Positions 1-64,000 of a stretch of DNA of 64,000 nt are shown here, in pieces. Numbering within the stretch: the first letter of the stretch is position 1; each line of letters starts with the position of its first letter. The stretch spans positions 1-64,000 of the forward strand of contig JAFGWE010000003.1 in assembly GCA_016937345.1 (NCBI GenBank), given 5' to 3'. Below the pieces are notes generated by a model. It had not been told where the DNA came from. It worked only from the letters and a program-made list of their open reading frames with translations, and did not search any database. The translations under genes were made by a program, and so were the position numbers. This stretch comes from Methanomicrobiaceae archaeon (GTDB lineage: Archaea; Halobacteriota; Methanomicrobia; Methanomicrobiales; Methanomicrobiaceae).

Positions 1-581
1 AGAACCAGAAAACCTGCGATAACAAAAACAGTAGACAATTGTGTCATTGCAAAGTAGTACATTCCGGCTTTCTGCGTCTTTTTATCCTCGTAATTATACA
101 TAACTAAAAGAAAGGAAGAGACGGCCATAAGTTCCCAAAACGAGATAAAACCAATTATATCCCGTGCCATGAGAACAAGGGACATAGAAATTATAAACGC
201 GTACATCAAAGCATTTCGGGAAAAAAGACGCATTTTATACTTTTTTTGAATATCATGCCCCAGATCACCAGATATGTAAACTGAGGCCGCACATGACACC
301 ATTCCAAGAAGGAGAAGAAATATTCCTGAGAGTCTGTCCAGTCCAAAATATATATTAAAACCAGGACAAAGTGGGTATAATCCAAAAATCAGGTCATTAT
401 TATCCAGAATCGCTAATAATGCTGCGGCAGAGATTAATAGCGAACCGCATACTCCTGCACACAAAGAAATTCTGCCATAAAATATATTGCCTCTTTTCCT
501 GCTGCTGAACAATCCTAATGCTGAAAGAGCACAGGCAACAGCTAAAATAAACAGACCTGATAATGCAAACTCTGCTATCAT
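1..581 (-). CDS. Proton-conducting membrane transporter subunit, HyfB/NuoL-like (5' part only)
   Basis: The reverse strand reads from an ATG at 581 through the left edge without a stop, giving about 193 residues of an integral membrane protein. It begins MIAEFALSGLFILAVACALS and continues with hydrophobic segments separated by short polar loops. A segment near residue 145 reads RDIIGFISFWELM, followed by KAGMYYFAMTQLSTVF, which is the pattern of antiporter-like subunits of group 4 membrane hydrogenases (HyfB/HycC) and the related NuoL/M/N family. Such subunits move protons or sodium ions in the cytoplasmic membrane, coupled to a hydrogenase or oxidoreductase module. The rest of the gene and its complex lie left of the window, so I cannot say which complex it serves. 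The family call is good and the exact subunit uncertain. Confidence 0.8.
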   Translation of the reverse strand, partial: MIAEFALSGLFILAVACALSALGLFSSRKRGNIFYGRISLCAGVCGSLLISAAALLAILDNNDLIFGLYPLCPGFNIYFGLDRLSGIFLLLLGMVSCAASVYISGDLGHDIQKKYKMRLFSRNALMYAFIISMSLVLMARDIIGFISFWELMAVSSFLLVMYNYEDKKTQKAGMYYFAMTQLSTVFVIAGFLV

Positions 582-1468
582 TGCAGTCTCCCCACCCTTA
601 CAATCCTTAAAGGCAAGTCAAAATAACAGGTCCAATTCAATAAATCTGCTTTACTTTTTTTTCCAACAATTAAACGGCTGAAAATAACTGCTCATCCCTT
701 TATAATCTGCTAAGAATAATTTTATTAAATACATTTATTCAAAAAATATTCCTAAATTTTAGGTTTTTTTTTACATACGATAAAACTATTCTAGCAGATC
801 ACAGGAATAAGGTTATATTTCTGTTTTTTTGTATAGTGTATGAAAAAACCGGATTTTAACGCGCGCCAAAAAAAGATTTATTTCATATATTTTCTCATCA
901 AAAAAGTTACATCCACTTCTAAAACAGCCAAGTGCATGAAAAATATATAATGAGGTGTCATTAACTGACATTCAAAGGAACCTCTTGATCAAAATACTAA
1001 TTTTACTTCCAGAAAAATCAACATTAATTATTTTTCTCAACCCGTGAATCCGTTTTTATTATAAATCCAGCCATTATAATAATCAGAGGAAATTTTATTT
1101 CACTAATCCCTAAATTAAAAAAAACAAAAATAGGCTATCAAAGTAATTACATGATTTTTTTATCGAAAAAAAGACCCAAATATATTTTATTTTTATAACA
1201 CATATAGAAAATAATTACAGACTGCTGTTTCTGCGAAGTTTTTAAAATAATAAATATGTGGGGAAATAAATAATACCCTTTTTTGGTTTTTGGAAAATAT
1301 AATTCCTAAACACTGCCCTAAAACAGGCCGCAGAAGCCATAAAAAGACATTATATGCAAAAAACTTTTAAATAATGGCTTCGTTAATAACTACTGATAGA
1401 TATTGGAGGGATCCAATAGTATCTTCAAAAAGGAATGCTAAGCAAAAAATAAAACAGGAGGAATAGTA
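582..1468. other. Long AT-rich intergenic region before the archaellin genes
   Basis: Nearly 900 bases separate the antiporter subunit from the first archaellin. I see no convincing gene. The short open frame at 487-681 is mostly the complement of the membrane protein. The region holds many A and T runs, a TATA-like stretch near 700-709 that could serve the leftward gene, a small potential stem-loop at 952-984, and the archaellin promoter at its right end. It may also hold regulatory sites or a small RNA, but nothing here proves it. Confidence 0.6.
1363..1418 (+). promoter_or_regulatory. Archaellin operon promoter and 5' leader hairpin
   Basis: A TATA-like box, CTTTTAAATAA, lies at 1364-1374. 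Transcription would begin near 1395, giving a leader of about 70 nt before flaB1. Almost at that predicted 5' end is a perfect seven-base inverted repeat, TATTGGA at 1401-1407 and TCCAATA at 1412-1418, with a GGGA loop. A strong GGAGGA ribosome site follows at 1457-1462. The start of transcription is inferred from archaeal promoter spacing, not measured. Confidence 0.55.
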
Positions 1469-2065
1469 ATGATGAAAATAAATAAAGAAGAAGGTTTCAC
1501 AGGTCTTGAGGCTGCAATTGTATTAATTGCATTCGTTGTTGTGGCAGCCGTTTTCTCATACGTAGTATTGGGAGCAGGTTTCTTCACAACACAGAAGTCT
1601 CAGGAAGTTATCTATACAAGTGTAGATCAGGCAAGTTCAAGTGTCGAGATTCTTGGAGATGTTTATGGTATTGGAGACAGCGGTGCATCATCAACATACA
1701 TTGACACTGTTCGTTTCACAGTAGGACTTACAGCAGGAGGATCAGCAGTCGACTTTGGACAGACAACAATCACTTACAGTGATGCAAGCAATGTATCAAA
1801 ATTAAGTCTGCAGTCAGACACTGCTTACAGCGATCCTGATACAGCTATAACCGCAGGAAAATGGGCAGTTGTTCTTGTTAAGAACTCAGATGCTACAGAT
1901 TTACTTCTTGAAAACCAGGAGCAGTTCACAATTGTGGCAAATCCAATAGATCAGATTACTACAAATCAGGAGTTCCACCTGGACCTTCGTCCGGCAGTAG
2001 GTACATCCTATACAATCACACGAACATCACCTGCAAAAATTTCAGGAGTAAACACCCTATACTAA
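1469..2065 (+). CDS. flaB1: Archaellin (major archaellum filament protein) 1
   Basis: This 198-residue protein is a structural subunit of the archaellum filament. The N-terminus is a class III (type IV pilin-like) signal sequence: a short charged leader ending KEEG at residues 6-9, then the hydrophobic assembly helix beginning FTGLEAAIVLIAF. The prepilin peptidase FlaK/PibD would cut after G9. The first ~50 residues are almost identical to the two following archaellins. The C-terminal half is more variable but keeps LLENQEQFTI and a closing PAKIS..NTLY. ATG codons at 1469 and 1472 both follow a GGAGGA at 1457-1462; either could be used. It is the first of three tandem archaellin genes under one strong promoter. 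Confidence 0.95.
   Translation: MMKINKEEGFTGLEAAIVLIAFVVVAAVFSYVVLGAGFFTTQKSQEVIYTSVDQASSSVEILGDVYGIGDSGASSTYIDTVRFTVGLTAGGSAVDFGQTTITYSDASNVSKLSLQSDTAYSDPDTAITAGKWAVVLVKNSDATDLLLENQEQFTIVANPIDQITTNQEFHLDLRPAVGTSYTITRTSPAKISGVNTLY
1487..1602 (+). repeat. Archaellin 5' coding repeat, copy 1
   Basis: These 116 bases encode the signal-peptide junction and assembly helix. By eye they differ from 2105-2220 in flaB2 at only about six positions. The third copy at 2753-2868 encodes the same peptide with more silent changes. The DNA-level identity of copies 1 and 2 goes beyond protein conservation and points to recent duplication or gene conversion. Confidence 0.75.
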
Positions 2066-2083
2066 GCTAAGGAGATGGAAAAG

Positions 2084-2710
2084 ATGGTTAAATTATTTAA
2101 ATCAGAAGAAGGTTTCACAGGTCTTGAGGCTGCAATTGTCCTGATTGCATTCGTTGTTGTAGCAGCTGTTTTCTCATACGTAGTATTAGGAGCAGGTTTC
2201 TTCACAACACAGAAGTCTCAAGAAGTAGTCTACTCAAGTGTTGATATGGCATCTTCAAGTCTTGAGGTTCTTGGTGATGTTTACGGAAACAGTACAGGTG
2301 CTGCCAGTGCAAACATCGATGGAATCAGATTTGTAGTTGGCCTTACAGCAGGAGGATCATCTGTTGATTTTTCAAACACCAACCTTGTGTTTACAAACAC
2401 AACAGCAATAAAAGATCTTTCAAACTCAACAAAAATATCAAGTTCTTCAAGTGATGTAGTAAACACACTGGCTGAAATGCTTGCAATGCCCACTTATACA
2501 TGGGGTATCATTGACATATCAAACAGCAACGGTGACTATGGATCACTTCTTGAAAATCAGGAACAGTTCACAATCTATTCAAAGCTTGACTCAGTTTCAG
2601 TAGCCGCAAATGAGGCATTCAGTCTTGAGATAAAACCACCGGTTGGTGCATCATATGCAATTAAGCGTACAGCACCTGCAAAGATTGAAAAAGTGAACAT
2701 CCTATACTAA
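2084..2710 (+). CDS. flaB2: Archaellin 2
   Basis: Second archaellin, 208 residues from the ATG at 2084. An in-frame ATG at 2075 would add three residues, but the ribosome site GGAG at 2071-2074 touches it directly and sits nine bases before 2084, so I prefer 2084. The leader ends KSEEG and the mature protein starts FTGLEAAIVLIAFVVVAAVF, with predicted cleavage after G10. The assembly helix matches flaB1. The middle is serine- and asparagine-rich, as expected for the exposed, often glycosylated part of the filament; several N-x-S/T sites are present. The end, ...SYAIKRTAPAKIEKVNILY, is shared by the three paralogues. The gene is 18 bases after flaB1 and is surely co-transcribed. Confidence 0.94.
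   Translation: MVKLFKSEEGFTGLEAAIVLIAFVVVAAVFSYVVLGAGFFTTQKSQEVVYSSVDMASSSLEVLGDVYGNSTGAASANIDGIRFVVGLTAGGSSVDFSNTNLVFTNTTAIKDLSNSTKISSSSSDVVNTLAEMLAMPTYTWGIIDISNSNGDYGSLLENQEQFTIYSKLDSVSVAANEAFSLEIKPPVGASYAIKRTAPAKIEKVNILY
2105..2220 (+). repeat. Archaellin 5' coding repeat, copy 2
   Basis: Matches 1487-1602 with about six differences over 116 bases by eye. It encodes the class III signal junction and the hydrophobic polymerisation helix. See copy 1 for the argument for gene conversion. Confidence 0.75.
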
Positions 2711-2731
2711 TTTTTTTTTCCAGGATTAATT

Positions 2732-3358
2732 ATGATCAGATTCAATAAAAACGAGGGTTTTACTGGTCTTGAAGCCGCAATTGTCCTGATAGCATTTGTT
2801 GTCGTTGCAGCTGTTTTCTCATACGTAGTGCTTGGTGCAGGCTTTTTTACGACACAAAAGTCGCAGGAAGTCGTATATACAAGTGTAGATCAGGCATCAT
2901 CAAGCATTGAAATACTTGGAGATGTCTATGGAAACAGTACAACAGTCGGCGGAACTGATGCAAAAATTGATGCATTAAGATTTGTGGTTGGTCTTACAGC
3001 AGGAGGAACTCCGGTTGACTTTTCATCAACAACAATAACCTTTTCAACAGCTGATATTGTCACAAAGATTGCCAATGTAACAGCAATCAGCAGTACTTCA
3101 TCAGATGTCGTAGTAGATAAGAGTACAATAAATGATGATGAATGGGGAATAATTGATATCGCAAATCCTGTAGGAAATAATTACGGAGCACTTCTTGAAA
3201 ACCAGGAACAGTTTACAATATATGTGCAATTAGGAACTGATGCAGAAGTTGGAAGATACCAGGAATTTAATCTCGAGATCCGGCCGGCAACAGGTGCATC
3301 ATACGGAATTAAAAGACAGGCTCCGGCAAAAATTGAAAAAATAAATATTCTCTATTAA
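2732..3358 (+). CDS. flaB3: Archaellin 3
   Basis: Third archaellin, 208 residues. The class III leader is MIRFNKNEG with cleavage before FTGLEAAIVLIAF. The assembly helix is the same at the protein level as in flaB1 and flaB2, but the codons have drifted more. The stretch encoding YTSVDQAS matches flaB1 better than flaB2, so the three genes are mosaics of one another. The C-terminus again has LLENQEQFTIY and PAKIEKINILY. In methanogens with several archaellins the last one is often a minor subunit near the hook, and that may hold here; this is inference. A T-rich stretch around 3390-3425 follows the gene and may end most transcripts. Confidence 0.93.
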   Translation: MIRFNKNEGFTGLEAAIVLIAFVVVAAVFSYVVLGAGFFTTQKSQEVVYTSVDQASSSIEILGDVYGNSTTVGGTDAKIDALRFVVGLTAGGTPVDFSSTTITFSTADIVTKIANVTAISSTSSDVVVDKSTINDDEWGIIDIANPVGNNYGALLENQEQFTIYVQLGTDAEVGRYQEFNLEIRPATGASYGIKRQAPAKIEKINILY

Positions 3359-3458
3359 TTATTTTCAGAACATAACAGGCATAAGCCCTACTTAAAAATT
3401 TTTAAAATTCCCATTTTTTATTACTACAACTGCTTAAAACTTGCGATTTTATGCCAAT

Positions 3459-3491
3459 AATTTAAATACCCTGAGATAAATTAATATACTA
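3459..3491 (+). promoter_or_regulatory. Promoter of the archaellum accessory/motor genes, probably leaderless
   Basis: A TATA-like box, ATTTAAATAC, at 3460-3469 has its centre about 27 bases before the ATG at 3492, the usual distance from TATA box to transcription start in archaea. There is no purine-rich ribosome site in between, so the accessory-gene transcript probably starts at or next to the ATG. This separates motor genes from the much more abundant archaellin transcript. Confidence 0.6.
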
Positions 3492-4355
3492 ATGGCTATT
3501 AACCAGTCGCAGGTTGACCATATAATCAGTACATCATCGGCCGATGATCCGGATGTGAAGCTGCAGAATCTTCAGGACGAAGTAGATCTTCTTAAAAAAT
3601 CCGTAAAAAAACTGCTTATTGACTTAAGAGAAAGACTAAACGAGACAGAAAACCCATTTATTGTAGCTGCCACTTTGCAGCAGGCAGAACTTCCTCCTGT
3701 AAAAAATAAAGAGGAGGAAAAGAAACCAATAACCGAAAACATAGAAGAAATTCAAAATAAACCAACCGCGACAGAAAGACACTCAGAAGAAAGATATGCC
3801 GAGAACCAGATCCAGTCTTACATGCCAGATCCTAATATAAATAATGAATACTTAACCGGACGATATCCCGGAAATATTCAGAGCAAAGATGCCCTCTATC
3901 TTCTTAAGAGACAGATAGAAGATATCGAAAAAAGTTCAAAGGATATCCCTGAGGAAACAAAACCGGCAGACCGTCCAAAACTTCATAAGCTTAACAGACT
4001 TTTTGAATGGGTTAGCAGAATGGTTAAAAAATATGGCCATGACAGACTTCTAATAATGATAGAGTCTTACCGGACAATGGGCTATGTTACAGAAGATGCA
4101 TGCAGCCAGGTAAAGGAGATCTCCAAGTTAATGCCGGAATCAATAGGTGATTCACACGAGATCAGTTCTGAAGAGTTTGTCTCAGAATTATATGTATTAA
4201 ACAGAATTTTATCTCCTGAGGACTCATCATTAGATAGGGAAATGATAGAAGTCATGATGGACAAAAGAAATGTCCATGATAAAGAAACCTCAAAGAGGCA
4301 GACCAGCGATAATACTTCCGAAGAAGACTGGATAAATATGCTTGAAAATGTATAA
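3492..4355 (+). CDS. Archaellum accessory protein of the ArlC/D/E (FlaC/D/E) type
   Basis: A 287-residue soluble protein. Residues ~20-58 form a predicted coiled coil that ends DLRERLNETENPF, a pattern of the FlaC-type N-terminal part. Residues ~60-130 are charged, low-complexity linker. The region ~160-215, reading LNRLFEWVSRMVKKYG and then IESYRTMGYV, matches the conserved FlaD/E-type domain. It is therefore probably a fused ArlCE/ArlCDE-like protein. In euryarchaea these proteins form a cytosolic ring at the motor and receive the chemotaxis signal through CheF. The place between the archaellins and flaG fits. The tail from ~250 is polar and poorly conserved-looking. I leave the symbol empty because assignment to C, D or E is not clean. 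Confidence 0.8.
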   Translation: MAINQSQVDHIISTSSADDPDVKLQNLQDEVDLLKKSVKKLLIDLRERLNETENPFIVAATLQQAELPPVKNKEEEKKPITENIEEIQNKPTATERHSEERYAENQIQSYMPDPNINNEYLTGRYPGNIQSKDALYLLKRQIEDIEKSSKDIPEETKPADRPKLHKLNRLFEWVSRMVKKYGHDRLLIMIESYRTMGYVTEDACSQVKEISKLMPESIGDSHEISSEEFVSELYVLNRILSPEDSSLDREMIEVMMDKRNVHDKETSKRQTSDNTSEEDWINMLENV

Positions 4356-4367
4356 TAAATAGTCATT

Positions 4368-4868
4368 ATGTCCAGTGAAACATTTGCAACAGCCATATTC
4401 CTTATTACGGCAATCGTTGCCGCAGCAGTACTGGTAAATGCGTTTTTCCCAATAATATATCAGGCCTCATCGACTTTTTCAGAATCATCAAGTTCAGCAG
4501 ATGAACGTCTCAGAACAGATATCAAAATAATAAATACATTTGCAAATTCTCCAGACGCAAAGATCTGGATAAAAAATATCGGCTCTGCAAGAATAGGAAC
4601 AAATTCAATCAATATGTCTGATCTTTTTATAGGTGCAGAAGGTGATTTCAGTATTGCAACACTTGATCTGTCAGGTTCTCTTGACAACAATGAATGGAGC
4701 TACAGAATAATACAGACTGATGAAAACAGCTACTGGGATCCACGTGAAACACTTGAAATTACAGTAGAAAGTACATCTATTCCCTCAGGTTCAGGAAATT
4801 ATGTATACTTCAGTTTTGCCCTCCCAAATGGTGTGAGCATCTCGCAGACATTTACAACGAGTGGTTAA
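4368..4868 (+). CDS. flaG: Archaellum stator-type protein FlaG
   Basis: This 166-residue protein has one N-terminal membrane helix (about residues 6-28) and an extracytoplasmic beta-rich domain. Features typical of FlaG are the ERLRTDIKIIN segment after the helix, IWIKNIGSARIG, and SDLFIGAEGDF. FlaG and FlaF together make the pseudoperiplasmic stator that links the motor to the S-layer. The following gene starts immediately after its stop, so translation is probably coupled. The gene order here is G then F, while many archaea have F then G. FlaF and FlaG share a fold and the two names could be exchanged on full alignment. Confidence 0.8.
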   Translation: MSSETFATAIFLITAIVAAAVLVNAFFPIIYQASSTFSESSSSADERLRTDIKIINTFANSPDAKIWIKNIGSARIGTNSINMSDLFIGAEGDFSIATLDLSGSLDNNEWSYRIIQTDENSYWDPRETLEITVESTSIPSGSGNYVYFSFALPNGVSISQTFTTSG

Positions 4869-5345
4869 ATGGGAAGCGCAACAGTAATAGCAACAGCATT
4901 TGCACTAATTCTTTTGATAATTACATCATACTTCCTTGTTACAGCAGTACTGACTACAGCAGAAATCGTCTCATATGCACAACAGGATAATTTAAATCAG
5001 CAGGAGCAACGAGTGCGAACTTCAATTAGCATAACCAATACATCACTGGATTTTTCTTCATCAACACTATATACCGAACTCATAAATGATGGCAATGTAG
5101 CAATATCAGAATTCAAATACTGGGATGTATATACAGGAAATATTACAGGTAGTTTTCCTCTGCACTACCAGATGGGAAACAATATCGGGGAATGGTATAT
5201 AGTATCAATAGAGCCTGATATAATAAATCCCGGACTTTTAGACCCGCAGGAGGTCATGAATGTTTCAATAAAATATCCGGGTTTTTACCCTTTATGGGTA
5301 CAGATAACAACATCCAATGGAGTATCAGCATCAGCATATACATGA
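4869..5345 (+). CDS. flaF: Archaellum stator-type protein FlaF
   Basis: A 158-residue protein starting MGSATVIATAFALILLIITS, one membrane helix followed by a beta-sandwich domain. FlaF proteins typically begin MGF/MGS, and ELINDGNVAISEFKYWDVY is the FlaF-type strand region. FlaF binds S-layer glycoprotein in other archaea and anchors the rotating complex. The gene begins on the base after the flaG stop codon. The flaH ATG is only 46 bases beyond its stop, in the same operon. Confidence 0.78.
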   Translation: MGSATVIATAFALILLIITSYFLVTAVLTTAEIVSYAQQDNLNQQEQRVRTSISITNTSLDFSSSTLYTELINDGNVAISEFKYWDVYTGNITGSFPLHYQMGNNIGEWYIVSIEPDIINPGLLDPQEVMNVSIKYPGFYPLWVQITTSNGVSASAYT

Positions 5346-5391
5346 TAAAAACCCTGGTTTTCCAACAATATCAACAAATGAGGTTACAATA

Positions 5392-6135
5392 ATGAGCAGA
5401 GAAGGCAGGGATCTTGGCGATCTGATAGGAGGAAGCGACAGAAAAATACTTTCTACAGGAAATAATGAGATTGACAAAAAACTTGCAGATGGTCTCCCCT
5501 TAGAGTCCCTGACTCTAATTGAAGGGGAAAATGATACGGGAAAAAGTGTAATGACACAACAGATCATCTGGGGGGCCATGAAAGGAGGCCTTAATGTTGA
5601 ACTGTTCTCTTCGGAAAATACAGCAAAAAGTTTTCTTACCCAGATGGAATCAATGAGTCTTGATATATCCGACTATTATGCATGGGGATATCTGAAGATA
5701 TTTCCAATGCATACTATCGGGTTTGACTGGGGAGAGGATGAGATGAATGGTATCTTAAAAAGAATCATAGCAAAAATTGAATCAAGCAAGGCCGAAGTAA
5801 TTGTGATAGATTCACTGACACTTCTTACAGAGTCAACCTCACAAAATGATCTCCTTTCATTCCTTTCAAACTGCAAAAATCTTGTAGATCATGGAAAGAC
5901 TATACTTGTTACACTACATACATATGCATTTGAGGAAGATACCCTGGTCAGAATAAGATCAATATGTGATGCCCATTTATTCATGAAAAAGGCTCTTGTG
6001 GGAGACAAATACGTAATGGTAATGGAGGTTATTAAGGTAAGAGGTGCAAGAAAAACTACAGGTAATGTAATTTCATTTGAAGTGCATCCCGGTTATGGAA
6101 TGAAGATAATTCCAATGTCGACTGCCAGAGTATAG
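5392..6135 (+). CDS. flaH: Archaellum RecA-like regulatory ATPase FlaH
   Basis: FlaH is a KaiC/RecA-fold protein that binds ATP and docks onto the FlaI motor ATPase. I start it at the ATG at 5392 (247 residues), seven bases after a GAGGT at 5380-5384. An upstream in-frame ATG at 5317 lies inside flaF and would add 25 residues unlike the family. The Walker A motif is GENDTGKS at residues 45-52. A Walker B-like strand reads VIVIDSLTLL near residue 125. The ESLTLIEGEND start of the core domain and the closing VISFEVHPGYGMKIIP are typical. It is followed eight bases later by flaI. Confidence 0.93.
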   Translation: MSREGRDLGDLIGGSDRKILSTGNNEIDKKLADGLPLESLTLIEGENDTGKSVMTQQIIWGAMKGGLNVELFSSENTAKSFLTQMESMSLDISDYYAWGYLKIFPMHTIGFDWGEDEMNGILKRIIAKIESSKAEVIVIDSLTLLTESTSQNDLLSFLSNCKNLVDHGKTILVTLHTYAFEEDTLVRIRSICDAHLFMKKALVGDKYVMVMEVIKVRGARKTTGNVISFEVHPGYGMKIIPMSTARV

Positions 6136-6143
6136 AGGAAAAA

Positions 6144-8006
6144 ATGACTTCACTTAGTGCTAACATAAATCTGCCATTTCAACCGGAAGAAGTTGATGAT
6201 GAGGAAGACTTCTATTCAGACTATGAGTCTTCCGCACTTTACAGAATGCTTCCTGCAAACGCAAAGGAATACGTAGCACAAAGTCCACATCTTCTGGAGT
6301 ATCTTCAGATGTTTCCGGTAAACCTTTACGGGATACCCCTTTTTTTCTCAGAACTTAAAAGAGATCTAAAAAGCATGGAAAATCCAAATGTAATCTATCC
6401 TGTAAATGAATTTACATTTATCCATATATTCCCTGACCAGGATGATGTAAGAAATTATTATATCCCCATAGAACCCTCATTTCTTCATTCTGTATCAGAA
6501 GCAATGCCTCTTATTGAGAAGAAGCTTATCGATTTAATTGATGTTTTAGAAGAAGATCCAATTACAGAAGAAGAAAGAAAAGACGTCTTAAGGCGGGTAC
6601 TAAAAGAAGTAGTTTACATAAAAAAGCCTGAAGAATCTTATGAAGCATTATCAGGCAGTTCTGAAGAGAATAAAAAGAGTATTAAGGATAAATTAGTTGA
6701 CTTTTTAAACACTGATTTCACCGCACAAAAAGAGACTTCACAACTTGCCGGCAAAAATATTGCACAGACAGCTGACGGAAAGGTAATTCTCACAATGGGA
6801 GAATACCGTTCAATAGAATACCTGCTTATACGTGATAAAGTAGAGATGGGTATATTAAATCCTTTTCTTGCTGACCCCTACAATGAAGATATTACTTGCG
6901 ATGGAGTAGGTCCGATTTTTGTAGAGCATAAAATATTCAGCGGACTTAAATCAGCAGTTGAATTCAAATATTCTGAAGAGATTGATGATTTTGTTATCAA
7001 AATGGCAGAACGGATTAAAAGGCCGATAACTTACAGAAATCCGATTGTTGATGCAACACTCCCTGACGGATCGCGTATAAATATTGTATATGGTACAGAG
7101 ATTTCAAAACACGGAAGCAACTTTACAATACGTAAGTTTGCAGAAGATCCTCCAAGTATACTAATGCTTATTGAATGGAAGACATGTGATTACCTGGTCG
7201 CAGCATACCTGTGGATATGTATTGAGTTTGGAATGTCGCTTTTTATGAGCGGAGAAACTGCCAGCGGGAAAACCACAAGTCTGAATGCTCTGACAACTTT
7301 CATTGCACCGGAAGGAAAAATAGTCACAATAGAGGATACTCCCGAACTTACAGTCCCGCATAAAAACTGGACAAGACAGGTATCAAAAGGAAAAGGAAAA
7401 GGTGAAGGTGAGGGCGGAGATATTACAATGTTTGATCTCTTAAGAGCTGCACTCCGTCAACGTCCAAACTACATTCTGGTGGGTGAAATCCGTGGTTCAG
7501 AAGGTGCTGTAGCTTTTGGTGCAATGCAGACAGGCCATCCGGTTATGAGTACATTCCACGCTTCATCGGTTGAGAAACTTATCCAGCGTCTTTGCAGTGA
7601 TCCAATTAATATCCCAATGACACATGTGGATAACTTAAATCTTGTAATTATCCAGAGTGCTGTAAGAAGGCCCGAGGGCGGGACTGTAAGGCGTATGCTC
7701 AGTATAAATGAACTTGTTGGATATGATCCGGAATCAGGCGGATTTTCTTTTGTTGCTATATTTGTATGGAATCCAATTACAGATGAATTTGACTTCCCGG
7801 GAAGAGGAAGCAGTTATCTTCTTGAATCCAAAATAGGAACCCTTCTTGGCATACCGGATCATAAAAAATCCGAGATGTACTTTGAGGTTGAAAAACGTGC
7901 AAAAATCTTGCAAAGACTTCACAAAGCCGGATACACGGCTTTTTGGGATCTGTATCACATGATGACAAAGATAAAAAAACAGGGCTTGATTAAAATAGAA
8001 TTTTAG
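6144..8006 (+). CDS. flaI: Archaellum assembly and rotation ATPase FlaI
   Basis: This 620-residue type II/IV secretion-family ATPase is the motor for both filament assembly and rotation. The Walker A motif GETASGKT is at residues 370-377. Downstream are the Asp box (IVTIEDTPEL), the Walker B region with ILVGEIRGSE (E448), and the His box (GHPVMSTFHASS). The N-terminal ~200 residues include an acidic start and the N-terminal domain that meets the membrane protein FlaJ. A glycine-lysine-rich insert, KGKGKGEGEGG, lies near residues 413-423, within the span of the family. A ribosome site GAGGAAAA precedes the ATG. All catalytic motifs are present. Confidence 0.96.
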   Translation: MTSLSANINLPFQPEEVDDEEDFYSDYESSALYRMLPANAKEYVAQSPHLLEYLQMFPVNLYGIPLFFSELKRDLKSMENPNVIYPVNEFTFIHIFPDQDDVRNYYIPIEPSFLHSVSEAMPLIEKKLIDLIDVLEEDPITEEERKDVLRRVLKEVVYIKKPEESYEALSGSSEENKKSIKDKLVDFLNTDFTAQKETSQLAGKNIAQTADGKVILTMGEYRSIEYLLIRDKVEMGILNPFLADPYNEDITCDGVGPIFVEHKIFSGLKSAVEFKYSEEIDDFVIKMAERIKRPITYRNPIVDATLPDGSRINIVYGTEISKHGSNFTIRKFAEDPPSILMLIEWKTCDYLVAAYLWICIEFGMSLFMSGETASGKTTSLNALTTFIAPEGKIVTIEDTPELTVPHKNWTRQVSKGKGKGEGEGGDITMFDLLRAALRQRPNYILVGEIRGSEGAVAFGAMQTGHPVMSTFHASSVEKLIQRLCSDPINIPMTHVDNLNLVIIQSAVRRPEGGTVRRMLSINELVGYDPESGGFSFVAIFVWNPITDEFDFPGRGSSYLLESKIGTLLGIPDHKKSEMYFEVEKRAKILQRLHKAGYTAFWDLYHMMTKIKKQGLIKIEF

Positions 8007-8015
8007 GCGCATTTT

Positions 8016-9611
8016 ATGTTTGAAAGTCAGATAGAAAGCATCAGAGAGAGAAACGGAGGTAAAATTCCTTTTGAGGATACCTTTAAAGAAATAAGAGGCA
8101 GACTGCTTGATATCGACGAAAACAAAAAAATGGGAAATGACCTTTTATTCATGGTAACATACATGGCATCTCTGACGAGTGCAAATGTATCAAGACCTGA
8201 AATTTTTGCATACACCGCAGAAAGAAGGGAATACATCCCGACCAAGTACATGAAAAGAGTGGAATGCTTTGTCAAAAGATGGAATTACAGTTATGCCGAA
8301 GGTCTTCGGATGGTTGCTGAAAGAACCAGAAACGAGCTGGTTCAAAGTCTTTTAAACCGTTTTGGAAATTCCATTGAATCAGGTGTTCCGGATGATGAAT
8401 TCTTACAGGAAGAGCTCGGAACTGTCCGAAATGTATACAGAAATAATTTTGAACAGGGCATAGAGATGCTGAAAAAATGGGGTGATGCATATATCGCTCT
8501 TATGCTTTCGGCAGCAATTGTAGGCATTATCATAATGGTATCTGTAGCCATTTATGCCCCGGATGATCTGGACGCAACATTGAATTCATCTTATTTTTTA
8601 ACACTTGGCGTATCTGCATTTGGAATAATTACGATGTACAAATCAATTCCTGACGATCAAAAATGTCACAATCTCCCGTCTGGCGGAAGCTATGAGCAAA
8701 ATATTGTACGTAAATTTGAGATTGTCATTGTTCCTGTTGCACTTATAGCATGCCTTTTAATGTATATTGCCGGAATTAATTTTGGTTTCATCTGTATATT
8801 TTTTGGTGTTCTTCTCGCACCGCTTGGAATATTCGGATGGCGTGATGATTCCAATATAATCGCACGCGATGAGGACTTTGCAGTATTTATACGCGGGCTG
8901 GGATCAATTATGGGAGGCCTCGGTATGACTGTCACACCTGCCCTGGCAAAGGTAGACAGAAAATCTCTTCTTGTACTTGGAAAATACATAGATTCAGTAT
9001 ACTCAAAAATGAACATAGGTCTGGATGAGGGCCTGGTCTGGCTGAAATTTGTTCAGGACACTGGAAGCAATCTGATATATAAATATCTAAGTATATTCAA
9101 GGATTCTATTGAACTTGGTGCGGCACCTGCCGAAGTCTCACGAATTGTTGCCACATCCATGCTTGAACAGACACTTCTCAGGCAGAAAAGAGAAATGCTT
9201 GCAATGGGATTCATTGTTCTTTTAATACCAATGCATGTGGCTATGATAAGCATTTTCGCTTTTTTATTCTATATTCTTCTTAAAATGGCATCTGCGATAA
9301 AAGGTGTTATGACAACATTTGATGAGACAGCAGCAGCGCTGAGTTCAGGCACAACAGGAGGAATGGGGGGGGGAATGACAATTGACATCTTTTCAAATTT
9401 CCCTGAAGACAAAATGCGGACTTATTTCATAATTACGATCATGATTATGACAGTGGCAAATATAATTGCAGGAAGAATTGTAAAAGGAGGAGATCGCTAT
9501 ATGATCTACTTTTTCGGTAGTATTTTATTAGCTTTGACCGGAATAGTATATATAGCAACTCCGATTTTTGTGAACATTATGTTCTCCATACCGGGTTTTG
9601 AGGCATTATAA
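8016..9611 (+). CDS. flaJ: Archaellum membrane platform protein FlaJ
   Basis: A 531-residue polytopic membrane protein of the TadC/GspF type II secretion family. It forms the membrane platform turned by FlaI. The N-terminal ~155 residues are cytoplasmic and charged. Clusters of membrane helices follow at about 160-260, 385-430 and 470-530. The cytoplasmic loop in the middle contains RGLGSIMGGLGMTVTPALAKV, typical of FlaJ. Near residues 450-453 the code runs through nine consecutive G bases (9365-9373) encoding part of GGMGGGM, a potential slippage point. The stop codon overlaps the next ATG by one base, so the downstream protein is translationally coupled. Confidence 0.94.
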   Translation: MFESQIESIRERNGGKIPFEDTFKEIRGRLLDIDENKKMGNDLLFMVTYMASLTSANVSRPEIFAYTAERREYIPTKYMKRVECFVKRWNYSYAEGLRMVAERTRNELVQSLLNRFGNSIESGVPDDEFLQEELGTVRNVYRNNFEQGIEMLKKWGDAYIALMLSAAIVGIIIMVSVAIYAPDDLDATLNSSYFLTLGVSAFGIITMYKSIPDDQKCHNLPSGGSYEQNIVRKFEIVIVPVALIACLLMYIAGINFGFICIFFGVLLAPLGIFGWRDDSNIIARDEDFAVFIRGLGSIMGGLGMTVTPALAKVDRKSLLVLGKYIDSVYSKMNIGLDEGLVWLKFVQDTGSNLIYKYLSIFKDSIELGAAPAEVSRIVATSMLEQTLLRQKREMLAMGFIVLLIPMHVAMISIFAFLFYILLKMASAIKGVMTTFDETAAALSSGTTGGMGGGMTIDIFSNFPEDKMRTYFIITIMIMTVANIIAGRIVKGGDRYMIYFFGSILLALTGIVYIATPIFVNIMFSIPGFEAL

Positions 9612-10840
9612 TGGCAGAAGAAGGCAACTCCCGAAGAAGACTAATTATGATGCTGACCATCATTCTTGCAGGGTCGGCAGTCACTTTTATGGACCTGAGT
9701 CCTGTTGCCATTATTCTTATTGCCGCCGTAATCGGCCTTGTAATGCTTTTTGCCTTAAACATGATATCCTTTGATGAAGTAAAGGAGATAATATCAGGTT
9801 TAAAAGCCAGACTAAACAAGCCCGTAAACCTGAAAAAAACTAAAAACCCAAAAAAACCCGAAAAAGAGAAGATTAAAAAAGAAGAGAAGGATAAAGCAAA
9901 AACCGAAGATACAAAAAAAGATGATTCACAGGATAGTTCATCAAAGAAATCTTTTCTTTCAGGCATCTTTGGATTCCTAAGCAATCGAAAAGCTGCGGAT
10001 TCCAAAACCAAAAAAATTGATGAACTTCTCGATAAGACTCTGAATGAGGAAAAAGGACCTGCAGCTGAAACAGGTGCAGGGGAGAGCGAATTCTCCGATT
10101 TCGACAGTTTTGATCTAGGTCTTGAAGAAGAAGACGTATCCCAAGTCTCCGGGGATGCAATGATGGGAGCTTTTGAAGAGGAGATCTCTGATTCAACAAT
10201 TGCTGATATTCTTGCAAAAGAGGGAATTGAACTGGAACTTGACGATGAAGAATTTCCAACAGCACCTTCCAATGAAGAGGAAAAAGAAGGTGCTGAAATT
10301 TCAGAAAAGGGTCTGGGAGATATTAACGAACTGGACGGGGATATTTCAGGTCTTGATTTTGACGGAGAGGACTTCGGAGATCTGGAAGAGATTGATCTGG
10401 ATGAACTCGAAACGGGGGATGATATAGATATTGGTGAGGAGGATTCAATTGATGATATGGAGATAGGCAGCGCAGAGGAAGAGCCTGCAGAGCCTGAGAT
10501 TACACCTCCTGAAGAAGAAGATATACTCTCCGCACCCCCAAAGGAATGGACTCAGACAAAAGGCATATCCGAATCCGTCGATAATCTGTATGATAATCCG
10601 ATGTCTCTTTCGCTCGGAGAAGATACAGATGATGACGATCTCTTTGCAATGCTTAAATCAGATACAAAAAAAGTAGTATCTGTACAGGAAACCAGCCTTG
10701 TCCGTGATCTGAAAGATACAAATATCAGCAGTGAAGAGCTTGTAGGAGATCTTGAAGATATCCTCGAACAATTTGGAATTGAAAAAGAGCAGGTAAAAGA
10801 GAAAAATGAAATTAGTGATGAAGGGGATATAAATGACTAG
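9611..10840 (+). CDS. Acidic membrane-anchored protein between flaJ and cheF, unknown function
   Basis: I do not recognise this 409-residue protein as a named family. Two adjacent hydrophobic helices occupy about residues 10-55, forming a hairpin anchor. Next comes a lysine- and proline-rich stretch (about 68-105), then ~250 residues very rich in Asp, Glu, Gly and Ser, probably largely disordered. A short ordered-looking C-terminal part (about 345-395) reads DDDDLFAMLK, then SLVRDLKDTNISSEELVGDL, likely helices. Most of it would face the cytoplasm. The start overlaps the flaJ stop by one base, and cheF follows after 29 bases. The position between motor and chemotaxis genes suggests a role at the ArlCDE-CheF-CheY interface or as a ring scaffold. 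That is inference. Confidence 0.75.
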   Translation: MAEEGNSRRRLIMMLTIILAGSAVTFMDLSPVAIILIAAVIGLVMLFALNMISFDEVKEIISGLKARLNKPVNLKKTKNPKKPEKEKIKKEEKDKAKTEDTKKDDSQDSSSKKSFLSGIFGFLSNRKAADSKTKKIDELLDKTLNEEKGPAAETGAGESEFSDFDSFDLGLEEEDVSQVSGDAMMGAFEEEISDSTIADILAKEGIELELDDEEFPTAPSNEEEKEGAEISEKGLGDINELDGDISGLDFDGEDFGDLEEIDLDELETGDDIDIGEEDSIDDMEIGSAEEEPAEPEITPPEEEDILSAPPKEWTQTKGISESVDNLYDNPMSLSLGEDTDDDDLFAMLKSDTKKVVSVQETSLVRDLKDTNISSEELVGDLEDILEQFGIEKEQVKEKNEISDEGDIND

Positions 10841-10869
10841 AACCTATATTAAAAGAGGTCTTGTTTGAT

Positions 10870-11664
10870 ATGACACAGCTGCCGGTAAAGCTTGAACATG
10901 GAGGGGAATGGGTTTCATTAAAGATTGATCTTGATGAAGAAAAAATTGTGATACCGGAACCTGTTTCAGCTGAAATAAAAATTAAAGCAATTGATGATCT
11001 CGAAGAGAAAAAAAATATTCTGATAATAAGCACAAAAAAAAGCGAAACAATAAAACTTGCTTCAGTTCCGAAAGTCCTGCAACTCTTAAAGCGTGCAATT
11101 ATCATGGGATGCACAGCATACAGACTTACTGCATATTTCATGTCACCTGCAATAAGAGGAGGGGTGATGGTTAAAGATGCAAAATGGGAGAAAGGTGCAA
11201 TAGCTGTTCTTAAAACTGGAATCTGGTTTGTAAGCAAGGAAAAGCAGATATGCATTCCACTGGATGAAGTATCAGGAATTGAACTTACGAAAAGAGAAGT
11301 TCAGGGCAGGGAGAATGAGGTTGTCCAGATAAGTCATATAGAAAATGAAGAAGTAATAACAAGTTTTGTTCTTTGTCCTTTAACAACACTTCAGATACTT
11401 TTCAATTACCTAAAAGACACCACAAAAGATCTTGATGTTTTGTCAGGAGAACTTGATGACATGTCAGCGCAGGTCGCAATGCTCGTTTACAGCGGAATGG
11501 ATACACATGCAATTGAAAATATGATAAGTATATCAAACAAAAAAATTGAGTCAATATATGACAAATTAATTGAAAAAGGGCTTGTTGAAGTTGTAATGAC
11601 AAGAAGAGAAGTAAAACTGACAACAAAAGGTGTCAGATTCGTAAATGAATCTGTAAAAACCTGA
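10870..11664 (+). CDS. cheF: Taxis protein CheF
   Basis: CheF is an archaea-specific adaptor that binds phosphorylated CheY and the ArlCDE proteins of the archaellum, so passing the chemotaxis signal to the motor. The ATG at 10870 is preferred to the TTG at 10861, because GAGGT at 10855-10859 is ten bases from the ATG and touches the TTG. The 264-residue protein has the N-terminal domain of the family, with GAIAVLKTGIWFVSKEKQIC near the centre. It ends in a winged-helix-like C-terminus: AIENMISISNKKIESIYDKL, then KGLVEV and LTTKGVRFV. It closes the archaellum gene string and sits next to the che operon, which supports the call. Confidence 0.88.
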   Translation: MTQLPVKLEHGGEWVSLKIDLDEEKIVIPEPVSAEIKIKAIDDLEEKKNILIISTKKSETIKLASVPKVLQLLKRAIIMGCTAYRLTAYFMSPAIRGGVMVKDAKWEKGAIAVLKTGIWFVSKEKQICIPLDEVSGIELTKREVQGRENEVVQISHIENEEVITSFVLCPLTTLQILFNYLKDTTKDLDVLSGELDDMSAQVAMLVYSGMDTHAIENMISISNKKIESIYDKLIEKGLVEVVMTRREVKLTTKGVRFVNESVKT

Positions 11665-11740
11665 TCAATAATAATTTTTTTAATAAAATACCGATTAAAT
11701 CAGATTTATAACTATTCTAACGATGAATCACATTTCATAA

Positions 11741-11776
11741 ATCTAATAAGATTAGATAGATTGTTTTTTTATTTAT
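11741..11776 (+). promoter_or_regulatory. Candidate che operon promoter with upstream inverted repeat
   Basis: Between cheF and cheY (11665-11856) is a perfect inverted repeat, ATCTAAT at 11741-11747 and ATTAGAT at 11751-11757, with a three-base spacer. It is followed at 11767-11776 by a TATA-like TTTATTTATT. An inverted repeat just upstream of the TATA box is a reasonable activator or repressor site. The leader to cheY would be about 60 nt. No regulator can be named from the sequence. Confidence 0.4.
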
Positions 11777-11856
11777 TATGTCTGAATAAAGGATCTCTTC
11801 TCTAATACATTCGATAGCCTTAATAGGATTCATATAAGAAGTAGTAATGATTCACA

Positions 11857-12219
11857 ATGGGAAGGATCCTTGTTGTAGACGATACAATGTTTATGAGAAC
11901 TCTCCTGAAAAATATTTTATTCTCGGGTTCACATGACATTGTAGGAGAAGCAGAAAACGGTGAAGATGCCGTTGAGAAGTACAAGGCACTGAAACCAGAC
12001 CTTGTTACTATGGACGTAGTAATGCCAAAGATGAACGGAATTGAGGCACTAAAGGCAATAATGGCTGCAGACCCGAATGCCAAAATTGTTATGTGTACTG
12101 CCGTGGGCCAAGAACAAATGGTTAAACTTGCAATAAAAACCGGAGCAAAGGGGTATATTGTAAAACCATTCCAGGCACCAAAAGTTTTAGAAGAAGTAAA
12201 CAATGTCTTAAGTTCTTAA
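11857..12219 (+). CDS. cheY: Chemotaxis response regulator CheY
   Basis: A single receiver domain of 120 residues. The acidic pocket is D8-D9, the phospho-acceptor is D53 (TMDVVMP), the switch threonine is T81 and the conserved lysine is K103 in IVKPF. CheY is phosphorylated by CheA and binds CheF to change archaellum rotation. It is the first gene of a tight string; cheB starts four bases after its stop. It is of normal length with no output domain. Confidence 0.96.
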   Translation: MGRILVVDDTMFMRTLLKNILFSGSHDIVGEAENGEDAVEKYKALKPDLVTMDVVMPKMNGIEALKAIMAADPNAKIVMCTAVGQEQMVKLAIKTGAKGYIVKPFQAPKVLEEVNNVLSS

Positions 12220-12222
12220 AAA

Positions 12223-13245
12223 ATGATTAGAGTTCTGGTTGTAGATGACTCCGTATTTATGCGTACGGTACTTATCGATATTCTGAAAAAAGATCCCTCT
12301 ATAGAGATAGTTGGGACTGCAGAAGATGGTATAAAGGCTTTAAAAAAAATTGAAGAGCTATCTCCGGATGTCATCACACTTGATATTCAGATGCCTAATA
12401 TGGACGGCATAGAGATGCTGGAACATATGCACTCATGTGAAAATCCACCCAAAATTTTAATGTTAAGCACTCTGACATCAAAAGACGCAGAACTGACAAA
12501 AAAGGCTTTTGACCTTGGTGCAGATGACTTTATGCTAAAGCCAAGAAATCTTGGAAAGATAAGGGGTATAGAATCAGAACTCATTACAAAAATAAAGCAT
12601 CTGGTCACAATACCATCTGTTCAGAAAAAAGCAAAAGTTGGAAATATTGCAGCTGAAAATCTTGTCTTAATTGGATCATCGGCAGGAGGACCACCCATGC
12701 TGGACTCCATCATATCTTCACTAAAACCGGAAATTAATGCCGCAATAGTGATAACGCAGCACATGCCTGCGGGATTTACCGCCTCACTTGCCCAGAGACT
12801 TAACAGAATAACACCTCTTGAAGTTAAAGAAACTGAGAATGGAGACATTCTTAAAAAGGGGATGGTATTTGTATCAAAAGGAGGTTTTCATTCGATAATC
12901 TCAGCAACTCTTGATGATTCAGGCAAGATTGGAGGAAAAATAACTCTTTCAAAGTCCCCCCCTGTTCATGCAGTCAGACCGGCAGTGGACAAGACATTCT
13001 CTTCTGCAGCAAAAGTTTATGGCAACAGAATTGTTGCTGCAATACTAAGCGGTATGGGCAGTGATGGCGGAGAAGGTATGGCTGCAATAAAAAGTGCAGG
13101 TGGAAGGACCCTTGTTGTAAGAGAAGAAGACTGTCTTGTATATGGGATGGCACGCTCGGCTCTTGAACGCAACTGCGTAGACAAAGTTCTGCCACTGAAA
13201 TCAATACCAAGAGATCTTATGAGATCTGTTTCCGAAGCGAAGTGA
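12223..13245 (+). CDS. cheB: Chemotaxis methylesterase/glutamine deamidase CheB
   Basis: A 340-residue two-domain protein: a receiver domain (residues 1-~120; D8, D9, phospho-acceptor D54) and a C-terminal methylesterase domain (~147-335). The catalytic triad is visible as S153 in IGSSAGG, H180 in ITQHMPAGFT and D281 in GMGSDGGEG. It removes methyl groups from, and deamidates, receptor glutamates during adaptation. The partner methyltransferase CheR is not in this window. It lies between cheY and cheA, six bases before the latter. Confidence 0.96.
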   Translation: MIRVLVVDDSVFMRTVLIDILKKDPSIEIVGTAEDGIKALKKIEELSPDVITLDIQMPNMDGIEMLEHMHSCENPPKILMLSTLTSKDAELTKKAFDLGADDFMLKPRNLGKIRGIESELITKIKHLVTIPSVQKKAKVGNIAAENLVLIGSSAGGPPMLDSIISSLKPEINAAIVITQHMPAGFTASLAQRLNRITPLEVKETENGDILKKGMVFVSKGGFHSIISATLDDSGKIGGKITLSKSPPVHAVRPAVDKTFSSAAKVYGNRIVAAILSGMGSDGGEGMAAIKSAGGRTLVVREEDCLVYGMARSALERNCVDKVLPLKSIPRDLMRSVSEAK

Positions 13246-13251
13246 TGATAT

Positions 13252-15609
13252 ATGTCTGATGAGGAATCCTACAGAAAACTTTTTGTTGCAGAATCTGTCG
13301 AGAATCATGAGAATATTGTAAATAACATCCTAATTCTTGAGGAAGGTTCAGATGATGCAGCAATAGATGAAATTTTCCGTTCTGCACATACTCTTAAAGG
13401 AATGTCCGCATCAATGGGCTATTCCGAGATGGAACACCTTTGTCACATGATGGAAAATGTATTCCACTCAATAAGAAGCGGCGAAATAGACATTTCACCT
13501 GAATTAACTGACCAGCTCCTTGCATGCACAGACAGAATTGAAGAGATGATAGAGGATATTGAAAACGGTGGCGACAGTTCAGGAATAGAATCAGGAGATT
13601 TAATTGCCGAACTTCAAAAAATTGAGGAGACCGGAAAGAAGGGTACTTCAGATTCAGACACCTCAAAATTAAAAAATACACAAGCCAAAGACTCGGCTCA
13701 GGCTATCCTTGATGAACAGATAGATCCTGATGAAAAAGAGGTTTCAAGGGAAGAGATCCCTGAAACCTATGAAGCAACAACATCCTCTGATATAACTCGA
13801 TATAAGATCACAGTTACTTTTATCCCTGAATGCGGGATGAAAGATGTAAGAGCTTTAATTGTCCTACAAAATCTTGAAGATATAGGGAATATTATCTCCA
13901 GCAGCCCTTCAGCTGAAGAGCTTGATGAAGGAATAATAAACGATTCCCTAGAGATTATAATTGAAAGCGATTCAGGAGAGGAGGCATTAAGAAACGCAGC
14001 TTCTGTTACAGATATCTCCAGTATTGAAATAGAATCTCCGGGAGAAGGTTTCACAACAACTTCACCTGTATATACTCTGAAAATATCGATATCCCCGGAA
14101 TCTACAATGAAGGATATCAGGGCTATGATAGTACTGCAAAACCTTGAAAAGCTTGGTACAATTATTTCATCAACACCCACTGCTGAACAGATAGATGCAG
14201 GAGAAATAGATGATTATTTTGAAGTTGTAATCTCCAGCGATTCACCGGAGAGCGATCTGATAAAAGCATCATCAGGCACTGATATGAAAGAAGTACAAAT
14301 TATTTCTTCTTCCAGATTACCTGAAATAACTGATAATTCATCCAATGTTTCTGAAGAATCCAAACCTGATATTATTTCCGAATCCGCCCCTGAATTAAAT
14401 GAAGAATCGTCTGATGAAGAAGAGGGAAAAAAGCTAAGAAAGGATAAAAACGGAGATTCTGCCAGGAAGAAAGAGGTCAAAAATATAAGAGTTGATATTA
14501 CCCGGCTGGATCAGATGATGAACCTTGTCGAGGACCTTGTAATTAACGGTGGAAGACTCAAACAGATTGCAAAAGAGTATCAGATTAAAGAGATGGATGA
14601 GGCTTTAAATATGGTCAGCCGTTCAATCTCAGATCTTCAGAATCTGATGATGTATATCAGAATGATTCCTCTTAATCAGATATTTAACCGCTTTCCCCGC
14701 GTAGTCAGGGATGTAGCTCATCATGACGGAAAAGAGGTTGAATTCATCATGACCGGAGGCGAGACCGAACTTGACAGAAGTGTCATTGACAACCTGGGAG
14801 ATCCTCTTCTTCATCTTATCAGAAACGGTGTAAATCACGGTATCGAAACTCCTGACCAGAGAGTAGCAGCAGGAAAACCGGGAAAGGGCATTCTCCAGCT
14901 TTCTGCCAAGAGAGAACAGGGTAATGTCATAATTGAGCTCTCAGATGATGGTGGCGGAATAAACCGTAAGAAAGTTTTGGAAATTGCAATAAAAAGAGGT
15001 CTTATATCAAAAGAGGATGCTGCAGGATATCCGGAAGAAGATATTCCCAACTTCCTCTTCCAGGCAGGGTTCTCAACTGCGGATGTAATAACAGACATCA
15101 GCGGAAGAGGTGTTGGACTGGATGTTGTAAAAAGCGCAATTGAATCACTAAAAGGGTCAATAAAGGTTGATTCAGTTGAAGGAAAAGGAACAAAATTTAC
15201 ACTTACCCTGCCGCCTACAATGGCAATCATTGAAGTTATGATGGTAAGAATTAATGAAAAGAGATGCGCAATACCTATTAATACGGTAGTTGAGGTTGCA
15301 AAAATTGATTTCAATAAAGTAACCCATATTGGAAAAAGCGAGGGCATTCTTCTCAGGGATGAAGTTTTGCAGATAAACAGACTTGATCAGATGTTCGGCC
15401 CGGTAATAGAGAACGGAATTGTCGTGATCGTCCAGTACAAAGGAACAAAATGCTGTATTCCTGTAGATATAGTTGAAGGCCAGCAGGAAGTAGTTGTAAA
15501 GCCTGTGAGCAATATCATAGGCAACTGCCCCGGAGTGAGCGGTGTAACAATCCCCGGTGATGGAGATGTTGTGCCTATTCTTGATGTGAATACAATGATA
15601 ATACATTAA
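13252..15609 (+). CDS. cheA: Chemotaxis histidine kinase CheA with two P2-type domains
   Basis: A 785-residue kinase. P1 (residues 1-~110) carries the phosphorylated H46 in SAHTLKG. The region ~184-355 contains two tandem copies of a similar domain, starting near Y184 and Y274; each has a KD(V/I)RA(L/M)IVLQNLE motif. These look like duplicated P2 (CheY/CheB-docking) domains. After an acidic linker come the P3 dimerisation domain (~410-475, DQMMNLVEDLVINGGR), the P4 ATPase (N box LIRNGVNHGIE, G1 box LSDDGGGI, G2 box GRGVGLDVV) and the CheW-like P5 domain to the end. All kinase boxes are intact. It forms signalling arrays with receptors and CheW, which are encoded elsewhere. Confidence 0.96.
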   Translation: MSDEESYRKLFVAESVENHENIVNNILILEEGSDDAAIDEIFRSAHTLKGMSASMGYSEMEHLCHMMENVFHSIRSGEIDISPELTDQLLACTDRIEEMIEDIENGGDSSGIESGDLIAELQKIEETGKKGTSDSDTSKLKNTQAKDSAQAILDEQIDPDEKEVSREEIPETYEATTSSDITRYKITVTFIPECGMKDVRALIVLQNLEDIGNIISSSPSAEELDEGIINDSLEIIIESDSGEEALRNAASVTDISSIEIESPGEGFTTTSPVYTLKISISPESTMKDIRAMIVLQNLEKLGTIISSTPTAEQIDAGEIDDYFEVVISSDSPESDLIKASSGTDMKEVQIISSSRLPEITDNSSNVSEESKPDIISESAPELNEESSDEEEGKKLRKDKNGDSARKKEVKNIRVDITRLDQMMNLVEDLVINGGRLKQIAKEYQIKEMDEALNMVSRSISDLQNLMMYIRMIPLNQIFNRFPRVVRDVAHHDGKEVEFIMTGGETELDRSVIDNLGDPLLHLIRNGVNHGIETPDQRVAAGKPGKGILQLSAKREQGNVIIELSDDGGGINRKKVLEIAIKRGLISKEDAAGYPEEDIPNFLFQAGFSTADVITDISGRGVGLDVVKSAIESLKGSIKVDSVEGKGTKFTLTLPPTMAIIEVMMVRINEKRCAIPINTVVEVAKIDFNKVTHIGKSEGILLRDEVLQINRLDQMFGPVIENGIVVIVQYKGTKCCIPVDIVEGQQEVVVKPVSNIIGNCPGVSGVTIPGDGDVVPILDVNTMIIH

Positions 15610-15629
15610 TAATGAAGGAGTTTTAAAAA

Positions 15630-16244
15630 ATGGAGTTAAACGCAAAACAACTTGATGCAATGAAAGAGCTTGGAAATATCGGTGCTTCACATGCAGCTAC
15701 GTCTCTTTCCACAATGCTGATGTGTGAGATTGACATGACAGTTCCCGAAGCACTTGTTATTGATATAGCAGACATATCAGATTACTTTGGAGATGAAATT
15801 TCAGCTCTTGTAGTATTTGAAATTCAGGGAGAACTTCATCCGGGCGGATATGTAGTCTTACATCTTCCAAAAAGTTCAGCTATCAGACTGACAAACACAA
15901 TGCTTGGCTCAACAGATATGGAACGTGAGTTTAACGAGATGGATGAAAGCGCTCTCTTAGAAGTTGGAAATATAATGGTCTCCCAGTTTCTTGATGCTAC
16001 CGCAACCCTGCTCGGTATAGTTATGCTTCCTTCACCGCCGGCAATTGCAATTGATATGGCTCATGCAGCTTTTGCAAATGTGGTCTCCATGATTGCAGGA
16101 GATATCAATGAAATAATTCTATTCAGAACTGAACTTACATCAAGTCTGCATGATATAGAAAGTACAATTGTCATGCTTCCTTATGATGATACACTTGGCG
16201 AGATTCTCGACCTTCTTGATAAACTGGTCAGCATAAAGGATTAA
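15630..16244 (+). CDS. cheC: CheY-phosphate phosphatase CheC
   Basis: A 204-residue CheC with both phosphatase half-sites. The first is D-x3-E-x2-N in LDAMKELGNIG and the second S-x3-E-x2-N in ESALLEVGNIM. CheC removes phosphate from CheY and is stimulated by CheD, the next-but-21-bases gene. A ribosome site AAGGAG precedes the ATG. The protein has the usual length and a pseudo-duplicated fold, so it should be active at both sites. Confidence 0.94.
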   Translation: MELNAKQLDAMKELGNIGASHAATSLSTMLMCEIDMTVPEALVIDIADISDYFGDEISALVVFEIQGELHPGGYVVLHLPKSSAIRLTNTMLGSTDMEREFNEMDESALLEVGNIMVSQFLDATATLLGIVMLPSPPAIAIDMAHAAFANVVSMIAGDINEIILFRTELTSSLHDIESTIVMLPYDDTLGEILDLLDKLVSIKD

Positions 16245-16265
16245 ATATAATCTTTCGGAAACAAA

Positions 16266-16754
16266 ATGGCTGAAAATCCCACGGGAGAAAAGGCTGTTAA
16301 TGTGGGAATCGGCGAGTACCACGTTGGCAGTTTTCATATGACATCAATAGGTCTTGGTTCATGTGTAGCAGTTGTTCTGCATGACAACAAAAAAGCTAAA
16401 GGAGGAGTTGCACATGTAATGCTTCCTGACAGCAACGGCAAAACAGACAGACCCGGAAAATTCGCAGATACAGCCATACCTGTTCTTTTCAACGAACTTG
16501 TCGGGCAGGGAAGTAATAAAAGAGACATTGTTGCAAAAATTGCAGGGGGATCAAGCATGTTCAAACAATTCAAAGGCAATCTGGACATCGGCGGCAGAAA
16601 TGTTGAAGCTATAAAAATTGCACTTGAAAAGTGTCATATAACCCTTGCAGCTGAAGATGTCGGTGGTAATTCCGGACGCTCAATTACATATAATCCTTCA
16701 AATAATGGTATTATAACAATCAGGCGGGCAGATGGAACATGCATAGAAATCTGA
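16266..16754 (+). CDS. cheD: Chemoreceptor glutamine deamidase CheD
   Basis: A 162-residue CheD. The catalytic Cys is C33 in GLGSCVAVV and the catalytic His is H50 in GGVAHVML. The KIAGGSSMF segment completes the active site. It deamidates glutamines on receptors and binds CheC, linking adaptation to CheY-phosphate level. The end of the gene overlaps the next gene by 16 bases in another frame, so the two are probably coupled in translation. Confidence 0.94.
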   Translation: MAENPTGEKAVNVGIGEYHVGSFHMTSIGLGSCVAVVLHDNKKAKGGVAHVMLPDSNGKTDRPGKFADTAIPVLFNELVGQGSNKRDIVAKIAGGSSMFKQFKGNLDIGGRNVEAIKIALEKCHITLAAEDVGGNSGRSITYNPSNNGIITIRRADGTCIEI

Positions 16755-17764
16755 TTTTGCTTCTTATTTCTCTTTTTTTATTATCTCCGGCATCAGCAGA
16801 AATTTCAATTTACTGGCCTGGTTCGGGAGATAATTCTATCAGTACAGCAGATGTGCTGGATATTACAAACGGACCTGATGAAAGTGTTGTTTTTGCAACA
16901 TCCAATGGATTATCAGTTTTTAAAGACGGCCTCTGGACTATTTATCACCCAAAGGCAAAAGACAAAAGAGGATATCTTGAAGGAATACCTCTGGAGAATT
17001 ATATAACATGTGTCGAGTATGACAGTGAAAACAACCTATGGCTTGGTTATAGTGACGGAATACAGATATACGACGGTTATACAATTCCTGTTACCTTAAA
17101 GCCCCCCCAGAGAACCCTTATAAGTTATTCTATAAACGACCTACAGTCTCTGGGAGATCAGATGTGGGTTTCTACAGGAGATTCAGGGATTTATTGTTAC
17201 CAGAACGGGGAGTGGAAATGGTTTCAGCCATCTGAAAAAACAGGCCTTATGGCAAACAGGATAACAAGTATGGCAGTAGATTATTCAACAGGAACTCTTG
17301 TTCTTGCATCTGCAAATCAGGGTCAGTATATACTTCAAAGCAATGATACCATAAACCCATATTTCCAAAGGATTAATGAGCCGTATATCGTAAACGACAT
17401 GAAAGAAGTCCGCTCAAGTTATTTTGGAGGAGTATACTTCTTTAATAAAACTGACATTGTCTCATATGGTAAAGATGGTTCAGTGCATATTCTGAATATA
17501 AAAGATCTTTCGTATTCATCCGATTATATCACAGATCTTTCTTCCACATCTGAGAATAAATTAATAATTGGTACAAACTTCGGTCTTTATGCATGGAAAA
17601 ACAGAGTAGTTACAGATTCGTTTTCACGAAAGGAAATTATGAACAACCAGATAAAAAAGGTATTTGTTGATGCAGAAGGCAGGTTATGGTTTATAAACAA
17701 ATATTTTGCAGGGTATTACTACCAGAATGAGTATATACCAACAATCTCATTAGAGATATTCTGA
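16739..17764 (+). CDS. Exported beta-propeller protein at the end of the che operon
   Basis: A 341-residue protein with a clear Sec signal peptide (residues 1-20, hydrophobic, ending PASA|E). The rest is repeats of the two-component-regulator-propeller type: SVVFATSNGLSVFKDGLWTIY, then NLWLGYSDGIQIYDG, QMWVSTGDSGIYCYQNGEW, IIGTNFGLYAW and RLWFINKYFAGYY. It lacks any kinase, receiver or membrane output domain, so it would be a secreted or pseudoperiplasmic propeller, perhaps for ligand or surface binding. The start overlaps cheD by 16 bases. Such a protein in a chemotaxis operon is unusual; it could be a ligand-binding partner of a receptor or have a role outside taxis. Confidence 0.75.
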   Translation: MHRNLILLLISLFLLSPASAEISIYWPGSGDNSISTADVLDITNGPDESVVFATSNGLSVFKDGLWTIYHPKAKDKRGYLEGIPLENYITCVEYDSENNLWLGYSDGIQIYDGYTIPVTLKPPQRTLISYSINDLQSLGDQMWVSTGDSGIYCYQNGEWKWFQPSEKTGLMANRITSMAVDYSTGTLVLASANQGQYILQSNDTINPYFQRINEPYIVNDMKEVRSSYFGGVYFFNKTDIVSYGKDGSVHILNIKDLSYSSDYITDLSSTSENKLIIGTNFGLYAWKNRVVTDSFSRKEIMNNQIKKVFVDAEGRLWFINKYFAGYYYQNEYIPTISLEIF

Positions 17765-17801
17765 TTTTTTAATGCACAATAAATAGTAATAGAAGAATGA
17801 T

Positions 17802-18998
17802 TCATTCCTGAATCTTGATTACCTGAGCAGCATATTTGTCAAGTGAATCCAGAAATGCATTTTTTGCAGCTTTTTTGCGGTTTAGATCCTCGGAAAAAAT
17901 ATCTTTCATCAGATAATCAATAGCGACAAGATAAAAGTTAAGTGACTTAAACCTCTTTTTAAGCTCTTTGAACTGAATTTCAGCATCACCCTTCTCATCC
18001 CTCATTATTAGAAGAGCAAGATCAAACAGCTGAACAAGATAATGAGGCATTCCTTTATTAAGCGCTATCTCCCTGAAATCAGTGTATGAATTTTTACTGT
18101 TTGAAAGAAGCGACAGTTTAATTCCATAATACAATGGCTCAAGGCTGTCCTGATTCTGCTGTGTCATCTGTTTTACAACACCTGCAGCACCAACGCCATC
18201 ACGTTTTTCGAGTTTCAGGTAGAAATTCTCCCTTAAAAAATCCTGATCATTGTAAAAACGGTCAATTGCATAATTTAAAAACTGCTCTCTTTTCTCATCA
18301 TTTTTATCATTTTTTGCTTTTTGAATGCCAATCTTTAAAAACCACTTTTCATTAGGGAACCATTCCAGAGATTTTTTTATTATACCCCAAAAGGCACGCT
18401 CCATTACCTCATTGTCCTTTATATCCAGTTGTTTCAGTCGTAAGACAGGAGGCTGTACTCGTGCAAGCTCAATAAGAATTTCCCTCGCATTTAATTCAAA
18501 TCTGGAAGGAGTCTGGTTTCCACCACCCGATCCCTTCTTCTTCATATCAATATCAGCAAGACAATAGTAACAATATGAGATATAAATTCCTATACGTGCA
18601 TCGTACTTCCAGTATTCACCAAAATAATCAATTGCTTCCTTATACAATCCAAGATCCATCATTTTGATGCCGGAAAGAATTTTTAAAGTAGATCTTCCCG
18701 ATTTTTTTCTTTTGCACCTTAAAGCGTTCTTTACAACATTTTCGACAAAATTAATCTGGTTTGCCTCTTTGTTTGACTTCATAATGCGATATGCAATCGC
18801 ATCAATAAACTCATCATATGTAGTGTTGTCAATATCCGGAAACGCATTGTCCAGAGCCGACATTACATGACCAAAAAAAACAGGAAGACTTGAGGCAATT
18901 TTCTCAGGATTGCCATCAATATAAGAAAAAAGGTCGGTTTTTAAGGAGTCAGTCTTATCATATCTGATTGCATCTGTTAATCTCTCCTCACCTGGCAT
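17802..18998 (-). CDS. Helical (TPR-like) protein of unknown function downstream of ABCE1
   Basis: A 398-residue soluble, mostly helical protein with no signal peptide or membrane helix. Segments such as LKILSGIKMMDLGLYKEAIDYFGEYWKYDARIG resemble a TPR-type helical repeat, and the whole looks like a helical solenoid. I do not recognise the family. It ends in convergence with the propeller gene. It starts 51 bases after the stop of the ABCE1 gene on the same strand, with an A/T-rich TATA-like stretch around 19008-19022, so it may be co-transcribed with ABCE1 or use its own promoter. A scaffold role is possible, but nothing in the sequence fixes the function. Confidence 0.7.
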   Translation of the reverse strand: MPGEERLTDAIRYDKTDSLKTDLFSYIDGNPEKIASSLPVFFGHVMSALDNAFPDIDNTTYDEFIDAIAYRIMKSNKEANQINFVENVVKNALRCKRKKSGRSTLKILSGIKMMDLGLYKEAIDYFGEYWKYDARIGIYISYCYYCLADIDMKKKGSGGGNQTPSRFELNAREILIELARVQPPVLRLKQLDIKDNEVMERAFWGIIKKSLEWFPNEKWFLKIGIQKAKNDKNDEKREQFLNYAIDRFYNDQDFLRENFYLKLEKRDGVGAAGVVKQMTQQNQDSLEPLYYGIKLSLLSNSKNSYTDFREIALNKGMPHYLVQLFDLALLIMRDEKGDAEIQFKELKKRFKSLNFYLVAIDYLMKDIFSEDLNRKKAAKNAFLDSLDKYAAQVIKIQE

Positions 18999-19049
18999 TT
19001 TCCAACCCCTGTAATAATATAATCTCTCTTCCTTTTAGAGAGTTAAATA

Positions 19050-20825
19050 TTATGATTTACTTATGTCAGCATAGTAGTACTCGCCGGATGAACGCTGTTC
19101 CCGGTCCAGGTAGCTTTGTGGTTTATTTATTCTGGGTCTTCCACTCTTATCCCTTCTGAATGTGATACCTAACTCTTTTAAGAAATAGTTCATTCCTTCC
19201 TGCATATCAAAAGGTCCTACAGCCTTGCCACTGATTCCGGGCTGTCCGTCAAATACCAAAAGCCTCTCACTGATCATATCAATTACATAGATATCATGGT
19301 CTATCACAAGGACACCCGATTCGCTACTCTCTGCATGCCTGCGAAGAACCCGGGCCAGATTAACACGCTGCTCAACATCAAGATGTGCACTGGGTTCATC
19401 AAGAATGTATAAATCCGCTTCCTGGGCAAGGCATAATGCAATAGCAACACGCTGCAATTCTCCTCCGGACAGCTGATCAACACCGGACTGAAGAATTTTA
19501 TCAAGAGAAAGTGGCTCAATTATCTCATGTAAGAAATATGATGTATCAAATCTGCTTGTGGTTCTTCTTAAAAGGAACTCTACAGTATCCTTTGAATCAG
19601 TCTTAATATATTGTGGTTTAAATGCAACCTTAACAGTTGATGAGAGCTTTCCTGAATCCGGTATCTCAACACCTGCCAGAAGCTTTGCAAAGGTACTCTT
19701 TCCAATACCATTTGCACCTACAACACCCAGAACTTCTCCTGATTTAATATCGCCCCCTTTTACTTCAAGATGAAAAGATTCCCCATAGCTCTTCTCAAAT
19801 GAAGGGAATTCATAAAGGATTTCTCTTTCACTGTCTCTCTGATGTGCACGTTTTTCAAACGTAACCGAGTAGTCCCGGAATCTTACATTTTCCTCTGTCA
19901 GGAACCCTTCAAGGTATTGATTTATTCCGACTCTCACACCTTTCGGCTTTGTAATGATACCAAAAACCGATGGCTTACCGTATGCCACATGAACATTGTC
20001 TGCAAGCATGTCAAGAATTGCAAGATCGTGCTCAACAATCATGACATGGCTCGTTTCAGAGATATCCCTTATAATCCTTGCTGCAGCCATTCTCTGGTAT
20101 ATATCCAGATAGGGAGTTATTTCATCAAGGAAATAGAAATCAGCCTTTCTACAAAGGGCTGCTGCTATTGCAACACGCTGCAGCTCCCCGCCTGATATGT
20201 TACGCACGTCCCTTTCAAGAATGGATTCAAGCTTTAATTCTTCTATATATTTTTCAAGGCAGCCTCTTTCATCTGTTGATTTAAGAAGGTCTGAAACCTT
20301 TCCACTGAAAACTTTAGGTATGAAATCAATATACTGGGGTTTGACTGAGACCTTCAGACTTCCTGAAGAGATCTTCTGTAGGTAGTCCTGAAGCTCAGTA
20401 CCGGTATATTTCTTCATTATTTCATCCCAGGACGCTTCAACATCAGTAAGTCCCAGATTTGGAACTAACTGACCTGAAAGAATACTTACCGCAGTACTCT
20501 TTCCAATACCATTTGCACCAAGAATACCAGTTACCTTCCCCTCTATCGGTACTGCCATACCATATAAGGCAAAACCATTAGCTCCATACCGGTGTGTCGG
20601 GTATTCAAGCTCTTCCGGAAGCGTAATAATATCTATTGCATCAAAAGGACATTTTTTTATACAAATTCCACAGCCTACACACAATTCTTCGGAGATAACG
20701 GCTTTTCCATTTTCACCAATAATTACCGTTTCATCTCCGGTTCTTACACGCGGACAGTATATTATACATTCTTTTCCGCATTTTTTTGAATGACATCTGT
20801 CCTTATGAACCACCGCTATTCGCAT
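19050..20825 (-). CDS. abce1: Ribosome recycling ATPase ABCE1 (RLI)
   Basis: A 591-residue ABCE1. The N-terminal Fe-S domain has two cysteine sets: CHSKKCGKECIIYCP and CVGCGICIKKCPFDAI, binding two 4Fe-4S clusters. Two ABC cassettes follow, each with Walker A GANGIGKST, signature SGGELQRVAI and a Walker B Asp-Glu (FLDEIT and ILDEPS). It splits ribosomes after termination or after Pelota-mediated rescue, and acts in initiation. Length and motifs are normal. Pelota and RqcH are close by on the other strand, making a translation-rescue neighbourhood. Confidence 0.97.
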   Translation of the reverse strand: MRIAVVHKDRCHSKKCGKECIIYCPRVRTGDETVIIGENGKAVISEELCVGCGICIKKCPFDAIDIITLPEELEYPTHRYGANGFALYGMAVPIEGKVTGILGANGIGKSTAVSILSGQLVPNLGLTDVEASWDEIMKKYTGTELQDYLQKISSGSLKVSVKPQYIDFIPKVFSGKVSDLLKSTDERGCLEKYIEELKLESILERDVRNISGGELQRVAIAAALCRKADFYFLDEITPYLDIYQRMAAARIIRDISETSHVMIVEHDLAILDMLADNVHVAYGKPSVFGIITKPKGVRVGINQYLEGFLTEENVRFRDYSVTFEKRAHQRDSEREILYEFPSFEKSYGESFHLEVKGGDIKSGEVLGVVGANGIGKSTFAKLLAGVEIPDSGKLSSTVKVAFKPQYIKTDSKDTVEFLLRRTTSRFDTSYFLHEIIEPLSLDKILQSGVDQLSGGELQRVAIALCLAQEADLYILDEPSAHLDVEQRVNLARVLRRHAESSESGVLVIDHDIYVIDMISERLLVFDGQPGISGKAVGPFDMQEGMNYFLKELGITFRRDKSGRPRINKPQSYLDREQRSSGEYYYADISKS

Positions 20826-20985
20826 AAAATCATCCCGAAATTATAAAATGAGACCACCATGGCCTTTAGATACTCTTCTTAAAAAATTACTTTTTGCAGA
20901 ACCAGATCCCTTTTTTAATCTGCTGATCAAATTTTGGGATCCGGACATTTTTTTATTTTTTTCCATTTTTCAGGTATTAATATTT

Positions 20986-21342
20986 TCAGAGTGTAAGGAG
21001 GATTGTCCAGGATATAAACCAGAATGCAAATGCCATAAAGCCCTGGTAAAACCAGTCTTTTCCTCCAAGTTTGGAGTAGTCAATCCTCAATGCAATAAAC
21101 ACATGTTTTTGAAACACAATTCCTGCCAATAATAAAAGCAGACCCAGAATTGCCCGAGGCTCACCTTCAGGTGAAGTTGGATCACCTATTACAAAATAAG
21201 CAATAACTCCTGTTGCAATACCCATAAAACATGCAACAGCAGTACGAATCATCCGCTCGCGGTGACCTTTCATCTTATCTTCAGGGGTTTTTTTAACCTC
21301 TTTTGGCTCTATGATATCTTCCGAAATATTTCCCTCAGTCAT
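20986..21342 (-). CDS. EMC6-like small membrane protein
   Basis: A 118-residue protein from the ATG at 21342. A longer reading from 21408 would run into the neighbouring divergent gene's start and adds residues with no family resemblance. After a polar N-terminus with KGHRERMIRTAVACFMGIATG, three hydrophobic segments follow (about 36-54, 62-82 and 98-117). This arrangement matches the archaeal EMC6-like family, related to a small subunit of the ER membrane protein insertase. The gene is divergent from rqcH with only 54 bases between the two starts. A role in membrane protein insertion or quality control is plausible; the family assignment is from pattern memory and moderately sure. Confidence 0.7.
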   Translation of the reverse strand: MTEGNISEDIIEPKEVKKTPEDKMKGHRERMIRTAVACFMGIATGVIAYFVIGDPTSPEGEPRAILGLLLLLAGIVFQKHVFIALRIDYSKLGGKDWFYQGFMAFAFWFISWTILLTL

Positions 21343-21396
21343 TAAGACACCAGTGACTATTTTTTGGTTTTCAGACAATATGTAGTTTGGTATATA

Positions 21397-23286
21397 ATGG
21401 CAACACAAAAAGGGATGAGCGGCATTGATCTTAATGCCATGCTCTTTGAACTAAAATCCTGCCTTCCTTTGTGGATTGGCAAAGTTTATCAGTATAATAT
21501 CAATACTTTTGGTTTTAGGTTCAACGGAGATGACCGCCAGAAATATAGCTTTATTGTAGAATGCGGGCGGCGCGCCCACATCACCAAAAATCTTCCTGAT
21601 TCCCCTAAAAATCCATCAGGATATTCGATGTTTCTCAGAAAATACATATCAGGTGGAAAAATCCTTGATATAAAACAGTACGGAATCCAAAGAATCCTTG
21701 ATTTTACTATAGGTAAAACCGAGAAACAGTATCACCTGATATTCGAACTTTTTGATGACGGAAACGCAGTATTATGTGATGAAAACTATGTAATTATAAA
21801 TCCTCTTAAAAATCACAGATTTAAGGACCGAGAAGTTTTACCAGGTGCAACATACATATTCCCGGGAGAAAATACTGATTTTTTTACTACTGGGGATGTA
21901 GAAAATATTCTGATAAATTCAGAAAAGGACCTTGTCAGAACACTTGCATCAGGTCTTATGATGGGTGGAAATTATGCAGAGGAACTCTGTGAGATTACAG
22001 GTCTTAGCAAAAAGTCAGACCCAAAATCAGGTGACCCAAAAATAATTCTTGAAGCATTCAGAGATATTATCAGACGCACAGAAACTGGTAAAAGGCCAGT
22101 AATCACAAATTCCGGGTGCTGGCCCTTTTTATTCGCCGGAGAAAAAACAGTAGCAGAATTTAGCCTTTACAACACTGCTCTTGAAAACTACTACCCCCTT
22201 CCCGAAACAGAGCAGGAGAAAACAAAACCAAAACTTTCAAAGGCTGAAATAATTAGAAACCGACAAAAAAAGGCCATAATAGGATTTGAATCAAGAATTT
22301 CTGATCTTCAGAACAAAGTGGATCTGATATACTCAAATTATCAGGTTATATCAGATATAATTCAGACTCTTGACAACGCGAGTAAAAATCATTCATGGCA
22401 GGATATTGAAGAGATCCTCAAAAACAATAAAAACTCTGTTTCAAGTATGATATCAGGTGTTCATCCGCAGGATGCATCAGTAGATGTTAAAATAAACAGC
22501 ACCATCATAAAAATATTTGTTCATGAAAGCATTGAGGCCAATGCAAACCGCATCTACAGTGAAATAAAAAAATACAAGAAGAAAAAGACAGGTGCCTTAA
22601 GGGCAATGGAAAGATTTGTCGTAACAGATAAACCCGAACCGAAAAAGGAGTTTGTTTACCTTAAACCAAAATGGTACCACCGTTTCAGATGGTTCTATAC
22701 AAGCGACGGGGTTTTGGTAATAGGGGGACGTGATGCAGGCACCAACGAAGAGATAGTCAAAAAATACATGGAAGGAAATGACAAGTTTGTCCATGCTGAT
22801 GTACATGGCGGAAGTATAGTAATTGTCAAAGGAGAGACAGAATGCTGGGACGAAGTAACACAGTTTGCAGCATCATACTCCAACATCTGGAAAGCAGGCC
22901 ATTTCTCAGGAGATGTATATGCCGCTGACCGTCAGCAGGTAAGTAAAACTGCAGAGTCAGGAGAGTTCGTTGCAAGGGGTGCATTTGTTATCAGGGGCGA
23001 GAGAAAATACTACCATGACGTACCTGTGGGGGTTGCAATTGGTCTTCAGTATGAACCTGCACTTGCAGTTATTGGAGGACCGGTTTCTGCAATAAAAAAC
23101 AGGGCAAGATACTATGTCGTCTTAAAACCAGGTACATTTGAGCCCAACGATTCCGCAAGGAAAATTTTAAAAGCACTTAAAGATATGATACCTGCCGAAA
23201 ATCAAAAAGAGTTAAAAAATATATTGAACACGGAAAAAATCGCTGCATTTGTTCCACCCGGTGGTTCAGATATTGTCGGAGAATAA
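21397..23286 (+). CDS. rqcH: Ribosome quality-control protein RqcH/NEMF (NFACT family)
   Basis: A 629-residue NFACT protein from the ATG at 21397; a TTG at 21364 is less likely. Domains in order are NFACT-N (~1-210), helix-hairpin-helix and coiled coil (~285-420), and NFACT-R (~435-550, with DGVLVIGGRDAGTNEEIVKKYM and HADVHGGS). RqcH binds 60S/50S-peptidyl-tRNA complexes and adds C-terminal alanine tails to stalled chains. Where most homologues have a conserved Asp-Arg pair in NFACT-N, this protein appears to have Q98-R99 (KQYGIQRILDF). If the alignment is right, the acidic residue of the DR motif is lost. The Pelota gene follows two bases after the stop. Confidence 0.93.
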   Translation: MATQKGMSGIDLNAMLFELKSCLPLWIGKVYQYNINTFGFRFNGDDRQKYSFIVECGRRAHITKNLPDSPKNPSGYSMFLRKYISGGKILDIKQYGIQRILDFTIGKTEKQYHLIFELFDDGNAVLCDENYVIINPLKNHRFKDREVLPGATYIFPGENTDFFTTGDVENILINSEKDLVRTLASGLMMGGNYAEELCEITGLSKKSDPKSGDPKIILEAFRDIIRRTETGKRPVITNSGCWPFLFAGEKTVAEFSLYNTALENYYPLPETEQEKTKPKLSKAEIIRNRQKKAIIGFESRISDLQNKVDLIYSNYQVISDIIQTLDNASKNHSWQDIEEILKNNKNSVSSMISGVHPQDASVDVKINSTIIKIFVHESIEANANRIYSEIKKYKKKKTGALRAMERFVVTDKPEPKKEFVYLKPKWYHRFRWFYTSDGVLVIGGRDAGTNEEIVKKYMEGNDKFVHADVHGGSIVIVKGETECWDEVTQFAASYSNIWKAGHFSGDVYAADRQQVSKTAESGEFVARGAFVIRGERKYYHDVPVGVAIGLQYEPALAVIGGPVSAIKNRARYYVVLKPGTFEPNDSARKILKALKDMIPAENQKELKNILNTEKIAAFVPPGGSDIVGE

Positions 23287-23288
23287 GT

Positions 23289-24311
23289 ATGAAGGCCGAA
23301 TATGGTGAATTAAAGAAATCTTCTGGTGAGATCAGACTTTTTCCTGAAAACACCGATGATCTCTGGCATCTTGAACACCTCATATCAACAGGAAGTCTTG
23401 TCTATGCAACAACTTTCAGGAGTCTTGAAAATGCAACGGATAAAACCAGACCGGAAAAAATAGAGAAAAAACCTGTCCGCCTTGGTATAAGAGTTGAAAA
23501 AGTTGAGTTTCACCATAATGCAAACAGACTGAGAATATCAGGAATAATTGAGTATGGGCCCGATAGTGGATTTTTTCATACTCTTAATGTTGAAGCGGGC
23601 TATGAAATATCAGTCATACAATACTGGAGCAGAATTGATCTTGAAAGAGTTGAAAGAGCTGTCAAATCATCATCAACAGGGCTGATCCATGTAATCACAA
23701 TAGAGGAAGGAGAATGTGAAGTCTACAGGATGAGACAATTCGGTCCTGAATTTGCAAAATCAGTTATTAGTGGTTCAGGAAAACGAGAAGGATTAAACAA
23801 CAGGCAGGCGTTTTTTGAAGATATTCTGGAAATAATCTCACAGACTACAGGACCCTTGATTATTGCCGGTCCGGGATTTATAAAAGATGACTTCATGAAT
23901 TTCATAAGGACAAAGGACAGGGATACCGCACAGAGGTGCATAACCGCAGATACCAGAAGAAGCGGAAGAGGTGCTGTTCAGGAGGTCATAGGACAGGGTA
24001 TTCTTGAAAAAGTTACAGAAGATATCCAGCTCAAACGTGAAGTTTTGGCAATGGAAGAACTTATTAAAAGAATATCTTCCGAAGGTAATGCTGCATACGG
24101 TAAAAAAGAAGTTGAATCTGCTGTTGATTTCGGTGCGACTGAAAATATTCTTGTATGCGACACTCTTATAAGAGATATTTCTGTTGCAAAACTTCTGGAA
24201 AAAGCTGAAAACATGCGTTCTGAAATAATCGTTCTTTCAACTGAGTTTGAACCGGGAAAACAGCTTTCTGCTCTCGGAGGCATTGCAGCACTTTTGAGAT
24301 ATAAGATCTAA
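23289..24311 (+). CDS. pelA: mRNA surveillance protein Pelota
   Basis: A 340-residue archaeal Pelota, of normal length. It has the N-terminal Sm-like domain (LFPENTDDLWHLEHLISTGSLVYATTFRS), the eRF1-like central domain (ITIEEGECEVYRMRQFGPEF, then RQAFFEDILEIIS) and the C-terminal L7Ae-like domain. With aEF1alpha it recognises ribosomes with an empty or stalled A site and recruits ABCE1 to split them. The gene lies two bases after rqcH, almost certainly in one transcript. ABCE1 is encoded about 2.5 kb to the left. Confidence 0.96.
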   Translation: MKAEYGELKKSSGEIRLFPENTDDLWHLEHLISTGSLVYATTFRSLENATDKTRPEKIEKKPVRLGIRVEKVEFHHNANRLRISGIIEYGPDSGFFHTLNVEAGYEISVIQYWSRIDLERVERAVKSSSTGLIHVITIEEGECEVYRMRQFGPEFAKSVISGSGKREGLNNRQAFFEDILEIISQTTGPLIIAGPGFIKDDFMNFIRTKDRDTAQRCITADTRRSGRGAVQEVIGQGILEKVTEDIQLKREVLAMEELIKRISSEGNAAYGKKEVESAVDFGATENILVCDTLIRDISVAKLLEKAENMRSEIIVLSTEFEPGKQLSALGGIAALLRYKI

Positions 24312-24373
24312 GATATTTAATCTCTTTTTCTACAGTGAAATCTTAAATACATTGATAATAAGTATTTATCATT

Positions 24374-24643
24374 ATGAGTGAGAAAATCAAAAACAATCCT
24401 CTCAGGGTTATTGCGGCACTGATTCTTGGTGTTGTTATAGGCGTTATCGGATTCTTCATTGTGGCATTAATTCTCGGACTGATAGAAGATATGTCCGGAT
24501 TTGCAACCGGAATTACTGCAAATTTCTCTGAAAATATTGTTAGTGCAGTGCTTCTTCTGATTTTTGTAATCGCAGGAGCAGGATTCTTTTACTGGAAGGT
24601 TTCAACAACACCACCGTCAAAAGAGCCGTCAGATTCTGAATGA
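24374..24643 (+). CDS. Small membrane protein, unknown function
   Basis: An 89-residue protein with two strong hydrophobic segments (about residues 11-38 and 51-73), a short polar N-terminus and a polar C-terminal tail. I do not recognise the family. It lies 62 bases after pelota. A stretch TACATTGATAATAAGTATTTATC before the ATG contains TATA-like sequence, so it may have its own promoter. It could be a membrane partner of the rescue genes or unrelated. Confidence 0.65.
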   Translation: MSEKIKNNPLRVIAALILGVVIGVIGFFIVALILGLIEDMSGFATGITANFSENIVSAVLLLIFVIAGAGFFYWKVSTTPPSKEPSDSE

Positions 24644-24713
24644 ATGTTAAATATCCTAAAAAGGATATTTTTAAAAACGTTTATGAAATTAATATTTCAT
24701 TAACTGCTTAATG

Positions 24714-24734
24714 AAAAATCACAAAGTGATTTTT
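24714..24734. terminator. Bidirectional hairpin terminator between convergent genes
   Basis: AAAAATCAC at 24714-24722 and GTGATTTTT at 24726-24734 form a perfect nine-base stem with an AAA loop. Read from either side it ends in a run of U. It sits between the small membrane protein gene and the FKBP gene, which point at each other. Confidence 0.6.
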
Positions 24735-24743
24735 AGGCAGGTT

Positions 24744-25445
24744 TTAATCCTCTTTTGCTTCTTCAACAGGTTCTAAATCCTGTTTTTCAGGTTTTTTGAA
24801 TGATTCTTTTAGAACGATCTCTTTGATGTCATCGACATACTCAAACACCTGATGAACTGCCATTCCCTTGCCCATCATCCAGCGCTGATCATATGAAATT
24901 CCCGGCGGCAGAACAATTGTTAAAATGCCGTCATTTAATTCCATGTCAAGTTCACGGTTCACAAAAAGATTGAATACTGCCTTTGCCTGTTCAAGTGACC
25001 CTTCAACCACTCCCTCAACTGTGTACTTGTAAGAAAGTGTTCTGCCAGCAAGCATGTGATTAAAATCAATTACAGCACGCTTTCCAATGATATTAACAAT
25101 AATACCCTGGCGTCCTTCTGATGAAACACGCATACCAACAGTTGGTTTTTCCTTGAACTCCTTGACAGGAACCGATTTTACAAGTGAGCTATCGTGTTCT
25201 CCATATGCTTTTTCCGGAGTGATTGTAACTTCGTACTCAGTACCTGTCTCTTTTCCTGCAAGATCCTCATCAAGTCCCGGGATAACATGGTTACCCCCGA
25301 TTCGGATAACAATTGGCTCGTATTTTTTTCCCTCTGAAAAAGTGTCATTTTTCTTTGCCACTTCTTCATAGGTTGTATCAAAAATATTACCATCTGCTGA
25401 ACCGGTATAGTTCAGCCTGACAAAATCGCCTTCTTTTATTGCCAT
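24744..25445 (-). CDS. FKBP-type peptidyl-prolyl cis-trans isomerase (SlyD-like)
   Basis: A 233-residue cytosolic FKBP. The FKBP core starts MAIKEGDFVRLNYTGSADGN.FDTT and includes GGNHVIPGLDEDLAGKETG. An insert-in-flap chaperone domain lies between, and the core closes with VIDFNHMLAGRTL, as in archaeal long-type FKBPs. The C-terminal ~75 residues form an additional domain common in methanogen homologues, ending in an acidic tail. It speeds proline isomerisation and has holdase activity. It is monocistronic, with convergence on the left and a divergent gene on the right. Confidence 0.93.
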   Translation of the reverse strand: MAIKEGDFVRLNYTGSADGNIFDTTYEEVAKKNDTFSEGKKYEPIVIRIGGNHVIPGLDEDLAGKETGTEYEVTITPEKAYGEHDSSLVKSVPVKEFKEKPTVGMRVSSEGRQGIIVNIIGKRAVIDFNHMLAGRTLSYKYTVEGVVEGSLEQAKAVFNLFVNRELDMELNDGILTIVLPPGISYDQRWMMGKGMAVHQVFEYVDDIKEIVLKESFKKPEKQDLEPVEEAKED

Positions 25446-25500
25446 AAAATTACACCTGTCTATATTAGTTGGTTCAATCTACCTATATAAGTGATGCAGA

Positions 25501-26034
25501 ATGCTTGAAGTCGAAGCCAAAATTAAGATAGATTCAATTGACCAGATAAAAAAGATTCTTGTGAGCAAAAACGCAGAATTTCTTGGAATCAGCACACAAA
25601 AGGATACATATTATAATGCACCCCACAGGGATTTTGCAAAAACAGACGAAGCTTTGAGAATCAGGGACAACGGAACAAAATATGAGCTTACATATAAAGG
25701 ACCAAAGATTAAAGGAACCGGAGCAAAAGCGCGTGAAGAATACAACGTTTTTTTTGACTCCACAGAGAATCTTGAAAGTATTCTTTTAAAACTGGGATTT
25801 AAAAAAAGCAGTATGGTCTATAAAAAAAGAGAAGAATATTTATTCCAGGATACAACAATTGCCCTTGACAATGTCAAAGACCTTGGAGAGTTCATTGAAA
25901 TTGAAGTTCTGACCGAAGATAAAAAAAGTGCTCTTTTAACAATAGAATCAGTGAAACAGGAGATAGGAATCACAGGTGAGAATATTCCTGAATCATATCT
26001 TGAAATGATACTTGAGAATAAAGAATCGCAGTAG
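25501..26034 (+). CDS. CYTH-domain protein (CyaB/thiamine-triphosphatase-like)
   Basis: A 177-residue CYTH protein. The signature ExExK appears as EVEAKIKI at residues 3-10. Later strands carry LRIRDNGTKYELTYKGP and the acidic/basic tunnel residues (RVKKREEYLF-type region, IALDNVKDLGEFIEIE). These proteins bind organic triphosphates with divalent metal. In archaea they are annotated as class IV adenylate cyclase, but triphosphatase activity is equally likely. The ATG at 25501 lies right after the short divergent spacer with the FKBP gene, possibly leaderless. Confidence 0.88.
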   Translation: MLEVEAKIKIDSIDQIKKILVSKNAEFLGISTQKDTYYNAPHRDFAKTDEALRIRDNGTKYELTYKGPKIKGTGAKAREEYNVFFDSTENLESILLKLGFKKSSMVYKKREEYLFQDTTIALDNVKDLGEFIEIEVLTEDKKSALLTIESVKQEIGITGENIPESYLEMILENKESQ

Positions 26035-26146
26035 AGAATCATTAGTAAAAAATAGAATCCCAGCTTTTTAAAAATAATTCAAAATAAAAGCAGGATTTAG
26101 GATAAGATATAACTTTTTAATGCTAAAATAAAAAAAAATGTAATGA

Positions 26147-26167
26147 GAAAACACCTCAGGTGTTTTC
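26147..26167. terminator. Palindromic hairpin between convergent genes
   Basis: GAAAACACCT at 26147-26156 and AGGTGTTTTC at 26158-26167 are perfect complements around one central base. It sits between the convergent CYTH and phosphoesterase genes and is a likely transcription end structure for both. Confidence 0.55.
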
Positions 26168-26211
26168 ACATCCGTTTGCTTAAAAAACCATTCATAAGCT
26201 TTTATGCTTAA

Positions 26212-26853
26212 TTAAACCGTTAATAACTCAACCCTTATCTCCTTTGGTTCATCACCGAGGGTAATTAATGCACATCGCCCTTCAGAAGCAGGCCCGGGAT
26301 TCACAATAACAGTACCGTCAACCTCTTTTATCCCGGACTGGTCATGTATATGCCCACAGCATACCAGATCATATTTTTTCATATGATCGCGCAGTGAACT
26401 GCTGCCTACGCTTTTTCCGCCGACATCATCAAGAGTATCACAGGGCGGCGCATGGCACAACAGGATGTTGTGTATGTTTGGTTTTACCCTTTCTTCCGCA
26501 CTTTTAAGGATTGTTTCGATCTCTTCCTCTTTCATCTCAAAAGGAGTGCAGAAGGGCGTAGGGTTTGAACCTCCTACTCCGACAATAGTAATCTTACCGA
26601 TATCAATTGAGGCACCGTGTAATGATACCGCACTGGAATCTTCAAGAGTTTGTAAAATCTCTTTTGGATCACAATTTCCAGGAATTGCAAAACACGGCAC
26701 ATCTATCTCTTCAAGAATCTGAATGACAGGTTCACAGGGCCCCATATCAGTTAGATCACCGGATATTAGAACCATATCAGGTTCTAAATCAAGAAATGAA
26801 CCCATTTTGCCATACTGACCATGCAGATCAGTGAGCAGAAGAACTTTCATCAT
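26212..26853 (-). CDS. Metallophosphoesterase (YfcE/MJ0936-type)
   Basis: A 213-residue calcineurin-like phosphoesterase. Metal-binding motifs are in order: LLTDLHGQYG (D-x-H), LISGDLTDMG (GD), IPGNCDP (GNxD), LCHAPPC and CCGHIHDQSG (GHxH). Archaeal members hydrolyse phosphodiesters in vitro; the natural substrate is not known. It lies 12 bases downstream of the radical SAM gene on the same strand and is probably in one operon with it. Confidence 0.9.
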   Translation of the reverse strand: MMKVLLLTDLHGQYGKMGSFLDLEPDMVLISGDLTDMGPCEPVIQILEEIDVPCFAIPGNCDPKEILQTLEDSSAVSLHGASIDIGKITIVGVGGSNPTPFCTPFEMKEEEIETILKSAEERVKPNIHNILLCHAPPCDTLDDVGGKSVGSSSLRDHMKKYDLVCCGHIHDQSGIKEVDGTVIVNPGPASEGRCALITLGDEPKEIRVELLTV

Positions 26854-26865
26854 TCATTATTGATT

Positions 26866-27975
26866 TTAGTTCTTTGTAAAAAACCTTAACTCTGTATCAA
26901 TCCATGAACCCGTCGCACGGCCTGCAAGAGACAGTTTTCCAAGTGTTTTTTCAACTTCAGGAATCAGTGGGGAAGGACTCATCTTAAATAAAGGAGTTCC
27001 CGGGAGGGGAGTGAAATAATGAGCATGAACTTTTCCGTATTTTGCAACCCAACGCATCTGTGCAACTGTTTCCATCTGATCCTCCTCAGTCTCAAACGGC
27101 AGCCCTACAATGTAATCAACAACAGGAACAAGCCCGTTCTCTTTACAGATATCAACGGCATTTAAAACATCATCTGTTGTGTGGCCGCGATTTATACGTT
27201 TCAAAATGCGGTCGCTTCCGGACTGGGCTCCAAAATGAAGTTTTTTATTGCTGCAGTAATCCAATATTATATCAACAGATTCCTTTGTCACAAATTCAGG
27301 TCTCACCTCGCTTGGAAAAGTACCAAGATACAGATTTTTTTCTTTATCAAAACCGGCAAGAAGATTTCGGATCTTCCCATACTCCGGTTTTTTCCCGTCT
27401 GAACCATATGAAAGCGCATTGGGAGTCAAAAATCTTACATCAGTATAAGCCAGTGATGCGCGTATTATGGCATCTTTAGAGCGGTGGCGCATCATTCCCC
27501 CAAAAAGATGCGGCGTCTGGCAATAAGCACATCTGAAAGGACATCCCCTTGAAATCTCAATATATCCTTTTACCTTTGAAAAAGGAGGATAAGCATCAAG
27601 AAAAACGCAGGTGTCATTTTTTTTATATTCATTCTTTGTTGCAACACCTGCAGGAAGAACATTTGAATTTGTTTCTATAGCTCTTATCAGCGCGGGAAGA
27701 GTGTATTCCCCCTCACCCACAATCACATAATCTGCATATTCCAAAACCTCATCGCGCAGAGCAGAAGGATGAGGGCCTCCGGCTATTGTGATACAGTCTG
27801 CATTTTTTATTTCATCCAAATATTGTGATGCATTTATTGAATTCAGACTGTAAAGGGTGATGTCATCTTCAGGAAAGTCAACAGGGTTTAATGTAATACC
27901 GCTTTTTTCACATGCAGAATATAACGCAGCATACGAATTTCTCGCCGGTTTTATATATCGCCAGTTCACCCTCAT
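26866..27975 (-). CDS. B12-binding/radical SAM protein of the MJ1487-like family
   Basis: A 369-residue enzyme with an N-terminal cobalamin-binding-like Rossmann part (about 1-125, ITIAGGPHPSALRDEVLEYADYVIVGEGEYTL) and a radical SAM domain. The 4Fe-4S motif C-x3-C-x2-C is SRGCPFRCAYCQTP near residue 140. It closely resembles the archaeal family described as TIGR04013 (B12-binding domain/radical SAM, MJ_1487 family), whose substrate is unknown. The gene follows a second radical SAM gene by 24 bases on the same strand, so both are probably made together. Confidence 0.88.
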   Translation of the reverse strand: MRVNWRYIKPARNSYAALYSACEKSGITLNPVDFPEDDITLYSLNSINASQYLDEIKNADCITIAGGPHPSALRDEVLEYADYVIVGEGEYTLPALIRAIETNSNVLPAGVATKNEYKKNDTCVFLDAYPPFSKVKGYIEISRGCPFRCAYCQTPHLFGGMMRHRSKDAIIRASLAYTDVRFLTPNALSYGSDGKKPEYGKIRNLLAGFDKEKNLYLGTFPSEVRPEFVTKESVDIILDYCSNKKLHFGAQSGSDRILKRINRGHTTDDVLNAVDICKENGLVPVVDYIVGLPFETEEDQMETVAQMRWVAKYGKVHAHYFTPLPGTPLFKMSPSPLIPEVEKTLGKLSLAGRATGSWIDTELRFFTKN

Positions 27976-27999
27976 TGTAAAATTATTAAGGCTGTATTA

Positions 28000-29124
28000 T
28001 TATGGTATTATCTCACAGCCGTTGTATTTTATATAATCAAAAGAGTCTATTGAAATGCGGCCTTCTTCAATCATCCCCCGCACCTCATCAGCCTTTTTTT
28101 CAACAGACAGCTTTAGATTTTTAACAGTTTCATAAACAAGTTTTCTGCCCTCTGCCGGCCAGGGCATTGTGATGTTTGAATAAAGACATCTGCCACCGCA
28201 GAAGTCATTTATATCACATTCCAGACAGTCACCTGCAACGCTTATTTTTTTCAGGGAAGACGGAATAGAAGAATCAATATGTCCGCAGTAGTAGTTTTTC
28301 ATTCCCGCCATGCATGGACATGGGGCTATGCTCCCGTCCTGCAGAATACTATAATTCTCAAAACCGCTTCCACACCTTAGAAGGGCTTTTTTTCTTTTAA
28401 CAAGAATGTCCTGCATTGTACCGACAAAAGGGTACCACATCAGGACTTTGCCCTCATCTCTCATTTTACTAGTCCAGTAATCCATAAGGCGCTCAATCCC
28501 GGGATTATAACTATTAATTACCCAATCTTTAAATCCGGTTCTGCAATGAAGATCATTCCAGAAATTTGAATCAATCTGCCAGTTTAATGCATCAAATGAA
28601 AAGTCAGAATTTGATGAAAGATATTTCACTGATTCAAATATGTCCGTGTCCTCTGTAACAGTCATCCTTCCGATAATTTCATTGAGGTAGCCATTTTGTC
28701 TGATATACTTTAGATTTTTCATAATCAGATCATAAGTGCCATAACCCCTTTTCATATCAGTTAAATTTCTGTCTCCGTCTATTGAGACAAAAACTGACTT
28801 AAAACGGTTTATATATTCAGGTTCAAGAGTGTGAAGAAGTGTAGCGTTTGTATGAATTATAAAATCCTTTACAGGTGCATTGTCCATAATTTCCCGTATC
28901 AAATCAGACCTTATAAGGGGTTCTCCCCCATAAAATGTCAGAACAGCATCATTATCATTTGAAAGGAAATCATAGAGATTTCTCAGATCAAAACTGAGAT
29001 CGCAGGGAAGATTCTCATCTATCACGGATTTTTCATAGTATTGATCAGGGACTGAAAAAATCTTGCCGCGGCAGTACGTGCAGCATAAATTGCATTCGTC
29101 AGTGAGAAGAATAAAGTAATGCAC
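28000..29124 (-). CDS. Peptide-modifying radical SAM enzyme of the AF1577-like family
   Basis: A 374-residue SPASM-type radical SAM protein. I start it at GTG 29124, eight bases after a perfect GGAGG (plus-strand 29133-29137). A TTG at 29139 overlaps that site and would place the ribosome site inside the coding part. The SAM-cluster motif is TDECNLCCTYCRG near residue 8. FYGGEPL follows, and the C-terminal auxiliary-cluster region has CGSGFENYSILQDGSIAPCPCM, then GDCLECDINDFCGGRCLYSN. This fits the TIGR04084 family (putative peptide-modifying, AF1577). No obvious small cysteine-rich precursor gene is next to it. Confidence 0.87.
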   Translation of the reverse strand: MHYFILLTDECNLCCTYCRGKIFSVPDQYYEKSVIDENLPCDLSFDLRNLYDFLSNDNDAVLTFYGGEPLIRSDLIREIMDNAPVKDFIIHTNATLLHTLEPEYINRFKSVFVSIDGDRNLTDMKRGYGTYDLIMKNLKYIRQNGYLNEIIGRMTVTEDTDIFESVKYLSSNSDFSFDALNWQIDSNFWNDLHCRTGFKDWVINSYNPGIERLMDYWTSKMRDEGKVLMWYPFVGTMQDILVKRKKALLRCGSGFENYSILQDGSIAPCPCMAGMKNYYCGHIDSSIPSSLKKISVAGDCLECDINDFCGGRCLYSNITMPWPAEGRKLVYETVKNLKLSVEKKADEVRGMIEEGRISIDSFDYIKYNGCEIIP

Positions 29125-29163
29125 TATTGTATCCTCCAAAAAACGGGTTGTATAAATAAAGAG

Positions 29164-29565
29164 TTAGTCCACAAAAATTAAACCGGAATCTCCGTCAACA
29201 CAGACAGTTGTGCCATCTTCAATTCCGTAAATATTCTCCTCAGGCATATCTACCATAGGAATATCAGAAATAATTGCCCCTACTGCAATTATTGTCTCTG
29301 CTTCTTCGTTGATTATTGCGCATGGAGCTTTATTGTTTTTTTTCAGGGCGTAAAGTACATATGAACCGACTGTTGAGCCTTTCCCGTAAGGAAAGGCAAG
29401 CACTTTTCCGGTTATGGATTTCCCTTCCAGCGGGTGGCCTTTTTCGATGATAATTCCTGTCTCCGGATCAACACCGGATAAAAAAGAGATAGATTCACTG
29501 CTTTTAAGCAAAGCACCTTTTCCCTGGCCTTTAGAAATTCCTCTGCCCTGAATTGTAAAAGACAT
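29164..29565 (-). CDS. Phosphomevalonate dehydratase (AcnX) small subunit, DUF126
   Basis: A 133-residue swivel-domain protein from the ATG at 29565; an upstream in-frame start at 29616 would cross the divergent pan promoter and start. The sequence MSFTIQGRGISKGQGKGALL, then SFLSGVDPETG, HPLEGKSITGKVLAFPYGKGSTVGSYVLY, is typical of DUF126/AcnX small subunits. With the large subunit (DUF521) it dehydrates mevalonate 5-phosphate in the archaeal modified mevalonate pathway leading to isoprenoid lipids. The large subunit gene is not in this window. It lies 39 bases upstream of the radical SAM gene on the same strand. Confidence 0.9.
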   Translation of the reverse strand: MSFTIQGRGISKGQGKGALLKSSESISFLSGVDPETGIIIEKGHPLEGKSITGKVLAFPYGKGSTVGSYVLYALKKNNKAPCAIINEEAETIIAVGAIISDIPMVDMPEENIYGIEDGTTVCVDGDSGLIFVD

Positions 29566-29602
29566 ATCTAATAAATGTTGTAAGAATAAGATATAAAGTA
29601 AC

Positions 29603-30778
29603 ATGGATGAGACCATCTACAATAGTCCGGATGATAACGATATGTCTAAGCTCCGGATTCAGGAATTATGCAGTCAGGTTGAAGATCTGAACATGAAGGT
29701 CGAATTCCTCAACAGAGAGAACGAGCGTCTTGAGAAGGAGACTGCGCAACTCAAAAAAGAGAATAATCAGTTAAAACGTCCACCACTCTTTGTTGCAGCA
29801 GTGATCGACATACTGGAGAGCGGCGAGGTTTACCTGCGTCAGCAGGGAAATAATCAGGAATATATTACACACTCATCAGAGACTCTGGAAGGCATTTTAA
29901 AACCGGGAATGAAAGTTGCAGTAAACAATGCACTTTCAATTGTGAGGACAATCGATAACACCTTTGATTCAAGAGTCAGGGGCATGGAGCTTGAAGAATC
30001 GCCGTCAGTTACATTTGCACAGATAGGCGGTCTTGAAGAAGAGATAGAAGAAGTAAGAGAGGCAGTAGAATATCCGCTTACAAGACCAGAGGTCTTTGAA
30101 AGAATTGGAGTTGAGCCTCCAAAAGGTATTCTATTATTCGGACCCCCGGGAACAGGAAAGACCCTCATTGCAAAAGCAGTGGCAAATCAGGCTAAGGCGA
30201 CATTTATCAGAATGTCAGGAAGCGAGCTCGTCCACAAGTTTATCGGTGAGGGCGCACAGATGGTCAGAGAGCTTTTTGATCTTGCACGTGAGAGAAGTCC
30301 TTCGATTGTATTTATTGATGAAATAGATGCAATAGGCAGCATGAGAACACAGGACGGGACATCAGGAAGCGCTGAAGTTCAGAGGACTCTTATGCAGCTT
30401 TTGGCAGAGATGGACGGATTTGACAACCGCGGCAATGTGAGAATTATGGCTGCCACAAACCGTGTTGATATGCTCGATCCTGCTCTCTTAAGGCCGGGAC
30501 GATTTGACAGGATTCTTGAGGTCTCACTTCCGGATGAGAAGGCACGACTTGAAATAATAAAAATACATTCTGCAAAACTCAATATGAAAGATATTGTTCC
30601 TGATGAACTCCTGAAACTTACCGAGAATACAACAGGTGCTGAGATTCAGGCAATATGCCGGGAGGCAGGTATGATTGCAGTAAGGAATAATGCAAAATTC
30701 ATCACAATGCAGAATTTTATTGATGCATCCATTAAGGTAAGAAGAAAAACAAAATACGAAGATATCATGTACATCTAA
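29603..30778 (+). CDS. pan1: Proteasome-activating nucleotidase PAN, copy 1
   Basis: A 391-residue AAA+ ATPase that unfolds proteins and feeds them into the 20S proteasome. Residues ~15-60 form the N-terminal coiled coil, then an OB domain (~62-115) and the AAA+ domain. Walker A is [14 protein letters not shown], Walker B is [10 protein letters not shown] and the arginine-finger region is LRPGRFDR. The C-terminus is IMYI, so the last three residues MYI make a proper HbYX gate-opening motif. The ATG at 29603 is 37 bases from the divergent AcnX start. A methionine at residue 14 is an alternative start. A second PAN gene lies just downstream in opposite orientation. Confidence 0.95.
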   Translation: MDETIYNSPDDNDMSKLRIQELCSQVEDLNMKVEFLNRENERLEKETAQLKKENNQLKRPPLFVAAVIDILESGEVYLRQQGNNQEYITHSSETLEGILKPGMKVAVNNALSIVRTIDNTFDSRVRGMELEESPSVTFAQIGGLEEEIEEVREAVEYPLTRPEVFERIGVEPPKGILLFGPPGTGKTLIAKAVANQAKATFIRMSGSELVHKFIGEGAQMVRELFDLARERSPSIVFIDEIDAIGSMRTQDGTSGSAEVQRTLMQLLAEMDGFDNRGNVRIMAATNRVDMLDPALLRPGRFDRILEVSLPDEKARLEIIKIHSAKLNMKDIVPDELLKLTENTTGAEIQAICREAGMIAVRNNAKFITMQNFIDASIKVRRKTKYEDIMYI

Positions 30779-30782
30779 TATA

Positions 30783-31229
30783 ATGAATCTTCTTTTTATT
30801 CAGAAAGAGGGTGTTGATTTATATGGCACCCTGCTCTCCTCTGAAACGAGCAGGACTATTCTTCGTTTTTACAGGCCTGTCAAATCAGACTTTGGTGTTA
30901 TAATAGAGAATGCCACACTTGGAAACGCTCTTTCTCTTGCATCTGAAATAAACTGGTATATACGCCGCTATACGTCAGATGTTCTTCTGGAGGTATCTCC
31001 TAATCTCTTCTGTACGCATTCTTTTGCACTTGAAATCTACAGCCGTGAAAAAAAACTCAGGGAAACATGGGAATATACAAAACTCATAGGACTCAAAAAC
31101 GGCTCTGTTGCAGAGGTGCGCAGGATAGAATCCCACTCATCAAAAGAAGATTATCCGGATTTTGAAGAGGCAATGGAATATGTTCTTGAAGTATGGTGTA
31201 GCAAGAACGAATGGGAAAGTTTAAACTAA
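30783..31229 (+). CDS. Conserved-looking 148-residue protein next to PAN, unknown function
   Basis: I do not recognise this soluble 148-residue protein. It begins MNLLFIQKEGVDLYGTLLSS and has mixed alpha/beta composition, with a segment YIRRYTSDVLLEVSPNLFC and an acidic C-terminal helix (DFEEAMEYVLEVW). The ATG is four bases after the pan1 stop, so it is co-transcribed with pan1. The position between two PAN genes makes an adaptor or regulator of the proteasome a reasonable guess, but the sequence does not show it. Confidence 0.7.
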   Translation: MNLLFIQKEGVDLYGTLLSSETSRTILRFYRPVKSDFGVIIENATLGNALSLASEINWYIRRYTSDVLLEVSPNLFCTHSFALEIYSREKKLRETWEYTKLIGLKNGSVAEVRRIESHSSKEDYPDFEEAMEYVLEVWCSKNEWESLN

Positions 31230-31240
31230 AAAATATATTT

Positions 31241-32479
31241 TCAGGCGAACATTGCGCCATCAAGAATTTCACGGACAGTATTTTTGTGATCAATCCCTAC
31301 TTTATCTATTGCCTTTACAAAATCCGCAACTGTTACAGTCTCCCTTTCAGACCTGATAGCAAACATTCCGGCTTCAGTGCATATTGCCTTTAAATCGGAG
31401 CCTTTCATTCCGTCTGTAAGTCCGGCAATCTCTGCCAGATCAACGTTTCTGTCAACACTCATAGCCTTTGTATGAATCTTTAAGATTGACACACGCCCTT
31501 CAGTGTCAGGTTGGGGGATTTCAATAATTCTGTCAAATCGTCCCGGCCTTAAGAGCGCAGGATCAAGTATATCAATTCTGTTTGTTGCGCCAATTATCTT
31601 AACATCACCGCGATCTTTAAAACCATCTAGATCTGCCAGAAGCTGCATAAGAGTCCTTTGGACTTCACGGTCGCCGGAGGTTATGCTCTCAGAGCGTTGT
31701 GCACCAATAGCATCAATCTCATCAATAAATATTATAGAAGGAGCATCTCTTTTTGCAAGTTCAAACAATTCTCTGACAAGCCTTGCACCCTCACCAATGT
31801 ACTTCTGAACAAGCTCTGAGCCCACAACCCTCATGAACTTTGCATTTGTTTCATGTGCAACCGCACGTGCAAGAAGTGTTTTGCCTGTACCCGGAGGACC
31901 ATAGAGTAAAACTCCTCTGGGAGGAGAAATTCCAACTTTTTTAAATAATTCAGGCCTTGTTAAAGGCAGTTCGACAGCTTCTCTTATTTCTGTAATCTGC
32001 TCTTCAAGTCCGCCGATATCAGCATATGTTTCATCAGGGGCATCATCAACTTCCATACCATATATCTGTGAATCAAAAGACTGTGGGAGAAGATCAACGA
32101 CAGTAAGTGACTGTTGATTGAGTGTACATCTTACACCCGGCTTTAAATCCTCAGGTTCAATAAAACCTGATGCACGCACCATAAATTTAGGGCCTGCGCT
32201 GGACTGAACTACAACCCGGTTTTCGCCCGCGATATCGGTTATTGTGCCTATAATCAACGGGGGACTTCTCAGCTTTTCGACTTCGCTTTTAAGCTTACGA
32301 ATCTCCCGTTCATAACGTATCTTCTGACTCTCAATAAAGCGTTTTTCGGATTCCACCTGGCGAATTTCCTCTCTAAGCTCCAGATTTCTGGCTTCAAGAC
32401 CCGATATTCTGTCAAGAAGATATTTGGTGACATCCTCCTCTGAACGCGAATCAGAATTATGTGTCTGGCTGTCTGCCAT
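31241..32479 (-). CDS. pan2: Proteasome-activating nucleotidase PAN, copy 2
   Basis: A 412-residue PAN from the ATG at 32479 (TTG at 32491 is possible). Coiled coil at ~20-75, OB domain (~77-130), then the AAA+ domain: Walker [15 protein letters not shown], Walker [14 protein letters not shown], second region of homology [20 protein letters not shown]. The C-terminus is GAMFA. The final three residues are MFA, with Phe where the HbYX motif has Tyr. Copy 1 ends in a true HbYX. The two proteins have clearly different coiled-coil sequences, so they could form different hexamers or mixed ones. Convergent with the 148-residue gene, 11 bases apart. Confidence 0.95.
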
Positions 32480-32536
32480 AGGCTCTCTCAAATAGTTATA
32501 TAGGGGTAGTTCAATATATAGATATTTACGATTAAT

Positions 32537-33043
32537 ATGTCAGAATGCGAGGTTTGCGGGGAAGTAATCCGTGGAAAAGCAATTATAGTATCTATTGGCG
32601 GAGCAAAAATGTCGGTCTGCCCAAAGTGCTCAAAACTCGGAACACCTTTGGAGATGCCCGGAAGTGAAATCAGAAACCAGACTTCGGGAAAGATTACAAG
32701 AGTGGCTTCAGGGCGGCCTGTGATTAAAACAAAAAAACATACACGTGATGTCTTTGACCTCATGGATGGTGAAATAGTTGAGGATTTCAGCAAAATAATT
32801 CGTGAGGCCCGTCTTGAAAAAGGCCTTTCTCAAAAAGAACTTGCTCTTTTAATGAAGGAAAAAGAAGGACTCATAAAAAAGATCGAAACAGGAATGATAC
32901 CTGAAGACAGTGTCAGGAAAAAACTGGAGCAGACTCTGGACATAAACCTCCTTGACTCATTTGATTCTCCGCAGGATACAGGAAAAACAGGTAAAATTAC
33001 ACCCACGCTTGGAGATGTAATGAAACTTAAGAGAGGAAAATAA
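32537..33043 (+). CDS. mbf1: Multiprotein bridging factor aMBF1
   Basis: A 168-residue protein with an N-terminal zinc ribbon ([12 protein letters not shown] and VCPKCSKLG), a flexible basic linker and a C-terminal Cro/C1-type helix-turn-helix ([33 protein letters not shown]). In archaea aMBF1 associates with small ribosomal subunits rather than acting as a classic coactivator. It is divergent from pan2 with 57 bases between, and the tpiA gene follows after 12 bases. Confidence 0.93.
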
Positions 33044-33055
33044 AGGAGTTATTTA

Positions 33056-33730
33056 ATGTCGGAAATATTTCCAAAGGTCATTGTAAATTTTAAAACATAT
33101 AAGGAGAGTTTTGGCAGTTCGGCCCATAATATTGCAAAGGCAGCAGAAATGGTATCAGAACAATCCGGTGTATTAATTGGCATAGCGCCGGGGTATATGG
33201 AAATACATCCATTATCAAAACATTTCAGTCTCCCTGTTTATGCACAGCATGTTGATGGAGTAACGCCTGGTGCGCATACAGGTCATATTCTTGCCGAGGC
33301 TGTTCGTGCTGCCGGCGCCTTTGGAACACTGATAAACCATTCTGAAAGAAGGCTCACACTTGCCGATGTTGCAGGTGCTGTTGATGCCGCAAAGAAGGCT
33401 CACCTCCAGACTGTTGTCTGTACAAACAACATAATGACAAGCGCTGCCGCAGCTGCATTTTCTCCGGATTTTGTCGCAATAGAACCACCGGAACTTATCG
33501 GGACAGGAGTCTCGGTTGCAACAGCAGACCCTGCAATAATAAGTAATTCAGTGAATGCTGTAAAAGATATAAATTCAAGGGTAAGAGTTCTTGCAGGCGC
33601 TGGAATAAGCACAGGAGAATGCGTAAAAAAGGCCATTGAACTTGGTGCTGACGGGGTACTACTCGCATCAGGCGTTGTAAAGGCAAAAAATCCGGAAGAA
33701 GTGCTCTCTGATCTGGTATCCAAAATATAA
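33056..33730 (+). CDS. tpiA: Triosephosphate isomerase
   Basis: A 224-residue archaeal-type TIM. Visible are the substrate-binding VNFKTYKES, catalytic His region [10 protein letters not shown], the catalytic Glu in [12 protein letters not shown] with its flexible loop, and phosphate-binding [11 protein letters not shown]. It interconverts glyceraldehyde 3-phosphate and dihydroxyacetone phosphate in gluconeogenesis. Archaeal TIMs are shorter than bacterial ones (~225 against ~250), matching this length. AAGGAG precedes the ATG. Confidence 0.95.
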
Positions 33731-33791
33731 TTTAGATCTAAAATAATTTTTTTAAAAAATGATGAACGAAATATATAACCATTTTTATCAA

Positions 33792-34349
33792 TTAACGTGT
33801 TATCATTGCAATAAGATCATGCTTTGTGATAACCCCCACAACTTTTCCTTTTTCAACGGCAAGAATCGCATGATGGCTATGAAGCAGATGTATTATTGTA
33901 TCCATATCTGTTGACAGAGGAATTGTCGGAAAACCGTCCTCCATAATATCCGAGACAACATGCGAGTGAATTTTCTGGATTCTTCCTTCATCCATGGCAT
34001 TGATAATAGCAGACTCAGATATGCATCCGGTTGCAACACCATTCTCAATCACAGGTATCTGCGATATTCCATACTTTTCCATGATTGCCACAGTCTTTTC
34101 AAGGGTTTCATTTGCAGACACACTTATTACAGGACTGTGCATCATATCACCTGCAGTGATAATTGATATCTCTTCCTGATGTAAAACATCCACAATTTTT
34201 TTAAGTGTACTCACTCTTGGATCAACAGTTCCCGACTCAATCCTTGCTATCATTGACTGACTCAGGCCTGATTTTTCGGCTATATCAGACTGTGTCAGAC
34301 CCAGTTTGATACGCTTCTCCTTTATCTCTGCAGAATCAGGTATGTGCAT
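33792..34349 (-). CDS. HTH-CBS transcriptional regulator
   Basis: A 185-residue protein with an N-terminal XRE/Cro-type helix-turn-helix (residues ~8-62: IKEKRIKLGLTQSDIAEKSG, SQSMIARIESG) and two CBS domains (~68-120 and ~128-184). The CBS pair probably senses an adenine nucleotide or S-adenosylmethionine and changes DNA binding. The family is common in methanogens and its targets are unknown. The gene stands alone between tpiA (convergent) and the RNase P RNA. Confidence 0.88.
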   Translation of the reverse strand: MHIPDSAEIKEKRIKLGLTQSDIAEKSGLSQSMIARIESGTVDPRVSTLKKIVDVLHQEEISIITAGDMMHSPVISVSANETLEKTVAIMEKYGISQIPVIENGVATGCISESAIINAMDEGRIQKIHSHVVSDIMEDGFPTIPLSTDMDTIIHLLHSHHAILAVEKGKVVGVITKHDLIAMITR

Positions 34350-34526
34350 TATGATTACTGATAGTAATTTTAAGAATATAAATTATTTCTAAATTAAATT
34401 TAAAATCATGAAGATACCTAATTTAAAAATCCTTTTTGCAAACAATGCAGATTTTGTATCCCAAAACGTCTAAAGAATACTCTGATACCAGAAGATATCC
34501 CCTTATTATAATTACTGAAAATTAAT

Positions 34527-34848
34527 ATGAGTGGGAGTAGTAAGCCCCATTCTGTTCTTTACGGCATTCAGCTACGCGCCGTACCCGAGACCGGTCCGGA
34601 AATACCGTATATGCCTCTGTTCCGGCTTGCACCCGCAGGGATTCACCGTTCCATCGTATCCTCAGACCTTATAGCGTTTCAGCAGTTTGAAACCTGCATC
34701 ATAAACAACGGATAAGAGGCCGTATCGTTTCTGTGTCAGAGCCGTGACTCTCGCCACCTGCACTTGAATGCAGCTGCGTATCCGGTCGGAGTGGGGACTT
34801 TCCTCAGCAGCAAATAGATGCTACCGTCAGCCGCACTCTCCCTCTCAA
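34527..34848 (-). ncRNA. rnpB: RNase P RNA
   Basis: The reverse strand carries the RNase P RNA signatures. The 5' region has GAGGAAAGTCC (plus-strand complement near 34793-34803) and the 3' region has ACAGAATGGGGCTTA (near 34540-34554). The ends pair as helix P1: 34838-34846 with 34529-34537, eight of nine bases paired. The region is GC-rich against its AT-rich surroundings, and no reading frame in it makes sense. It is the catalytic RNA that cuts 5' leaders from pre-tRNAs, working with archaeal protein subunits. The ends are estimates from P1 and may be off by several bases. Confidence 0.93.
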
Positions 34849-34849
34849 T

Positions 34850-34880
34850 CTTATTATTGTCTGCCCGCCATATATGTAGG
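34850..34880. promoter_or_regulatory. Overlapping divergent promoters of rnpB and the AMMECR1 gene
   Basis: Only 34 bases lie between the 5' end of rnpB and the AMMECR1 start. A CATATATG stretch at 34869-34876 is about 26-28 bases upstream of rnpB on the minus strand and fits its TATA box. On the plus strand TTATTATTG at 34851-34859 is about 27 bases before the ATG at 34883. The two promoters therefore interleave. Confidence 0.45.
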
Positions 34881-34882
34881 TA

Positions 34883-35449
34883 ATGATGCTTCTGGGTGAG
34901 GATGAAGGAGAGATTGCTGTATCTCTTGCACGAAAAACAATTGAAAAAGAGATCGCAGGAAAAAATGTTCAGTTTCCAAAGCTGACACCTGTATTTGCCG
35001 AAAAGCGTGGTGTATTTGTAACACTGAATAAACACGGCGAGTTGAGAGGATGTATTGGATATCCATATCCTGTTCTGCCGCTTTCCGAAGCAATAGAGGA
35101 TGCTGCAATATCTGCTGCAAAAAGAGATCCCAGATTTTCACCTGTAAAATCCGAAGAACTCAAAAGAATAATTATAGAAGTAACTGTTCTGACACCCCCC
35201 AAACCAATGATCTGCCCTGCGATTAAAAGAGCTGATAATATCGAAACAGGCCGCCATGGCCTTATTATTCAGGGTAGGGGTTATGCAGGCCTTCTCCTGC
35301 CCCAGGTTGCAACCGAGTACGGGTGGAGCCCGGAAGAATTTTTAAATCACACATGCCTGAAGGCAGGACTTTTTAAAGACTGCTGGAAGGATGAGAATTA
35401 CGAACTGCTTACTTTTGAAGGGCAGATCTTTTCAGAAAAGAGGAAATAA
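34883..35449 (+). CDS. AMMECR1-domain protein (AmmeMemoRadiSam system protein A-like)
   Basis: A 188-residue AMMECR1 protein with the family hallmark LRGCIGYP near residue 52 and the strand/helix pattern [18 protein letters not shown] at the C-terminus. In some prokaryotes it is found with MEMO and radical SAM proteins, but neither partner is next to it here. The biochemical role is unknown. ATGs at 34883 and 34886 are both possible. The stop codon overlaps the tgtA ATG (shared base at 35449), so it is coupled with the archaeosine genes. Confidence 0.9.
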
Positions 35450-36900
35450 TGAGCATAAGTTTTGAAGTTATCCACAAAGATATCATGGGAAGAGCAGGAA
35501 AGCTCAAAGTAGGCGAAAAAACAATTAAAACACCACTCCTTCTGCCTGTAATAAACCCGCATATACAGCTGATAAAACCGGAAGAGATGGAAAAACTGGG
35601 AGTTGAAGCTCTAATCACAAATGCATATATTTTCAGTAAGAGTGAGGAATTTCGCGAAAGGGCAATGAATGAGGGACTTCACAAAGTCCTGAACTTCAAC
35701 GGCGTTATAATGACCGATTCCGGAGCTTTCCAGCAATCAGTTTATGGTGATGTCGGTTTTTCAAATGCAGAAACAGTCAGTTTTCAGCGTTCAATCGGAA
35801 GTGAAATAATTGTTCCGATGGATATTGCGACATCTCCTGATAAAACCTATGAAGAGGCAGCAGAAGAGCTCTCGATTACAATGGAACGCTTAAAAGAGGC
35901 TCTCACAATAATTGATGACGGACATCTTAGTGCACCTGTTCAGGGGGGGATTCATACAGAACTCAGGAAGCGTGCAGGAAGAGAAGTCAGGGACCTGAAT
36001 ATTGTCTTCTGTCCTATAGGTGCAGTAGTTCCCCTTATGGAAAGTTACCGGTACAAAGAGCTTGTGCAGGTCGTAATGGCAGCAAAATCCGAACTGTCGC
36101 CAGCATCATGCATACATCTCTTCGGTGCAGGACACCCTTCAATGTTTGCGCTTGCAGCTGCAATGGGCTGTGATGTTTTTGACTCTGCTGCATATGCCCT
36201 TTACGCAAGAGAAGGCAGATATATGACACCCCAGGGAAGCTACAAACTTAACGAGATCAATGAACTTCCCTGCGCATGCCAGGTGTGCAGAACTCACACA
36301 GCAGAGGAGCTGAAAAAATCTCCTGAGAAAGAGAGACTTCTCGCGCTTCACAACCTTTATGTTTCACTTGCAGAGATAGCCAGAATAAGACAGTCTATTC
36401 TTGACGGTACATTGTGGGATCTTGTGGATGAACGATGCAGAAATCACCCAAGACTTCTCGACGGTTACCGCGAGCTTCTAAAACATAAAGATCAGCTTGA
36501 AAAATCTGACAGAATTACAAAAGGACGCTTTTTTTACAGAGGAAGCGAAAGCTGCATGCGAACAGAAGTCAGCCGTTATCATGAAATGATAAAAAGGCTT
36601 CCTGCAGGAGATAAAGTCCTTATCTCATTTGACGGCAGAAGCAGAAGTAATTTTGACACTGTATTTTTCTTCAAACCGCCCTTTGGACCATACCTTTCTG
36701 AGATCGGGGAGACATTCCCTGTTGGTCAGAGCGAGATTCCTGAATGGGATTCTGATATGATAAAATCAGGATGCAAAGGAGTAATAAATCTGATTGATTC
36801 AAATAAGTCATCTGTATTTTTCATCGCATGTGATGATGAAATGAAACAAATAGTGTCAAAAGAACTCGATAGCATAAAAAGCAGGTTTTCATATGTTTGA
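35449..36900 (+). CDS. tgtA: Archaeosine tRNA-guanine transglycosylase TgtA
   Basis: A 483-residue ArcTGT. It replaces guanine 15 of tRNAs with preQ0 as the first step to archaeosine. Visible are [14 protein letters not shown] with the general acid/base Asp, [10 protein letters not shown] with the likely nucleophile, and the zinc site [16 protein letters not shown] with a distal His (LALHNLY). The C-terminal ~110 residues form the C1/C2-like part. No PUA domain is evident, and the downstream ArcS has one. Length is shorter than TgtA proteins that end in a PUA domain (~580), in line with a split arrangement. It overlaps arcS by eight bases. Confidence 0.94.
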
Positions 36901-38521
36901 AGCAGTAAAAAGAGACAGTCTTGCAAGAACAGGCACATACACAACAGATAAAGGCGAGTCTTTTCAGACACCCCTGTCTATGGATACGAATGCAGTTTTC
37001 CCGGACTTAAACAGGCATGAATACTCAAATATTCCTCTTATTTCATCTGAAAAATTTACAGAGGATTATTCCCCCAGTTATGAAGGAATTTTACTGTTAA
37101 ACTCCTCATCACAGTTAGCCGGAGTCTCGGGAGACTGCATTATTGTTGCGAACTGGCATACAATTCTTGAAAATCCCAAATATTACGTTGACATCCTTAA
37201 GAATTTAAAAAATAAGAACCCGTCTGATACAGCCTGGTATGCCCCGGCATCCGCACTTCCTTCAAATGTTGCAACACTGATTAATTCAGGATTTGATATA
37301 TTTGACTACCGGGCTGTCGATCTCAAAACCGCCCAGAGATTTTTCTGTACATCAGACGGAGAATTTCCGGCAGATGAATGGTTTTCAAAAGGCCTCTGCA
37401 CATGCAGCGGCTGTCTTAAAGGTGATCTCAAAGAGCATAACAGAAATGCCCTTAAATCAGAGATAGAGACAGTCAAGAGCTTTCTAAAGGACGGACATCT
37501 TCGGGAATTACTGGAGCGGCGTTGCAGAAACTCCGCATCACAGGTTGCCATACTTCGGCTTTTGGATCAATCCTATGATTTTATAGAACCGCGTGTAACT
37601 ATCGCAAGAAGCACAAGGCTTTATGCAAACTCAGGCGAGTCTCTCAAAAGACCGGAGGTTAAAAGGTTTGTAGAACGTGTAATAGACAGGTTTATTCCCT
37701 CCAGAACAGATGTTGCTGTTTTGATACCATGCTCTGCAAGAAAACCCTACTCGACATCCCAAAGCCATATGAAATTCCAGTCAGCTATTCAAAACAGGGC
37801 TCACGAGATAATAATCACATCCCCTCTGGGAATTGTCCCAAGAGAACTCGAACGTATCTATCCGGCTGCACATTATGATGTGCCAGTAACAGGATACTGG
37901 GACGGAGAGGAAAGAAAATTCATTACAGATGCAATAGCGCGCTACTTTGAGAAAAACAGATATGAAAAGGTATTTGTCCATCTTGACGGAGACTCTTTTG
38001 AGATAGCAAAAGCAGCCCTTGAACGAACAGGAACAAATTATGAGTGTACAGCAACAGAGAGGCTTACATCTGCAGATTCACTTAAAAAACTTCAGGAAGC
38101 CTTAAAATATGGAAAAAAGTCCGCACCTAACCTTATAAAAGGAACCCTTTCATGGCAGTTTGGAACTGAAATAAATACATCAAAACTCCAGCTTAAAGGC
38201 AAATTCATGCGTGAAAAAATTCTCATGGGAAAAAAACAGGTATTCTCAATTGATAATGGAACTGGACTTTTCAGGCCGACCTTTGAAGGTTGGGATCTTA
38301 TTGAATCGGGATACAGAGTTTACATTGAGAGCTTTATTCCCCAGGGAGATATCCTTGCACCAGGAGTAGTGAGGTGTGATCCTGACATCCGCGAAGGTGA
38401 TGAGGTTTTTGTAATCGGAGATAAAGCTCTTGCAACAGGAAGGGCAGCTATGGGTGCTGAGGAAATGTGCTCTTCAAAGAGAGGAGTTGCAGTAAGAGTG
38501 CGTAAAGTAAAGAAGTTGTAA
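36893..38521 (+). CDS. arcS: Archaeosine synthase ArcS (with PUA domain)
   Basis: A 542-residue TGT-paralogue that attaches lysine to, or amidates, preQ0 on tRNA to give archaeosine. The N-terminal half is a degraded TGT-like fold with a retained zinc-type CTCSGC..H region. The signature of Arc[17 protein letters not shown], is near residue 278. The C-terminal ~80 residues form a PUA RNA-binding domain ([23 protein letters not shown]). The start lies within the end of tgtA, an eight-base overlap, so the two steps are translated together. Confidence 0.93.
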
Positions 38522-38565
38522 TATTAAATTATATTCACAAATTTTGTAATTCTGGAGTGACACTA

Positions 38566-39414
38566 TTGGCTTATAAAGTGGAAAAGGCATCAGAGATTGC
38601 CGAAAATATATTTGAATATTGGATAAACGCCCCTCATGTATCAAAAAATGCTCAGGCAGGGCAGTTTGTTGTTATTAGAATAGATGAAAAGGGAGAAAGA
38701 ATCCCCCTTACAATATCAGCTGCGAAAGGTGATCTTGTAAGAATAGTATTTATGGGGGTAGGAAAGACTACAAAATACCTTTCAACCTTAAAGTCCGGAG
38801 ATTATGTTCTGGATATCGCAGGCCCCCTTGGTCATCCAAGCGAAATTAAGAAATGGGGAAATTGTGTATTGATCGGCGGCGGTGTAGGTATTGCATGCCT
38901 CCCGATACTTGCAAAGGCCCTTAAGAGCGCAGGAAACCATGTAACAGGCATAATCGGTTCAAGAAATGAAAAACTCCTTTTGCTTGAGGACGAGCTTAAA
39001 GAAGACTGTGATGAACTGGTAATCTGCACTGATGACGGCAGCAAAGGATTTCACGGTTTTCCGGCAGACATTCTTAAAAAGAAACTTGAGGAAACAAATA
39101 TTGACTGCGTCTGGATTATTGGTCCTGCAATAATGATGAAGATAACATCAATGGCTACTATCCCAAGCAAGACAAAAACATTTGTCAGCTTGAATCCTAT
39201 AATGGTCGACGGGACAGGAATGTGCGGCTCATGCAGGGTCACAATTGGAGGTGAAACCAAATTTGCATGTGTCGACGGTCCGGAATTTGATGCACACCTT
39301 GTCGACTGGGATGAGCTTATGAGCAGACAGAGGATCTATCCTGCACAGGAGAAAGAATCACTCGAAAATTTTCAGGAGCACCAGTGCAGATGCGGAGAGC
39401 ACCATCATGAGTAA
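38566..39414 (+). CDS. nfnA: NfnA-type FAD/NAD-binding 2Fe-2S subunit (sulfide dehydrogenase-like)
   Basis: A 282-residue ferredoxin-NADP reductase-type protein. I start it at TTG 38566, eight bases after GGAG (38554-38557); a GTG at 38557 would overlap the ribosome site. The FAD domain has IPLTISAAKGD, the NAD domain has LIGGGVGIACLPILAKAL, and the C-terminal 2Fe-2S site has MVDGTGMCGSCRVTIGG and ATKFACVDGPEF-like cysteine spacing. With NfnB it makes an electron-bifurcating or transhydrogenating ferredoxin:NADP oxidoreductase, also described as sulfide dehydrogenase. The tail contains a Cys/His-rich HQCRCGEHHHE. It overlaps nfnB by eight bases. Confidence 0.9.
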   Translation: MAYKVEKASEIAENIFEYWINAPHVSKNAQAGQFVVIRIDEKGERIPLTISAAKGDLVRIVFMGVGKTTKYLSTLKSGDYVLDIAGPLGHPSEIKKWGNCVLIGGGVGIACLPILAKALKSAGNHVTGIIGSRNEKLLLLEDELKEDCDELVICTDDGSKGFHGFPADILKKKLEETNIDCVWIIGPAIMMKITSMATIPSKTKTFVSLNPIMVDGTGMCGSCRVTIGGETKFACVDGPEFDAHLVDWDELMSRQRIYPAQEKESLENFQEHQCRCGEHHHE

Positions 39415-40750
39415 ACGCGATGTGAAGGAAAGAATACAGGATTTTTTGGAGGTCGACGAAGGTATCTCAGAGAATAATGCTGTTCTTGAGGCAACAAGAT
39501 GCATGGAGTGTGTCAGACCCAACTGTGTTAAAGGATGCCCTGTTAATATTGATATACCCGGATTCATTTCAGCAGTCGCTGAAAAAAATTTCAGAAAAGC
39601 AGCAGATATAATAAAATCTGATAACATGCTCCCTGCAATATGCGGGCGTGTCTGCCCCCAGGAAAATCAGTGTGAGGGTAAATGTGTACTAGGAGTTAAG
39701 GAAAAGCCTGTAAGGATAGGTGCCCTAGAACGATTTGTTGCAGACTGGGAGCGTAAAAACGGAATTCAAAAACCGGATATTGCAAAGCCGACAGGAAAAC
39801 GCGTGGCAGTTGTAGGTTCAGGTCCGGCAGGTATTACGGCTGCAGCTGAACTTGCAAGGTCCGGACATTCAGTAACAATATTTGAATCCCTTCATGCACC
39901 CGGAGGAGTTCTCACATATGGAATTCCATCATTCCGGCTTCCAAAGGAAATAGTAAAGGCAGAAATAGATGAGGTCCTCTCCCTTGGTGTTGAGCTTAAA
40001 CTAAATCACATCGTCGGAAGAAGCATCCCGGTTGATGACCTGCTCTCTTATGATGCAGTCTTTTTGGGAACAGGTGCAGGACTTCCTTCCTTTATGGGGA
40101 TTGAAGGTGAAAACCTCAACGGTGTCTACTCTGCAAATGAGTTTTTAACCAGGGTAAACCTTATGCATGCAGACAGTTTCCCTGATTATGACACCCCTGT
40201 TTTAAGAGGTGGCAAAGTCGCAGTCGTCGGCGGAGGAAATGTTGCAATGGACTCTGCACGCGTTGCCAGGAGAATGGGCGCAGAAGTATTTCTTATTTAC
40301 AGACGCCGTGAAGAAGATCTCCCGGCAAGAGAAGCTGAGATAGCAAATGCAGTAGAAGAAGGAATAAATTTTTACTGCTGTGCAAATCCAACCAGAATTA
40401 TTGGCGGACCTGCAGTTACAGGAATAGAATGCGTCAAAATGAATATGAAATCACCTGACGAGAGTGGAAGGCCGCAACCTGTACCAATAGAAGGTGAGGA
40501 GGCAAAGTTCATAATTGAAGCTGATGTAGTTATTGAAGCCATAGGCCAGAGCCCCAACCCCCTTTTGATATCTCTTATTGATGCATTAAAAAAAGGAGAG
40601 AGAGGAAATGTCATAGTTGATGAGAATGGCATGACATCAATTCCGCATGTTTTTGCAGGCGGAGATATAGCAACCGGTGCCGCAACAGTAATTGAAGCTA
40701 TGGGCACTGCCAAAAAAGCAACAGCAGCAATTAATGAAATTCTTAAATAA
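39407..40750 (+). CDS. nfnB: NfnB/glutamate synthase small-subunit-type flavoprotein
   Basis: A 447-residue protein with an N-terminal 4Fe-4S region (CMECVRPNCVKGCP and CGRVCPQENQCEGKC) and two nucleotide-binding folds: FAD site VAVVGSGPAGITAAAELA and NAD(P) site VAVVGGGNVAMDSARVA. The end VFAGGDIATGAATVIEAMGTAKK is the FAD-binding C-terminus. It is often annotated as NADPH-dependent glutamate synthase (GltA), but with NfnA immediately upstream, an NfnAB complex is more likely. It would move electrons between ferredoxin, NADH and NADPH. Confidence 0.92.
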   Translation: MSKRDVKERIQDFLEVDEGISENNAVLEATRCMECVRPNCVKGCPVNIDIPGFISAVAEKNFRKAADIIKSDNMLPAICGRVCPQENQCEGKCVLGVKEKPVRIGALERFVADWERKNGIQKPDIAKPTGKRVAVVGSGPAGITAAAELARSGHSVTIFESLHAPGGVLTYGIPSFRLPKEIVKAEIDEVLSLGVELKLNHIVGRSIPVDDLLSYDAVFLGTGAGLPSFMGIEGENLNGVYSANEFLTRVNLMHADSFPDYDTPVLRGGKVAVVGGGNVAMDSARVARRMGAEVFLIYRRREEDLPAREAEIANAVEEGINFYCCANPTRIIGGPAVTGIECVKMNMKSPDESGRPQPVPIEGEEAKFIIEADVVIEAIGQSPNPLLISLIDALKKGERGNVIVDENGMTSIPHVFAGGDIATGAATVIEAMGTAKKATAAINEILK

Positions 40751-40985
40751 TCTCATTCCGGACAAAAAAAAATTAAATTTAAATCTTTTCCTAATTTAGG
40801 AAACATATATATTAAACATTTTTTTACAATAATATCAATAGCAACATAGAATTATTGTAATGGAAAAAAAATAGAACCCCTATTCTATCCTTATATCTGC
40901 TTAAAGAAAACTTATTATTACGAAAAACGTGGACGTTCGCAGTTTATTAAAATTAAAATGTTAAAAGAATATTAAAAAATTAAAC
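40751..40985. other. Intergenic region between convergent genes, with an inverted repeat
   Basis: AT-rich spacer without a gene. ACAATAAT at 40826-40833 and ATTATTGT at 40851-40858 are exact complements with a 17-base loop and could help end transcription. Nothing else can be supported here. Confidence 0.35.
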
Positions 40986-42098
40986 TTATCCTAGTTCATC
41001 CCAAGAAGTATAACGCCTGTAGACAATAACTCCGATAATTCCTACAATTACAATTATACCAATAATCAGGAATATTCCCACACCACCTACATCAGGAATA
41101 ATTCCCTTGCTCACTTCTGCATAAAGTGTCTCAGCAGATGCAAGTGCTTCACCTGCTTTTGTAGTGGCAGTCTCCGCAAGTGTGTATGCCTGGGGATAAT
41201 TTTTGTCATTGAATAGTGATTTTGCAGAATTCAGAGAAGATTGTGCGGACTCAATTTTCGTCTCAATGTTTAATACTCTTGCATCATTTGTAAGGCTGCG
41301 GTTGACCTTGAAATCGGTTAAATAAAATGATGTGCTGTCAATCGTTTCCTGTGCATCATTGATTGCCTTCTGTGCCCAAGCCTGATTAAGAAGTGTTTCT
41401 CCCTCTGAAATCAGAGTCTGTGCATCAGAAAGCAAAGTATTCGCAGCTGCATATGATGCTGTTGCAGACTGAATAAACTTTGTTCTCGCATCATCATATT
41501 TTGCCTGTGCGGCTGCTATGTCAACGCCAGTAATCAGTTTATCCTGGATTTTTTTATCAAGGGTTTCAAGATCTTTCTCTACAATATCACGTAGTTTATC
41601 AGTATCTTCAGGATTAATGACAAGTCTTTCTATAGTATACTCTCCTCCGGAAACCAAATTTCCACTGCCGTCACTTTGTGTCAGTTCAAATAATATCTTA
41701 TCCCCTGTGCTGGATACGGCAGGGATCTGTCCTTCAAGACGATAACTTACAACAATCTCATTCGAATCTGAAGGATAATCAAGAATATATCCTGATATTC
41801 TCAGCCATTTACCTGAAGATGTCTGTTCCTGACCATGTCCATTTATCTTTATTGCAGAAATCCATGAACAATCTTCTAAATCAGTATAAGCTTCAAGTGT
41901 ATGTAAACTTGGGAAAGTTGAGTCACCCGTGCTTGCAAGTTTAACATCAACATTTACAGAAACAGAATCCCCGGGGGCATAAGAAGTCTGATCGGGAGTT
42001 ATTTTTACAACAGGCGTGTCAAAGTTTGCTGCCGATACTGAATGCACTAAAAATAATGCAAGAACTAAAAATATTAAAAAGAAAAATTGTTTTTTCAT
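40986..42098 (-). CDS. Membrane-anchored extracytoplasmic protein co-transcribed with cetZ
   Basis: I do not recognise the family. From the ATG at 42098 (GAGGT five bases upstream), the 370-residue protein has a signal peptide (residues 1-23, ending SVSA|A), a beta-rich Ig-like or cohesin-like domain (~25-165, starting TPVVKITPDQTSYAPGDSVSV), a helical segment rich in Ala (~170-325, likely coiled coil) and a single C-terminal membrane helix (~330-358). A short basic/aromatic cytoplasmic tail, YRRYTSWDELG, ends it. Most of the protein is outside the cell. It begins eight bases after the cetZ stop on the same strand, so the two are almost certainly one operon. Confidence 0.78.
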   Translation of the reverse strand: MKKQFFFLIFLVLALFLVHSVSAANFDTPVVKITPDQTSYAPGDSVSVNVDVKLASTGDSTFPSLHTLEAYTDLEDCSWISAIKINGHGQEQTSSGKWLRISGYILDYPSDSNEIVVSYRLEGQIPAVSSTGDKILFELTQSDGSGNLVSGGEYTIERLVINPEDTDKLRDIVEKDLETLDKKIQDKLITGVDIAAAQAKYDDARTKFIQSATASYAAANTLLSDAQTLISEGETLLNQAWAQKAINDAQETIDSTSFYLTDFKVNRSLTNDARVLNIETKIESAQSSLNSAKSLFNDKNYPQAYTLAETATTKAGEALASAETLYAEVSKGIIPDVGGVGIFLIIGIIVIVGIIGVIVYRRYTSWDELG

Positions 42099-42106
42099 AC
42101 CATACC

Positions 42107-43279
42107 TCACTCAAACAATGGATCTATTTCATCATTGTCAAACATCGTTACACGACGTTCTTTGGATTTTATAACATCCTCTTTTGTTTCTTTTGCAATC
42201 TCAAGAAGTTCACGGATACGTGGTGCATCACCAATTGATGCAAGAACAACTACCGCAGCTATCTTTGAACTTTCCGTAGGATAATCTCCGCCTCTTACTT
42301 CTACACCGGCAATGTTTTCTTCAACCCATGATTTGGACTTCTCCACCCCTTTTCGGTCCATCTCATCAGGAGGGCCGGCCATAAGAACAAGCGCACGTTC
42401 TGCAGTTGTATAATCACATGGCAGTGTAAGACGCCCAAGCATTGCCCGTCTGACAAGCCCGATTACCTTTGCAGATTTGTCCTCTCCGGTCAATACCTCT
42501 TCAGATACGTCCTTTTTCCGGGCAGACATCCCACCAAGGAAACCCTTTTTCTGCCTTACGCTTTTGGTTACGGTATCGCTTATCGCATATCCGACAGAAC
42601 TCACACCGCCCCCGCGCAAAGTATTGATTATTTCACTAGAATCAACAACCATCTCACCTACGCCGCTCTTTCCCACTTCTCCGGCACGGAAGAGGACACC
42701 AAAACGACGGACGATCTCATCATTAAGACGCTCATAAGCAGACCTGACGCTCTCGCCTTCGTTTTTCCAGGCACTATTATCAAATATAAATGTGTTATCC
42801 GCTTCGTGTACCAGTGTTGACAGACTTCTTGCTGCATTATAGGAATAAAGCCTGCCTTCCTCAGGTGCAGGAAGAATTCCAAGCGCATATACGGGCTCGC
42901 GGTAGATTCGCTTCAGATGGCGGCAGAGAACCGGTGTACCACCGGAACCTGTTCCTCCTCCAAGACCTGCAATAACAACAAATGCATCGATATCATGAGT
43001 TCCTCTCGTATCAATGGTGTTGATGATGCTATCTATCTCATCCGCTGTAATTTTGGCACCGGTCACATTATCAGTACCTACACCATGACCTTTTACAACA
43101 GTCTGGCCAATGAGAATGCGGTCACGCAATTCTATATGTTTCAGACCCATGAGATCGGTCCTTGCAGTATTAACTGCAATTCCTCTAAAGCTTCGGACAG
43201 GGGCTTTTTTATCCTGTTCCATGAACATATCTACTATTTTGCCCCCGGCCTGGCCAAATCCAATGAAAAAAACTCTCAT
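42107..43279 (-). CDS. cetZ: CetZ-family tubulin-like GTPase
   Basis: A 390-residue tubulin-superfamily protein. The GTP-binding signature is AGLGGGTGSGGTP (GGGTGSGG at residues 107-114). The N-terminal nucleotide strand reads MRVFFIGFGQAGGKIVD, and the sugar-binding/T5-T6 region includes ILPAPEEGRLYSYNAARSL. The start and the QAGGK sequence are typical of CetZ rather than FtsZ. CetZ proteins act in cell shape and motility in haloarchaea. The C-terminus after the tubulin core is short and acidic (FDNDEIDPLFE). It is followed by a gene for a membrane-anchored protein, a possible partner. Confidence 0.92.
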   Translation of the reverse strand: MRVFFIGFGQAGGKIVDMFMEQDKKAPVRSFRGIAVNTARTDLMGLKHIELRDRILIGQTVVKGHGVGTDNVTGAKITADEIDSIINTIDTRGTHDIDAFVVIAGLGGGTGSGGTPVLCRHLKRIYREPVYALGILPAPEEGRLYSYNAARSLSTLVHEADNTFIFDNSAWKNEGESVRSAYERLNDEIVRRFGVLFRAGEVGKSGVGEMVVDSSEIINTLRGGGVSSVGYAISDTVTKSVRQKKGFLGGMSARKKDVSEEVLTGEDKSAKVIGLVRRAMLGRLTLPCDYTTAERALVLMAGPPDEMDRKGVEKSKSWVEENIAGVEVRGGDYPTESSKIAAVVVLASIGDAPRIRELLEIAKETKEDVIKSKERRVTMFDNDEIDPLFE

Positions 43280-43678
43280 TTAACAAAACACCATCCAGTG
43301 GAGTGAAGATTACTTTCCCGTTACTTAAGGATGTTAAAATGTATTAATTCATTACTTCAAAAACTTTCTTATGTTCAGCTATAAAATTCAGGAAAATTAA
43401 AGGGAGATTAAACCAATTTTAAACAAATATCTGATGAAAAGAACAGAGAGTTTGTAGTTTATAAACAACAGCTGATATATTTTTCTCCATATATTAGAAC
43501 TGGAAATTCTTTTAGAATCATCTTCATGCAAAAAATACTATGATGATACTATGATAAAAGTCCAGAATAATTCACCTGCATATATTTTTGTCTTTTTGAC
43601 TGATTGCATCTCAAAAGATACTATGTTTTATCTTTTAATCAAAAGCATGAAATGCTCTGCAACAAAAATATAGTAGAA
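43280..43678. other. Divergent intergenic region between cetZ and the FAD enzyme gene
   Basis: About 400 AT-rich bases with no convincing gene. It must hold the promoters of cetZ (leftward) and of the FAD enzyme (rightward). A short direct repeat, ATACTATGATG/ATACTATGATA, is at about 43538-43556. T-rich and TATA-like stretches occur near 43476-43500 and 43630-43640. No riboswitch or RNA gene was recognised. Confidence 0.5.
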
Positions 43679-44908
43679 ATGGATATCTGCATTATTGGAG
43701 GAGGACTAACCGGCCTGTCTGCGGCTTACAGTCTCAGAGGAAAGGCAGACATAACTATCCTTGAAAAAAAAGGTGGACTTGGAGGATGTCTTTCGTCATC
43801 AAAGGCAAAAAAAGGATATATTGAGGATTTTTATCACCACTGTTTTTCCGGAGACAAAAATCTTTTTGAACTTTCAGAATCTCTTGGAATTCTTGATGAA
43901 CTTGATTGGCTGTCAGGAAGCACAGGGTACTATGTAAATGGAAAAATAAACCCACTCACAACTCCTCTTGAAATTTTAAGATATCCCCATCTTACAATTA
44001 CTGACAAAATAAGGCTTGGCCTTCTTACACTTCATTCACAAAAATATGACCTTTCCGGGTTAGATGATATTTCTGCAAAGGATTTTATAATTGAAAAATG
44101 TGGAAATGGTGTTTATAGCTCTTTTTTTGAACCGTTACTAAAAAGCAAATTTGGTGATATGAGAGAGTCTGTATCTGCCGCATGGCTCATCTCACGAATT
44201 GCAATACGCTCAGACAGAAAAACAGGCGGAGAGAAACTCGGATACTTCAAATCCGGATATAATACCCTTATAGAAGCGCTTAAAGCAGAGCTGCTGAAGT
44301 CCGGATGCAAAATAAAAGAGAATTCATCTGCTGAAAGTATCTTTTTCAATGGTTCTGGATGGGAAGTAAACGGGATTCCCTATGATATTTTAATATCGAC
44401 GATAAATCCCTCAAAACTTGAAGAAAAAGGCGGCCCTGCAATTTCAAAGATTCCATACCAGGGTGCAGCCTGTATGGCAATAGGTCTTAAAAAAGAGGTT
44501 ACAAGCGGCATATACTGGCTTAATATGAAAGATGATGCCCCATATGGGGCTGTAATCGGGCACACAAATTTTGTCTCTCCGGAAAGATACGGGGAGCATA
44601 TTGTATATCTTGCATCATATTTTAGCGAAAAACCGGCAGAGGATCTAAAGCAAATAATGATTGAAGATTTTTGCAGACGCTTTAGTGTAGCAGAGAATGA
44701 GATAAACTGGTACAGGCTAACGGTTGAAAAATTTGCAGGGCCCGTTTATACCAAAGGATACAAAAAATTAATTCCCGAATATGAAAAAGACGGGCTCTTC
44801 ATGGCCGGTATGTTTTCTCTCCCAAATTATCCGGAAAGAAGCATGGAGGGCTCAATAATTGCTGGGAAGACTGTTGCATCAGAAATAATAAGGAAATATA
44901 CAATATGA
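43679..44908 (+). CDS. FAD-dependent oxidoreductase (protoporphyrinogen oxidase/amine-oxidase fold)
   Basis: A 409-residue flavoprotein from the ATG at 43679. The FAD dinucleotide motif MDICIIGGGLTGLSAAYSL is at the very N-terminus, which supports this start over upstream ones. The following LEKKGGLGGCL and the C-terminal GLFMAGMFSLPNYPERSMEGSIIAGKTVA complete the FAD site. The family includes protoporphyrinogen oxidase-like and UDP-galactopyranose mutase-like enzymes. It opens a four-gene string with overlapping ends (GT2, flippase-like, DUF2298). The operon setting suggests it works on a lipid or sugar carrier, such as a polyprenol; the substrate is unknown. Confidence 0.87.
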   Translation: MDICIIGGGLTGLSAAYSLRGKADITILEKKGGLGGCLSSSKAKKGYIEDFYHHCFSGDKNLFELSESLGILDELDWLSGSTGYYVNGKINPLTTPLEILRYPHLTITDKIRLGLLTLHSQKYDLSGLDDISAKDFIIEKCGNGVYSSFFEPLLKSKFGDMRESVSAAWLISRIAIRSDRKTGGEKLGYFKSGYNTLIEALKAELLKSGCKIKENSSAESIFFNGSGWEVNGIPYDILISTINPSKLEEKGGPAISKIPYQGAACMAIGLKKEVTSGIYWLNMKDDAPYGAVIGHTNFVSPERYGEHIVYLASYFSEKPAEDLKQIMIEDFCRRFSVAENEINWYRLTVEKFAGPVYTKGYKKLIPEYEKDGLFMAGMFSLPNYPERSMEGSIIAGKTVASEIIRKYTI

Positions 44909-45609
44909 AAAAAATTGAGGTCAGTGCAGTATTACCCGTTTTTAATGACAGGGTATCACTTGAAAAGGCAATACCAAAATCTATTGAAATTTTGGAAGAG
45001 ATAACTGATTCTTTTGAGCTTATTGTTGCAGAAGACAACAGCACCGACCATAGCAGAGAACTTGTTGAAGAATGGGAGATAAAAGACCCTCGTATCATAC
45101 TTCTTCACAGCGATGACAGGCAGGGCAGAGGAAAAGCATTAAAAAATGCATTTTCAAGGGCACACGGAGAGATTGTCTGCTACTATGACGTTGATCTCGC
45201 AACGGGAATGGAACACTTAAAAGAGCTTATTGATTCTGTCAGAAATGGAGCGGATATTTCAACAGGTTCACGTCTTATGCCGGAAAGTGACATAGTGAGA
45301 ACAAGGGATCGTGAGATTGCGAGCAGGGGATTTAACTTTATAGTCAGACTTGTCTTAAAAAGCAGGCTTTATGATCACCAGTGCGGATTTAAGGCGTTTA
45401 ACAAAGAAAGCCTGATGAAACTCTTACCGTCAGTATATTCAACACACTGGTTCTGGGACACAGAGGTACTGATCAGAGGTCAGCGTGCAGGGTATAATAT
45501 ATCTGAGTTTCCTGTAAGGTGGAGGACCGGAACAGGCACAACTGTAAAGTTTAAAGATGTATTCTCCATGGGTTCCGATATTCTCAAATTATGGTGGCAG
45601 CTTTTATGA
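44905..45609 (+). CDS. Family 2 glycosyltransferase, dolichyl-phosphate sugar synthase-like (AglD N-terminal half)
   Basis: A 234-residue GT-A enzyme without membrane helices. Motifs: VLPVFNDRVSLEKAI, the nucleotide-binding LIVAEDNSTD, then GRGKALKNAFSRA, the metal-binding YYDVDLAT and STHWFWDTEVLIRG, and the basic end PVRWRTGTGTTVKF. It resembles polyprenyl-phosphate glucose/mannose synthases and the N-terminal part of haloarchaeal AglD. It overlaps the FAD enzyme by four bases and the flippase gene by four. Its likely product is a dolichyl-phosphate sugar used outside the cell. Confidence 0.88.
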   Translation: MKKIEVSAVLPVFNDRVSLEKAIPKSIEILEEITDSFELIVAEDNSTDHSRELVEEWEIKDPRIILLHSDDRQGRGKALKNAFSRAHGEIVCYYDVDLATGMEHLKELIDSVRNGADISTGSRLMPESDIVRTRDREIASRGFNFIVRLVLKSRLYDHQCGFKAFNKESLMKLLPSVYSTHWFWDTEVLIRGQRAGYNISEFPVRWRTGTGTTVKFKDVFSMGSDILKLWWQLL

Positions 45610-46574
45610 ACTACAAAAAGGCAGGCGCAATAATAATCCCAACATTAATCGCAGCAGGGATTATTGCATATATGCTACTCAGGGTCTGGGGAGATCTTAT
45701 TGTAGCCTTAAAGACAGCAGTTCCATCATTTCTGATATTAGCAGTATTAATATGCATAGTTGCATGGTTCTTAAGGGGGCTCAGGTACCAATATATTCTA
45801 AAAAAGATTGATGTTTTGGTTAATTTATGGAAGTCAACCGCATGCATATACATATCACAGACTGCCAATCTGATTATTCCGGCAAGACTTGGAGATCTTG
45901 TACGTCTGCTGATATTGAAGCATGAAGCAGATGCAACATACTCAAAAGGGCTCTCCTCTATTGTTGTTGAGCGTTTTTTTGACATAATCACAATTGCACT
46001 TTTGGGAGTAATTGCCCTGCCATTTGCACTGAATGTTCCGGAATGGTTTTCAACAGTTATTTTCGCGGCCCTTGTCCTGTCTTTTGCATTTATTGCAGCA
46101 CTGGGTCTTTTTGGAAATTTAAAAGCAGAAAATAAATATATAAATATATTATTTAATCTTCTTTCAGAGATAAAACAGGCTTCTTTAGGAATATCCGCAA
46201 CAGGGATCTTGGGTTTTTCATCTGTCGTCATATGGATCTTTGACTGTTTTATATGTCTTGTAATTGCAATGATGTTCAATGTTGAAATTCCCTTTGTAGT
46301 GATAGTTCTTGCAATTGTTATTGGAAACCTTGTAAAAGCCGTTCCACTGACACCCGGCGGTGTTGGCACATATGAACTTGCGGTTGCATTAACCCTTGAA
46401 ATTTCAGGAACTCCTGCGGCAATTGCAACACTGATTGCAGTAATAGATCACCTTGTTAAAAATCTGGTTACCCTTGCAGGGGGCGTCATATCACTCTATA
46501 TTTTCGGTGACTGGGCAGTTGATCTGATGAAGCGTGCTTTTTCAAGAGGTATTGATAAAGGAGAAATTATTTGA
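45606..46574 (+). CDS. Flippase-like membrane protein (UPF0104/LPG-synthase TM; AglD C-terminal half)
   Basis: A 322-residue integral membrane protein, with about eight helices, of the lysylphosphatidylglycerol synthase TM/UPF0104 family. Typical motifs are WFLRGLRYQYIL, PARLGDLVRLLILK, SSIVVERFFDII and VPLTPGGVGTYELA. The ATG at 45606 overlaps the GT2 stop codon (ATGA). In Haloferax AglD, a GT2 domain and this kind of membrane domain are one protein; here they are separate, adjacent and coupled. It probably moves or anchors the lipid-linked sugar. Direct evidence for flipping by this family is limited. Confidence 0.87.
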   Translation: MNYKKAGAIIIPTLIAAGIIAYMLLRVWGDLIVALKTAVPSFLILAVLICIVAWFLRGLRYQYILKKIDVLVNLWKSTACIYISQTANLIIPARLGDLVRLLILKHEADATYSKGLSSIVVERFFDIITIALLGVIALPFALNVPEWFSTVIFAALVLSFAFIAALGLFGNLKAENKYINILFNLLSEIKQASLGISATGILGFSSVVIWIFDCFICLVIAMMFNVEIPFVVIVLAIVIGNLVKAVPLTPGGVGTYELAVALTLEISGTPAAIATLIAVIDHLVKNLVTLAGGVISLYIFGDWAVDLMKRAFSRGIDKGEII

Positions 46575-48580
46575 CGCCCGAAATGCAGGTATTTTCAATT
46601 CTAATCTGGATTATTCTCCTTAAATTCATTCAGATTTCCATCTGGCCTCTCCTGAAAAAAGCTGTGGGAGATTTCTCTTACGGAATTTCATATCCCGCAT
46701 CTCTTTTAATTTTTGCACTATTGTCCTGGTACTCAGGGTTTTTCGGAGTGACTTTATACGCATCACTTTTTATCTTTGCAATTTTGTTTATCTTTTTTGC
46801 GTACAATGGAGAATATTCCGGAGATAAAATTGCCGTGAATCTGAGATGGGACTTTGTGTTTTTTATGCTCTTCCTCTTCATGCTTGAAGTGAGATACTTA
46901 AACCCGTCCATATCATATGCAGAGAAATTTATGGATCATGCATTTCTGGCATCAGTTATGAACAATCCAGCAATCCCGCCTGTTGACCCGTGGTATTCAG
47001 GAGGAAATCTTGACGTATATTATTATCTGGGACACTGGACTTTCGGTGCTTTGGGTGTAATGTCCGGAATCAAATCAACAGTTGTATTCAACCTTATACT
47101 TCCGACAGTCTTTGCAAATATAGGTGTGTCTTTATATGCATCAGGAAAACTTCTTCTGAAAAAATATCAGTGGCTGCCGGTTCTCACAATTTTTGTTGTA
47201 AATCCGGCTTTTATCTACCATCTTCTTTTAGGCAAAAGTATTACGGCTGTTATGTGGGATAGCACAAGAACCATTGATGCCGCAATAACGGAATATCCTG
47301 TTTTTTCAATGCTCTGGGGCGATCCACATGCACATGTAATTTCACTTTTTAACCAGGCATTTTTCCTGTTTCTTCTGATATACTGTTACCTCAAATGGAA
47401 CGAATCTGATGACAGATCAAAGTGGATTCTGGCTATCTTAATGTCCATAAGCCTGGGTTCAATGCCACTTTTAAATACATGGGATGTATTAATTTATGCT
47501 CCTGCACTTCTGGTTTTCGGATTTTTAATCTTTCTTAAAAACAGGGATGATAAATTTATCAAAAATCTTCCTTTGAGAATTATACTGCTGGTTCCTGCAT
47601 TATCTGTCCTTATATATCTCCCTTACTACCTGATGCTCAATGCAGGAGGAATTGAAGGTATTGCAATAGTAAATAGCCCTACAGAACCTTTTGCATTCAT
47701 TTTAGTATACGGATTTTTCCTTTTGGTATTATATCTTGAATGCATAAAAGACATTATCCAAAAACCTTACCTGATAATTTTCGGTATACCTTTTATTCTT
47801 CTGGGATACTTTGGTGCAGGGCTTTGTATAATCCCAATCTCTGCACTTATATCCAGAAAAAAGCTCCTCCCACAGGATATTCTGGCATCTCTTGGCCTCT
47901 TGATAATAATCTTTACAGAAACATTTTACCTCAGGGACAATATGGGCGAGGCATACTTTAGGATGAATACCGTCTTTAAATTCTCCATTATTGCATGGAT
48001 GATGCTTGGAATTTCAACTGCTGTTTTTATCGGGAAATATCTTGAGAAAAGAAATTCTTTGAATAATGAAAAAACAGATACAAAGAAAAAGTCTGCATTT
48101 GTTGCAATAATTATCTGTGCACTATTATTAACACCGTTAATTCTTCCGGATCTTAACTACGGATATGGAGGAAAGACCCTTGATGGCATGGAATGGATGA
48201 AAATACAACATCCATATGAGTACAATGCAATAGATTATCTGAGGGAGCAGAAAGGAAGTATAAGTATTGTTGAGGCAGAAGACGGAGACTATACATATTA
48301 CTCACGGGTTTCATCCATGACAGGATATCCGACAATTATTGGAATGCCTTTTCACGAACAGATGTGGAGAGGAGATGCGGCACTTGTCGGAGAAAGAATG
48401 TCAGATATCAAAAAAATATATGAAAATCCAAAAGAATGTGCATCCCTGATGGAAAAATACAGTATGACACATATATTCGTTGGAGAACCCGAAAATAAGA
48501 GATATAATTTAAACCTTCCTTATGATCTCCTGACTATTGTATATCAAAACGATGGCGTGGTAATTTATGCGCTCAAATAA
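46571..48580 (+). CDS. DUF2298 polytopic membrane protein (GT-C-like, chlor_Arch_YYY type)
   Basis: A 669-residue membrane protein with a dozen or more helices. The start is TTG 46571, seven bases after AAAGGAG (46557-46563) and overlapping the previous stop; an ATG at 46583 is too far from that site. The large first extracytoplasmic loop has SYAEKFMDHAFLASVMNN, then PPVDPWYSGGNLDVYYYLGH, the hallmark of DUF2298. Later come WGDPHAHVISLF and YFRMNTVFKFS. The C-terminal ~110 residues are a soluble outer domain. The family is distantly like GT-C glycosyltransferases that use lipid-phosphate sugars. As the last gene after a GT2/flippase pair it is the likely transferase onto an exported acceptor. 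Confidence 0.85.
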   Translation: MTPEMQVFSILIWIILLKFIQISIWPLLKKAVGDFSYGISYPASLLIFALLSWYSGFFGVTLYASLFIFAILFIFFAYNGEYSGDKIAVNLRWDFVFFMLFLFMLEVRYLNPSISYAEKFMDHAFLASVMNNPAIPPVDPWYSGGNLDVYYYLGHWTFGALGVMSGIKSTVVFNLILPTVFANIGVSLYASGKLLLKKYQWLPVLTIFVVNPAFIYHLLLGKSITAVMWDSTRTIDAAITEYPVFSMLWGDPHAHVISLFNQAFFLFLLIYCYLKWNESDDRSKWILAILMSISLGSMPLLNTWDVLIYAPALLVFGFLIFLKNRDDKFIKNLPLRIILLVPALSVLIYLPYYLMLNAGGIEGIAIVNSPTEPFAFILVYGFFLLVLYLECIKDIIQKPYLIIFGIPFILLGYFGAGLCIIPISALISRKKLLPQDILASLGLLIIIFTETFYLRDNMGEAYFRMNTVFKFSIIAWMMLGISTAVFIGKYLEKRNSLNNEKTDTKKKSAFVAIIICALLLTPLILPDLNYGYGGKTLDGMEWMKIQHPYEYNAIDYLREQKGSISIVEAEDGDYTYYSRVSSMTGYPTIIGMPFHEQMWRGDAALVGERMSDIKKIYENPKECASLMEKYSMTHIFVGEPENKRYNLNLPYDLLTIVYQNDGVVIYALK

Positions 48581-48621
48581 ACCTTAATCATCTTCGTTTT
48601 AATAAAAAATAAAGGAATACA

Positions 48622-48794
48622 TCTTTTAAAAATGAGACCTTATCCTTTTCAAAAACCTTTATCCCTGTTAATGTTGAATTAATATAGCTACATCAATCAC
48701 TGACTGATGAGTGATGAAGGAGTAACTCGATTCAAAAAAACCGGAAGAGTACATTTACACTCTTTTGGCTCTTTGCTCCTGAATGAGGTGAGTT
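48622..48794 (+). promoter_or_regulatory. Promoter and structured leader of the L7Ae operon
   Basis: TATA-like TTTTAAAAA (48624-48632) and CTTTATCC (48657-48664) stretches precede an ~100-nt leader. The leader has two TGATGA box-C-like motifs (48705-48710, 48712-48717), CTGA box-D-like motifs (48700-48707 and 48779-48782), and a strong hairpin: 48741-48750 pairs with 48759-48768, ten pairs with an eight-base loop. Box C/D pairs make kink-turns, which L7Ae binds. L7Ae autoregulation through a leader kink-turn is known in archaea, so this is a candidate autoregulatory leader. Confidence 0.5.
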
Positions 48795-49163
48795 ATGTCA
48801 AAAGTATACGTTAAATTTGAAGTTCCTGATGATATTCAGAACAAAGCACTGGAAGTTCTTGAGGTCGCACGCGACACAGGAAAGATTAAGAAAGGATCAA
48901 ACGAAGCAACAAAGGCTGTAGAAAGAGGAATTGCACAGCTTGTTATTATCGGCGGCGACGTTGAGCCTGAGGAGATTGTAATGCACCTTCCTGCACTCTG
49001 TGACGAAAAGCAGTGCCCATACGTTATTATCAACCAGCAGAATGATGTTGGCGCAGCAAGTGGTCTTGACGTAGGTTCAGCTGCAGCAGCTGTTGTAAAA
49101 CCAGGAAAAGCAAAGGAACTCCTTGAAGAAGTACTCGGTCAGATAGCCGAACTCAAAAAGTGA
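48795..49163 (+). CDS. rpl7ae: Large ribosomal subunit protein L7Ae
   Basis: A 122-residue L7Ae (eL8). Family residues are [36 protein letters not shown], the RNA-binding loop, and [12 protein letters not shown]. It binds kink-turns in 23S rRNA, in box C/D and H/ACA guide RNAs and in RNase P. It starts the conserved archaeal string L7Ae-S28e-L24e-Ndk. A GAGGTGAG ribosome site lies just before the ATG. Its leader has possible L7Ae-binding motifs. Confidence 0.97.
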
Positions 49164-49174
49164 GGTGACCATTT

Positions 49175-49381
49175 ATGGCAGATGCAACGCCGGCAGAAGT
49201 TATCGAAATTATCGGTCCGACAGGAATGCACGGAGAGGCATTCCAGGTCAAATGCCGTATTCTTGATGGCTCAAACAAAGGAAGAATTATAACCCGCAAC
49301 ACAGTCGGGCCAATCCGTGAGGGCGATGTGCTTATGCTCATCGAAACCGAACGTGAAGCTAAGAAAATGTCGAGGCGCTGA
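49175..49381 (+). CDS. rps28e: Small ribosomal subunit protein S28e
   Basis: A 68-residue S28e (eS28), an OB-fold protein near the mRNA exit. It shows [24 protein letters not shown], then [22 protein letters not shown]. It lies 11 bases after L7Ae and two bases before L24e. GAGGTGAC precedes the ATG. Confidence 0.97.
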
Positions 49382-49383
49382 AG

Positions 49384-49575
49384 ATGGTGGAAACATATGT
49401 ATGTTCATTCTGTGGGGAGCAGGTCGAACCCGGAACAGGAAAAATGTATGTTAAAAAAGATGGTTCAATCTTTTATTTCTGCAGTTCAAAGTGCGAAAAC
49501 AACTACCTCCTTGGAAGAGTACCACGCCGCGTAGCCTGGACAAAAGCAGGCCGCAAGGCTCTCGGTAAGGAGTGA
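49384..49575 (+). CDS. rpl24e: Large ribosomal subunit protein L24e
   Basis: A 63-residue L24e (eL24) with the zinc-binding [13 protein letters not shown] and [14 protein letters not shown] cysteine pairs (C-x2-C and C-x3-C), then a basic end. It binds 23S rRNA near the subunit interface. It follows S28e by two bases; ndk follows nine bases after its stop. Confidence 0.97.
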
Positions 49576-49584
49576 TCCTAAATT

Positions 49585-50034
49585 ATGGATCAAACATTTT
49601 TAATGATCAAACCCGACGGTGTCCAGCGCGGACTCGTAGGTGAGATTGTTTCAAGACTTGAGAATAAGGGTCTTAAACTTGTTGCGGCAAAATTTGAGTC
49701 TCTTCCTGAAGAGCGTGTTATGGAACACTACTCCGAGCACAAAGACAAGCCTTTCTTCCCCGGACTTAAGTCATACATTATGAGCGGACCGTGCTTTTTG
49801 ATGGTATGGGAAGGAAAAAAAGTCGTTTCAATTACCCGCCAGATGATTGGCGCAACCAATCCGGCAGAAGCACTCCCGGGAACTATCCGCGGAGACTTTG
49901 CTCTTGAGATTGGTATGAATGTTATCCACGGTTCAGACTCAGAAGAGACTGCAAAGCGTGAGATTTCCATTCACTTCAAAAATGATGAAATCACCTCCTA
50001 TGAAAGAGTAGACGAGAAATATCTCTACGAATAA
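49585..50034 (+). CDS. ndk: Nucleoside diphosphate kinase
   Basis: A 149-residue NDK. It has the N-terminal [18 protein letters not shown], and the catalytic His is in [16 protein letters not shown]. It balances nucleoside triphosphate pools by phosphate transfer through a phosphohistidine. It is the usual last gene of this ribosomal string. A T-rich run at 50045-50060 after the stop may end the transcript. Confidence 0.97.
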
Positions 50035-50163
50035 ACTTTCAGAATATCTTTTTTTATTTCATTAGAGGATTTTCTATAAACCAGAATTAATTCTCAGATT
50101 CAGATTTTCCATTGACAAGGAAATATTAACGGAAATTTATCATTAAAAAATATATGACTTATC

Positions 50164-51630
50164 TTATATGGACTTCTCAAAGCCTTTTATAAGCCCCATA
50201 AAAAAGACTATTACAGCCATAATCTCCAGACGGCCTATCCACATCGCAAAAATAAACACAAGCTTGCTAAAAGGTGTCATATCAGGAGTAACAAAGCCGG
50301 TGCTTATGCCATTGTTGCATGTCGCAGACACAATCTCAAAAAGAATATTGCTTGTATCAACAGCAGGTGCCTCAAAATGCATTATTAATATTGCAGAAAA
50401 GAAGATCACAAGAAGATAAAGAATTATAATAAGCATATTTTTTGATACTTCGGCTTCTGCATCAGCTTTAGGGATTATCTTCCCGCCATATCTGAACGGA
50501 ACTATCACTTTACCACTTACAAAGGATCTTTTAAACCACCATACAATACCCCTGTAGGCCAAAGCTGCCCTTGAAAGTTTAATACCCCCGGCAGTACTGC
50601 CTGAAGAGCCTCCTATAAACATGAGCAAAACAAGAAAAAGAACAGTCACAGGTGCCCATGTGTTTGGGGATGATATCTGAAATCCTGTGCTTGTAACACC
50701 GGCAACAGCCATAAAAATACCTTCCCTTATTGCTGTTGCACCGTCAAGTCCGTTGAACAGTAAAAGGTCAGTTGCAATTACTACAAATCCTGCCATAATT
50801 AAAAAGAATAAAAGCCAGGCCTGCTCATCACGGAATAAACTTACTTTTTTCTTATAATACATCAGGTAATATATCTTAAAAGGCAGGGCTCCGGCAATCA
50901 TCACAGGAATTATGAGCATTTCAAGAAGCGGATTGGCATAATAAGATATTCCGGCAGAATGTACTGAAAAACCTCCGGTTGCAATTGCAACCATTGCAAT
51001 GTTTATAGCATCCCAAAGTGAAACACCGGAGATTAAAATAAAAAGGACTGATATTCCTGTAAGAATCAAATATATCTTCCACATCTGAAGACCCTGCTGT
51101 ACAACACTTGGCATAAATGCTTCACTTCTTCCTTCAGACCTGTAGAATCTTGATGGATTCAACCCTGTTTTCGAAAGCATAACTACTGTAAATGCAACAA
51201 TTCCAAGACCGCCCAGCCACTGCATAAGAGACCGCCAGAAAAGGAGAGTATACGGCGTTGAATCCACATCAGGAATCATTGTAAGGCCTGTATCAGTCCA
51301 TCCTGACATTGCCTCAAAAAAAGAGTCAATATATGGCATCCCTGTGCCCAGCCAGAAGGGAACAGCGCCTACAAAGGCACAGATAAGCCAGACGAATGCT
51401 ACTGAGAACAATGCCTGGCTTAATTTTGCCTCTCTTTTATTCTCCGGAAACATAAGAAAAATTGTTCCAAGAAGATACAGAATAAGAGGGACAAGAGCCA
51501 TAGGAGCAATCATATCCCATTCTTTGAATATTACCGCGACAATGAGCGGAACACATGTTCCAAAACTAATAAAGCGAAGGACATTCCCAAGATCGTCTGC
51601 TATCACTGAAAACTGTTTTATTCTGTTCAT
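50164..51630 (-). CDS. trkH: TrkH-family potassium uptake membrane protein
   Basis: A 488-residue membrane protein with four pore repeats. Selectivity-filter segments are visible as SGWTDTGLTM, IATGGFSVHS, GVTSTGFQIS and TCNNGISTGF. It forms the K+ (or Na+) channel of the Trk/Ktr system, normally gated by the cytosolic protein TrkA; no TrkA gene is nearby. The upstream region 51631-51791 is AT-rich. I saw no clear riboswitch there. Confidence 0.94.
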   Translation of the reverse strand: MNRIKQFSVIADDLGNVLRFISFGTCVPLIVAVIFKEWDMIAPMALVPLILYLLGTIFLMFPENKREAKLSQALFSVAFVWLICAFVGAVPFWLGTGMPYIDSFFEAMSGWTDTGLTMIPDVDSTPYTLLFWRSLMQWLGGLGIVAFTVVMLSKTGLNPSRFYRSEGRSEAFMPSVVQQGLQMWKIYLILTGISVLFILISGVSLWDAINIAMVAIATGGFSVHSAGISYYANPLLEMLIIPVMIAGALPFKIYYLMYYKKKVSLFRDEQAWLLFFLIMAGFVVIATDLLLFNGLDGATAIREGIFMAVAGVTSTGFQISSPNTWAPVTVLFLVLLMFIGGSSGSTAGGIKLSRAALAYRGIVWWFKRSFVSGKVIVPFRYGGKIIPKADAEAEVSKNMLIIILYLLVIFFSAILIMHFEAPAVDTSNILFEIVSATCNNGISTGFVTPDMTPFSKLVFIFAMWIGRLEIMAVIVFFMGLIKGFEKSI

Positions 51631-51791
51631 CTGAGATACCTTTTAGGTGAAAGGTTTGATAATATATGTTTTTGCATAATACTCTGATGATTATGTTTTT
51701 TTCTTTTCCAGCAGAACATTAAGATGTTAGATCACATAAGCATATGAGTGCATCAATATTATGATTCACATAAGGTCATTTTAAAAACAGA

Positions 51792-52172
51792 TTATTTTTT
51801 GTTAGTCCACAAATTGTGGATATTGCAGTATTCTATTGACTTTACATCCGCATTCTGACACGGGAAATAAGCAACAGGTTCATCTCCAGGGTTTAACCAG
51901 TGTACTAATATACTATCACCGTCAATTACAGCTATCATTACAATATGATGCTCGGGCGTCATTGGATGAAGCGTAGAACCAACAGTCACCTTTATACCGG
52001 AGTCTGTTTTCTCAACAATCGGAACATGCTTCTCATTTTTAAAGTCTGCAGACTGCTCCTCCAAAAGAATCATTGGCACATCACAGCACGACAAATCTCC
52101 CTTTCCGGAATCTATTACAAGAACTGTGTTTCCACATTTCTCACATTTGTATATTTCAGCCTTTTTGGTCAT
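51792..52172 (-). CDS. dfx: Desulfoferrodoxin (superoxide reductase, two-iron type)
   Basis: A 126-residue Dfx from the ATG at 52172, nine bases after GGAG (52182-52185). Center I is the desulforedoxin domain YKCEKCGN plus LSCCDVPM (four Cys). Center II has the SOR ligands: KHVPIVE, LHPMTPEHHI and the C-terminal CNIHNLW (Cys plus His). It reduces superoxide to peroxide with electrons from rubredoxin. It is last in an oxygen-defence operon with FprA and two rubredoxins. Confidence 0.96.
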   Translation of the reverse strand: MTKKAEIYKCEKCGNTVLVIDSGKGDLSCCDVPMILLEEQSADFKNEKHVPIVEKTDSGIKVTVGSTLHPMTPEHHIVMIAVIDGDSILVHWLNPGDEPVAYFPCQNADVKSIEYCNIHNLWTNKK

Positions 52173-52194
52173 TTTCAAAAACTCCTTTTATTTA

Positions 52195-53379
52195 TTAAAG
52201 GATGTTGTATTCCCTATGCTTATTTAATATTTCGTCAGCAAGACAATCAAGGCCCTTATATGCCTCTTCATCGGGATAACCCTTGATATATACCGGATTT
52301 AAAACCTCCACATCAAGTTTGTGAATCATATCTCCCAAATCCTTTACGGTCTTACCTCCCCATCCGTAAGAGCCGATTATCCCAATAAATTTTGCTTTTG
52401 GTTTTAAGATATTTGCAATAAATGCAAGATTTGCGGCTTTGGGATGTGGTCCGAAAAGAACTGTTGGAGATGCAATAATAATTGTTGCAGCATCTAAAAG
52501 ATCCATTGCAAGACGCCCAGTATCTGCCCTCCCAAGATCATATGGCCGGACTGCAATTCCTCTTGATAGAAGACTCTCGGTCAGATAATGCACCATCTTC
52601 TTTGTACTGCCATGCATTGACACATAAGGAATTATCACCCTGTTTTTTACGTCATCAGAACTCCATTCCCGATAAGCATCCAGAATATACTCTTTATCAT
52701 TATACATAGGCCCGTGACTTGGTGCGATTATATCAAATTCATAACCGGAAAGTCTGTCAATGTACTCCAGGACCTTACTTCTAAAAGGCATCATAATCTC
52801 GGCAAAATACCTTTTCGCCAGGATATAATGGAGAGGCTCATCATCAACAAATAGACTTCCGGTCGCATAATGTGCACCAAAAAGATCACATGAAAATACG
52901 ATCCTGTCTTCACGAAGATATGTAATCATGGTATCCGGCCAGTGAACCCATGGAGTTATTAGAAATTCAAGGGTTTTATCTCCAAGAGAGAGTGTCTCAC
53001 CATCACCAACAACAATAATACGGAATTCCGGTACCTGATGAAAACTGATCAAAAGCTCTTTGCATTTTTCAGAAGTAACTATCTTTGCATTAGGGAACAG
53101 TTCAAGAAATACGGGGATAGAACCTGAATGATCCTGTTCGGCATGATTCACTATAATATAGTCAATCCTTGATAATTGTGAACGTGCAAGATTTGTTATG
53201 AATTCTTCTTCAAATTCAAAATCAACTGCATCAATAAGGACTGTCTTTTCACTGCCTTCTATAAGGTAGGAGTTATATGTGGTACCGTCAGGAAGTGGAA
53301 GAAGTTCATCAAAAATCTGCCTGTCCCAGTCAATAACACCTACAGAATATACATTTTTACAGATCTCTCTGACTGCCAT
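52195..53379 (-). CDS. fprA: A-type flavoprotein FprA (F420H2 oxidase)
   Basis: A 394-residue flavodiiron protein from the ATG at 53379. The N-terminal metallo-beta-lactamase domain has the diiron motif NHAEQDHSG, and the later HGPMY ligand. The C-terminal flavodoxin domain has PYVSMHGSTKKM and SPTVLFGPHPKAAN, binding FMN. In methanogens it reduces O2 to water with F420H2. It begins two bases after the stop of a rubredoxin gene and is followed by Dfx after 22 bases. Confidence 0.95.
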   Translation of the reverse strand: MAVREICKNVYSVGVIDWDRQIFDELLPLPDGTTYNSYLIEGSEKTVLIDAVDFEFEEEFITNLARSQLSRIDYIIVNHAEQDHSGSIPVFLELFPNAKIVTSEKCKELLISFHQVPEFRIIVVGDGETLSLGDKTLEFLITPWVHWPDTMITYLREDRIVFSCDLFGAHYATGSLFVDDEPLHYILAKRYFAEIMMPFRSKVLEYIDRLSGYEFDIIAPSHGPMYNDKEYILDAYREWSSDDVKNRVIIPYVSMHGSTKKMVHYLTESLLSRGIAVRPYDLGRADTGRLAMDLLDAATIIIASPTVLFGPHPKAANLAFIANILKPKAKFIGIIGSYGWGGKTVKDLGDMIHKLDVEVLNPVYIKGYPDEEAYKGLDCLADEILNKHREYNIL

Positions 53380-53381
53380 GT

Positions 53382-53540
53382 TCAAATCTCTTTAAAACTT
53401 GATTTTTGAGCTCCGCATACAGGACAACGCCACTCCTCAGGAATATCTGAAAATGAAGTTTTTGCAGCAACCCCGCTATCACCTTTTTCGGGGTCATATA
53501 TATGCCCGCACACCATACATTTCATTTTTTTTCCAGTCAT
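53382..53540 (-). CDS. Rubredoxin 1
   Basis: A 52-residue rubredoxin, short and easily missed. The iron ligands are in MKCMVCGHIYDPEKGD and EWRCPVCGAQKSSF. It has the standard length and the YD-x-G-D pattern. The stop TGA is two bases before the fprA ATG, so it is translated with FprA and is probably its or Dfx's electron donor. Five bases separate it from the end of the second rubredoxin gene. Confidence 0.93.
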   Translation of the reverse strand: MTGKKMKCMVCGHIYDPEKGDSGVAAKTSFSDIPEEWRCPVCGAQKSSFKEI

Positions 53541-53545
53541 TTTTC

Positions 53546-53716
53546 TTATTCCTCAATCTCAATTGGTTCAAACTTATCTTTTTTAGCCCCACAACGTGGA
53601 CATTTCCAGTCTGCCGGAAGGTCTTCAAAAGCTGTTCCCTTTGCAATACCTGATCCTGCATCTCCAATGCGTGAATCATAAATATAACCACATTTTTTGC
53701 ATTTCCAAACTTTCAT
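53546..53716 (-). CDS. Rubredoxin 2
   Basis: A 56-residue rubredoxin. It begins [19 protein letters not shown] and ends with [21 protein letters not shown], giving the four Cys ligands. The ATG at 53716 follows a GAGGG ribosome site; longer in-frame starts exist but the added residues do not look like the family. It is the first gene of the operon. The acidic C-terminus differs from rubredoxin 1, which suggests different partners. Confidence 0.94.
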
Positions 53717-53882
53717 GATAATACCCTCACAAAAACCGGATGCTATAAACCCGGTATCACTGGTATTTTGTATAATGTTACTTAATAAATTTCTGTAAAG
53801 TTCATAGAATTTTTTTCTTTTTAGATGAGAAAACACAAAAATTTTAATAAATAATTTTGAAACATACCGGATTAAAAAAAAA

Positions 53883-55907
53883 TCAGTTCTTTTTTTCAGA
53901 TAGTTCTTCTAAAGGCTCGAATTCAAGCTCTGCGACAATTTCAACAGGATTTTTAACTTTCTTTACAAGCTGTCTTATCCGCCTTAACCTTTCAACGCCG
54001 ATAAAATGTTCTGCCATAACTTTTGCAAATGGGGAGAGAACAACTTTACCACTTTTTACAGATATGTATCCCTCTTTTTTAAGCTGCGGGTAAACATCTG
54101 ACATTTCACCAACCATTGTTGCACACATCATCTTAAGCCCGGCCTCATCTCCCCTGCATACAACAGCATGTGAGATAAACTCCTCAGATGATGCCTCATC
54201 TTCATATACAGGCGCAACCTCCTCCATCTCACCTTTAAGAAGACTTATTGCAATCTCTTCTTCGGTAAGTTTTGTCTCGCGTGAGTAGCTTCCTCCGGGC
54301 TCGGCAAGTACGACAACCTTTCCAAGATCATGATAATCCGGTCTTCCGGCACGGCCCATCATCTGGCAGAAGTCCTGGACAGTAAGCCATTTTATTCCCA
54401 TTGCAAGTGCATCAAATATTACCTGTGATGCAGGGAAATCAACACCGGCAGCAAGTGCGGCCGTTGTTACTACAGCAGAGATCTCTCCTTTTTCAAATCT
54501 CTCCTCAACAGAGCGCCTCTCTTTAGCACTAAGTCCTGCATGGTATGCTTCTGCTTTTCCCCCTATTGCATCCGCAACTTCATGACACCTTGCTCTTGAG
54601 TTTGTAAAAACAATTGACTGACCTTTAAAGCCTTTTGAGGATTTATTTCTGAACTCCTGTGTTACAAGTCTTTTTATTGCGTCAATCTTCTGCTTTCTTT
54701 CAACAAATATCAGATGTCTTTCAAGCGGTACAGGCCTTTCATTGTAAGTTACAAGATTTGCATTAAGTTTTTTTGCAAGAAGATGCGGCATCCCGATAGT
54801 TGCACTCAGGTATAGAAACTGGGCATTGGGGGCAATATATTTCAGTCTTGAGATAAGCCCGTCCAGCCTGTGTCCGCGTTCAGGATCTTCAAGCATCTGT
54901 ACTTCATCAATTACAACAGTTCCAATATTAAAGAGAGTTTTTCCTGTTCTCAGATGATGATCAATTCCCTCATATGTTCCGACAATTATATTTGACTTTA
55001 ATGTTCTCTTTGCATTAACTCTTGTTTCAGGGAGATTTATACGGGACACACCTGTCTGCAGAGATACATCAAGGAAAGGATATCTTGCCTCAAAACGGCT
55101 GTACTTTTGATTGGCAAGGGCAACAAGCGGTACTAGAAAAAGCATATTTCCTCTTCCTTCAGACTTATTTTTAACACCTGCCATTTCACCGATAAATGTC
55201 TTTCCACTCGCTGTTGCTGCGACAACCAGCTGATCCTTTCCCTCCAGAAGACCTGCATCGACACAGAGCTGCTGAACAGGCATAAGCGTTTTTACACCGG
55301 ATGCATCCCTGAATATCTGAGGGAGGGGAAGGTCTGCAATATCTGTTGTTTTAGTAACCCTGTGGGATTCAAGGACATCAAAAACTGTATTTTTTAATTC
55401 AACTCTTTCAGGCTGAACCATTGCAAGAACTTTATCAAGGTCCATATAAAGAGAAAGAAGTTTTTCAAGATGGGCAGTCGAAAAGCCACCCATCTTTCCT
55501 ATATACCCCATCTCACGGCGAAGTTCATTCTGTGCACACTCAAGACATATGTGCTCACGCCCGTATTTTACAGAATTTTTGGTCTTTAGAAGATTTACTC
55601 TGTTCTGAAGAATACATGTACGGCAGGCTCTTATGTATCCAAAATTTATCTGAAGATCATTTAAAAAAGATTCAAAATTTTTGCTCTCACAGGTCAGACG
55701 TATATCGGCATTTCTAAGCTGTGAGATAAGTTCCTTTGTGGCTGTATTTTGAAACTGTTTTTTACCGCCAGATTTCAGCCGGTAATTCTTCGGCCTGAAA
55801 CCCTTTGATGTCTCAGCAAGTTCAACTGCACCTTCGGCTTCAACAAGATGATGATCATAAAAAAAAAGTTTGTAATCTCCGCGCTGCGGATGTACTATTA
55901 TCTTCAT
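53883..55907 (-). CDS. DEAD/DEAH-box helicase with N-terminal zinc-ribbon domain (DUF5814-type)
   Basis: A 674-residue superfamily 2 helicase. The N-terminal ~200 residues form a domain found mainly in archaea, with paired cysteines C95, C98, C121 and C124 (CRTC and CLEC) likely binding zinc. The helicase motifs are Walker A AATASGKT (~230-237), Walker B VIDEVQML, motif [11 protein letters not shown], and motif [13 protein letters not shown] winged-helix-like C-terminal part follows. It resembles Hel308/Ski2-type helicases. It overlaps the next upstream gene by four bases. The role, DNA or RNA, is not known. Confidence 0.88.
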
Positions 55908-56716
55908 GGAACAATCAGGTCGTGAATTACATAACGAAGACCGGAAGACTCAAGCCGCTTTAAAAAATCTGTGAATTCCTCATCTACAATTACCATTACA
56001 CTGTCAAGTCCGTGAACTGCTGCTTCGATAACACCCTCACGTGCACCAAAATATACATCAGGAGTTTTTCCGGCATTTTTGATTGCAATATCAGCCTCTA
56101 TTCCAACCGCTCCTGTGAACTCGGCTTTTTCAAGTATGTCACGAAGAGTCTCCGGCGACACCTTCTCTGAGCCTCCCCTCTGTATACGTGGTACTTTACA
56201 GACATGCACAAGTCCGTATGAGTGATTAATAATTCCTGTGAGGTTTGAAATACCTATATCCATTCCACTCTTTGCATCCGCAATTGCAATGCCTGTCGCA
56301 TCCTGATTTTTATAGGAGGTATGCATAAACCCGCCTTTCATATATATGCCTACCTTTTCACCTGCACGTATATTGCAGTCTGCTATCGCAGTCCATACAG
56401 CAACCTGCTGTACAATATCATGAGTTATATGTTTGACATATGATTCAAGTGCCTCAGCATTGTTTATAACCCACTCCACACCTTTGGGGGTTATGACATA
56501 ACTCCCACGACCCTGTGATTTTACCATCTCGTCATCGACAAGCTCGCGTATGTACTCTGATACAGCCTGAGGAGTAATGCCAAGTTTCGCTGCAATTTCC
56601 TGTTGCCTTACAGAGGGCTGGTGCTCTGCAACTTCAACAAGTATCTGAAATTTTGTTGCCTCTCTCTTGCTTCTGAGGATTATATATAGAGGGTCATTCT
56701 CCCTTTTCTTCAACAA
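55904..56716 (-). CDS. Winged-helix transcriptional regulator (DUF7839-type)
   Basis: A 270-residue protein with an N-terminal winged helix (~18-80: EVAEHQPSVRQQEIAAKLGITPQAVSEYIRELVDD) and a C-terminal domain of about 170 residues. The latter has GIYMKGGFMHTSYKNQDATGIAIADAKSG and looks like a ligand-binding or enzyme-like fold. It resembles an archaeal MarR/HTH family of unknown ligand. The end overlaps the helicase start by four bases. The start overlaps the previous gene by 23 bases. Confidence 0.82.
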   Translation of the reverse strand: MLKKRENDPLYIILRSKREATKFQILVEVAEHQPSVRQQEIAAKLGITPQAVSEYIRELVDDEMVKSQGRGSYVITPKGVEWVINNAEALESYVKHITHDIVQQVAVWTAIADCNIRAGEKVGIYMKGGFMHTSYKNQDATGIAIADAKSGMDIGISNLTGIINHSYGLVHVCKVPRIQRGGSEKVSPETLRDILEKAEFTGAVGIEADIAIKNAGKTPDVYFGAREGVIEAAVHGLDSVMVIVDEEFTDFLKRLESSGLRYVIHDLIVP

Positions 56717-57209
56717 AAACCAGCCCCTGTCCCTTCACATCAAGAATCGGCAGGCGTTTTGCAAGACCTTTTACAAATACCGGACTTACACCATATTTTC
56801 TTGCCAGATCATTAACAGACGTGTTTCCTGCCCTGACATCTTTTTCAATTTCATCTACCAGATTTCTCAGGGATTCATCCGCAGATATTGAGACATTGAT
56901 AATATCGGCAAGGTCGTCCATTGTGCACTGGAAATTTGCCCTGAATTTGCTGTAAGTTGTTTTATACTCACGTGATGGTTTTTCACCAGGTTTTGGCATT
57001 CGCCACTGTTCTTCCACAAGATTGCCCTTTTTCAGAATGGCAAGGCACTCTTTCACTTTTGTTGCTTCAACATCACCAATAAGTTCTTCTTCAGTCATCC
57101 AGTTTTTACTGAGCTGATTATAGATGTTCTTAAAATCTGAATTATTAAAAGTGATCAAAAGCGTAACAAGATCAAGAGGATCATTAACTATTCTAATATG
57201 CCCCGTCAA
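56694..57209 (-). CDS. Winged-helix (ArsR-like) regulator
   Basis: A 171-residue protein with an N-terminal winged-helix (about 10-80: LVTLLITFNNSDFKNIYNQLSK, VEATKVKECLAILKKGNLVEE) and a second helix-turn-helix-like segment near the C-terminus (SVNDLARKYGVSPVFVKGLAKRL). The start is the TTG at 57209; there is no nearby ATG and the next methionine is at residue 38. A TATA-like sequence lies at 57221-57232. It probably heads an operon with the next regulator and the helicase. The targets are unknown. Confidence 0.75.
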   Translation of the reverse strand: MTGHIRIVNDPLDLVTLLITFNNSDFKNIYNQLSKNWMTEEELIGDVEATKVKECLAILKKGNLVEEQWRMPKPGEKPSREYKTTYSKFRANFQCTMDDLADIINVSISADESLRNLVDEIEKDVRAGNTSVNDLARKYGVSPVFVKGLAKRLPILDVKGQGLVFVEEKGE

Positions 57210-57682
57210 AGTAAAAACCCAATTAATATATGCTCTTTAGTGAAATAAACCTATTTCAAATTGAATGCTCTATTAAAAGAATTGACAATACCTTTACCTG
57301 TTTACTTAATCTAAAACAAAAACAAGCAATTCAATGAAAAAACCCGATTTTTTAGTGATTTAAGAATACTTTCAAAGATCCGGGACATCATATGGAAGAA
57401 ACAAACAACTTTTAACATTCTGCATCATAAACTGAATTATAACTAAGATAAAATAAGGCGTGCAATTCAGCATTCTGACAGAACATGACTGCAGAAATTA
57501 ATAATATTATGAAAGGTAAATACCAGGATTTGAGATATTCCGGCTTTCATCAATATAAATATAATACCTGATATTTCATAATCGCCTTAAAGAGATGTTT
57601 CATAAAGATAGGTTTCAGAGAGAACCTGTTTTATTAAGATTAAAAGGTTACCGGACCATCAAAGAAAGGACAGAAGTGTTTT
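57210..57682. other. Divergent intergenic region upstream of hypF
   Basis: About 470 AT-rich bases with no gene I can support. The left end holds the regulator operon promoter. A TATA-like stretch near 57552-57566 could start the hypF transcript. No RNA gene, riboswitch or repeat was recognised. Confidence 0.5.
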
Positions 57683-59899
57683 ATGCAAAAAAGCGGGCAG
57701 ATAATCATAAAAGGCATAGTGCAGGGCGTTGGATTCAGGCCTTTTGTCTATGCACAGGCGAAAAAATATGATATTTGCGGAAATGTAAAAAACCTTGGCA
57801 GTGAAGTGCGAATTAATGCTTTTGGCGAGAATTTTGATAGCTTTTTAGCCGCAGTATCCCGTGGAACACCCCTTTCAAAGATAGACAGTGTCTCAGTTCT
57901 AAAAGCAGAGGGAAATTCCCCTGACAATTTTCAGATCGAAAAAAGTTCTGCAGGAAGCCTCTCCGGCTTCATACCGCCGGATGTGTCAATCTGTGATGAA
58001 TGTATTTCGGATATTTTCAATAAAGGAGGCAGGTATGAAAATTACTGGGCAACCTCCTGTGTAAACTGCGGTCCACGTTACAGCATAATAAATGAGGTGC
58101 CATATGATCGCGAAAGGACCACAATGGATAAATTTCCTATGTGCAGGGAATGCGATGAAGAATATAAAAGTCCGCACTCCCGCCGTCATCACGCACAAAC
58201 TATAGCCTGCGACAAATGCGGTCCAGAATTATCTCTTCTTGATGAAAAAGGACAACTGGTTAAATGCAATGATCCTATTGAAAAGGCGGCATATCTTCTG
58301 GATAAAGGAAATATAATTGCAATAAAGGGGATTGGCGGTTTTCACATAGCATGCATTGAAAATACAGCTTTAAAGTTAAAGAAATGCCTTGGAAGAACAG
58401 AACAGGCACTTGCAATAATGGCTGATGAAAAAACAGTTCTTGGCATTGCTGAAGTAAACGACGATGAGAGGGAAATCTTAAACAGCCCCGAACATCCGAT
58501 AGTTGTCCTATACAAAAAGAATCCCGCTTCCCACCCGGAGATAAGCAACCTAGATACAATTGGCTGTATGCTTCCCTACACAGGACTCCACCACCTTTTA
58601 TTTTCACATTTAAAAAGTCCTGTTCTTATAATGACAAGCGCAAATGCTCCGGGAAACCCGATGATTACAAAGACAGAGGAGGCAGTAAAAAAACTGGGAG
58701 GGTGTATTGATTATTGCCTGACCAACAACAGGCATATAAGAAACCGCTGTGACGACTCCGTCGTAAGGGAAGGATATCTAATAAGGCTTTCAAGAGGGTA
58801 TGCCCCAAAAAGAACCAGAATAAAACTTGGAAATAAATGCATTCTCGGAACAGGACCCGAGCTTTATTCAAATATATCAATATACAAAGACGAATTCTGC
58901 TTTACATCACCACATATAGGAAATATTAAAAATCCGTCAACTCTGGAATATCTTGAAAATACAGTTGATAACCTTAAAAGACTAACAGGAGCAGAATTTG
59001 ACGTAATTGCCCATGATATGCACCCGCAGTTTCTCTCAACAAGATATGCAAAACGAATTGCAGAGGAATTTGGCGCAGAGACTGTCCCAGTTCAGCACCA
59101 CAGGGCCCATATAGCAGCAGCACTAGGTAAAAACGAACCATGTATAGGAATTGCTCTGGACGGAGTAGGCCTCGGAGACGACGGGACAATATGGGGAGGA
59201 GAGATCTTTGCAGGAGAACTCACTTCTCTTAAAAGAGTGGCCCATCTTGAATACGTTAAAATGCCAGGAGGTGATCTTGCAACACAATTCCCTGAAAGGA
59301 TGCTCTACGGCATTATGCCCTCAGAAGAGATTGCTAACCTCCTTTCTTCAAGAGGATGGAATGATCTGGAACTTTCAATTCTTGAAAAACAGGTCAGTAC
59401 TGGTTTTAATGTTCCTATGACAAGCAGTGCCGGAAGAGTGCTTGATGCAGCAGCAGCCCTTCTTGGAATATGCCGTGAAAGAACATACGATGGCGAGCCG
59501 GCAATGAAAATGGAATCATCTGCCTCAGGGGGAAAACCGGAAGACTGGAAATTAAGTGTTTATGAAAAAGACGGTTGCAGCGTACTGTCCACAAAAGATA
59601 TCATAAAAAAGGCTTTTTTGAGTAGGGACTCTATGCCATTACAGGATATCGCAGCTTCTGTGCAGTATAATCTGGCCCGTGAATTTGCCGGAATTGCAGT
59701 TTTAAAAGCATCAGAATACGGAATAAACGATGTGGTTTTATCGGGAGGGGTCTGCATCAATCATCTGATAAGGGAAACAATAAAGGAGACTATAAATAAG
59801 GCAGGACTAAACATGGTAATAAACAGAGAATATCCATTTGGAGACGGCTGCATATCATACGGACAGTGTGTATATGCAGGACTGATTTCTGAAAAATAG
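57683..59899 (+). CDS. hypF: [NiFe]-hydrogenase maturation carbamoyltransferase HypF
   Basis: A 738-residue HypF. Domains in order: acylphosphatase (1-~88, GIVQGVGFRPFVYAQAKKY); two zinc fingers (CDECISD...CVNCGP and CRECDEEY...CDKCGP); the YrdC-like domain (~195-370, KGIGGFHIACI, and the SRGYAPKR end) and the Kae1-like carbamoyltransferase domain (VQHHRAHIAAALG, ALDGVGLGDDG). It converts carbamoyl phosphate to the cyanide ligand precursor for hydrogenase active sites. Other hyp genes are not in this window. All motifs are present. Confidence 0.96.
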   Translation: MQKSGQIIIKGIVQGVGFRPFVYAQAKKYDICGNVKNLGSEVRINAFGENFDSFLAAVSRGTPLSKIDSVSVLKAEGNSPDNFQIEKSSAGSLSGFIPPDVSICDECISDIFNKGGRYENYWATSCVNCGPRYSIINEVPYDRERTTMDKFPMCRECDEEYKSPHSRRHHAQTIACDKCGPELSLLDEKGQLVKCNDPIEKAAYLLDKGNIIAIKGIGGFHIACIENTALKLKKCLGRTEQALAIMADEKTVLGIAEVNDDEREILNSPEHPIVVLYKKNPASHPEISNLDTIGCMLPYTGLHHLLFSHLKSPVLIMTSANAPGNPMITKTEEAVKKLGGCIDYCLTNNRHIRNRCDDSVVREGYLIRLSRGYAPKRTRIKLGNKCILGTGPELYSNISIYKDEFCFTSPHIGNIKNPSTLEYLENTVDNLKRLTGAEFDVIAHDMHPQFLSTRYAKRIAEEFGAETVPVQHHRAHIAAALGKNEPCIGIALDGVGLGDDGTIWGGEIFAGELTSLKRVAHLEYVKMPGGDLATQFPERMLYGIMPSEEIANLLSSRGWNDLELSILEKQVSTGFNVPMTSSAGRVLDAAAALLGICRERTYDGEPAMKMESSASGGKPEDWKLSVYEKDGCSVLSTKDIIKKAFLSRDSMPLQDIAASVQYNLAREFAGIAVLKASEYGINDVVLSGGVCINHLIRETIKETINKAGLNMVINREYPFGDGCISYGQCVYAGLISEK

Positions 59900-59939
59900 A
59901 CCTAAGACCACTTCTTAATCTGATTTAAAAATAGAGTTT

Positions 59940-60323
59940 TCATTTGTTAAGAGTATCTTCAACTATTTTTATGAGATCTGATGAACGGAAGGGTTTTTTC
60001 AGAGAACCGTCAAAACCAAATCTGATTGGATCATCCATTGCTCCCTTTACCGAGTCACCGCTTGATATTACAATTCTTATATTTGGATCTATCTCCCTCA
60101 TCGGTTTTAAAAGCTCTTTTGCTCCAATATCTCCCGGAACTGATACATCAAGTATGGCCATATCAAAACCATTCCCTGAATTATATGCTTCCTTAAAAGC
60201 AAGCAGAGCCTCAGACCCGTTTTTGTGACAGACAATATCATAGCCGTTTCTAATCAGAAATAATGTCATAATGTCAAGAATGGGAGCTTCATCATCCATT
60301 AACAGAATTCTTGCACATTTCAT
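59940..60323 (-). CDS. Orphan single-domain response regulator
   Basis: A 127-residue receiver domain with D10-D11 (LLMDDEAP), phospho-acceptor D59 (AILDVSVPG), the SSGDS switch region and the conserved Lys in LKKPFRSSD. No output domain. No histidine kinase is next to it, and it is far from cheY. Its kinase is unknown; an alternative is a role as a phosphate sink. It is convergent with hypF. Confidence 0.93.
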   Translation of the reverse strand: MKCARILLMDDEAPILDIMTLFLIRNGYDIVCHKNGSEALLAFKEAYNSGNGFDMAILDVSVPGDIGAKELLKPMREIDPNIRIVISSGDSVKGAMDDPIRFGFDGSLKKPFRSSDLIKIVEDTLNK

Positions 60324-60439
60324 AACGGCACCTCACAGATATAAACTATCGTTATACCAGAAATAAATTTTATACAGCTTTATTTTTTATATCTAATGAA
60401 TGTTATCATTAGGATTTTAAAAAAAAGAATAATTTTTGG

Positions 60440-61117
60440 TCAGTTCCTTCTTGCTATTAGAACAAATCCGAATATTGCAATTATTAATCCGGAAAATACT
60501 GTAAATACTGAAACAGGTGTTGATGTAGGCTGGGGTGCAGGTGTCAGGGTTGCGTGAAGCTTGACACTCTCACCTTTTGTTGGATATTCAGACATCTGTG
60601 CAGTAAACGGAGTGTATCCGGCTTTCTGTACTGTGTATGTTGTGTAAGGAGTACCTGTTGTATAAACACTTACAGTAAGCTCTCCGCCTGATATTTCTCC
60701 CTTGTAGTCATCATTGAAATAGACTGATGCACCGTCAACATTGCAGTAGATAACATAGAATCCCATATCTCCGCCAATCATAGTTGGCACAGGAGTAGGA
60801 GCCGGGTTTATTGTTGCATAAACATCTAAAGTTTCACCCATTTCAGGGTAGGATGTAATCGGATCAGTCCAGGTAGTGTAACCTGCTTTTTCAACTGTTA
60901 TTGTTTTATAAGGGGTTGCTGTGGTATAAACAGGAACTGAGAGAATGCCACCATAAGTCTCTCCCTTGTAATCACTATCAAAATAAACAGATGCACCGTC
61001 AACATTACAATGAACATTGAACCATGCCTGATCTCCTCCAACTGTCATTGCACTGACTGCAGGAGATACTGCAAATAAAAGTGCACATCCTAATAATACT
61101 GCCATTAATTTTTTCAT
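60440..61117 (-). CDS. Surface protein with two PEGA-type domains
   Basis: A 225-residue exported protein. Signal peptide at residues 1-22 (ending AVSA|M), then two tandem copies of an ~85-residue PEGA domain. Each shows CNVDGASVYF(D/N)(S/D)DYKGE, VPVYTTATPYKTITVEKAGYT or its close variant. A Pro/Thr-rich linker (TPAPQPTSTPV) and a C-terminal membrane helix (~200-222) with RRN at the end follow. PEGA domains are common in surface-layer proteins of methanogens. The two copies are similar enough to point to an internal duplication. Function unknown. Confidence 0.85.
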   Translation of the reverse strand: MKKLMAVLLGCALLFAVSPAVSAMTVGGDQAWFNVHCNVDGASVYFDSDYKGETYGGILSVPVYTTATPYKTITVEKAGYTTWTDPITSYPEMGETLDVYATINPAPTPVPTMIGGDMGFYVIYCNVDGASVYFNDDYKGEISGGELTVSVYTTGTPYTTYTVQKAGYTPFTAQMSEYPTKGESVKLHATLTPAPQPTSTPVSVFTVFSGLIIAIFGFVLIARRN

Positions 61118-61391
61118 AAAATCACCTAATTGATGTTATAAATTTAGTTAAAATCTCCAGATGTATAAGTCTATCTAAAAACCTGCAGGAATCAGATATA
61201 ATCCAAAAGAAAATTTCGCAATAAATCACTTCAAAAAGAAGAAGAAACAGATCAGATTGATGACATTTTCTAAATAAATATTTTCTAGACTATAAAAACC
61301 TGCTAAGACACAAAACCCTTTGAAATAATAGTCCAGGATTTTTCTCTTAAAAATATCAGAATGACTTGTAATGTTGTAAAAAAAAAGAAAT

Positions 61392-61697
61392 TTATCCGAA
61401 GAGTGCTCCGAGACCGGCCATGCCGCCCTCTTCGTCCTTTTCCTCTTCTTCAGGTGCTGCTTCTTCCTCAGCGGCTGCTGCTGCCGGTGCTGCTGCGACC
61501 GGTGCTGCTGCGACTGCTGCTACAGCTGATTTCTCAATTGCCTCAGCAATGTCAACACCATCAAGTGCTGCGATAAGTGCCTTTACACGGCTGTCGTTAA
61601 CCTCGATACCTGCTGCTGTCATAACTTTTGTGACAGACTCTTCTGATACTTCTTTTCCTGCGCTGTGCAGAATAAGTGCTGCGTAGATGTACTCCAT
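61392..61697 (-). CDS. rpl12: Ribosomal stalk protein L12 (P1)
   Basis: A 101-residue archaeal L12/P1. The ATG at 61697 is preferred because GGTGA at 61703-61707 is five bases before it. The helical N-terminus [16 protein letters not shown], the Ala-rich hinge and the acidic, Gly-containing end ([19 protein letters not shown]) are typical. It recruits translation GTPases. Last gene of the L11-L1-L10-L12 string. Confidence 0.96.
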
Positions 61698-61730
61698 TTT
61701 ATTCACCTAATAATAATTTTTTTATTTTAT

Positions 61731-62579
61731 TTATTCAACAAGTGCCTTTACAGCGGATGACTCACGCTGTGCACGTCCTATAATCAAATCAACAACATCT
61801 TTCTCATAGATTGCTGCTTCGACAGCAAGGTTTTTAGCCTCGCGAACTGCCTTGCCGATAATAGCTCCGGCAGTTGTTGCAGTCGGATATGCCGCATTGA
61901 CAGACAGGTTAAATGCCTGCTGTGCTGCGAGAACAACATTGTTGAAGTACTCAGTCTCATCAATTGCCAGTGTCTTTGGCTCGAAGAATGTTCCGTCGTA
62001 AAATGCAATCTGAAGGCTCAGACCAACATCAATACATCTGATGTCAAGCTTGGACAGCACATCTGCCATCTTCGGGCTTATAGCTTCACCTGCTTTAACG
62101 ACGGTCTTTGTGTCACGAATTACAACCTTTCCACCTTCAATGGCGGCTGGAATTCCTGACTGCTGCAGTGTACCGACAATAGGTCCCGGCGGAAATGCTG
62201 TGGGGCCTTTTGAGACGACAATATCCTCGGGTGCAATATCCCCGGGTTTTGCCACCATCTTTGTCATGGTATCCTGAAGCTTCCTGTAGAGCTTAAACGG
62301 ATTTTCGTTTGTATAGATCATTGCACTCTGGCCGTCAACGTAATCGACAACATTGCCGATATCGCCGCCAAGTTCACCAAATGCATGCTCAATCAGCGTG
62401 TTTCTGGTCATCTTAAGCACTGCAGACCCGCGAAGGTTGCGGCGCATCTGCTGAAGCTGGCTTGCCGGAATACCATGCAGATCAACAAGACCTGTAAGTT
62501 TGTATTCTTTGGAAAGCGCAATAATCTCCTCTACTTCATCCTTTTTCCACTGCGGGAGGTGGTGCGTATATAATGCCAT
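61731..62579 (-). CDS. rpl10: Ribosomal stalk protein L10 (P0)
   Basis: A 282-residue archaeal P0. It begins MALYTHHLPQWKKDEVEEI and shows DLHGIPASQLQQMRRNLRG and LKMTRNTLIEHA. It anchors several L12 dimers on the 50S subunit. The C-terminal helical spine ends VKALVE. It starts two bases from the L1 stop. The shortish C-terminus (no long acidic tail) is notable but within the range for methanogens. Confidence 0.96.
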   Translation of the reverse strand: MALYTHHLPQWKKDEVEEIIALSKEYKLTGLVDLHGIPASQLQQMRRNLRGSAVLKMTRNTLIEHAFGELGGDIGNVVDYVDGQSAMIYTNENPFKLYRKLQDTMTKMVAKPGDIAPEDIVVSKGPTAFPPGPIVGTLQQSGIPAAIEGGKVVIRDTKTVVKAGEAISPKMADVLSKLDIRCIDVGLSLQIAFYDGTFFEPKTLAIDETEYFNNVVLAAQQAFNLSVNAAYPTATTAGAIIGKAVREAKNLAVEAAIYEKDVVDLIIGRAQRESSAVKALVE

Positions 62580-62580
62580 A

Positions 62581-63225
62581 TTACATCAACCTCACTGCAG
62601 GGCCCATGGACGTTTTAACATATACCGAGCGAATGTTCATCACTCCACTTTCAAGACTGGATTCTACCTTTCTAATAACTGCATCTATGTTATCCGCAAG
62701 GTCCTCAGGGGACATTGTAGCCGATCCGACTCTGACATGGAATGTCTTTTTGTCTTTGGAACGGAATTTTACGGAATTTCTAAGACGCTCTACGATAGGC
62801 CCTATATCCAGTCCGGGTGGAACAGGCTGTGGCATTTTACCGCGTGGTCCAAGCCTTGTACCCAGGTAACGACCAACAAGTGGCATTACTGCGGTTTCGG
62901 CGAGGAAGAACTTGTATTCGTCTGCCATCTTTCTGGCCTCACGTTTTTCGCCTCCCAGACGCTCTATTTCTTCTGGCCCAATGATGAGTTCAACATTTGC
63001 AGCTTTTGCCTGAGTGGTGATATCTCCTTTTCCAAGAACAGCGATCTTCTGGACCCGCCCTGTTCCTTTTGGCAGAAGCATAGTCTCATCTATACGGTTT
63101 TTTGGCTGCGCCATGTCGATGTTCTTCAGATTGAATGTTATTTCAACACTCTCCGTAAACTTTCGCTCAGGCGCCTTTTCAATAGCCTCTTTTGTGGCCT
63201 TTAGAATCTGGACCCTTTCAACCAT
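62581..63225 (-). CDS. rpl1: Large ribosomal subunit protein L1
   Basis: A 214-residue L1. Motifs are FNLKNIDMAQPKNRIDETMLLPKGTG, RYLGTRLGPRGKMPQPVPPG and SPEDLADNIDAVIRKVESSL. It forms the mobile L1 stalk. In methanogens L1 represses its own operon by binding a site in the mRNA that mimics its 23S rRNA target; a leader hairpin lies just upstream here. Confidence 0.96.
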   Translation of the reverse strand: MVERVQILKATKEAIEKAPERKFTESVEITFNLKNIDMAQPKNRIDETMLLPKGTGRVQKIAVLGKGDITTQAKAANVELIIGPEEIERLGGEKREARKMADEYKFFLAETAVMPLVGRYLGTRLGPRGKMPQPVPPGLDIGPIVERLRNSVKFRSKDKKTFHVRVGSATMSPEDLADNIDAVIRKVESSLESGVMNIRSVYVKTSMGPAVRLM

Positions 63226-63246
63226 CTTTTACCTCCATAGTTCAAC

Positions 63247-63265
63247 GACCCGAAAAAATCGGATC
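63247..63265 (-). promoter_or_regulatory. Hairpin in the L11-L1 intergenic leader
   Basis: On the minus strand GATCCGA and TCGGGTC pair (seven pairs, one G-U) with a five-U loop, 22 bases upstream of the L1 start. It is a candidate for part of an L1 regulatory site or a partial terminator. I could not match it to the known L1-binding consensus with confidence. Confidence 0.35.
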
Positions 63266-63288
63266 TTCTATAGGTTTTCATAGTCTAT

Positions 63289-63762
63289 TCATGCGAACTG
63301 ACTGTCGTATTCACCTGCATTGATGTCAGCAAAAATAACCTTTGGATCTTTGCCGTCAACTGTGACTCCCACACTGACACATGAACCAATAACTTCCTTT
63401 ACGGCGTCTTTGAGTTCATATGAAAGCATGTTGTCAAACTTCATGCGGGCAATGCGGACAGCAGCTTCAAACGGAAGGTCTCCCACTTTAATGACATTGG
63501 GTTCTCCTGAACCCTTCTCAATACCGCACTCTTTCATAATAAGTGCAGTAGCAGGAGGAACACCCACGGAAATTGTGAAGTTTTTCTTGTTGTCAACCTC
63601 GACTTTCACAGGTACTTGCATACCATTAAATTCGGAGGTCTTTTTGTTGATCTCGTCAACAACTGCCTTCACATTTATTCCGAGAGGTCCCAGTGCAGGT
63701 CCCAATGGAGGACCTGCAGTGGCCTTGCCGCCGGGTACCAATACCTCGACTACTTCTCCCAT
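63289..63762 (-). CDS. rpl11: Large ribosomal subunit protein L11
   Basis: A 157-residue L11. It has [31 protein letters not shown] and the C-terminal rRNA-binding domain ([29 protein letters not shown]). It binds the GTPase centre of 23S rRNA. First ribosomal gene of the string in this window; Spt5 precedes it after ~116 bases, as in many euryarchaea. Confidence 0.96.
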
Positions 63763-63878
63763 TTCATATCACCTTTGCTTGCATGACAAAACTATGCCTG
63801 CCACTAAGCTTGGGTCTTAAAATGTTGGATCTAGAATAACTTAAATGTATCAATAAAAAAGTGCAAAAAAAAGAAATA

Positions 63879-64000
63879 TTAATCCTGATTCTTATCGATT
63901 ACGCGCACATTGTCTCCACGGACTGTAATCGGAATCGGGACCATGCTCTCATAGAGCTCAACTGTTATTTCTTCTTTAGAGGTATCAACCCTCTTTACTA
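63879..64000 (-). CDS. spt5: Transcription elongation factor Spt5 (NusG), C-terminal end
   Basis: The reverse strand gives about 40 C-terminal residues before the stop at 63879-63881: ...[31 protein letters not shown]. This matches the end of the KOW domain of archaeal Spt5. The rest lies right of the window. With Spt4 it promotes processive transcription and links RNA polymerase to ribosomes. The neighbour L11 supports the call. Confidence 0.9.

Follow-up and report, generated by a model that had tools for sequence, protein, structure and literature searches.

Four genes with overlapping ends lie on the forward strand at 43679..48580 of the window, the stretch of 64 000 nucleotides of Methanomicrobiaceae contig JAFGWE010000003.1 that was analysed, and they raise the question of whether they serve a single glycosylation pathway and whether two of them represent the halves of AglD, which is one protein in haloarchaea. 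Our study suggests that the cluster probably encodes an archaeal system of extracytoplasmic glycosylation of the three-component kind, to which a flavoenzyme has been added and in which AglD has been split in two within this order (Methanomicrobiales). The first gene (43679..44908) encodes a PRK07233-family FAD enzyme of 409 aa from an ATG start, and its frame would be longer if read from a TTG at 43604. It is followed by a soluble GT2 of 234 aa (44905..45609), a UPF0104/LPG_synthase_TM protein of 322 aa with approximately 8 TM segments (45606..46574) and a DUF2298/TIGR03662 membrane protein of 669 aa with approximately 13 TM segments and a TTG start (46571..48580). The four ORFs and the overlapping ends described in the sequence-only reading were confirmed, each overlap being of 4 bases: an ATGA stop/start between flavoenzyme and GT2 (44905..44908), a second ATGA between GT2 and flippase (45606..45609), which falls at the point where haloarchaeal AglD runs on as one chain, and a TTGA between flippase and DUF2298 (46571..46574).

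The GT2 and UPF0104 genes and their relation to AglD

The best match of the GT2 (Glycos_transf_2, PF00535, 89 bits) was one fused ORF per genome in 24 of 24 haloarchaeal genomes, at 260–303 bits and 47–54 % identity, compared to ≤98 bits for the next haloarchaeal GT2. The best match of the flippase-like protein (PF03706, 182 bits) lay in that same ORF in all 24 genomes. Matches with AglD were reciprocally best against other GT2 and UPF0104 paralogues, which establishes orthology. The landmark residues of AglD were taken from PMC2877612, and 10–11 of the 11 were present at exact spacing in the fused haloarchaeal ORFs. In the GT2, D95, D97, D117, R123 and R136 are equivalent to AglD D110, D112, D133, R139 and R152, and D157, G161, W182, D185 and E187 to D173, G177, W198, D201 and E203, so that the DxD motif, Arg139, Arg152, Asp173, Gly177 and the catalytic Asp201 all have counterparts. 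The proposal that the two proteins correspond to the halves of AglD is thus borne out, as bit score, reciprocal best matching and the shared ORF place both nearer to AglD than to other members of the GT2 and UPF0104 families. The order also holds another fused GT2-UPF0104 protein (590 aa; G013 and G017), which was examined as a candidate for the true AglD and rejected, since an AglD query gave it 103–113 bits versus 231–245 bits for the split GT2 in these two genomes.

GT2 and UPF0104 occupy two ORFs here, and all sampled clusters of the order were split in the same way. In six other families (f8, f9, f20, f26, f30 and f31) a fused GT2-UPF0104 adjoins DUF2298. In the tree, the split clade received support of 100/100 and was surrounded by fused forms and a fused paralogue, a topology that is consistent with gene fission, by which an ancestral one-piece AglD would have been divided into two coupled genes in this order. 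A separate UPF0104 gene is by itself unremarkable, because UPF0104 genes standing alone are common (PMC5898192).

No TM segment was predicted in the GT2, and its relatives in the PDB were DPMS and ArnC-type polyprenyl-phosphate sugar synthases, so we regard it as a predicted dolichyl-phosphate-hexose synthase. The UPF0104 protein is the sole copy found in this genome; a sequence search against the PDB gave no match, and its assignment as a putative flippase is drawn from gene context. With the membrane domain of AglD present as a gene of its own, the glycosyltransferase and putative flippase functions become separately deletable and complementable.

The DUF2298 protein and the proposed pathway

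Profile search placed the fourth protein well within DUF2298 (PF10060, 336.8 bits, cut-off 27.8) and TIGR03662 (490.4 bits, cut-off 300.25). A sequence search against the PDB returned no match, and the GT-C likeness came by fold search, in which all 12 of the PDB matches of probability 1.00 found by Foldseek for the AlphaFold2 model (pLDDT 91) were GT-C enzymes (E 8e-7 to 0.075; TM-scores 0.27–0.51). E118 and D139-P-W, close to the YYY motif, are invariant. This comparison backs the earlier description of the protein as GT-C-like, and on the basis of the model it is predicted with high confidence to be a GT-C glycosyltransferase. In the literature searched the family was mentioned without a function, and DUF2298 as a GT-C transferase appears to be unreported there; a function is proposed here for a Pfam family of hitherto unassigned role.

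We infer the following route, together with its sugar, acceptor, flipping direction and flavoenzyme reaction. At the cytoplasmic face of the membrane, the GT2 would transfer a hexose from a nucleotide sugar onto dolichyl (polyprenyl) phosphate. Ahead of export, the flavoenzyme would alter the sugar so bound or, with lower likelihood, its carrier. The UPF0104 protein would then carry the lipid-linked sugar across the membrane, and the DUF2298 GT-C-fold enzyme would pass the sugar to a surface glycan outside the cell. The AglD literature does not settle what the UPF0104 domain and DUF2298 do, because another Haloferax protein, AglR, has been implicated in translocation, and AglS in the last transfer step.

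The acceptor would most likely be an S-layer N-glycan or another envelope glycan. AglD, the best-studied orthologue, loads mannose onto dolichol phosphate in Haloferax (PMC4335974) and serves S-layer N-glycosylation (PMC2877612, PMC4335974). It is possible, if on the doubtful side, that the system instead decorates a glycolipid or exopolysaccharide: AepG, a dolichol-phosphate GT2 of Haloarcula, serves exopolysaccharide synthesis (PMC9943897), polysaccharides are targets of bacterial three-component systems (PMC11127046) and the four genes include no AglB, but the role of AglD itself argues for the S-layer N-glycan.

The PRK07233 flavoenzyme

The FAD enzyme matched PRK07233/NF005560 at 435 bits (curated cut-off 252) and Amino_oxidase at 88 bits, and belongs to the amine-oxidase/protoporphyrinogen-oxidase/UGM superfamily. 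The best Foldseek matches of its AlphaFold2 model (pLDDT 92) were PPO, phytoene desaturase, UGM and MAO, and its substrate is not readable from the fold by itself. Bacterial members of PRK07233 were found, in many bacteria, within UbiA-DprE1-DprE2-epimerase-GtrA clusters, which make polyprenyl-phosphate pentofuranoses. Outside the order, PRK07233 and DUF2298 were both present in 82 genomes and both absent from 112, with only 8 discordant (flavoenzyme only in 7, DUF2298 only in 1). On the strength of gene context, the flavoenzyme is regarded as a putative modifier of the polyprenyl-phosphate sugar or its carrier. We tentatively propose, as a reading that is quite possible, that PRK07233 is an unrecognised flavoenzyme class acting directly on polyprenyl-phosphate-linked sugars, as an isomerase, epimerase or oxidoreductase. 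On this reading, the AglD-type extracytoplasmic glycosylation systems of archaea and the DprE1/UbiA-type ones of bacteria would have it in common, and DUF2298 would be the GT-C transferase dedicated to the archaeal side. PRK07233 was not found by name in the literature searched, in which the link between archaeal and bacterial flavoenzymes also appears to be unreported. A flavoenzyme of hitherto unassigned function would thereby be connected with the chemistry of lipid-linked sugars in archaea and bacteria alike, DprE1 clusters among them; the mycobacterial DprE1 counterpart is a drug target.

An action on the isoprenoid carrier, by saturation or desaturation of dolichol, rather than on the sugar seems rather unlikely. 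The model was closest by TM-score (0.82) to phytoene desaturase, a lipid enzyme, and the carrier is the one substrate certainly common to the archaeal GT2 and bacterial UbiA/DprE systems. However, the bacterial members adjoin the sugar converters DprE1, DprE2 and NAD epimerase, which serve a single kind of lipid-linked sugar, rather than general carrier synthesis, and archaeal dolichol saturation is credited to enzymes of the geranylgeranyl-reductase type.

More improbable still is a UGM-like pyranose–furanose mutase, which would make the transferred sugar a furanose. The flavoenzyme shares its flavin superfamily and several motifs with UDP-galactopyranose mutase: a profile alignment to E. coli UGM paired the FAD motif, the His/Phe motif, RI(A/P)(I/V)R and D..PY...I.H..F. 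UGMs also occurred among its Foldseek matches, and furanose pathways house the bacterial PRK07233 members. However, at the position of the second of the two conserved substrate arginines of UGM (PYTR) the flavoenzyme has Ala or Gly, and membership of UGM proper was rejected on this ground. No UGM family was among the NCBIfam matches listed for the flavoenzyme, and the bacterial ribose route has a furanose as its starting point already.

Linkage, joint loss and comparison with known systems

A survey of 120 genomes of the order found the flavoenzyme, counted above its family cut-off, in 113 and DUF2298 in 115. Among the 113 genomes having both, the two genes lay on the same contig and strand in 106, at a median distance of 3.07 kb, which is space enough for the GT2 and flippase genes, and these were found in place at the sampled loci. 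Of the seven unlinked cases, two (G083 and G087) had flavoenzyme and GT2 apart from flippase and DUF2298, and in the remainder the genes were on separate contigs of draft assemblies. All four genes were jointly absent from G094, G098, G106 and G118, in which the flanking cetZ was kept; these genomes are natural deletions, ready for glycan comparison. Two loci (L068 and L069) carry copies of the system without DUF2298. In part of family f6 a gene is inserted between flippase and DUF2298, which was considered as an epimerase and proved to be an FkbM methyltransferase. Linkage and joint loss are thereby established: the four genes stay together almost throughout the order, and a chance neighbourhood was rejected on these two grounds. 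Against a shared pathway, besides the copies without DUF2298, the genes for the flavoenzyme, AglD and DUF2298 mostly lie apart from one another in Halobacteria, where the divergent neighbour of DUF2298 was a different GT2 in 14 of 24 genomes. It is barely credible that the likeness to AglD is merely generic and that nothing but adjacency connects the four genes. The GT2 and UPF0104 families are large and paralogue-rich and include many stand-alone UPF0104 genes (PMC5898192), but such a reading is contradicted by the reciprocal best matches and exact landmark residues, the fused homologues at equal gene position, the block loss and the matching phyletic distribution.

The sequence-only reading knew of no named pathway with this set; the layout nevertheless matches a named class, the bacterial GtrA/GtrB/GT-C three-component systems, among them those for polyprenyl-phosphate pentofuranoses (PMC11127046). 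By family, fold and linkage, a polyprenyl-phosphate sugar synthase, a flippase candidate and a GT-C transferase are encoded jointly in both, but the window has UPF0104/PF03706 in place of a GtrA/SMR-type flippase and DUF2298 as the GT-C, and adds the PRK07233 flavoenzyme. An archaeal neighbourhood of the MJ1078–MJ1080 type, in which a GT2 resembling AglD and a remote relative of STT3/PMT lie next to UPF0104, has been noted already (Makarova et al. 2015, PMC5898192), in which a flavoenzyme goes unmentioned. A control profile search found no DUF2298 match in M. jannaschii, so the GT-C gene of that neighbourhood comes from another family. A description of the four-gene cluster was not found in the CetZ and AglD literature searched.

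Compared to AglD of Haloferax volcanii (HVO_0798), both halves are orthologous, with the equivalents of DxD, Arg139 and catalytic Asp201 retained in the GT2, but one protein there is two genes here, and the operon adds the flavoenzyme and DUF2298, which are mostly elsewhere in haloarchaea; members of both families are present in Haloferax volcanii. Taken together, three poorly understood components, the AglD membrane half, DUF2298 and the PRK07233 flavoenzyme, are joined in one testable unit. The mycobacterial UbiA/DprE1/DprE2/GtrA/AftA arabinan donor pathway differs in that UbiA makes the donor from PRPP, whereas the window uses a GT2, and as described it is without a PRK07233 step; it is alike in that bacterial homologues of the flavoenzyme occur in such clusters and that its AftA is the GT-C of highest TM-score to the DUF2298 model (0.46–0.51).

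The two halves of AglD as separate genes

The four ORFs read from the sequence alone, encoding a flavoenzyme (43679-44908), a GT2 (44905-45609), a UPF0104 flippase-like protein (45606-46574) and a DUF2298 protein (46571-48580) on the forward strand, were recovered at these positions, and each of the three junctions has a stop/start overlap of 4 bases. Domain searches matched them above curated cut-offs to PRK07233, Glycos_transf_2, LPG_synthase_TM (UPF0104) and DUF2298/TIGR03662, respectively. No hydrophobic segments were found in the flavoenzyme or GT2 sequence; the UPF0104 protein has ~8 and the DUF2298 protein ~13.

The sequence-only reading took the GT2 and flippase-like proteins for the halves of haloarchaeal AglD, and alignment against AglD bears this out. 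A GT2 profile from Methanomicrobiales, run on 24 haloarchaeal genomes, gave a single match per genome (260-303 bits, inside a long open frame of 611-769 aa), compared with ≤98 bits for the runner-up GT2 in any of them, and the flippase profile matched the same ORF. The residues listed for H. volcanii AglD (Asp110, Asp112, Asp133, Arg139, Arg152, Asp173, Gly177, Asp195, Trp198, Asp201 and Glu203; PMC2877612) were kept at exact spacing (11/11 in 23 ORFs, 10/11 in one), and these ORFs were therefore identified as AglD. The window GT2, one residue shorter after the DxD, retains all of these residues except Asp195, which was dispensable in mutagenesis of AglD (PMC2877612). Back-searches with a haloarchaeal AglD were reciprocal: the cluster GT2 ranked first in 16/16 genomes, at 47-54 % identity, and the membrane half matched the cluster flippase. 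Two genomes also encode a fused paralogue of 590 aa, which was rejected as the AglD counterpart, as it scored much lower than the cluster GT2.

Fused GT2-UPF0104 genes of AglD type adjoin DUF2298 in six archaeal families outside the order, and in families f20 and f26 the flavoenzyme is also at such a locus, with the fused gene between or adjoining. The split GT2 genes of the order formed one clade (100/100) amid fused forms; a fused paralogue was the most distant row, and two further split cases were placed elsewhere. The simplest reading of this unrooted tree is that the order's split genes may have arisen by fission of a fused ancestor.

Conservation and joint loss of the cluster

DUF2298 was present in 115/120 genomes of the order and PRK07233 was above cut-off in 113/120. 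The neighbourhood survey agreed with the four genes forming a unit, as the flavoenzyme and DUF2298 genes shared contig and strand in 106 of the 113 genomes with both (median spacing 3.07 kb) and the whole block was missing from four genomes. Gene order (flavoenzyme, GT2, flippase, DUF2298) was constant in the sampled loci, with cetZ divergent on the opposite side; in G083 and G087, both from the same genus as the window, the flavoenzyme-GT2 pair was separated from the flippase-DUF2298 pair. G094, G098, G106 and G118, all from a single genus (loci L257, L258, L259 and L260), had no DUF2298 and no strong flavoenzyme, GT2 or flippase matches, and they retained cetZ, with the conserved flanks joining up across the gap. 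Exactly the four cluster genes have been jointly lost, making these genomes natural deletion strains for the block.

Second copies comprised flavoenzyme-GT2-flippase sets without DUF2298 (L068 and L069) and DUF2298 with an additional adjacent GT2 (L058 and L066). In part of family f6, an FkbM methyltransferase gene lies between the flippase and DUF2298 genes (L051:8585-9541, L054:7375-8331 and L070:6740-7696).

In the window, the very conserved CetZ tubulin-like gene (42107-43279, reverse strand) is divergent to the cluster and is followed by a gene for a 374-aa protein with hydrophobic segments at both termini (40986-42110, reverse strand). In 108 of the 112 genomes with both genes, cetZ lies next to the flavoenzyme gene in divergent orientation, in contrast to a published CetZ survey, which reported little similarity between the cetZ regions that it analysed in Methanomicrobiales (PMC9856176).

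DUF2298 and the flavoenzyme

The DUF2298 model (AlphaFold2, 32 relatives) had a pLDDT of 91. Compared with all PDB chains, it gave 12 matches with probability 1.00, every one a GT-C protein (DPY19, AftA, STT3 of several oligosaccharyltransferases and Pmt1), and nothing else above noise, in line with the GT-C-like character guessed from sequence. The invariant acidic residues E118 and D139 lie on either side of a conserved loop preceding the YYY motif. GT-C enzymes hold catalytic acids in such a loop, and by analogy E118 and D139 may correspond to these. DUF2298 is thus a predicted GT-C transferase. In Halobacteria, a different, weakly AglJ-like GT2 is divergent to DUF2298 by coordinates in 14/24 genomes (e.g. 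L111, L112, L119 and L128).

The flavoenzyme model (pLDDT 92) places the protein in the amine-oxidase/PPO/phytoene desaturase/UGM superfamily; fold comparison does not narrow this further. Several motifs are common to the flavoenzyme and UGM and the likeness is real, but the second substrate arginine of UGM is absent. The flavoenzyme's distribution is more informative than its fold: of 202 genomes from the rest of the phylum, 82 had both flavoenzyme and DUF2298, 112 neither and 8 were discordant, a co-distribution whose formal significance is inflated by shared ancestry. The two genes are mostly unlinked in Halobacteria. In families f10 and f30 a TIGR03663 (Agl23) PMT-like gene directly adjoins the flavoenzyme (L127:6868-8460 and L132:7349-8965).

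A plasmid search revealed bacterial PRK07233 members of >500 bits (cut-off 252), neighboured by UbiA-type phosphoribosyltransferase, DprE1, DprE2, epimerase and GtrA genes. A genome scan gave 80 loci (L177-L256), chiefly from Proteobacteria and Acidobacteriota, with an epimerase-like gene in 47, DprE1 in 40, UbiA in 35 and GtrA in 31. The fixed order UbiA-DprE1-DprE2-epimerase-PRK07233-GtrA is frequent among them and is widespread in Proteobacteria; a long uncharacterised protein without a Pfam match often follows. One proteobacterial-type cluster lies on a contig labelled Streptomyces sp. AcH 505 (L214), probably reflecting assembly contamination. In an actinomycete the flavoenzyme gene overlaps a GT2 gene.

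In the bacterial systems, epimerisation is known to take place on the lipid-linked sugar (PMC11127046). The archaeal and bacterial systems bearing the flavoenzyme use unrelated enzymes to produce the lipid-linked sugar; common to both are polyprenyl phosphate, a sugar linked to it, a flippase and a transferase acting outside the cell. Because these, and not the sugar-loading enzymes, are shared, we propose that the flavoenzyme would act on the lipid-linked sugar (or its carrier).

Relation to known systems

Taken together, the observation of a four-gene cluster and its main interpretation are upheld, with the functional steps remaining predictions. In Haloferax, AglD loads mannose onto dolichol phosphate, and translocation and transfer are tied to AglR and AglS, respectively (PMC4335974), so the roles of UPF0104 and DUF2298 are predictions. 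Our literature searches found no paper giving DUF2298 or PRK07233 a function. A flippase role for UPF0104 proteins, among them the C-terminal domain of AglD, was already proposed by Makarova et al., who also noted a neighbourhood of UPF0104, AglD-like GT2 and an STT3/PMT relative (PMC5898192). The new elements are the split AglD, the prediction that DUF2298 is a GT-C enzyme and the flavoenzyme link between archaea and bacteria. The initial view that no named pathway has this set needs correction, as systems of this kind are already known: the cluster is predicted to work like the GtrA/GtrB/GT-C three-component systems, from which it differs in being built from archaeal parts.
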